IMG/VR virus record: IMGVR_UViG_3300042321_000122
Location: 1-26,167 of that record
DNA from: a virus
Strand: one strand, 5' to 3'
Length of the DNA stretch: 26,167 bases
In this document: positions 1 through 26,167 of the stretch, one piece after another
Layout: the number at the start of each line of letters is the position of its first letter
How positions within the stretch are numbered: the stretch's first letter is position 1
The notes under the pieces: model-generated
Databases searched by the model: none
What the model was told of the DNA's origin: nothing
Seen by the model: only the letters and a program-made list of their open reading frames with translations
Translations under genes and position numbers: made by a program

Positions 1-1
1 G

Positions 2-613
2 CTTTGTGCGCTCCACAAACTTTCCACTCAGATTACGCATCGGGAACGTGTGGATGGAATTTACATTGTCTCCGTCCGATGCACGGGCGCTGACGGTAGA
101 GTTTCAGAAAATCAAGGCGCAGTGGATGTTTCAACCCTTGTCGGCGAGAGATTGGCTAATGCCATCCTTAAAGCGACTACGAAAGCAATACGCAGGTCGG
201 TTCTTGCACATTGTGGACTCGGAATGCTTGATGAAACTGAAGTTGAAACCATCCCGGAAGCGCGTAAAAACCCGTTGATCGTACCCGAAGCAGTGGCACC
301 CATCGAAGTACCTGCACCACCACCAAAGCTCACTACGGGCGTGGCTTTCATGGTGCCGGGAAAGATTGAAGCCTATGCCTACCATGCCAACGACGATGAG
401 TTTGTCAACGGCTACTTGGATATGGTCACAAGCATCATGGCAAGCGGGAAGCTAAACGCTGCCGAGAAGCTGGCAAAGATCACAGCACTAGAAGGCGCTA
501 ATGACTTTGTGCTTGGCATGATTGAAGCTGAGAAGCCAGTGCTGTTCGAGGTATGGACTAAGGGCGTGAAAAGGGCGAAGGAGGATTGCGATCAGCAGAT
601 AAAAAAGGGTTGA
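2..613 (+). CDS. RecT/annealing-type phage recombination protein, C-terminal part (5' truncated)
   Basis: The reading frame is open from base 2, so the start lies outside the window; the GTG at 50 is internal to the domain. The visible part has a beta-strand block (DGIYIVSVRC), then a helix with the signature ANAILKATTKAIRR followed by CGLGMLDETEVETIPEA. I recall this from phage single-strand annealing (RecT-like) proteins, where the segment closes the annealing core. After a Pro-rich linker comes a helical C-terminal domain of about 90 residues. Such proteins pair complementary single strands in phage recombination and replication. The following genes (winged helix, SSB-like tip, PD-(D/E)XK-type nuclease) fit a recombination module. 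Family assignment is from memory of motifs, not a search. A related annealing family such as Erf is the main alternative. Confidence 0.6.
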   Translation, partial: LCALHKLSTQITHRERVDGIYIVSVRCTGADGRVSENQGAVDVSTLVGERLANAILKATTKAIRRSVLAHCGLGMLDETEVETIPEARKNPLIVPEAVAPIEVPAPPPKLTTGVAFMVPGKIEAYAYHANDDEFVNGYLDMVTSIMASGKLNAAEKLAKITALEGANDFVLGMIEAEKPVLFEVWTKGVKRAKEDCDQQIKKG

Positions 614-849
614 AGCCAGCCAGCGGCAAGGGGCAATCAGCCATGATCCTCGATCACTTGCAGCAAGGTGATGGCATTACAGCCCTTGATAGCCTAAGAC
701 TGTACGGCGTGCTACGGCTGGCGGCACGCATTGAAGAACTTAGGAAAGATGGACACACCATCGTGACGCAAACGGTGCGTGTTGGCAGGAAAGAGATAGC
801 ACGTTATTCATTAGTTAAGGAGAAGCAACATGGATCGACCAGACATTGA
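586..849 (+). CDS. Small winged helix-turn-helix protein (HTH_39-like)
   Basis: A protein of up to 87 residues with the pattern ILDHLQQGDGITALDSLRLYG then LRLAARIEELRKDGH. This is typical of small phage winged helix-turn-helix proteins (HTH_39-like): the Leu-Tyr-Gly turn and the RLAARI recognition helix are the diagnostic parts. A short beta wing follows (VTQTVRVGRKEIARYSL). The start is uncertain. The TTG at 586 overlaps the previous gene and has AAGGAGG only one base upstream. An ATG at 643 has AAGGGG nine bases upstream, but it would remove most of the first helix. It probably binds DNA and may regulate the early arm or assist replication; no operator was identified. Confidence 0.7.
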   Translation: MRSADKKGLKPASGKGQSAMILDHLQQGDGITALDSLRLYGVLRLAARIEELRKDGHTIVTQTVRVGRKEIARYSLVKEKQHGSTRH

Positions 850-1111
850 ACGCAAGATGGGTACAGGGGTACTACTGAGCAACCGTAACAAGAAGTCGCC
901 TAGTAGTCCTGACTGGCGTGGTGAACTTAAGGTATCTGAACACTACGCTCCGGGTGACACAATCAAGCTGGCAGCATGGACTAAGGACACGAAAGGGGGT
1001 GCGCTAATTTCGATCAAAGAAGATACTTGGGTGCCACCTGAGAGTACCGGCCCCGGCAATGTCAACCCTTTCCCTAGCAAGCGGAAAGATGATTCTGATA
1101 TTCCCTTCTGA
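830..1111 (+). CDS. Small protein with SSB-type C-terminal tip
   Basis: A 93-residue protein that starts inside the end of the previous gene. Its middle section is predicted mostly beta (WRGELKVSEHY, TIKLAAWTK, GALISIKED). The C-terminus is a linker rich in Pro, Gly, Asn and Lys ending in KDDSDIPF. Bacterial SSB proteins end in a very similar acidic-hydrophobic tip (DDDIPF) that docks replication and repair partners. I did not recognise an OB-fold by motif, and the protein is shorter than a normal SSB. It could be a reduced SSB, or a small factor that uses the tip to recruit or compete for host SSB-binding enzymes. Placement between a recombination protein and a nuclease supports a DNA-metabolism role. 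Confidence 0.7.
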   Translation: MDRPDIERKMGTGVLLSNRNKKSPSSPDWRGELKVSEHYAPGDTIKLAAWTKDTKGGALISIKEDTWVPPESTGPGNVNPFPSKRKDDSDIPF

Positions 1112-1121
1112 TGGAGGTCAC

Positions 1122-1268
1122 ATGAAATATTTGATAGCGCTCTGGTTAGCCGTTACCGCACCACTGGTTTGGGCAAGCTGCACCTACAATACCTACTGCG
1201 ATCAAGGTAGGTGTGTTACTTGTACAACCTGCTGCTACGGCTCCAGTTGTCAGACCAACTGTTATTAA
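1122..1268 (+). CDS. Tiny cysteine-rich exported protein
   Basis: A 48-residue protein. The ATG at 1122 was chosen because GGAGG lies just upstream and the sequence then begins with a clean signal peptide (MKY then LIALWLAVTAPLVWA). A longer frame from 1059 would read through the previous gene. The mature part of about 29 residues holds eight cysteines, with a Cys directly after the hydrophobic segment (WASC). It contains the stretch CTTCCYG. The spacing suggests a disulphide-knotted or metal-binding mini-protein in the periplasm. It may instead be a lipoprotein, although Trp at -3 is not a good lipobox residue. The function is unknown; I have an impression of similar small proteins in aquatic phages. 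Confidence 0.7.
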   Translation: MKYLIALWLAVTAPLVWASCTYNTYCDQGRCVTCTTCCYGSSCQTNCY

Positions 1269-1354
1269 CTCTTTTGGGGGAAAGCGGATGCTGGTTTGAT
1301 GATTAACAAATCGTCAAGGATAGAGCCAGACGCAGCGAGTACCCCACCCCCACC

Positions 1355-1714
1355 ATGAGCAAACTTAACAGGCAGCGTGGCGCAAGCTATGAACGTGAAG
1401 TCGCCAATGCAATATTTGATCAACTAGGCATACGCATTCGACGGAACCTAAAGCAGTATCAGGTGTCCGATGAAGGTGACTTAATCCTTGGCAAATATCT
1501 CATTGAATGCAAACGCAGACGCAAGATTGCAGTGTATGATTTTATGGAGCAAGCAGAGAAGGCTTGCGAGATAGGTCAAATACCCCTTGTAATCATGCGC
1601 GAGGATGGCAATAAGTCTTTAGCCATGCTCCGACTTCCCGACTTGCTGACTCTGTTAGGTAACGAATTAACCCCCCATCAGCCACAGGATGAACCTTCGC
1701 CTGAAGGTAGTTAG
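1355..1714 (+). CDS. PD-(D/E)XK-type nuclease (Holliday-resolvase-like)
   Basis: A 119-residue protein with the spaced acidic residues of the PD-(D/E)XK nuclease fold: Glu13 in YEREV on the first helix, Asp42 in GDLIL, and Glu51-x-Lys53 in IECKRR. These would form the metal-binding catalytic site. Size and order resemble archaeal-type Hjc or phage-associated resolvase-like nucleases. Its likely job is cutting branched or recombining DNA together with the annealing protein upstream. The tail after residue 100 is Pro-rich and probably disordered. There is no convincing Shine-Dalgarno sequence ahead of the ATG; the upstream bases are C-rich. The exact substrate, junction or double strand, cannot be told. 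Confidence 0.75.
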   Translation: MSKLNRQRGASYEREVANAIFDQLGIRIRRNLKQYQVSDEGDLILGKYLIECKRRRKIAVYDFMEQAEKACEIGQIPLVIMREDGNKSLAMLRLPDLLTLLGNELTPHQPQDEPSPEGS

Positions 1715-1768
1715 GAGCGTTGCGGGGCGCAGCGTCACTGTGGCACGCCCCACCCTTACGGAGATCAC

Positions 1769-2497
1769 ATGGAAAAGCAGAAACATATCTTTATTGCAAC
1801 ACCTATGTATGGCGGGCAATGCACAGGTGTATTTGTTCAGTCGTTGATTAACTTGATTGGCGTGCTAGGTAGCAAAGGTTACAAGACTTCTTGCTCCTTC
1901 ATGTTTAATGAAAGCCTGATTACTCGCGCACGTTGCAATATGGCGCACCAATTCCTGCAAGGTGATGCTGATTACCTACTTTGGATTGACGCTGACATCA
2001 AGTTTCGGGCAGAAGATGCAGTCAAAATGCTTGAAGCCGATGTTGATGTCATAGGTGGAATCTATCCAAAGAAGGAAATCAATTGGGATATGGTTAAACA
2101 AGCTGTGCTGGATGGCAAAGACAACTTGCACAACCACACAGGCAGCTTCGTAGTTAATCTTCTGGAAGGCGAATCTTCCATCACCGTGCCAGTAGATCAG
2201 CCGTGTGAGGTATCAGCCCTTGGCACAGGCTTCATGCTGGTCAAGCGTGATGTCTTTGAGCAATTGAAGCCTCACACAGACACTTACGTTAGCGACATGA
2301 CACACTTGGCAGGGCAGGAAATCTACGCTTTCTTCCTTGATCCCATTGATCCAAAGAGCAAACGCTTGTTGTCAGAGGATTACTTCTTTTGTCACCAGTG
2401 GCGCAAAATTGGCGGCAAGATTTATGCAGCGCCTTGGTGCCAAATGGGTCACATGGGAACGTACCTGTTTGAAGGCGGCTTGATGGGTAGTGAGTAA
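1769..2497 (+). CDS. Glycosyltransferase, GT-A fold (family 2-like)
   Basis: A 242-residue protein with an N-terminal nucleotide-sugar domain: HIFIATPMYGG, then ITRARCNMAHQFL, then the metal-binding D-x-D in LLWIDADIKF (Asp74 and Asp76). Downstream are the acceptor-side blocks GTGFMLVKRDVF and SEDYFFCHQWRKIGG. This order matches GT-A transferases common in phages. GGAGATC precedes the ATG. It ends the rightward arm and faces the late genes tail to tail. The sugar and acceptor are unknown; modified DNA bases, virion proteins or host surface glycans are possible. There is no transmembrane segment, so it should act in the cytoplasm. Confidence 0.85.
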   Translation: MEKQKHIFIATPMYGGQCTGVFVQSLINLIGVLGSKGYKTSCSFMFNESLITRARCNMAHQFLQGDADYLLWIDADIKFRAEDAVKMLEADVDVIGGIYPKKEINWDMVKQAVLDGKDNLHNHTGSFVVNLLEGESSITVPVDQPCEVSALGTGFMLVKRDVFEQLKPHTDTYVSDMTHLAGQEIYAFFLDPIDPKSKRLLSEDYFFCHQWRKIGGKIYAAPWCQMGHMGTYLFEGGLMGSE

Positions 2498-2524
2498 AAA
2501 ACCCCCGCCAGAGGAAGGCGGGGG
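2496..2524 (-). terminator. Rho-independent terminator of the leftward late operon
   Basis: There is a perfect 8-bp stem (CCCCCGCC at 2502-2509, GGCGGGGG at 2517-2524) with a 7-base loop. Read on the minus strand it is followed by six T (2501-2496), the classic arrangement for ending leftward transcription after the 2558-2710 gene. On the plus strand there is no T-tract, so it would be at most a weak stop for the glycosyltransferase transcript. Confidence 0.85.
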
Positions 2525-2527
2525 AAA

Positions 2528-2548
2528 GCCTAGAAGGGAAGGCTAGGC
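2528..2548. other. Second hairpin in the convergent gap
   Basis: GCCTAG at 2528-2533 pairs with CTAGGC at 2543-2548 around a 9-base loop. It lies between the leftward terminator and the stop codon of the last leftward gene, with no T-tract on either strand. It may protect the 3' end of an mRNA. Confidence 0.4.
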
Positions 2549-2557
2549 CAGCAGAAC

Positions 2558-2710
2558 TTATCTCTTAGTCTTGCGTGCAGTCTTGGCAGACTTGCGGAAT
2601 GCAGCATCGGTGGGCGCACCTTTACTTCCCGGCTTTCTCATGCGCTCACCACTTCCCGCTTTGATTCTTTCCTGTTTAGCATTGATGTTTGCGTATAGTC
2701 CTGTCTTCAT
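2558..2710 (-). CDS. Small basic protein, 50 aa
   Basis: A 50-residue, strongly basic protein beginning MKTGLYANINAKQ, with KPGSKGAPTDAAF in the middle and a Lys/Arg-rich end. Its ATG overlaps the stop of the methyltransferase gene (ATGA), which sets both the start and translational coupling. I have an impression of similar short proteins, of unknown role, in environmental phages. There is no domain or membrane segment. It is the last gene before the terminator. The charge suggests nucleic-acid binding or particle association, but that is inference. Confidence 0.7.
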   Translation of the reverse strand: MKTGLYANINAKQERIKAGSGERMRKPGSKGAPTDAAFRKSAKTARKTKR

Positions 2711-3219
2711 TTGATCCCCCAAAAGTAAAGGTCATGGCAATCTGAGTTAGTGCTGAACTCATACCGCTTGAACACGCTTAAATCTATTTCCCGCCGCACA
2801 TCTTCTTCAGTTAGATTGGCGTAGTAGTCACCGCAGAATGGCGCATCTTGTGGGCTAGTCCTGCGTGTACCGTGTTCTTTGCGTCCAGTGGTAGCGCAGC
2901 TAAAGAATACCAAACCTGACGCCATCCTGATCATATTTTTTAGCGTCGCCACCCACTCAGGGTTATGCTCAAAACACTCACAGCTTGCCACAACGTCGAA
3001 AGCACCATCTTCATAGGTGAGGTCTTCCCCTCTAGCCACCACATCAACGTCGGCTCCCTCGCCAAGATCAACCCCAACATAGGTGCATTTCTCAAAGAAT
3101 GGTCTGATTGAACCGTTGATATTTAGACTGCCTATTTCCAGCACATTCTTGCCAACAAAGTATTCTGGAAACTTAAACCGCAGATTTGCAACAAAGTCTA
3201 TTTGTGCTGGATGACTCAT
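2707..3219 (-). CDS. Class I SAM-dependent methyltransferase
   Basis: A 170-residue protein. Motif I is VLEIGS (residues 26-31), the ribose-binding acid is in YVGVDLGEGAD (Asp51), and a motif IV-like FDVVASCECFEH follows. This is a Rossmann methyltransferase of the Methyltransf_11 type. The ATG at 3219 is preferred over an upstream GTG at 3231 because it overlaps the previous stop as ATGA and has AGGTGG upstream. The usual small-molecule-type core is present without a target-recognition domain, so classical DNA modification is less likely. It is coupled to neighbours in the lysis end of the late operon. The substrate is unknown. Confidence 0.82.
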   Translation of the reverse strand: MSHPAQIDFVANLRFKFPEYFVGKNVLEIGSLNINGSIRPFFEKCTYVGVDLGEGADVDVVARGEDLTYEDGAFDVVASCECFEHNPEWVATLKNMIRMASGLVFFSCATTGRKEHGTRRTSPQDAPFCGDYYANLTEEDVRREIDLSVFKRYEFSTNSDCHDLYFWGIK

Positions 3220-3479
3220 CGGCAGTTCCACCTTCTTAGTGACGCCTTTGCCCGTGTAGCTGGCCCTTTAGCCTTACGCACTACACCAGCCATACGCGCA
3301 CAGAAACTAGCCTTGCGGCCTGCATCCTTCTTAGTCCTTGGATTCGGCGCAGGGGGCTTTAGATTGCTGCCAGTCTCACGGTTAAGTTTGGCTCTGCCTT
3401 TTGCAGTCAGGCCAGCACCCTTGCTAACAGGTAGCTTCTCGCCCCTGCCTATCGACAAACTAGGATTTTTTCGGGGCAT
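3216..3479 (-). CDS. Basic phage protein, DUF6321-like
   Basis: An 87-residue, Lys/Arg-rich protein with blocks SLSIGRGEKLP, GAGLTAKGRAKLNRETGSN, PAPNP and ASFCARMAGV, ending in a Trp-Asn-Cys tail. I recognise this pattern as the DUF6321 type seen in tailed phages; its role is not established. A TTG at 3503 would give a longer form, but the ATG at 3479 has AAGGA at suitable distance and gives the usual MPRKNP beginning. It overlaps the endolysin gene at its start and the methyltransferase at its end (ATGA). Confidence 0.78.
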   Translation of the reverse strand: MPRKNPSLSIGRGEKLPVSKGAGLTAKGRAKLNRETGSNLKPPAPNPRTKKDAGRKASFCARMAGVVRKAKGPATRAKASLRRWNCR

Positions 3480-3903
3480 AAGGACGGGTTCCTTTTTTAT
3501 CAATAATCAGCGCCATCTTGCGAGGCTGCTTGCCTTCAGGGGCAATGCTAACGTGCGTCCAGCTATCAAACTCTCTGATCACTTGATCAAAAGGCAACTT
3601 AGCTGCAATGATTGCCTGACAGATTTGATCAGGCGTCATGCCAGCAACCCGAATATCTGCTGCCTGTCCTTTGCAATGCTGGCTTGTCTTGCTACCACCA
3701 ACGCTTGCATTCACCTCTGGCGCACGATACGCCGAGTTAATGCGCACGCCCTTGCCAACCGCTGTTCTTACATCTTCTAAAAACAAAGCCAACCGCTTTA
3801 GGTCAAACAAGGCATCATTATCTGGCGTGTTATTCAAGCCTTTCCGTGCTGCGGTTTCGCTTACCGTCAACTCTTCTAGCGTGAAATGCTCAGACAGTTT
3901 CAT
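3460..3903 (-). CDS. Endolysin, peptidase M15 family
   Basis: A 147-residue single-domain peptidase. The M15 zinc site is visible: SQHCKGQAADI supplies His76 and Asp83, and SWTHVSI supplies His117; INSAYR (Arg60) is the usual substrate-side motif. Length fits compact phage D-Ala-D-Ala carboxypeptidase or L-Ala-D-Glu-type endolysins that cut peptidoglycan cross-bridges at the end of infection. There is no signal peptide, so it needs the holin encoded just upstream. The ATG overlaps the holin stop (ATGA). Confidence 0.9.
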   Translation of the reverse strand: MKLSEHFTLEELTVSETAARKGLNNTPDNDALFDLKRLALFLEDVRTAVGKGVRINSAYRAPEVNASVGGSKTSQHCKGQAADIRVAGMTPDQICQAIIAAKLPFDQVIREFDSWTHVSIAPEGKQPRKMALIIDKKGTRPYAPKKS

Positions 3904-4394
3904 TTTGTCAACGCCTCTGTTTTATCTTTGGAACCTTGCGACGATCCAAAGTAAAAGCTCAACACTTGACCAGCTACCGCAGTCACAAACCCAAGCACGA
4001 AGATCACAATACGCTCTTGAGAATCAGCAATCTCCACAAAGCAGAGAATGCCCACAAGGGTAAAGGTTGCCACAACCGTAAACACAGCAAGGAATGGCAT
4101 AACAGCCTTTTCCCACCAAGGAATATCCTTGTTTGTCACGATTGCTAGTCGGTTTGCTCTTGCTGAATCTCTATCTTTTTGATCTAGTTCAGCCATAAAT
4201 TCTTTGTGTTTCATGGCGGCGGCTTCTACTTCAGCAAGTTTGGCAGGATCAAGGACGCCATCAGCATTCGGCGTTAGCTTAATGCCTAGTTTGTCTTCCA
4301 CGGCATCTAAACCCTTGTCCATGACGGCATCAGCTACCTTCTGCATACCAGCGCCAGCAAGCTGAGAAAGAATCGGAGCAAGTAACGGCAACAT
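3900..4394 (-). CDS. Putative holin with two C-terminal transmembrane helices
   Basis: A 164-residue protein with an N-terminal hydrophobic/amphipathic stretch (LPLLAPILSQLAGAG), an acidic-basic middle, then WWEKAVMPF and two strong membrane helices at about 98-120 and 129-150, ending in a charged tail. This resembles phage holins of the 3TM type (GTA_holin_3TM-like). The ATG at 4394 overlaps the previous stop (TAATG) and has AAAGGAAG upstream, so the longer frame is rejected. Its place directly before the M15 endolysin supports a role in opening the inner membrane. Confidence 0.8.
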   Translation of the reverse strand: MLPLLAPILSQLAGAGMQKVADAVMDKGLDAVEDKLGIKLTPNADGVLDPAKLAEVEAAAMKHKEFMAELDQKDRDSARANRLAIVTNKDIPWWEKAVMPFLAVFTVVATFTLVGILCFVEIADSQERIVIFVLGFVTAVAGQVLSFYFGSSQGSKDKTEALTK

Positions 4395-4963
4395 TAGAAA
4401 CTTCCTTTCTGTTGAAGCATCCACCACATTCCGTAGCCAAATGCAAAAATAACAATGCCTATAACAATAGCAGCAATGATTTGGTAAATCATATCAAGCT
4501 GTTGGCTTTTCTTGCGCTTTGCAGCCATTTGTATTGCTTTTTGTTGCAGTCGTTTTTCCGTTTCTTTAGCCCTACGATCAGACCGCAACTTCTCTAATCG
4601 ACTCCAAAACTCTTCATACAATCCGGGTTCTTGGAATTGATAAACAAACATCTCTCGCAACTCAACATAGAACTGCTTTAGTTGTCTTTCTGCCACCATC
4701 ATGTCAATCACAATCTCGTAATCACTGCGATTGTCTTGCGCCACATCTTCTGGTGGGTTTTCCTGTAACTCTTTAGCCTTTGCTATACCTTCTTCTGCTT
4801 TTCCTGCGGCAGAAAAAAAGCTGGTCAATGCGCCCAATGATTCATGGGCAGACTTACCAGCTTCAGCACACTCTCTTATTTCATCAAAAGCATCTTTTGC
4901 TACATCAAATGCAGCCTTTGCACCTTTTATTAGAGCAATGGCTGTTGATATTTCAACAATCAT
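4394..4963 (-). CDS. Coiled-coil protein with C-terminal membrane anchor (lysis cluster)
   Basis: A 189-residue protein. An Ala-rich N-terminal helix (IALIKGAKAAFDVAKDAF) is followed by a mixed-charge helical region and a Lys/Arg-rich segment. One transmembrane helix near the C-terminus (IIAAIVIGIVIFAFGYG) ends the chain. It stands immediately before the holin and is coupled to it by TAATG. The topology could suit a spanin-like or holin-regulating protein, but the anchor is at the wrong end for a normal i-spanin and no lipoprotein partner is seen beside it. I do not recognise a named family. Confidence 0.7.
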   Translation of the reverse strand: MIVEISTAIALIKGAKAAFDVAKDAFDEIRECAEAGKSAHESLGALTSFFSAAGKAEEGIAKAKELQENPPEDVAQDNRSDYEIVIDMMVAERQLKQFYVELREMFVYQFQEPGLYEEFWSRLEKLRSDRRAKETEKRLQQKAIQMAAKRKKSQQLDMIYQIIAAIVIGIVIFAFGYGMWWMLQQKGSF

Positions 4964-5047
4964 TTCATCCTCGCACAGCCCCTCTGATTTATCTAACCTG
5001 TTGTGCAGTCATAATGATAAAAGGAACGCCGAGTTATTTGCTACTAA

Positions 5048-5395
5048 TTACAAACCCTCACCCGGTGTGACATATACAGTCGCCGTACCCGAAGCCACAA
5101 TCGCAGAGACATAAAATACATAGCCGCCTTCAGGGGTTGGTGCGCGAGGCGATGTAAAAATTACCGTTGAATTGTTATGCAAAACCGTGCCGTAATTAGG
5201 CGTGCCAGCTACAGGAATAGCTGCATTGCTTGTTGCCGTTGTTCCGCAACGAATAAACACTTCTCCTGCTGTGCCATTATGAATACGAAGTTGGTTGCAC
5301 GGAGAATCGGCTGTTATGGCTATCGTATTAGCGGTGGTGGCGACGTTGATCCGCACCGTTTTGCCCATCTCTTGAAAAGCAATATTGTTAGCCAT
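5048..5395 (-). CDS. Small beta-rich structural protein, paralogue of the 16858-17190 product
   Basis: A 115-residue protein of short beta strands rich in Ala, Thr, Val and Gly, with no Lys-rich tail. It ends YVTPGEG. The product of 16858-17190 has the same length, a similar strand pattern, the same ATTA and NQxRIxN-like segments and the ending YITPGDG, so the two genes look like paralogues. Proteins of this type are probably small capsid or fibre decoration domains. The ATG overlaps the previous stop (TAATG) with AAAAGGA upstream. An 84-base gap follows, the widest in this part of the operon. Confidence 0.7.
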   Translation of the reverse strand: MANNIAFQEMGKTVRINVATTANTIAITADSPCNQLRIHNGTAGEVFIRCGTTATSNAAIPVAGTPNYGTVLHNNSTVIFTSPRAPTPEGGYVFYVSAIVASGTATVYVTPGEGL

Positions 5396-5634
5396 TAGAT
5401 GATCCTTTTACCGCCAGCGTTGCCCGGCTTTGATGTTGGCGACTTCTTCTGGTCAGGCGAACCCGAGAAACACTGCATACCCATGAAGCCCATAGGATTG
5501 GTGCGAGTAGGCTTGCCACGACCATAAGTGTCAGCCACAGAAGCGCAACGGTAGGGTTCACCCGCACTGCCCTTGTACTCACTATTGTCTGACATCATGA
5601 CAGTCGTGCTAGTTTTGTTTATGTTAAGTTTCAT
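5395..5634 (-). CDS. Small hypothetical protein, 79 aa
   Basis: A 79-residue protein, probably poorly ordered. It is rich in Gly, Ser, Lys and Pro, with an odd GFMGMQCFSGSPDQKKSP stretch and a basic Gly-Lys-Arg end. AGGAAATC precedes the ATG, which overlaps the previous stop (ATGA). A later in-frame Met pair could also serve as start. No domain was recognised. It is one of a chain of short coupled genes between the internal-virion genes and the lysis cluster. Confidence 0.6.
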   Translation of the reverse strand: MKLNINKTSTTVMMSDNSEYKGSAGEPYRCASVADTYGRGKPTRTNPMGFMGMQCFSGSPDQKKSPTSKPGNAGGKRII

Positions 5635-5837
5635 GTTGATTTCCTTTCAACGATCATGCACGGTAAGTAAATAAAGACAGCAAAGAAAGCAGACATCGCC
5701 ATCCTTTCCCATGTTGGCATCACCATTGTCCAGCAAGCCAACACAAAGCAAAACAGCAGAGCAACGAACGTCAACACCTTGTGTGACAAAACATCCATTG
5801 CAATGTTAATAATTCTCAACGCAGCCCCGTCTACCAT
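5631..5837 (-). CDS. Small membrane protein with two transmembrane helices
   Basis: A 68-residue protein with two hydrophobic helices (VLTFVALLFCFVLACWTMV and MSAFFAVFIYLPCMIV) joined by a short MPTWERM turn, and a charged end. The ATG at 5837 is preferred over the GTG at 5840: AAGGAG lies seven bases upstream and the ATG shares one base with the previous stop (TGATG). Size and topology fit a class II holin or an antiholin, but no family was recognised. If it is a holin, the phage would have two candidates about 1.3 kb apart. Confidence 0.65.
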   Translation of the reverse strand: MVDGAALRIINIAMDVLSHKVLTFVALLFCFVLACWTMVMPTWERMAMSAFFAVFIYLPCMIVERKST

Positions 5838-6043
5838 CACTCATCTCCTTCATCGTCAGGATTAAAAAACCCTTTGCCCCATTCATCGTCACTGATCTTT
5901 TGCTTGATCTGCTCTAGCTTCAACACCCGATCAAGCACTTTGGTTTTATCAGTAAGTGATGCTATTGGATCATTCATTGTTTGTTTGAGTAGGTCATAAA
6001 TAGCCTGCTCAAGTTCTGGATTCAGCCCCTTTTGTTTTTTCAT
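5837..6043 (-). CDS. Small helical acidic-tailed protein, 68 aa
   Basis: A 68-residue, fully helical-looking protein (LNPELEQAIYDLLKQTM, SLTDKTKVLDRVLKLEQIKQ) with DEWGKGFF and a strongly acidic C-terminus. In T7-like phages the small terminase subunit is of comparable size and lies near the holin and late lysis genes, so a DNA-packaging helper is possible. I see no sequence motif proving this. It overlaps both neighbours (ATGA upstream, TGATG downstream). Treat the product as unknown. Confidence 0.65.
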   Translation of the reverse strand: MKKQKGLNPELEQAIYDLLKQTMNDPIASLTDKTKVLDRVLKLEQIKQKISDDEWGKGFFNPDDEGDE

Positions 6044-6213
6044 CGCTCCATTTTCCGATTGTCACGTTTCTGACGCAGCATGGTAGTCCGAACGCTTACC
6101 AGCATTGGGCCACCTCGTTTGTCTGCCATTTGCTTGGCAGATTCTTTCATTCGGCGTAACTCCTCCACGCCAGAGTTCATCTTGTCGTTGCTACCACCAT
6201 TGTCAAAGTTCAT
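6040..6213 (-). CDS. Small charged protein, 57 aa
   Basis: A 57-residue protein recovered because both ends overlap neighbours as ATGA (start with the previous stop, stop with the next start). The sequence begins MNFDNGGSND and continues with a helical basic part (VEELRRMKESAKQMADKR) and a Met/Arg-rich end. AAGCG precedes the start, a weak ribosome site, so translation may depend on coupling. No domain was recognised. Confidence 0.6.
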   Translation of the reverse strand: MNFDNGGSNDKMNSGVEELRRMKESAKQMADKRGGPMLVSVRTTMLRQKRDNRKMER

Positions 6214-6401
6214 CGCTTGCTCCCCCGTTTCATACGCGATTTGCCAGCTTTCGATAAAGCAATCGCCGAAGCCTGTTTGACAGCTTTACGCACGCTTGCA
6301 GGCTTACTCGTACCAATCTTGCCGGATTCCTTGAAGCCACGAACCATCTCGCCAATGTTCTTGCTAATGGTTTTAGCACTTTTACCTTTCATTAGGGGCA
6401 T
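6210..6401 (-). CDS. Small basic protein, DUF6496-like
   Basis: A 63-residue, very basic protein with MPLMKGKSAKTISKNI at its start and KQASAIALSKAGKSR near its end. I recognise this as the DUF6496-like pattern, of unknown function, found in phages and bacteria. The ATG at 6401 has AAAGGA upstream and overlaps the end of the 804-aa gene by 20 bases; a longer frame from 6443 lies wholly inside that gene. Compared with the usual pattern it carries an insertion (RGFKESGKIGTSKP) between the two conserved blocks. Confidence 0.72.
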   Translation of the reverse strand: MPLMKGKSAKTISKNIGEMVRGFKESGKIGTSKPASVRKAVKQASAIALSKAGKSRMKRGSKR

Positions 6402-8796
6402 TTTCAATCCTTTCTGGCGCTCTAGTGCCAACTTGCGTACCAATGGTTTGACGGATCAGTGTAGCAATTACGCCCTGACGTTGCTCTTTGGGAGCGCTCA
6501 TTACCTGTTGTCGTTTGACATCATCAGTCACAATGTCGCTAACGGCTGCACGAATGTTGGCAACATACTGGCGGTAACGATCTAGCGCAAATTTACCGCC
6601 AATAGCTACTGCAGCGCCTCCAGCACCAGCTACGCCCGGCGTTATTTCTGGAACAAACCGGCTTCCTAAAGCGGTTAAACCTGCCGCATACAATCCGGCT
6701 ACCGCCCCACCTTTTTTCATTTCAGCAAGTTCTTGATTGATTAGGCGAGTAAGCTCCTGCGCAGAAGATTCTGTACCCGGTACACGACCTATGTTTTGGG
6801 ATGCCCGGCTAATAACATTTTGTATGCTTACCATGTCAGCAACAGCTTCATCTATAAACCGAAGCTCATCCGGCGTGTACAAGCCACTAGCCTGCATGGA
6901 AGGCTTGATGCGATCACGGTAACTTCTCTCAATTGCCCCCGGAGGCAAGGTGCCGATCAGGTCACGCACACCAGCCTTAAATGCTTCAGCACCTTCAGGT
7001 GTTCTACCCAAGACTTTGGCGGCAGAGGCAACGTCGCGCACGGTACTATTGCCCATAATCAAGTTTTTGAAACTCTCAGCTTGCTGTGTCTGAGTGCCAC
7101 CCATCTCAAACATCTTGGCACGCTGCTCAGTTAGCTTGCCAGTCTTGGCTACGGTGCGCTCGGTCTGCGCTGCTTTTCGTGCGTAGTCAGCAAACTCTTT
7201 GTTGAGATTAGGAAAGCGCGTTAGCCACTCACTGTTTTGGTTTAACCAAGAACGAATTTGCGCAGGCGTCTTTTCTCTAAGCTCTGCGCTTATATAATTT
7301 CTAGCCAGATTCTCAACAGCAGTCCGATTACCACCAGTAAAGTTAACAAAGTCATCCACATTCTCCGGTGTGCTAAAAATTTTTGCAGGCAAAGTTGAGG
7401 CTTGTGTAGCCATTTCGCCTTTAATTTTTTCGCTAGGTGCGGTCAAAGCCTGACCAACCTCAGTCGCAAACTTGTTAATTGGCTGACTTAATTCCTCATA
7501 ATCAGCACGGTACTTGTCAAACTTCTTGCCAGTAAACTCTGACATGATGCGCTCAACAAAGCCTTTTAGCTCTTTAGCATCTTGCTGACCAATAGCATCA
7601 AAGCCAGTTTCAGGCAGACCAGAAGCACGATCACCTAACCGACGATGCAACTGCACAAGGCGCTCAAACCCGACTTTAGCTTTACTTGTTACTCCAGTTT
7701 GCGGGTCAATAATTATGCCAAGAGCTTCACGACGAACCTCATCAAACTGCGCTTTGGTTGCACCTGTAATTCTTTCCCGGCCTGTCACTGGGTCACGATA
7801 AAAAGCGCCTTCAACGGTCTTGCCAGTAACAGGGTCTTTGGAAGTGCCTAAAGCAATTTCCATGTTCTTGTAGGCATTTGTATTTTCAATGCCTTGACCA
7901 GCAAGCTCTTTGTCGCGTGCTTCGGTAAGCATGGCTTTTTTGTTAGTATCTGTTGCAGCTTCTCTAGCATCACGCAAGGCTTTTAATCTATCCCCAGCCA
8001 GCTTACGAGCATCAGCACCGATAGCCTCCATCGTGCGAGGCTGACTAATCTCTGCCAAGCGACGTTCAGTGCCAGCAACTAAGCTACTTGCCAATTGCTC
8101 ACCACGACGGCGACCTTGAACCGACTCAATGTTTAGCAGCCTTGCAACTTCTGCCGCATCAATTGGTTCATTCATTGGCTTGCCACGCAACTTCTCTTGC
8201 GCAGCACGCACCATTGCACTTTTAGATTCAACGGTTTCAGGTAATGCAGCCACTTGCTGCGGTGTCATGCTTCTAACCACACGCTCTGCCGCACGCTCAA
8301 CACCACCGGGAACTAAGAAGCGCAAGCCACGACCAGCAACACCTAGTGAACGTGCAAGACCTTCACTGCCAACGCCAGCGGCAGTCTCGACGCCAAAACG
8401 AGCAAGTGGGCTAGTATCTTCAGGTAGCAGGTTGCTCGCTGTTTGCGCAGCAGCGCCACCCAAACCAGTCAAAGCACCTGTCTTGACTAATTCTCTGCCA
8501 GTCTTCGGAATAAAGATGTCAGCAGCACGGGCAGCATAAGGTGCAAGTCTTGGGTAAGCACGCAGTCCAAGTTGGGCTAAACGTGCGCCACCACCTAAGA
8601 TTGGCACAGCAGCCATAGCTTCTAGGCCAGTCTCAAATGGAGACTTGGTAACAACACGCTTTTCAGGCGGCAAGTTGGCAGCAGCGCGTAGCGTTTCATC
8701 ACTTTGACCGGGAATCTGATCTACCAGACTACCGCCAAAACGATCTGTCTTAGGCTGTTCAGCTACTACCTCGCCACCAAAACGATCTCTTGCCAT
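6382..8796 (-). CDS. Large internal-virion-like protein, 804 aa
   Basis: An 804-residue protein. The N-terminus repeats a short DRFGG motif (residues 4-8 and 18-22). A Gly/Ala-rich hydrophobic zone follows at about 56-125. Then comes a long, highly charged helical region, and a second Gly/Ala-rich hydrophobic segment lies at about 696-735. The mixture of long helices with amphipathic, membrane-seeking segments resembles ejection (internal core) proteins of podoviruses, which leave the capsid and form a channel in the host envelope. It is the last of four such genes, and the order after a gp13-like gene mirrors T7. No catalytic motif was seen. GAGGTAATC precedes the ATG. Confidence 0.65.
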   Translation of the reverse strand: MARDRFGGEVVAEQPKTDRFGGSLVDQIPGQSDETLRAAANLPPEKRVVTKSPFETGLEAMAAVPILGGGARLAQLGLRAYPRLAPYAARAADIFIPKTGRELVKTGALTGLGGAAAQTASNLLPEDTSPLARFGVETAAGVGSEGLARSLGVAGRGLRFLVPGGVERAAERVVRSMTPQQVAALPETVESKSAMVRAAQEKLRGKPMNEPIDAAEVARLLNIESVQGRRRGEQLASSLVAGTERRLAEISQPRTMEAIGADARKLAGDRLKALRDAREAATDTNKKAMLTEARDKELAGQGIENTNAYKNMEIALGTSKDPVTGKTVEGAFYRDPVTGRERITGATKAQFDEVRREALGIIIDPQTGVTSKAKVGFERLVQLHRRLGDRASGLPETGFDAIGQQDAKELKGFVERIMSEFTGKKFDKYRADYEELSQPINKFATEVGQALTAPSEKIKGEMATQASTLPAKIFSTPENVDDFVNFTGGNRTAVENLARNYISAELREKTPAQIRSWLNQNSEWLTRFPNLNKEFADYARKAAQTERTVAKTGKLTEQRAKMFEMGGTQTQQAESFKNLIMGNSTVRDVASAAKVLGRTPEGAEAFKAGVRDLIGTLPPGAIERSYRDRIKPSMQASGLYTPDELRFIDEAVADMVSIQNVISRASQNIGRVPGTESSAQELTRLINQELAEMKKGGAVAGLYAAGLTALGSRFVPEITPGVAGAGGAAVAIGGKFALDRYRQYVANIRAAVSDIVTDDVKRQQVMSAPKEQRQGVIATLIRQTIGTQVGTRAPERIENAPNER

Positions 8797-8798
8797 GA

Positions 8799-10163
8799 TT
8801 ACCTCATTGGTTTTTTAGCACGCTTGCCTGTTTGCGCATCAATGTACTCACCACCCGGAGGCACGGCATCAAACTCTGCTTGCGTGTTTACCGTTGGGAT
8901 ACGGGAGCCACCAGCACCGCTTAAAGAACCTACAAGTTCTTCAGGCGTTTGTGCTTTCAATGCGCCTAAAGCCTCTGTTTGTTTTCTTTTTATTGCATCA
9001 TCTAAAACTTTTCGCTGGCGGCTAAAGTATAGTTTTGCGATTTCTGGTGTTGTGGCTGGCGTAATCGTAAAGCGCTCAAAGTCTGCCTGTTCGTTTGCAG
9101 TCAATGTAGCACCGTACAATTGATTTCTAACTTTAGAAATGTATTCCCAGTAAGATTTCCACCAGTTCACTGTTTGAGCATCTATTGGTTTACTGGCAAC
9201 TCTGTTTGCAACATCCGCAAAATTGCCACCACGTTCAACGGCTTGAAGCATCAATGAACCAGCAGTTGCCGATGAGGTAATACCAAAGTATTTATCATTT
9301 TTTGTTGAATCAACATTGCTAAGGTTGGTAACAGCATCGCCAGCCTCTTTCAGTTGCTTACGCAAATCCGATGGCAAATCACTAATCTTGACCTTTTTCT
9401 CGCCACCACCGCCACCCATAGCTTTAAGTTCTTTTTTACCAGCCAAAATAGCCTTTTGCTTTTCTAAATCAGCATTAGCCTTATCTTCAGCTTCAATGGC
9501 TTTGAGGAATATGTCATAGGCTTCTTTGGTACGGCCTGCGCGTAACTTTGCAGAGATCAAGCCATTACCAGTTTGAGCCTCAATAATCTTTGCCTCTACC
9601 ATTGCTGCATTACGGTCTTTGGAAAGCAGGTTTAGCATACGGTCAAAGCGATCCTTGAGCATATTGTTATGCTCTTTACGCACTTTGTCGGCTTCTTCAA
9701 ACTTCAGCTTGGCAGCATTGAATCTTTCACCTTGCACACGATCTTCAGCATCCTGCATCTCGCGGATTGCCATTAGCTGTGAGCGTCCTGAAGCGCCACC
9801 AACGCCACCCACAATCAAAGACGATAGCAAACGCATACCAGCATTCTTGGCATAGTCCGACGCCTTAATCTGCGGCGCTTCAAACTGCGAATAAGGCTTC
9901 ATGCCAGCTTCTAACGAAAGTGCTTCTGCTCTGGACTTTGAAGCTAAATCACGTTCAGCCTGAGCTTCTTTTTGAATTTGACCTTGTTGAATTTGAAACT
10001 CTTGCTTCGCCGCATCTTCTTCAGCCCTACCGCGAGCCTCAAAAGTTTCACCTAGTTTTTGCCGCGCAAAGTCTGCACGCGCTTTTGAAGTTGGTTGCGC
10101 ACCAAAGGCTTTAACTAAGGATGGTGCTGTACCTAGTGCGTCACTCAATGTATCAACTGCCAT
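8799..10163 (-). CDS. Internal-virion-like coiled-coil protein, 454 aa
   Basis: A 454-residue protein dominated by long charged helices (about 25-95 and 140-250), with a short hydrophobic Gly-rich segment in between (LLSSLIVGGVGGASG). A Gly5 hinge lies around residue 250. A globular-looking part carries WWKSYWEYISKVRNQLYG. The C-terminus has a small motif, FDAVPPGGEYIDAQTGK, that I have seen at the ends of several phage virion proteins. It is part of the four-gene internal-virion block. AGGAGCTAATC precedes the ATG. No enzyme motif was found. Confidence 0.62.
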   Translation of the reverse strand: MAVDTLSDALGTAPSLVKAFGAQPTSKARADFARQKLGETFEARGRAEEDAAKQEFQIQQGQIQKEAQAERDLASKSRAEALSLEAGMKPYSQFEAPQIKASDYAKNAGMRLLSSLIVGGVGGASGRSQLMAIREMQDAEDRVQGERFNAAKLKFEEADKVRKEHNNMLKDRFDRMLNLLSKDRNAAMVEAKIIEAQTGNGLISAKLRAGRTKEAYDIFLKAIEAEDKANADLEKQKAILAGKKELKAMGGGGGEKKVKISDLPSDLRKQLKEAGDAVTNLSNVDSTKNDKYFGITSSATAGSLMLQAVERGGNFADVANRVASKPIDAQTVNWWKSYWEYISKVRNQLYGATLTANEQADFERFTITPATTPEIAKLYFSRQRKVLDDAIKRKQTEALGALKAQTPEELVGSLSGAGGSRIPTVNTQAEFDAVPPGGEYIDAQTGKRAKKPMR

Positions 10164-10165
10164 GA

Positions 10166-11329
10166 TTAGCTCCTAGCGGTTGTTGTTGTTGTTGTTGTAG
10201 CAGGCGCTTGAGTACGCTGTGCCTGCTGTACTTCACGGCCTAGAATGCCAGCAAACAACTGTGCCAACTGCTGATCACGTTGCAATTCCATCTCTAGTGC
10301 GCGACGGTCATACTGATCTGCAATGTTAGCAAGGCGCAAGGCTTCACCAAAACTCTCTTGACGGGCTAGGCTACGCGCACGACGTTGCTGTGCTGCCAGA
10401 ATACCTGCGGCTGCACTGCCTGTTGGCGTACCACGCTGACCTAATTGCTCACGCGCACGGGCTTGTTGAATCTCTAACTCTTGCTGTTGCTCTGCGGTTA
10501 AGCCTTCTCCCGTAGCGCGACCCATTGCTTCAGATTGCGCTTGACGGAAAGGTTGTGCGGCAGCGCGAGTAGCTTCAATGTCACGACGCATCGCCTGATT
10601 AGCCTGATTGAACATCAAGGCTTGCGCCAAAACACTAGCGCCCGCAGTACCAGCGCGTGTCAGATTTGGGTAACGATCTAGTATGTCTTGCAGTTCTTGC
10701 AATCCCTGTTCGGCACGCTCTGCAAATCCACCTCCACCACCTTCGCGTCTAGCGCCGACATCCATTCGTAAGGTGTAGTCTTCTAGCGGTGTTAGGTCTT
10801 TTAATGGCGTCATGCCTCCATACGGCTGAAAACGCTCATCAGTTGGCCTGCTAGTGAAGTAGGTGTCTGTTACCTCTGCTCTTGGTGGCATCCTGTCTGG
10901 GCTTATTCCACCATAAGGCTCATCTCTAAACTCTGAACTCTGTCTAGGAACAAAATAGGTATCTTGTGTAGCACCTCGCCCCGGCCTTACTTCTTGCAAA
11001 TCAAAATCTGTATTTACTGGCACACGCTCTGTTCGTGAAGCGCCGCTGCCACTGACGGGTTGTGCCAAAATAGTATCTCTCACTGACCGCTGAGTATCAT
11101 AAGCTGCACGATAAGGATCAAAGTCGTAGTCTTCACGAGCAAACTCAGGCAAGCCAGTCATCGGATTGATAGTGCCGCTACCACCAGCTTCCATCAGCAT
11201 CTCAGCTTCTTCTGGCGTAATGTGAGCAAGCACGGTGTCACCACGACGCCCCATGCGGCGCAGCATCTCAGCCATCGCTTTAGCGTCACCCATGCCACGA
11301 CTACCAACCATCATCTCAAGTATTTTCAT
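10166..11329 (-). CDS. Internal-virion-like protein, 387 aa
   Basis: A protein that begins MKILEMMVGSRGMGDA, followed by DTVLAHITPEEAEML and GSGTINPMTGLPEF, a combination I have seen at the start of phage virion-associated proteins. The middle is Pro/Arg/Tyr-rich and probably extended, with two repeats resembling F(R/Q)xxPYGGxxP (around residues 140 and 170). The C-terminal third is Gln/Ala/Arg-rich helix. It ends in a run of threonines encoded by repeated triplets. The ATG at 11329 is chosen over a GTG at 11338 because AGGTGG lies at proper distance. The role is inferred from position only. Confidence 0.62.
   Translation of the reverse strand: MKILEMMVGSRGMGDAKAMAEMLRRMGRRGDTVLAHITPEEAEMLMEAGGSGTINPMTGLPEFAREDYDFDPYRAAYDTQRSVRDTILAQPVSGSGASRTERVPVNTDFDLQEVRPGRGATQDTYFVPRQSSEFRDEPYGGISPDRMPPRAEVTDTYFTSRPTDERFQPYGGMTPLKDLTPLEDYTLRMDVGARREGGGGGFAERAEQGLQELQDILDRYPNLTRAGTAGASVLAQALMFNQANQAMRRDIEATRAAAQPFRQAQSEAMGRATGEGLTAEQQQELEIQQARAREQLGQRGTPTGSAAAGILAAQQRRARSLARQESFGEALRLANIADQYDRRALEMELQRDQQLAQLFAGILGREVQQAQRTQAPATTTTTTTARS
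10179..10199. repeat. Triplet microsatellite inside a virion gene
   Basis: Plus strand reads GTT repeated (minus strand AAC/ACA-type triplets) near the 3' end of the 387-aa gene, giving a run of seven Thr. Such repeats can change length by slippage without shifting frame. Confidence 0.7.
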
Positions 11330-11330
11330 A

Positions 11331-13496
11331 TTAGCCACCTAGTGCCTTTCTTAAACGCAAGGAACGGGTGTTCCATACGCTTTGCTGTGCATCTTCCTCA
11401 CCACCAAAAATAGGTTCTTTTTCACCCACGATTGCTGCTGTTGGGCTAGTGCCTACGACGCGAGGACTGATTGAACTTGGTGCCACCCTTCTAGCGCCAA
11501 CTCTCGCAGGACGAACATCTAATGGCTCAAAACCGCCTTCAATCTCCGGCTCAGTAAGCGGGAAAGTTTGACTTAACAAATCAATCAAATCTTGTTCAAT
11601 CTGATCCAAGTCAAGTGGCTTTTCTGCCAGTTGAGTTTCTTCACCACCTTTTTGACCACCTTCTTCGCCCATGACGTTGCGTTCACTTTCCAACAACTCT
11701 GAACCACTTAACTCTTCAACAGGGCGATCAGACGCAATTGGTGTGCGACCAGTTGGTACGTTATCACCACCAGTCAACGTAGGTGTAGTTCCAATATCTT
11801 CTGGAGTGCGCGTGCCAGTGTCAGTTCCAGTTTGCGTTCCGGTCTGAGTACCAGTTCTAGTCTGTGTTTGCGTTTGCGTTTGTGTTTGCGTTTCTGTTTT
11901 TGGAAAACGCTGGGTAGCTATTGCAGTTTCAGTACTAGGCGCTACCGCTTTCTTGCCGGGAATGACAACATTAAAATCTTTATTTAAGCTAATCCCGCCT
12001 TGATTATTAGCGGCTGCATACTCAAGAATTGCACGCTCACGCAATGGTAGAGTTTCAATATCAATCGTTTTGGCTTCTGGCGATGGGTTGCTCAGATAGT
12101 CAAAAATTGGAGAGTTTTTAAGTGCCGCAGCTTGTTTTGTTGTGATGTTGAGAATTTTTGCAACACGGTCAACTTCAACAGTAACAGGCGTAGCAACATT
12201 TCTTTGGTCTGCAAAGTCACCAATGTATCGCTGCACACTTGATTTGTATTGCTCTGGCGTAAATTCAGGTTCAAATTTTCCTACAACCTCAATCTTTGGC
12301 AATACATTATCTTGACTTACTGTAGCTGCTCTAGTTGGATCAACTGGCTTTGCTGCCGCATCAATAATTGCTGACGCGAAAGCAAGATCAGGTGAAGCGC
12401 CACCAAGCATTTCATTCTCTTGCACTGCATTACGCAAAGCTCTTGCAGCTTCACTTGCGGTAACACCAGCAGCCAACAAAGTTGCACCAGCACCACCCGC
12501 AGGCAATGCTGCCATTGCGCTAACAGCTACCGCCAAGTCAACCATGCCAGCGGCACGCATAGCTTGTAAGTTTTGTGGCTGCGCAAGTTCTTTTAAGAAC
12601 TTTGGATCAGCAGCAGCACGCGCCTTCCAAGTCTCGATTAGGTCAAGCGAGGCATTGCGTGCAATTTGGTTAATAGCATCAGGCGTAACCGGCCCTTGGA
12701 ACGCTACCTGTACCGTGTTGTTTGGATCGGTTAGTGCTTTGGTAATGTCATCTTCAACCCTAGCAACAGTTGTTTCTTCAACGCCAGCAGCTTTTTTAAT
12801 TTCTTTTTGTATGTCAGCATCCGTTGGTGTGAGCAAATCTTTAGTAGCAGTACGACCTTCTCTTCTAACTGTAGAAAGTCCTGCTTGCAATAGCTCTTCA
12901 CTTAAATTGCCACCCGCAACAGTACGACCAGCCGCTTCACCAACGTCGGCAATAGTTTCCGCGACTTTGCCTGTTTCATCAATATCAAATTGAGATAAGG
13001 CACCAGAACGCGCCAAGGATGCGCCAGCAGAACCAGCAGCGCCAGTGATTGCTGAAAGACCAACATCGCCACCAACCGCCATAGCGCCAGCAGCACCACC
13101 AGCGCCGCCACCAACCGCATTGGCTAAAGCAGTTTGAATGGGTGTTTCAGCACCTTTAGCGCCAATTGCTGTACCAACTTTACCCGCTACTGCACCACCA
13201 ATTTGAGCGCCAGCAAAGCTACCTAACGCAGCTTTACCAATGTCTTCTAAGTCACCACCTTGCGACGCCGAAATCAATCCGGCGGTTACAGGTTCAACCG
13301 CAAGGCCAGTTACGCCAATTTTAGGCAAAAGCTGTGGCGCAGCAACGGCAATGATTAAAACTTCGGGGTTTTCAACAACATAGTCAACAACGTCAACGAC
13401 TACTTCAACAACGTCCTCAACGACATCGCCAACAAATTCAACAACATCACCGACTACATCGGCGGCACCTTCAAGAATATCTGCTACAACGCCCAT
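11331..13496 (-). CDS. Large internal-virion-like protein with Val-rich amphipathic N-terminus, 721 aa
   Basis: A 721-residue protein. The first 45 residues are a quasi-repeat of Val-Val-Asp/Glu steps (GDVVEFVGDVVEDVVEVVVD), an amphipathic pattern. They are followed by a Gly/Ala-rich hydrophobic section (about 80-165), helical regions, then a low-complexity Thr-Gln/Thr-Gly stretch near 535-568 and an acidic, Glu-rich C-terminal part. The Gly/Ala-rich zone resembles membrane-active segments of ejection proteins. It is the first of the four large virion genes after the gp13-like gene, matching the T7 order. No catalytic motif was identified. Confidence 0.62.
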   Translation of the reverse strand: MGVVADILEGAADVVGDVVEFVGDVVEDVVEVVVDVVDYVVENPEVLIIAVAAPQLLPKIGVTGLAVEPVTAGLISASQGGDLEDIGKAALGSFAGAQIGGAVAGKVGTAIGAKGAETPIQTALANAVGGGAGGAAGAMAVGGDVGLSAITGAAGSAGASLARSGALSQFDIDETGKVAETIADVGEAAGRTVAGGNLSEELLQAGLSTVRREGRTATKDLLTPTDADIQKEIKKAAGVEETTVARVEDDITKALTDPNNTVQVAFQGPVTPDAINQIARNASLDLIETWKARAAADPKFLKELAQPQNLQAMRAAGMVDLAVAVSAMAALPAGGAGATLLAAGVTASEAARALRNAVQENEMLGGASPDLAFASAIIDAAAKPVDPTRAATVSQDNVLPKIEVVGKFEPEFTPEQYKSSVQRYIGDFADQRNVATPVTVEVDRVAKILNITTKQAAALKNSPIFDYLSNPSPEAKTIDIETLPLRERAILEYAAANNQGGISLNKDFNVVIPGKKAVAPSTETAIATQRFPKTETQTQTQTQTQTRTGTQTGTQTGTDTGTRTPEDIGTTPTLTGGDNVPTGRTPIASDRPVEELSGSELLESERNVMGEEGGQKGGEETQLAEKPLDLDQIEQDLIDLLSQTFPLTEPEIEGGFEPLDVRPARVGARRVAPSSISPRVVGTSPTAAIVGEKEPIFGGEEDAQQSVWNTRSLRLRKALGG
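11812..11895. repeat. Tandem repeats encoding Thr-Gln / Thr-Gly run
   Basis: GTTTGC and GTTTGT hexamers are repeated on the plus strand, grading into related GT-rich units. They encode alternating TQ, TG and TR dipeptides in the 721-aa virion protein. Length should be variable among relatives. Confidence 0.65.
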
Positions 13497-13498
13497 AG

Positions 13499-13945
13499 TT
13501 ATGCACTCCTTTTCGGCCCAGTTTTCACAGTGACGAAAAACTCACCTTTATCGGTGCGACGCACGTTGTAACCCATTTCTGGATTAGGTGGATTCTTTCC
13601 AATTACTCTAAAGATGGACAAAATTGTTGGATCAGTAAATTTGGTTGCCATCGTGTCAAAGCCCATTTTGTAACAGGCTTTAATAAACTCAATTCCGTTT
13701 TGCAAATAGTTTGCAGCAGTGTCGGCATTGATTGCTCTAAACCATCCAATACGAGGGGCTGCTTTATGTATGATGAAAAGCGTATTTCCTTGGCGAAGGA
13801 ATAAAGTATCATCCATACGAAGTTCGGCATTGATGCCACCAACTGCATCACCTTGCATAACGGATGAATCAGTATTCATAGCCGCAATGCCAATAATATC
13901 TTCTGGACTTAGTTCCCGTTCTCGGCTGTCGACCATCTGAACCAT
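13499..13945 (-). CDS. Possible T7 gp13-like internal virion / GNAT-like protein
   Basis: A 148-residue protein. Its core reads as beta hairpin (DDTLFLRQGNTLFIIHKA), then IGWFRAINAD, a helix (AANYLQNGIEFIKACYKMGFD), a strand (TMATKFTD) and a helix (PTILSIFRVIG), ending in another beta hairpin. This topology is reminiscent of a trimmed GNAT acyltransferase, but the canonical acetyl-CoA loop is not evident. Gene 13 of T7 is about this size and sits just ahead of the internal core genes, as here. GAGGTAATT precedes the ATG. It follows the ketosynthase gene, so an acyl-transfer link is conceivable but unproven. Confidence 0.5.
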   Translation of the reverse strand: MVQMVDSRERELSPEDIIGIAAMNTDSSVMQGDAVGGINAELRMDDTLFLRQGNTLFIIHKAAPRIGWFRAINADTAANYLQNGIEFIKACYKMGFDTMATKFTDPTILSIFRVIGKNPPNPEMGYNVRRTDKGEFFVTVKTGPKRSA

Positions 13946-13947
13946 AA

Positions 13948-15072
13948 TTACCTCACTGGGTCAAAGATTGCTGCGGAATACACATTACCCATTCCAGCGG
14001 CAAGACTAAGGATCAGCCCATCAGGAGTCTCGCAGTCTTCAGACAGAAAAATATCGTCTTTTTCTGTCCGGTTAGGAATAGCAGGTACAACACCATAAAC
14101 CAGATTGTCAAGCAAAAGTAGCGTTTCTAGCAAGCCCGAAGCGCCCATTGTGTGACCTATTTTTGGTTTAAATGACGTTGCCACGAAATCACTTAAAGTG
14201 TTCATCAATGCTAACTTTTCAGACACGTTGTTGGACTCCGTGCCAGTGCCGTGTGTCTTTACAATTTTGATGTCAGTTGGGAACACTTCTCCATACCGCA
14301 TGGCACCTTCAATAGCATCTACATAGCCCGTGCCATCAGGCGCTTGACCTATGGCATTGTTCCATTTCTCTGCCGCATGGTAGGCACCTACCAGCCTAGC
14401 TTTTGGGGTCAGACCATAGTGGTTGATCTCACCTTCTGTTTGCAAAACAGCAAAGGCAGCGCCTTGACCAACGTAAAAGCCGCCGTTTGTACTGTCAAAG
14501 GCGCTAGGCTTAATGTCTTTCTTAGTTTCTTCAGCCAAGGTTAGGCAGGCACCTGAATCACCAAAGAATTGCAAAACGGAATTAGATACAGCGTCTTCTA
14601 CCGACAGGATAATGAAACGGGTAAAACCAAAGGCTTCCAGCATCAAGCAGTCCATCATGACTTTAAGGCTAGAGGCGCAAGCAGAAGAGTCAGTGGCAAT
14701 GTAATCGGGTTTGCAGATCATATTTGCCAGCCTGCCAGCCATGACTTGCGTTAAGGAAAACGGCAGAAACTTGTAGATATAGTGAAGCTGCGTGTGTACT
14801 TGGTTATCTTTGGCATTGATGCCAGCAAAGTGAGCGTTGCCTGCCGCCAGAATAAAAGCAGTCTTGCCTAGTGCCGGATTTTCCCGCAGCCATTCCAGCG
14901 TTGCTGGTGCCATCACCATGTTGGCAAGATTATGCGGAGCATACTTAAAGCCTTGTTTAGTGCCTTGGTAACTTTCCGGTATGAAATGCACACGCTGTGG
15001 GTGCAAAATGTCTTCCATCAGCGTGGTTTGTGGGTTGGATACGGTATGCCCGTAGGTTAGGAATAGGCTCAT
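13948..15072 (-). CDS. Beta-ketoacyl-ACP synthase (KAS, FabF-like)
   Basis: A 374-residue thiolase-fold condensing enzyme. The nucleophile is Cys132 in ATDSSACAS. The two catalytic histidines are His274 in KTHGTGTESNN and His307 in FKPKIGHTMGASG, with the conserved Lys302 five residues before His307. FDSTNGGFYVGQGAA corresponds to the FabF block that reads GF-x-x-G-x-GAG, and the C-terminal LAAGMGNVYSAA to the oxyanion-side Gly-rich loop. KAS I/II enzymes join malonyl-ACP to an acyl chain. At 374 residues it is shorter than usual FabF (about 410), and Asn replaces Asp in the THGTGT-x-x-ND motif. Its ATG overlaps the stop of the acyl carrier protein gene (ATGA). Such an enzyme in a virion operon is unexpected; its acyl product is unknown. 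Confidence 0.9.
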   Translation of the reverse strand: MSLFLTYGHTVSNPQTTLMEDILHPQRVHFIPESYQGTKQGFKYAPHNLANMVMAPATLEWLRENPALGKTAFILAAGNAHFAGINAKDNQVHTQLHYIYKFLPFSLTQVMAGRLANMICKPDYIATDSSACASSLKVMMDCLMLEAFGFTRFIILSVEDAVSNSVLQFFGDSGACLTLAEETKKDIKPSAFDSTNGGFYVGQGAAFAVLQTEGEINHYGLTPKARLVGAYHAAEKWNNAIGQAPDGTGYVDAIEGAMRYGEVFPTDIKIVKTHGTGTESNNVSEKLALMNTLSDFVATSFKPKIGHTMGASGLLETLLLLDNLVYGVVPAIPNRTEKDDIFLSEDCETPDGLILSLAAGMGNVYSAAIFDPVR

Positions 15073-15362
15073 TGCATCACCGCTATGGCTGAATTGACAT
15101 CAAAACCTTCTACAGTCGCATTAGCCACCAGAAAGTCTTTCATTTCACGCAAGTTTGCTGGCCTCATTTCTTTGCCAACCTCTTCTGGTACGGCAAAAGC
15201 ATCACACAAGTACATAGCAATTATCAATAAATCTAGGCTATCAACATCAATAGTTTCAAAGCCAGAATCTATTTGTTCGGCATTGACCGTTGGCTTTCCC
15301 ATTGGTTTAGCCAGTGCCATTGCGGTGTTAAACAGCCGCAAGAAGTCTTCATCGGAAATCAT
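15069..15362 (-). CDS. Acyl carrier protein
   Basis: A 97-residue, mostly helical acidic protein. The phosphopantetheine attachment site is in TIDVDSLDLL (Ser42), followed by the helix II pattern IIAMYLCDAFAVPEE, which matches ACP architecture (DSLD, then a hydrophobic helix ending in Phe and acidic residues). It is about 20 residues longer than a typical FAS ACP, mainly at the C-terminus. No phosphopantetheinyl transferase is encoded in the window, so the host enzyme would have to activate it. It overlaps both neighbours by ATGA and is directly coupled to the ketosynthase, so the two proteins are probably partners. A stand-alone carrier for another acyltransferase is the alternative. Confidence 0.85.
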   Translation of the reverse strand: MISDEDFLRLFNTAMALAKPMGKPTVNAEQIDSGFETIDVDSLDLLIIAMYLCDAFAVPEEVGKEMRPANLREMKDFLVANATVEGFDVNSAIAVMQ

Positions 15363-15706
15363 GTCACCCCCAGTGTTCGTGCTATCTGCTCATGGATCAA
15401 CAAGTGACTGTTTACCCAATCGTAAAAGTCATCCTCTTGGTTGAAATCCAAGTCTAGCAGATTAAAGGGGTCATTTAGGTTAAGAATAGTGGAGTACGCT
15501 TGGTGTTCTTGTTGGTGTATTAACAGCCAATCGTCAAGGTCTTGCGGGTCAGCATCAATGATGGGATAGCGTGGCACATAGAAGCCAGCGTCAGTCAGTC
15601 TTTCCCAAAAGACTTGGTGTTGAATGCCGTTTTCAAACAGGAAGTCGCGGAGGCTGTCCGGCTCTCCGAAGATCGGAGTCGCCAGCGCATCCATATTCAG
15701 GCTCAT
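15359..15706 (-). CDS. Phage protein with duplicated W-x3-H-x3-H motif
   Basis: A 115-residue acidic protein. An N-terminal part contains FGEPDSLRDFLFENGIQHQ. Then two similar helical units occur: DDWLLIHQQEH and YDWVNSHLLIHEQ, each a Trp followed by two His four residues apart, and each followed by a Leu-x-Leu/Val end. Separating them is DPFNLLDLDFNQEDDF. The duplicated His pairs could bind a metal or an aromatic ligand. I recall similar duplicated motifs in small phage virion-region proteins of unknown function. Start and stop both overlap neighbours (ATGA), and it leads directly into the ACP gene. Confidence 0.7.
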   Translation of the reverse strand: MSLNMDALATPIFGEPDSLRDFLFENGIQHQVFWERLTDAGFYVPRYPIIDADPQDLDDWLLIHQQEHQAYSTILNLNDPFNLLDLDFNQEDDFYDWVNSHLLIHEQIARTLGVT

Positions 15707-15924
15707 CTATCAGCCTTTTGATCCAAGCGGTCAAAGATTTTGCCAAGCATTCCTTTAATATCTTGGATGTCTGAACGGTAATCATCCCGGTTGACATAGA
15801 TCATCGGAATTTCCGAGATTCTGTCCTCGATCCTGACGATTGAGCGCGAGATACTGTTCAGTATCCACCCAAAAGCGGTTCCTGCGGCTGCAAAAAGAAT
15901 GTTGATTAGGAACTGAGGCTCCAC
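15703..15924 (-). CDS. Small membrane-anchored coiled-coil protein
   Basis: A 73-residue protein with one N-terminal transmembrane helix (about 6-24, NILFAAAGTAFGWIL) followed by a charged helix ending DIKGMLGKIFDRLDQKAD. The start is GTG at 15924, with GGAG eight bases upstream. This arrangement, membrane anchor then coiled coil, is common among small phage proteins annotated as holin-like or spanin-like. It follows a fibre gene and is coupled to the HxxxH protein. No named family is certain. Confidence 0.65.
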   Translation of the reverse strand: MEPQFLINILFAAAGTAFGWILNSISRSIVRIEDRISEIPMIYVNRDDYRSDIQDIKGMLGKIFDRLDQKADR

Positions 15925-15926
15925 TG

Positions 15927-16838
15927 TCAGACTCCGTAATAAGGGATTTTCTTGGCGCTTCCGTTGACATAGACCGTTATGTAACCTTCTGGTGCCAGCG
16001 GCAAACTAGGATCAGGCATTGCCGCCGTGTTGCTGGTTGCTAAATTAGCATTGAGGTTGGATGTTACCGTAACATTCGATAACGTGGCGTTGCCACTGGT
16101 AATTGTGGTATTCGATAGTGTCAGATTTCCGACACTGGTTGCCGTACCGCCCAAGGTCAACGTCGTGCTACCAAGCGTCGTAGAACTATTTGCTAGGTAG
16201 TTATTCGGGAAAGTTGCAACAACACTGGTAATGTTTGCATTGGCGTAAGTACCGCCAGCCAGCGTGACACTGCTGACATTGCCACCTGTGATTGCCACAT
16301 TGTTGGCATTCTGCGTAGACATGGTGCCAAGGCCAGACACCGCAGAGTTCGCAATAGCAATGGCTACATTGGCTGCACTTGTGATGCGACCTTGAGCATC
16401 AACGGTAACTTGAGATACTTGGCTGGCTGTACCGTAAGTGCCGGGAGTTACTGCCGTATTAGCTAGGGTAACCGTGACATTGCCGGTCAACTGCCCACCA
16501 CCGGAAATGCCTGTTCCTGCCAACACAAACGCTGTATTCGGGGTTGCACCCACATCAGGGGCGGTTAGGACTACTAAGCCTGTCTGTCCGTTGACCGATA
16601 GTACCGCATCAGTGTTGTCTATCTTTTGCCAGACAGCACCATTAAATGCCGCAATGTCATTGACCTGCCAATCCGTAATTCCGTTCAGGTTAGTCGAACC
16701 TGCCACCGACACCACATAGTAATCACCCTTATCACCAACACTGGAGGTCAACGTAGGATCGTTGGTCGCAGCGTTCCAAGTACCCTTGTAAACAAGCGCA
16801 CCGATAACATTGATGTAATTACTGACGGTCTTTAGCAT
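15927..16838 (-). CDS. Tail fibre / receptor-binding protein, 303 aa
   Basis: A 303-residue protein. The N-terminal domain (YKGTWNAATNDPTL, GDYYVVSVAG, WQVNDIAAFNG, VWQKID) is the small beta domain seen at the base of many phage fibres. SVNGQTGLVVLTAPDVGAT (81-99) is the usual linker motif. The remainder is a Ser/Thr/Asn/Gly-rich repetitive stalk with NATLSNVTVTS-type repeats. The C-terminus (YITVYVNGSAKKIPYYG) resembles a short terminal cap. It shares stalk repeats with the larger fibre at 17801-19477, so the two probably make related fibres or a branched set. No depolymerase motif is apparent. Confidence 0.82.
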   Translation of the reverse strand: MLKTVSNYINVIGALVYKGTWNAATNDPTLTSSVGDKGDYYVVSVAGSTNLNGITDWQVNDIAAFNGAVWQKIDNTDAVLSVNGQTGLVVLTAPDVGATPNTAFVLAGTGISGGGQLTGNVTVTLANTAVTPGTYGTASQVSQVTVDAQGRITSAANVAIAIANSAVSGLGTMSTQNANNVAITGGNVSSVTLAGGTYANANITSVVATFPNNYLANSSTTLGSTTLTLGGTATSVGNLTLSNTTITSGNATLSNVTVTSNLNANLATSNTAAMPDPSLPLAPEGYITVYVNGSAKKIPYYGV

Positions 16839-16851
16839 GATTTAACTCTCA

Positions 16852-16870
16852 TGACGGTTATGAGCCGTCA
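16852..16870. other. Hairpin at the end of the small-protein cassette
   Basis: TGACGG at 16852-16857 pairs with CCGTCA at 16865-16870 around a 7-base loop containing the stop codon of the 16858 gene. There is no T-tract in the direction of transcription, so it is more likely an mRNA structure than a terminator. Confidence 0.4.
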
Positions 16871-17190
16871 CCCGGTGTGATGTAAATCACCGCAGTGCTA
16901 GAACCTGTTACACCCGTAAAGTAAGCATTTGGCACAAACGTGATGATTTCGTCTGTACCTGCTAGCAAGGGAATCGCAGCACCAGAAGAAGTTACTACCG
17001 CCGCAGCAGAGTTAGCCGCAGCCGCAGTAATGCCAACGCCCAAGAAAGCAGTCACAGAACCGGCATTCAGGATGCGGTACTGGTTGCCCCCAAGGGTCGT
17101 AGATACGGCCTGTATTGCAGCAGGCGCGGTAGTTGCTGCCGTAAACGTCACGGTATTACCGGACGGGGTAAAAGGTGCGTTGACAGCCAT
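16858..17190 (-). CDS. Small beta-rich structural protein, paralogue of the 5048-5395 product
   Basis: A 110-residue Ala/Thr/Val-rich protein of short strands with a hydrophobic, low-charge composition, ending IYITPGDG. Its match in strand order and C-terminal motif to the 5048-5395 product points to gene duplication. The ATG at 17190 has GGAG upstream and overlaps the previous stop (TAATG); a TTG at 17202 is the rejected alternative. Its place between two fibre genes suggests a fibre- or capsid-associated decoration domain. No functional residue can be named. Confidence 0.72.
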   Translation of the reverse strand: MAVNAPFTPSGNTVTFTAATTAPAAIQAVSTTLGGNQYRILNAGSVTAFLGVGITAAAANSAAAVVTSSGAAIPLLAGTDEIITFVPNAYFTGVTGSSTAVIYITPGDGS

Positions 17191-17510
17191 TATGCGCTCC
17201 AAGGAAGCGGTGGCGTCACCACCGGAGGATTGATCTGATTTTGAATCTGTCGCTCAACATTGGCTTCAGTTTCATCCTTGTCCACACCATTCGCCCACAC
17301 CCAAGTCAACACTTCTTCTTGGGTTAGGTCTTCATAAGGCGTAAAGCCGCCACCGCCATAGGCAACACCGCAAGTGCCATAGACATTAGTGGAGTAATCA
17401 CCATTGACACCCGTACACGACCAATGAACGGTAATGACAACATCCGCATTGCCTTGAGATAGCGGTAAGCAGTCCATCGCGGTCACAGCCCAGTTAAATG
17501 TTGTACTCAT
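17190..17510 (-). CDS. DUF7936-like phage structural-region protein
   Basis: A 106-residue protein. The pattern FNWAVTAMDCLP, DVVITVHWSCTG, FTPYEDLTQEEVLTWVWANG and NPPVVTPPLPW is one I recall as the DUF7936 type from tailed phages, of unknown function. A beta N-terminal half is followed by a helix (EEVLTWVWANG, ANVERQIQNQI) and a Pro-rich tail. It overlaps both neighbours (ATGA upstream, TAATG downstream). Likely a small assembly or fibre-associated protein. Confidence 0.72.
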   Translation of the reverse strand: MSTTFNWAVTAMDCLPLSQGNADVVITVHWSCTGVNGDYSTNVYGTCGVAYGGGGFTPYEDLTQEEVLTWVWANGVDKDETEANVERQIQNQINPPVVTPPLPWSA

Positions 17511-17761
17511 TTTTTACCCTCCAATGCGGCTGCTTGCTGTGCTTGATACGCTGCAACCACTTCAGGTGTCCAAGCCGTATTGCAGATAGCAGCTACGTTA
17601 GCTGGCTGACCCTCAAGGTCTTGCCCCGGTGTCAGGCTAGTGCGGTGATAGGTCTGTGTCAGCACCTTACCGTCTTCAATGATTCGAGTTGCCTCACGGT
17701 ACAGCACGATGCCGTTCTCGGTCACGGTGATCTGATCTACAACTGTTTCTTTGGTAATCAT
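17507..17761 (-). CDS. Small phage protein, 84 aa, tail-fibre module
   Basis: An 84-residue protein: beta strands carry ENGIVLYREATRIIEDGKVL, then QTYHRTSLTPGQDLEGQP and a helical end with WTPEVVAAYQAQ. I recall nearly this sequence in many tailed phages next to the DUF7936-like gene; no function is established. AAAGGAAAAC precedes the ATG. It is the first gene of a three-gene cassette that lies between two fibre genes and is bordered by hairpins. Confidence 0.7.
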   Translation of the reverse strand: MITKETVVDQITVTENGIVLYREATRIIEDGKVLTQTYHRTSLTPGQDLEGQPANVAAICNTAWTPEVVAAYQAQQAAALEGKK

Positions 17762-17776
17762 GTGTTTTCCTTTCCG

Positions 17777-17797
17777 TCTACACTAGTCCGGTGTAGA
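17777..17797. other. Hairpin between large tail fibre gene and small-protein cassette
   Basis: TCTACAC at 17777-17783 pairs with GTGTAGA at 17791-17797 around a 7-base loop, just past the stop of the tail fibre gene. It is not followed by T on the minus strand, so it is probably an mRNA-stabilising or processing structure instead of a terminator. Confidence 0.5.
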
Positions 17798-17800
17798 TAA

Positions 17801-19477
17801 TTAAATTGGATACGTTAAGACGCCCCAATAGCCGGTGTTGTTGTTAAAGTTGCTGTTTGTTAAATCAGCTGAAAGACCGGTACTTGAATTATAAAATCGC
17901 AAGGTAACATTGGTATCTGCTGCTTCAATAAGCAAAAGCAAACCGCCGCAATTTGCTAAGGCTGGAGTGCTGTGGTAATAAGTAACAGCGCCCCCGCCCC
18001 TAGTAGTTCCGTTAGACGCAAATGGTAGACCGGTCAACTGGGCAGAACCGGTTGCAGAACCTTTGCTTGAAAGGTCAATATTAAATGTCGCATACACCAT
18101 GTTTCCTATTTTTGTGTACAAACCACTGCGCGCTGAATATGTAATTCCGGTCGTGTTTCCGCCAAATCGAATCCCGGGTGTCCAACTACCTTCCTCATAG
18201 TCGTCCAGCGTGTTTGCGTCAGACGATGCGGATTGTGTAGCAGGGAAAGCGATACCTGTACCTGTTGCGGTTGTTGAGCCACCAGACAACGACAAGATAT
18301 TGCCGGTGGAAAGTATCCGCATACGTTCGGTGTTGTTAGTTCTAAACTCCATTCCATAGTTATTAAATGTGCCGAGCACTCCAACGCCAGAGCCAGTGTT
18401 TCCAATTAAAACTTGCGGTGCTGAGTCTGACCCAAAAGAACCAAACCCATTAGAAACAAATGTTTCCGAACCAGTAAATGTTCCAGTGCGTCCAACCAAT
18501 ACCCTTCCGCTGGAGTCGATGAGCATTCGAGTCTGTGCTGCTGTTCCATCGTAGAAGAACAACGAGCCAGCAAAACCAGAGGATGCGTTGCCTGTGCCTA
18601 TTTGATAGGTGCGAGAACCTTTAAAAACAACTTGAGTATTAGCGCCAGCATCTGTTGTAGTTAATGTAAGCGGTGTTCCCTGACCAGTTGCAGCCTTAAT
18701 ATGCACTTGCCCGTCAGCGCTCGTAGTGCCAACTTGCACAAGGCGGTTGGTATCAATCTGCATCGCCAAGCTGCCTCCGGTGTAGAAGGTCATGGGGAGG
18801 TAAGTGCCGGTGCCGCGAAAACCAGCATTAAAACGAGCATCTGTTGAAAGCGATGAAACACTAAGAATGGATGTGTTCGCTAAATCACTGCTGCTGCCAA
18901 AGTTGACGCCAGAAACAGTGCCACTGCCACTTGGCAAAAACTCAACAATAGTGGCTGAGTTCGCCGTACTAGTCTGGAACATCACACGGTTAGCCAGCGT
19001 CGCATTGCTGAAATCGCCTGTAATGCGATTGCCTGTGCCGGTGAAGGTTAGGTTGCCGGAGTTACTCGCACCAGCAGACGTGACAGAACCAGTCGTGGCA
19101 AAGTTCGTACCATTAAACGTAAGACTTGCGCCTGTGGTTGAAACCTTGCTACCGTTTAAGTAAACAATCCCATTAGCCGCGCCATACGACAGCGTTTGAC
19201 TGGTTGTAACAACCTCAGTTGCAATGTTGGCAGTCGTTACATTTGCTGTAGTGATCGTAGCGTTCGTTACATTAGCAGTCGTAACCGTCACGTTAGTTAG
19301 CGTCACATTGCCACTGGTGACAGTGACATTCGCCAACGTCATGTTGTTCAACGTGCTAACCGTGTTGCCTAGCTGTATCGCCGTATTGCCAAGCGTAATC
19401 GTGGTTGCAAAGTTAGCATCCAGTTGCGATAACGGTATCGTTGCCGTTGCATTTGCAAATGTATTAGGTACTGGCAT
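17801..19477 (-). CDS. Major tail fibre protein, 558 aa
   Basis: A 558-residue protein. The N-terminus (FANATATIPLSQLDANF) is a common fibre start. It is followed by a stalk of repeating NVTVTSGN / ITTANVT-like units (about 35-90), a beta-helix-like middle rich in Gly, Ser, Thr and Asn, and a C-terminal receptor-binding head with LDDYEEGSWTPGI (about 424-436), YTKIGNMVYATFNID and QLTGLPF. That head signature is shared by many podovirus and myovirus fibres. There is no endosialidase-type self-cleavage motif. The stalk repeats reappear in the 303-aa fibre. It directly follows the nozzle gene, as expected for a fibre bound to the tail. Confidence 0.85.
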   Translation of the reverse strand: MPVPNTFANATATIPLSQLDANFATTITLGNTAIQLGNTVSTLNNMTLANVTVTSGNVTLTNVTVTTANVTNATITTANVTTANIATEVVTTSQTLSYGAANGIVYLNGSKVSTTGASLTFNGTNFATTGSVTSAGASNSGNLTFTGTGNRITGDFSNATLANRVMFQTSTANSATIVEFLPSGSGTVSGVNFGSSSDLANTSILSVSSLSTDARFNAGFRGTGTYLPMTFYTGGSLAMQIDTNRLVQVGTTSADGQVHIKAATGQGTPLTLTTTDAGANTQVVFKGSRTYQIGTGNASSGFAGSLFFYDGTAAQTRMLIDSSGRVLVGRTGTFTGSETFVSNGFGSFGSDSAPQVLIGNTGSGVGVLGTFNNYGMEFRTNNTERMRILSTGNILSLSGGSTTATGTGIAFPATQSASSDANTLDDYEEGSWTPGIRFGGNTTGITYSARSGLYTKIGNMVYATFNIDLSSKGSATGSAQLTGLPFASNGTTRGGGAVTYYHSTPALANCGGLLLLIEAADTNVTLRFYNSSTGLSADLTNSNFNNNTGYWGVLTYPI

Positions 19478-21208
19478 TTAGAACCTCGCTCTCAATTCAT
19501 GCTCAAACTCGAAGCCGTTAATCGTGAATGGAGTAACGCTACCCTCCAGCGTAATCCCCAAATACTTGCCAAACATTTTGGCATCTTTCTTGTACAAGTA
19601 GTAGCCACTGCCAGCACTGTTTGCCGCAGCCCACCCAATAATATTTCCAGAGCCATTGCTCCAAGAAATAGGACTGCCAACATTATTCAGCCAAATGATC
19701 GCATTGGAAAACTCAATGGCTGGCGACTGTTGATTTTCTGAATCCACATAAGCATCAAAGATAATTGGCTCACCACCAAGGGTTGCTTCAATGCCAATCT
19801 TTAATGCCTGCTTGTCACGAATAGGATCGCCCATTGGCAACAAAGCAGTTTCCAAAATCATATCTACCGGATTCAAGACATCTTCGTAAAACTGATGCAA
19901 GTCTTTTCCGCTAGTGCCATACAGGTTTAAGAATCCATCCTTAAATGCTGGCACAACAAAGTAGCAATCCGTTAATTGATTGGTAAAGAACCACTTGCGC
20001 TCAAAGAATGCTGCCTGTATCCAACGCTCAGTACCATCGTCATTAAACTTAAAGTTAAATACGGCACATAAAATGTTATTGATTAAGCACTGCCCACCGC
20101 TAATAAACTCATCAAAGTTAATTACGGGGAATACGCCATCCAACGGATCACTAATCTTAGTCGTGGTTGCACCCACCAACGCATAGACCCCGTACTCGTT
20201 CATAAACAGCACGGAACGGAAGTAAGGGAAAATAGCGTGTTTTAGCTTGGAACCAACTGAGGCAGATACGTTGGTATTCGTAAACAACGTAGTGCCAAGC
20301 GTAGAATCTACCCGCACATCCGAAAAGACGTTAATACTGTCTTCGCCAAACACATACAAGAAGTTGTTGGCAGAAAGAATGCGGGTAATTTCGGTACGCA
20401 ACGTCGAATCACTTAACGTAATAAAGCCAGCCGTTAAGTTAATAAAATCATTGTAGGTATCGGTTGCTGTGTAATACACGGTACGATCCTGCGCAATCCA
20501 AGTACGACCTGAGAAAGTGGCAATATCAGATCCACTCTGATTCAAAATCGTGCAAGTCACATTGGCATTGGTGCCTGCGCCAGTAATAGTGACAGTTGGT
20601 GCGGAGGTATAGCCTGTGCCAGCTTCCGTCACAATCACTTCCGATACCGCATTGGCAACCACTACCACCGTACCCGTTGCCTGTACGCCATTCGCTTCAT
20701 TGGGTGCGCCAAAGGTAACAGCAGTATTGGATGTCAGATAGCCACTGCCACCATTATTGATGGTAATCGTATTGATGCTGCCAATGGAATGCAAATTGGT
20801 GCCATCCCAAGTCTTGTAGCCTTTGACCGGATCAATAATTAACGCACGTTCATTGCGCCACTGCGTAATCATTACATCGGCATTGGAAAAGGTATTTGCC
20901 GGAGCAATGTTTCCTTGAGCGCCTGTCGTAATGTTGACATACTGTGCCGATCCATTGTCTTGGAACGCCAGCACATACTCGTTGTTGCTAATGTTGACAG
21001 AGCCTTGAAACGAAACATTTGCAGTAAATGCAACATTCGCAAGCTGCTGATTGCCGGGTGTAATCTTGAGGTTGCCGTAGCCAATGGGCTGGATGTTTTC
21101 TAGCCAGCTAAACTCGCCATCACCAATTACCGTGCGGTTATTTTTGGTGTTAAGACCTTTGAAGTCTTTGACTACGGCGTAATTTTTTTTCTGCTCTGCC
21201 GCAGCCAT
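19478..21208 (-). CDS. Tail nozzle / tubular protein B-like protein, 576 aa
   Basis: A 576-residue, mainly beta protein. The start (YAVVKDFKGLNTKNN, then SWLENIQPIGYGNLKI) and the later repeats (TYNDFINLTAGFITL, ILSANNFLYVFGEDSINVF, HAIFPYFRSVLFMNEYGVYAL) match the beta-propeller tail nozzle proteins that end the podovirus tail tube (T7 gp12 type). Between about residues 146 and 222 sits an extra unit with two G-S/T-G-Y motifs (GGSGYLTSNTAVTF and GTGYTSAPTVTI), an inserted Ig-like/beta domain likely exposed on the tail. It follows the adaptor gene in the normal head-to-tail order. Confidence 0.8.
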   Translation of the reverse strand: MAAAEQKKNYAVVKDFKGLNTKNNRTVIGDGEFSWLENIQPIGYGNLKITPGNQQLANVAFTANVSFQGSVNISNNEYVLAFQDNGSAQYVNITTGAQGNIAPANTFSNADVMITQWRNERALIIDPVKGYKTWDGTNLHSIGSINTITINNGGSGYLTSNTAVTFGAPNEANGVQATGTVVVVANAVSEVIVTEAGTGYTSAPTVTITGAGTNANVTCTILNQSGSDIATFSGRTWIAQDRTVYYTATDTYNDFINLTAGFITLSDSTLRTEITRILSANNFLYVFGEDSINVFSDVRVDSTLGTTLFTNTNVSASVGSKLKHAIFPYFRSVLFMNEYGVYALVGATTTKISDPLDGVFPVINFDEFISGGQCLINNILCAVFNFKFNDDGTERWIQAAFFERKWFFTNQLTDCYFVVPAFKDGFLNLYGTSGKDLHQFYEDVLNPVDMILETALLPMGDPIRDKQALKIGIEATLGGEPIIFDAYVDSENQQSPAIEFSNAIIWLNNVGSPISWSNGSGNIIGWAAANSAGSGYYLYKKDAKMFGKYLGITLEGSVTPFTINGFEFEHELRARF

Positions 21209-21209
21209 A

Positions 21210-21848
21210 TCAATACCCCGCTGTGTAAGGTGTCGGCAGCCTGCGAGTAAAGGTGGTGTTCAGAGCTTCCATAACGTGCTTGGTGTACTCTTGCTTGAAG
21301 ATTTCAGCCTCGCCGTAGGATTGCTCTTGGTATTTTGCTATGTAAGCGGCGTAGAACGGCACCGCTTCAGTAAAAGGTGTTGGTAATACTTCAACGTCAG
21401 CACCGTTGGTCATTGGATCAACCAAGACAACAGTATCAATCTCCATCTCGTATGCCTGATCAGGCTTGGGGCCAATAAAAATCTTCTTAGGCCCGTACAT
21501 GGAAAAGCCTACTGGACGCCCAGTGTAGTTTTGCCAATAGCGCAACTGTGCATTAAAGTCAGTCCAAGGCAGGTAGTACAGCGGAATGCGCGAGTTCCCC
21601 CAGTAGAGGATCACATTCAGCACATCAACGGTATTGACGCCTTCAGGCAAGTCAGCAAAGTCGATAGTTTCGACGTTGTAGGTTACCGTGTGATTTTGCA
21701 AAACGCGATTGCACCCTGAGTCTCGGACTAGGGTGTTACGCCCATCGTTTATGTAGTCCGTTAGCTCTGCATCTGTCCAGAAGTTCGCATTAACGTCATG
21801 TAATAAACGCCGGGTCTGCGTAATGTAACCAGCAAGCGTATCTGCCAT
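21210..21848 (-). CDS. Head-tail adaptor / tail tubular protein A-like
   Basis: A 212-residue protein. The N-terminus (YITQTRRLLHDVNANFWTDAELTDYINDGRN) is the helical opening of gp4/gp11-like adaptors that sit under the portal. The middle has the beta block typical of tubular-A proteins (PLYYLPWTDFNAQLRYWQN, SMYGPKKIFIGPKPD, EIDTVVLVDPM). The C-terminus is helical (YAAYIAKYQEQSYGEAEIF). Size and position just before the nozzle gene fit the first ring of the short tail. Confidence 0.82.
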   Translation of the reverse strand: MADTLAGYITQTRRLLHDVNANFWTDAELTDYINDGRNTLVRDSGCNRVLQNHTVTYNVETIDFADLPEGVNTVDVLNVILYWGNSRIPLYYLPWTDFNAQLRYWQNYTGRPVGFSMYGPKKIFIGPKPDQAYEMEIDTVVLVDPMTNGADVEVLPTPFTEAVPFYAAYIAKYQEQSYGEAEIFKQEYTKHVMEALNTTFTRRLPTPYTAGY

Positions 21849-21850
21849 TT

Positions 21851-22192
21851 TTAACCATCAAGGTTTGCAACTTTCGCCGCACCCTTTGCCTTGGGCATTG
21901 GGGCGGCTACTCGTTCCACCACTGGGGCTGACAAGTGGACGGGCTTTACAGACTCTTTCGAAAAAGAAAACAAGGCCAGCTTTTCCATTGCTTCGTCAAA
22001 CTGGTTACTCATTTTCATCCAACCAAGTCTTACAAGATACGGCTCTTTATTGTCATCGCCATAACCAAAGATATGCTTTGCTGCAATTTCAGGAATCTCA
22101 ATCTCTTTTCCAGACTCGAAATGGTACACCGTACCATCCAAAGCATCGAAAAAAGGGTCAGAACCATTATTGCGAACAAAGATCGTGGTCAT
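21851..22192 (-). CDS. Head-tail region protein, 113 aa
   Basis: A 113-residue protein. The start MTTIFVRNNGSDPF is followed by a beta-strand block (YHFESGKEIEIPEIAAKHIFGYG), KEPYLVRLGWMK and a charged Ala/Lys-rich tail. I recall this as a frequent small gene between capsid and adaptor genes of environmental podoviruses. The ATG at 22192 overlaps the previous stop (ATGA); the longer frame from 22252 is rejected because it lies in the previous gene. Probably a virion structural or head-completion protein; no motif proves it. Confidence 0.68.
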   Translation of the reverse strand: MTTIFVRNNGSDPFFDALDGTVYHFESGKEIEIPEIAAKHIFGYGDDNKEPYLVRLGWMKMSNQFDEAMEKLALFSFSKESVKPVHLSAPVVERVAAPMPKAKGAAKVANLDG

Positions 22193-22590
22193 AGCGAGAC
22201 AATATCTCCATATAGGGCAACATCGCAAGTAACTGCGGCGTTGACCGAACAATTAACATAAAGCACTCGGGCAGTTTGAACGTCAGTGTTTGCAGCAGAA
22301 GCCAATGTCAAGTCATCAAACTTAGTCGTGCCAGTTGCGGCACTCAAGGCTTGATCGGCTGCAATGGCAGTGCCTCCACCGCTTGCGGCAGTGAAGACAC
22401 CCACATTGGCACCACTTGCATTACCACTGAAGTTAGACAGAACTATCCGACGCACAATGTATTTAGTTGCCGCTTGCGCAACCAAAGTCGTAACATCACC
22501 GGTAGCATTTAGGCTTACGCCCGTTTGATCTGCCAGCCGGTAATTGCCAAACGAATCTGGATACGAACGGCCTACTGCATTTGCGTCCAT
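22189..22590 (-). CDS. Small beta-rich capsid-region protein, 133 aa
   Basis: A 133-residue protein with Ala, Gly, Val, Asn and Thr in short strands (VRRIVLSNFSG, NVGVFTAASGG, RVLYVNCSVN, VTCDVALYGDIV) and no Lys-rich part. It ends in SL. Low charge and strand-rich pattern with a leading disordered segment (DANAVGRSYPDS) suggest a decoration protein on the capsid or at the portal side. It lies between the next small protein and the adaptor region. GGGGGAGC precedes the ATG. No known family was identified. Confidence 0.65.
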   Translation of the reverse strand: MDANAVGRSYPDSFGNYRLADQTGVSLNATGDVTTLVAQAATKYIVRRIVLSNFSGNASGANVGVFTAASGGGTAIAADQALSAATGTTKFDDLTLASAANTDVQTARVLYVNCSVNAAVTCDVALYGDIVSL

Positions 22591-22599
22591 AGCTCCCCC

Positions 22600-22923
22600 T
22601 TATGCGTAGGTTTCGCCAGCAGCTTGACCACCGTTGATGTCCAGCAGTGTCACAGTCGCATTGCCAGAAGAATTCTTGGCAAAGATATTGACACCATCGG
22701 AAATCACAACACCACCAGTATTGGATGCCATAACGGTAGCATTAGAACTGCCGTTATAGGCCAACACGGTGACGTTAGCGGACGGGAACATGACATAGAT
22801 ACCTGCCGGAATGACAGTACCGTTGCCAGTTGCCACTGCGTTAATAGTAACAGTCTGGAAGTAAGCGCCCGGAGTGTTGCTTTGAGCGCCAGCCAGAATA
22901 ATTTTATTAGGTGCAAGAGACAT
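22600..22923 (-). CDS. Putative capsid decoration protein, 107 aa
   Basis: A 107-residue protein (SLAPNKIILAGAQSNTPG, YFQTVTINAVATG, GIYVMFPSANVTVLAYN, GVNIFAKNSSGNATVTLLD) with almost no charged residues. It follows the major capsid gene by ten bases with GGAGGAAATC as ribosome site, the usual place for a small decoration or cement protein. The beta-sandwich-like strand pattern supports this. Its sequence is not a recognised family, and whether it is cement or a spike component is open. Confidence 0.65.
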   Translation of the reverse strand: MSLAPNKIILAGAQSNTPGAYFQTVTINAVATGNGTVIPAGIYVMFPSANVTVLAYNGSSNATVMASNTGGVVISDGVNIFAKNSSGNATVTLLDINGGQAAGETYA

Positions 22924-22933
22924 GATTTCCTCC

Positions 22934-23944
22934 TTACAGGCTCAAAGAGTTGTAGCCCGTAATCTTCGTCATGGCTTTCGGCTTGGTGTTTACCAATTCT
23001 GCAATCATCAGAACTGCACCAACGTAGCCAATCTGGAAGTTCGGAAGTGTGGACTCGAAGCCAGTGAAGGCGAACGATGCCTGCTCATGGATATAGAGCG
23101 AGAGATAGTTCGTGTTCAGCAGATACAGAGTACCTTCCGGGCAATACGGGTCTGGATAGATTGGCACACCAGCAACCATCAGGGCGCGGAAAGCAGCCTG
23201 TGGGCCATTGGCATCACCATCAAAGCCGGAGCCGGGAGTAATCATGTAGTTTTCTTGGCCTACATAATCCTGTGCCAGCAACGTCCAAGTACCGAAACCG
23301 CAAACGCCAAAGGTCGGAACCTCTGCGCCATTCTTCACGGTGCCGGAAATGTATTGCAGTACGTTTTGACGGGTCGGGTTGACCGAGCCAGCAGCGTATT
23401 GCTTCGACTTCCACCATGTGTCTGTAGTACGGTTAATGTTACCGTAGGTTGCGGTGCCAGTACCATCATCTACTGCCGCAGGCAGACCGATGAATTGCTG
23501 GTTGTTCGTGGTGTTGTTATACAGCGCGGTTGCCATCGAATCCATCATCACGTTGGTCGCGTCGTTCATACGCGCTTCGATCAGAGGAATGATTGCGTAG
23601 TCTTGCTGTACGGCACCTTCCATACCGAGGAACGGTACAGGAGAAACCAGCAGCTTCAGGTTAAATTCAGCTTGGTAAGCACCTTGCTGAACGGAAGGCT
23701 GCGCGAACGAACCGGAATAGTCCGACCACTGAGCATTCACGAATTGAGAACCCTGAACTGGAACCGATACAGACGACACACCGCCGGAGGCAGTCTGCGA
23801 GTTTGCAATCAGTGCCGCCATCAGGGGCGTTGAGTTGTAGATTTGCACGACCAACTTCGGGATAAATGCCCGACGAGTGACGTAGGTCAACTCGTTGTAC
23901 TGATTAGTACCCGAAGCCGGAAGAATGCCGCCACCAATAGGCAT
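22934..23944 (-). CDS. Major capsid protein (HK97-like fold)
   Basis: A 336-residue protein. Its features are an N-terminal arm (GGGILPASGTNQYNELTYVTRRAF), a spine helix region (TPLMAALIANSQ), GSQFVNAQWSDYSG, a long region with MEGAVQQDYAIIPLIEARMNDATN, and a P-domain-like C-terminal half including GVPIYPDPYCPEGTLYLLN and YLSLYIHEQASFAFTGFES. These match the phage major capsid proteins of this podovirus type. GGAGGTAAATT precedes the ATG, the strongest ribosome site I noticed, as expected for the most abundant product. It sits after the scaffold gene and before small decoration genes. Confidence 0.88.
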   Translation of the reverse strand: MPIGGGILPASGTNQYNELTYVTRRAFIPKLVVQIYNSTPLMAALIANSQTASGGVSSVSVPVQGSQFVNAQWSDYSGSFAQPSVQQGAYQAEFNLKLLVSPVPFLGMEGAVQQDYAIIPLIEARMNDATNVMMDSMATALYNNTTNNQQFIGLPAAVDDGTGTATYGNINRTTDTWWKSKQYAAGSVNPTRQNVLQYISGTVKNGAEVPTFGVCGFGTWTLLAQDYVGQENYMITPGSGFDGDANGPQAAFRALMVAGVPIYPDPYCPEGTLYLLNTNYLSLYIHEQASFAFTGFESTLPNFQIGYVGAVLMIAELVNTKPKAMTKITGYNSLSL

Positions 23945-23975
23945 AATTTACCTCCGAAGTTTAAAAAATAGCCCC

Positions 23976-24503
23976 TTACAAACCGATTGGCTTTGGATTC
24001 TTGCGTAATTCTGCCAAAGCCGCCGCTGCATTTTCACGGGCAGCAGCTACCGGATTCTTCATATAGCCCTTCACATCTAAACGAGACATGACGGGCGCTG
24101 GATAACCGGGTGTTGGCACTGCCGATTGCTTCATGTGACGCCAGTAATCAGCGGCGGTTTCATGATTAGCAATGCCTTTGTCGGTCATCAGTTTCTCAAT
24201 TTCAAGAATGTCATCATCAGACTGAGCGTAACCACTCTCTTTCAGCTTGTTACGGCGGCGATTCAATTCATCACGCACCTCACGCGCACGCAACTGCTTC
24301 TCAAGGTCTGCCACACGCTGTTCGGACGCCGAAACACGCTGGTTGACAACCTCTTCCATCTCCAATTCAGGCACAGGCAGGTCAGGATTGACCTCTTTTG
24401 CCAGTCTTAGAAAGGATTTGCGTGTTTTTGGGTCTTCCGACAAGCGTTTTGAAAGTGCAGCAAGCTCTTCAATTGCTTCGGGAGAATAGTTTTCCAGACT
24501 CAT
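23976..24503 (-). CDS. Scaffolding protein
   Basis: A 175-residue, acidic-to-basic, almost entirely helical protein. It begins YSPEAIEELAALSKRLSE and has a central coiled coil (RVSASEQRVADLEKQLRAREV), a DDILEIEKLMTDKG segment and a basic-hydrophobic end with Ala-rich helix and a Lys-Pro-Ile tail. Size, coiled coil and location directly upstream of the capsid gene fit an internal scaffold that guides shell assembly. No protease motif was seen in it. Confidence 0.78.
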   Translation of the reverse strand: MSLENYSPEAIEELAALSKRLSEDPKTRKSFLRLAKEVNPDLPVPELEMEEVVNQRVSASEQRVADLEKQLRAREVRDELNRRRNKLKESGYAQSDDDILEIEKLMTDKGIANHETAADYWRHMKQSAVPTPGYPAPVMSRLDVKGYMKNPVAAARENAAAALAELRKNPKPIGL

Positions 24504-24522
24504 GATTAGCCCCTTGAGTTAA

Positions 24523-24708
24523 TTAGTAAATTTTCTTGGTGTCGCCCGGCTTGCTCATAGTCATAGAGTTGCGCTTGCCGGTTTTTGAAGCATTCGACAG
24601 GCCACCCATTTCTGCGAAACGAGGCGTGTTGTAAATTTGACCATTCATCTGCGAGTTGTCAGTTGGGCGGCGAACGGTCATTGCACCCTTTGGCTTAAAA
24701 AGTTCCAT
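24523..24708 (-). CDS. Small hypothetical protein in capsid operon, 61 aa
   Basis: A 61-residue, Asn/Met/Lys-rich protein (LFKPKGAMTVRRPTDN, GQIYNTPRFAEMGGLSN, a SKPGDTKK end). No domain was recognised. AAGGAGCAATC precedes the ATG, a good ribosome site. It lies between the two assembly genes, so an accessory role in head assembly is possible but only by position. Confidence 0.6.
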   Translation of the reverse strand: MELFKPKGAMTVRRPTDNSQMNGQIYNTPRFAEMGGLSNASKTGKRNSMTMSKPGDTKKIY

Positions 24709-24717
24709 GATTGCTCC

Positions 24718-25149
24718 TTAAATTGGAAGTGGTGGTGCGGTAGTTCCCGCGATAGGCGCTGACATTGCTTCTCTCTGCCCCGGCGTAGCGCCACCCGCTT
24801 GTGGTAGAGACTGAATCATTTGGATGATTTCAGACGGCATCAAGCGACGCGAATCAGACTCGCGCTCACCAAAGCGGCGAGTAATTTCAGCGATCACTTT
24901 CTCAATGGTCTTGGACTCTTCTGAGCCCATAGCAAAGGCGGCTAGTGCTTGTTGCATCATGTCTAGCGCCATCATGACATTCAAACGCGCAGCTTCTTCT
25001 TCACCGCGCTTTGGTTCAGGCGTACTCAAAGGACTTGCCATCGGCGCAGTCGTTTCTTCCTGCTCAAACGCAGGCGGGGTGGCGGGTTCGCCTCCCATTC
25101 CTTGATCAGCCTTCATCAAGTCCATCATGTCCTGTGTTTTCACAGCCAT
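24718..25149 (-). CDS. Acidic helical protein upstream of scaffold, 143 aa
   Basis: A 143-residue protein. A Met/Gln-rich, Pro-rich disordered N-terminal half (EQEETTAPMASPLSTPEP) is followed by a helical block (LNVMMALDMMQQALAAFAMG, KTIEKVIAEITRRFGERE) and a Pro/Gly/Ala-rich end. AGGAG with a six-base spacer precedes the ATG. It is the first gene after the terminator and the candidate promoter. Its place between portal and scaffold genes, plus the mix of helix and disorder, suits an assembly chaperone, but no family was recognised. Confidence 0.6.
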   Translation of the reverse strand: MAVKTQDMMDLMKADQGMGGEPATPPAFEQEETTAPMASPLSTPEPKRGEEEAARLNVMMALDMMQQALAAFAMGSEESKTIEKVIAEITRRFGERESDSRRLMPSEIIQMIQSLPQAGGATPGQREAMSAPIAGTTAPPLPI

Positions 25150-25171
25150 TTGGTACTCCTATGTTGCGCGA

Positions 25172-25201
25172 ACGATAGATATAAATTAACTATCGCGTCA
25201 A
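25172..25201 (-). promoter_or_regulatory. Candidate promoter for the capsid operon with inverted repeat
   Basis: Read on the minus strand: TTGACG (25201-25196), an 18-base spacer, then TATCGT (25177-25172), an imperfect sigma-70-type pair. Within the spacer and -10 lies an inverted repeat, CGATAG at 25173-25178 and CTATCG at 25190-25195, separated by 11 AT-rich bases; another CTATCG is at 25240-25245. It sits directly after a terminator and ahead of the 143-aa gene, so a promoter is expected here. The inverted repeat could be an operator. Confidence 0.5.
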
Positions 25202-25203
25202 CT

Positions 25204-25227
25204 AAAAAAAGGGGCAAAATGTTGCCC
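25204..25227 (-). terminator. Rho-independent terminator after the portal / 57-aa pair
   Basis: On the minus strand GGGCAA (25227-25222), loop CATT, TTGCCC (25217-25212), then C and seven T (25210-25204). It stands 12 bases past the stop of the 57-aa gene and would separate the portal transcript from the capsid transcript. Confidence 0.82.
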
Positions 25228-25239
25228 GTTGCTATTTTA

Positions 25240-25413
25240 CTATCGACTGGTACTTCTGGTGCCAGTATTTCTACTAGCGCCTTTGAAGGCATTTCGGTTA
25301 AAGCTCATCGACGGTGGTTGCCGGGTCGATTGAATATCACGCTGGCTCATACGGGGTTGATCCCCACTTTTCAGCATGGACTGGGAGTTCATTGCGCCTG
25401 ATCGTTGATTCAT
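25240..25413 (-). CDS. Small basic Ser/Arg/Gln-rich protein, 57 aa
   Basis: A 57-residue protein (MNQRSGAMNSQSMLKSG, SQRDIQSTRQPPSMSF, FKGASRNTGTRSTSR). The ATG overlaps the portal stop codon (TAATG), giving coupling. It is rich in Ser, Arg, Gln and Asn with no predicted fold, and ends 12 bases before a terminator. No family was recognised; a portal-associated or head-assembly accessory role is inferred only from coupling. Confidence 0.6.
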   Translation of the reverse strand: MNQRSGAMNSQSMLKSGDQPRMSQRDIQSTRQPPSMSFNRNAFKGASRNTGTRSTSR

Positions 25414-26167
25414 TACACAGCCCTCAGTTGCGGTTGTTCGGGTTGCTCTGGTGTCGCGCCTGCTGGTGCGCCACCTTGCGGTGCGGCAGGGGGCTGCATC
25501 ATTTGCTGCATAGCTGCGGCAGCTTCCATTGCCTTGACCTCTTCCACCAGTCGATCTTTCATTGGCGGCTCGACCATCTCCAGCAAGCTGGCCTTACCAA
25601 TAGCGCCAGCATTAAACAGGCTAAAGGCCAAGTCTCTGGCATCTTCCATGAAGATTGGGCTATTGGAATGCGCGTCCACTTTGACAACAAAGTCATCCGT
25701 AAACTGGGCAGCAATAAATTCGTTGCCATCTTCGTCACGGTAGCGCGTATCGTCATAGACCATCATCATCTTCAGATACAGCGTTGCAATTTTCTCAAGA
25801 CTGTCTTCAATGGTCAATGCACGTTTCTTGGCGCGGGAAGAACCCAGTCGAGCAAGCTGCGAGGCATGGCCTTGGCTACGAACGCCAGTTTCGCCACGGC
25901 CTGAGAGTACGCTGGTAATACCAGAGGCTTCAGCAAACATGGCGTCAATCTCACCGAGTTCGCGGAACAAGTCGTTCGGGATGTTTGGCGTGAACTCTTC
26001 TACTTTGGCGTTAGGCATATCAGACGCCACCATGCCGTTGGCACGATTAAGCGCAAACATCTTTTCATCCAAGATTCCTTGGAAACCGATAAACGCCTTG
26101 GGTGGGTTGACCTGCTTGTCCAGCAATTCGAGTATCTGTCCGGTTCGTTTATTACGCATCTCTTGCA
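25413..26167 (-). CDS. Portal protein, C-terminal part (cut by window end)
   Basis: The frame stays open at the right edge, so the N-terminus lies outside; the first Met seen is internal. The visible 250 residues include EEFTPNIPNDLFRELGEID, an ITSVLSGRGETGVRSQG clip-like segment, a long helix (QLARLGSSRAKKRALTIEDSLEKIATLYLK) and a Pro/Gln/Ala-rich tail. These are characteristic of podovirus portal C-terminal halves (stem, wing and crown). The portal ring is the DNA entrance of the head and the anchor for the adaptor encoded at 21210. The tail of the gene overlaps the next ATG. Confidence 0.82.
   Translation of the reverse strand, partial: QEMRNKRTGQILELLDKQVNPPKAFIGFQGILDEKMFALNRANGMVASDMPNAKVEEFTPNIPNDLFRELGEIDAMFAEASGITSVLSGRGETGVRSQGHASQLARLGSSRAKKRALTIEDSLEKIATLYLKMMMVYDDTRYRDEDGNEFIAAQFTDDFVVKVDAHSNSPIFMEDARDLAFSLFNAGAIGKASLLEMVEPPMKDRLVEEVKAMEAAAAMQQMMQPPAAPQGGAPAGATPEQPEQPQLRAV

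What the first reader, a model, noticed from the sequence alone, without database searches (positions are those of the whole stretch)
13948..15362. Acyl carrier protein plus beta-ketoacyl synthase inside a phage virion operon
Seen in the sequence: an ACP with DSLD (Ser42) overlaps by ATGA a ketosynthase with Cys132, His274, His307 and Lys302 in the right contexts. Both lie in an unbroken, tightly coupled late operon between fibre/membrane genes and internal-virion genes. Known: these two proteins are the core of fatty-acid and type II polyketide elongation. I know of no established role for such a pair in virion assembly. Inference: the phage makes or diverts an acyl chain late in infection, for example to change envelope lipids before lysis, to acylate a virion protein, or to make a small molecule.
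Basis: partly seen in the sequence, partly recalled or inferred. Interest (0 to 1): 0.93.

Follow-up and report, generated by a model that had tools for sequence, protein, structure and literature searches.

The report
Phage's own acyl-chain gene cassette
A widespread group of uncultured tailed phages carries its own two-gene fatty-acid-building unit, fixed next to a likely acyl-transfer gene and the gene for a protein the phage injects, which suggests (not yet shown) that these phages attach a fatty chain to a virion protein.

Summary
Window 15069-15362(-) encodes an acyl carrier protein (ACP; DSLD, Ser42) and 13948-15072(-) an intact FabF-type ketosynthase (KS), overlapping by ATGA. They are no chance capture. 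Among 110 distinct full-length phage KS, Cys132, His274, Lys302 and His307 never vary, and every one has the ACP directly upstream. The KS form a virus-only clade far from the cellular KS tested, under strong purifying selection, with their own invariant gate and pocket residues.

New here: the pair lies directly upstream of a third gene (13499-13945) whose predicted structure has a GNAT acyltransferase fold, followed by the first ejection protein (INT1). In 50 relatives chosen by a neighbouring gene the pattern is nested: ACP+KS occur only with the GNAT gene, and the GNAT gene only with the INT1-type protein (one weak exception). Where the cassette is lost, INT1 is replaced.

Best model (inferred): host enzymes arm the ACP, KS sets the acyl chain, and the GNAT-like protein acylates INT1, as in NodF-NodE-NodA or RtxC. 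No enzymatic step is shown. Rivals: lipid remodelling, diversion of host fatty-acid synthesis, acyl-ACP as assembly factor. Isolated phage acpP/fabF genes are known; I found no description of this module.

The parts
15069..15362 (-). Acyl carrier protein, 97 aa, DSLD with Ser42 as phosphopantetheine site
   Evidence: all 111 distinct phage ACPs have DS(L/M)D; the profile matches PDB ACPs at 8.7e-5
13948..15072 (-). FabF-type beta-ketoacyl-ACP synthase, 374 aa; C132, H274, K302, H307; gate M361 in place of Phe400, N79 in place of Ile108
15069..15072 (-). ATGA overlap of ACP stop and KS start
   Evidence: ATGA in 100 of 110 distinct pairs
13499..13945 (-). g148: 148 aa protein with predicted GNAT (acyltransferase) fold, no canonical CoA loop; positional counterpart of T7 gp13 and P22 gp14
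   Evidence: structure and Foldseek; always downstream of KS; T7/P22 positions
11331..13496 (-). INT1: first internal/ejection protein, 721 aa; N-terminus MGVV followed by amphipathic V/G/D/E repeats; proposed acylation substrate
   Evidence: role by position, homology and inference
15359..15706 (-). p115: conserved 115 aa protein of unknown function directly upstream of ACP; used as cassette-independent anchor, not part of the module
   Evidence: present with and without the cassette

Best explanation
The two genes are a virus-specific specialised acyl-elongation pair. The ACP is charged on Ser42 by the host's phosphopantetheinyl transferase (inferred). The KS condenses malonyl units onto an acyl chain on this ACP, and host FabD/FabG/FabZ/FabI complete each cycle (inferred). 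The chain is not for bulk lipid: the dedicated ACP hands it to the GNAT-fold protein g148 encoded directly downstream, which transfers it to the first ejection protein INT1, perhaps at its N-terminal Ser/Gly, so that INT1 inserts better into the host membrane or is packed correctly (inferred). Shown: intact residues, fold, strict ACP-KS pairing, order ACP-KS-g148-INT1, nested gene content, purifying selection. Not shown: any enzymatic step, the chain, or the target.
For: Catalytic residues invariant in 110 KS and the ACP serine in 111 ACPs; ACP adjacent in 110/110. KS dN/dS 0.02-0.10, ACP 0.04-0.25. KS fold and PDB matches; ACP profile. Phage KS on one side of a 100/100 branch. Order ACP-KS-g148-INT1 in two different tail/fibre gene settings. 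g148 model pLDDT 90 with GNAT topology; PDB hits are GNAT acetyltransferases, prob 1.00, E 2e-4 to 1e-3, TM 0.5-0.6. Anchor survey: 30 loci with ACP+KS+g148+INT1, 9 with g148+INT1, 10 with none, 1 with weak g148 only (Fisher p 1e-9 for g148 with INT1, ignoring shared ancestry). Loss of the cassette goes with a different protein in the INT1 slot; KS remnants show real loss. INT1 next to g148 starts M-[SG] in 100 of 116 distinct sequences, against 131 of 512 for other ORFs. Precedents: RtxC has a GNAT fold lacking CoA-binding elements and uses acyl-ACP (PMC8339906); NodF+NodE make a special acyl chain (PMC3557214) and NodA N-acylates from ACP (PMC5080398).
Against: No activity, acyl group or target was measured. 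g148 also occurs without ACP-KS (15 of 115 distinct), so it does not need this pair. g148 has no sequence match to any Pfam or PHROG family, its GNAT assignment is structural with moderate TM, and its catalytic residues are unknown. Nested gene content could reflect common ancestry and linkage, since the loci are not independent. L102 has M-G at its corresponding ejection protein without g148. The lost-cassette phages show the pair is dispensable in some settings.
Confidence: 0.36

Rival explanations
1. Lipid-remodelling auxiliary metabolic genes: the phage pair boosts or redirects host fatty-acid elongation late in infection to change membrane composition before assembly or lysis.
For: Intact FabF-like residues; acpP-fabF is the bacterial order too; other phages carry fabF or fabG-acpP-fabF, interpreted as fatty-acid AMGs (PMC8224337, PMC7029224, PMC10653327).
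Against: Position locked upstream of g148 and the ejection gene rather than scattered; invariant divergence from FabF at pocket and gates; dedicated divergent ACP although the host ACP is abundant; very long virus-only branch.
Confidence: 0.22
2. Interference or diversion: the ACP-KS pair sequesters malonyl groups, acyl chains, or the host PPTase/FabD, shutting down host lipid synthesis.
For: No partner enzymes such as PPTase or ketoreductase in 34 records; elongation enzymes compete for FabD (own knowledge).
Against: Catalytic Cys/His/Lys kept in every member, more than sequestration needs; late-operon position is late for host shut-off.
Confidence: 0.12
3. Assembly factor: acyl-ACP binds a virion protein non-covalently as a chaperone, as mitochondrial acyl-ACP does with LYR proteins; KS sets the chain length.
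For: Strict placement in the virion operon; nested with INT1 type; g148 is the positional counterpart of T7 gp13 and P22 gp14, annotated as assembly/scaffold proteins.
Against: Does not by itself explain a GNAT-fold partner; no LYR-like protein was sought or seen.
Confidence: 0.14
4. Hitchhiking module: ACP-KS serves an unrelated function, such as a small molecule or exclusion of other phages, and stays at this place only through vertical descent and homologous exchange.
For: Clean losses in close relatives (L101, L102, L204, L206, L212-L217); g148 persists without it.
Against: Same position in phages with otherwise different tail genes; loss tracks exchange of g148/INT1; no other biosynthetic genes.
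Confidence: 0.16

Closest known systems
Bacterial FabF (KAS II) with AcpP, acpP-fabF gene pair
   Same: Cys-His-His-Lys catalytic set, thiolase fold (TM about 0.8), ACP gene directly upstream of KS gene
   Different: About 81-98 bits to NCBIfam FabF models against cut-offs near 500; Phe400 gate is Met361, GFGGTN is GMGN(V/I)Y, Ile108 is Asn79 (Ser in three), Asp311 is Asn282; about 30 residues shorter at the N-terminal side; no fabD/fabG nearby
Rhizobial NodF-NodE-NodA
   Same: Dedicated ACP plus dedicated KS without own reductases, next to an N-acyltransferase that takes acyl groups from ACP
   Different: The acceptor is a chitin oligosaccharide; no sequence membership shown; the phage acceptor is unknown
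RtxC/HlyC toxin-activating acyltransferases
   Same: GNAT fold without CoA-binding elements, acyl-ACP donor, protein acceptor that enters membranes (PMC8339906)
   Different: No sequence relation found; donor and acceptor unproven for g148; RtxC uses host ACP, without its own KS
Phage fatty-acid AMGs (roseobacter prophage fabG-acpP-fabF, pelagimyophage fabF, ACP in phage vB_EliS-R6L)
   Same: Phage-borne acpP/fabF genes
   Different: Those are described as host-like metabolic genes; here a virus-only clade fixed before a GNAT-fold gene and an ejection gene
T7 gp13 / P22 gp14 (PF11090 / DUF2824)
   Same: g148 sits at the same place, directly upstream of the first ejection gene; a DUF2824 phage protein is among its structural matches (rank 43)
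   Different: No sequence match of g148 to either Pfam family; T7 and P22 have no ACP-KS at that place

Membership tests
Beta-ketoacyl-ACP synthase (KAS I/II type) | Cys-His-His triad plus Lys in the right contexts | tested here: met
   C132, H274, H307, K302 aligned to FabF C163, H303, H340, K335; invariant in 110 KS
Beta-ketoacyl-ACP synthase (KAS I/II type) | Thiolase/KS fold | tested here: met
   Model matches FabF structures, E about 1e-23, TM about 0.8
Beta-ketoacyl-ACP synthase (KAS I/II type) | Condensation with malonyl-ACP | not testable with these tools
   needs enzyme assay
FabF equivalog | Score above NCBIfam TIGR03150 cut-off (493.75) | tested here: not met
   84.1 bits: a KS, but not FabF itself
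FabF equivalog | GFGGTN gating loop with Phe400 | tested here: not met
   GMGN(V/I)Y in all phage KS with the column
Acyl carrier protein (PP-binding) | DSL serine at the start of helix II | tested here: met
   DSLD in 109 and DSMD in 2 of 111 distinct ACPs
Acyl carrier protein (PP-binding) | Profile match to known ACPs | tested here: met
   Profile to PDB ACPs 8.7e-5; single sequences stay below the Pfam cut-off
Acyl carrier protein (PP-binding) | Phosphopantetheinylation | not testable with these tools
   needs mass spectrometry
GNAT acyltransferase (g148) | GNAT fold | tested here: met
   pLDDT 90; PDB matches are GNATs, prob 1.00, TM 0.5-0.6
GNAT acyltransferase (g148) | Canonical CoA-binding loop (Q/R-x-x-G-x-G/A) after strand beta4 | tested here: not met
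   The region reads FRALNADTARNY; as in RtxC this argues against CoA, not against acyl-ACP
RtxC (HlyC-type) | Sequence family match | tested here: not met
   No Pfam family matched convincingly by g148
NodFE/NodA system | Dedicated ACP plus KS beside an N-acyltransferase | tested here: inconclusive
   ACP and KS met; acyltransferase by fold only; acceptor unknown
T7 gp13 / P22 gp14 families | Match to PF11090 or PF11039 | tested here: not met
   No match; same gene position

The most novel reading that the evidence does not exclude
These phages make a dedicated acyl chain on their own ACP-KS and use a GNAT-fold enzyme to acylate an ejection protein, so that the injected protein is a lipidated membrane-entry device: a virally encoded protein-fatty-acylation pathway for virion proteins.
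Probability: 0.3. Interest if true: 0.93.

Novelty: new variant of a known kind. Interest (0 to 1): 0.8.

Why it matters
It shows that a pair of core fatty-acid enzymes has become a stable, virus-specific part of the virion operon in a widespread group of aquatic and other uncultured phages, and it points to a concrete, testable job in building or arming the ejection machinery. How short-tailed phages get ejection proteins across and into membranes, and what T7 gp13 and P22 gp14-like proteins do, are open questions; a GNAT-fold partner with its own acyl donor makes them directly testable by mass spectrometry.

Tried and rejected
(1) Chance or ORF artefact: rejected by fold, residues and 110 conserved pairs. 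(2) Recent capture in one genome: rejected; virus-only clade, many contigs, GC like its neighbours. (3) Decayed enzyme: rejected for the window; decay is seen only in other contigs (L114/L204, L206, possibly L215). (4) Defence gene: no PADLOC match. (5) Complete phage FAS/PKS: no PPTase (PF01648) or ketoreductase (PF13561) in 34 records; absence from fragments is not proof. (6) Bacterial origin: in 198 genomes of one phylum the nearest cellular KS scored 94 bits against 648 for the single phage contig. (7) I first thought ACP-KS-g148 moved as one unit; the anchor survey showed g148 alone in 9-11 loci, so the model was changed to nested dependence. (8) The idea that the g148 beta4-alpha3 motif (FRALNAD) marks ACP-KS carriers is suggestive only: older no-KS lineages mostly lost the Arg, but L367-L372 keep it, and the scan used that motif as its pattern, so that sample is biased. 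(9) The 574 scan matches were not all inspected; counts rest on fetched loci only.

Full report
What is there. The window is a 26,167-base virus record. On the minus strand a long, tightly spaced late operon runs from capsid genes to internal-virion genes; around the finding the order in transcription is fibre-like 15927-16838, p73 15703-15924, p115 15359-15706, ACP 15069-15362, KS 13948-15072, g148 13499-13945, INT1 11331-13496, with junctions of +2 or -4 bases and -8 after INT1.

Is it real. The KS passes the Pfam C-terminal domain cut-off, matches FabF in PDB sequence and by predicted structure. Against E. coli FabF the whole reactive set is kept (C163, H303, T305, T307, E314, K335, H340, E349), while Phe400 is Met361, GFGGTN is GMGN(V/I)Y, Ile108 is Asn79 and Asp311 is Asn282. 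In 110 distinct full-length phage KS the catalytic residues never vary, and the deviations are themselves nearly or fully invariant. So this is a separate KS type with its own gate and pocket bottom, not a decaying FabF. The ACP is too divergent for single-sequence Pfam calls, but its family profile finds PDB ACPs, and all 111 distinct ACPs keep DS(L/M)D. KS dN/dS is 0.02-0.10 and ACP 0.04-0.25 where measurable.

How widespread. One scan of IMG/VR with the window KS gave 43 loci; a scan with an alignment kept 80 of 574 reported matches (the rest not inspected). Among annotated phages one complete genome, MW202545.1, has a 58% KS with the ACP unrecognised as a hypothetical protein. In bacterial genomes the only close copy lies on a 37.6 kb contig of a Balneolaceae MAG with the same phage gene order. 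In a maximum-likelihood tree with 20 cellular KS the phage KS are one side of a 100/100 branch of length 4; the cellular sample is small.

Neighbourhood. In the KS loci the order ACP-KS-g148-INT1 holds wherever the contig is long enough, both in phages with p115/fibre genes upstream and in phages with different (c5/c6) tail genes upstream. g148 has no Pfam or PHROG match, but its model (pLDDT 90) has alpha-alpha-beta-beta-beta-alpha-beta-alpha-beta-beta order, and its PDB matches are GNAT acetyltransferases. Its place directly before the first ejection gene is that of T7 gene 13 and P22 gene 14, and a DUF2824 protein is among its viral structural matches. It lacks the usual GNAT CoA loop, which is also reported for the RtxC acyltransferases that use acyl-ACP (PMC8339906).

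Gain and loss. Two phages with 87-89% identical capsid protein, MW202825.1 and MW202753.1, have p115 but no ACP, KS or g148, and no INT1-type protein by HMM. Using p115 as an anchor independent of the cassette, 50 non-redundant loci fall into 30 with ACP+KS+g148+INT1-type, 9 with g148+INT1-type, 10 with none of the four, and 1 with a weak g148 match only. ACP and KS are never apart. Two contigs carry a remnant of the KS C-terminus before g148 (L114/L204 and L206), and L215 carries a short stretch that reads like the same KS segment (not recovered by tblastn), so the pair has been lost from carriers. Where g148 is gone an unrelated protein fills the INT1 slot while later ejection genes are kept. 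INT1 next to g148 begins M-[SG] in 100 of 116 distinct sequences, often M-[SG]-A-V-V followed by amphipathic repeats; other ORFs of these phages have S or G at residue 2 in 131 of 512. MW202753.1 has M-G without g148, so this is a hint, not a rule. All these counts share ancestry; the p-values ignore that.

How it most likely works. Shown: intact enzymes by sequence and fold, strict pairing, fixed order, nested gene content, selection. Inferred: the host PPTase arms Ser42, because none was found in 34 related records, and host reductases complete the cycle; KS defines a special chain; g148 takes it from the ACP and acylates INT1. The closest working analogy is NodF-NodE (dedicated ACP and KS, PMC3557214) with NodA (N-acyltransferase from ACP, PMC5080398). 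Membership in those families is not claimed.

What is known. Phage or prophage acpP and fabF genes have been reported as fatty-acid AMGs (PMC8224337, PMC7029224, PMC10653327, PMC12783922) and an ACP in an Erythrobacter phage (PMC5463345). My ten searches of an open-access library found no description of this virus-specific ACP-KS-GNAT-ejection module; subscription papers and preprints were not covered.

Verdict. Observation confirmed, first interpretation partly supported, new variant of a known kind, high interest. The step from gene content to protein acylation is the weak link, and mass spectrometry of INT1 would settle it.

Noticed in passing
window 11331-13496; L048, L025, L012 and others: INT1 ejection proteins share an N-terminus M-[SG]-A-V-V followed by V/G/D/E amphipathic repeats, though the rest of the protein varies greatly in length (about 270-1960 aa).
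   Followed up: partly
L114:3024-3143, L206:4361-4480: Two contigs keep only a remnant of the KS C-terminus between p115 and g148: decay of ACP-KS with g148 retained.
   Followed up: partly
L215:4415-4618: Short ORF reading LGLLKALLLLDNLAYRVVSG resembles the KS segment SGLLETLLLLDNLVYGVVP; possible KS remnant where g148 and INT1 are also gone.
   Followed up: partly
L214:4498-6237, L215:4483-6216: Unrelated 577-579 aa protein fills the INT1 slot while the two following ejection genes are conserved.
   Followed up: no
L045:19675-21053 (MW202545.1): In GenBank the ACP is annotated as hypothetical and the KS start is placed 156 bases inside the conserved ORF.
   Followed up: no
L099 (JAGYJQ010000016.1, 37605 b): Phage contig with the cassette binned in a Balneolaceae MAG: a weak host lead.
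   Followed up: partly
window 13948-15072: KS matches phrog_35856 (unknown function, 2.5e-33) and many ACPs match phrog_28189: two unnamed phage families that could be renamed.
   Followed up: no
window 15703-15924: p73 matches phrog_462 (labelled lipoprotein, 1e-7), directly upstream of p115.
   Followed up: no
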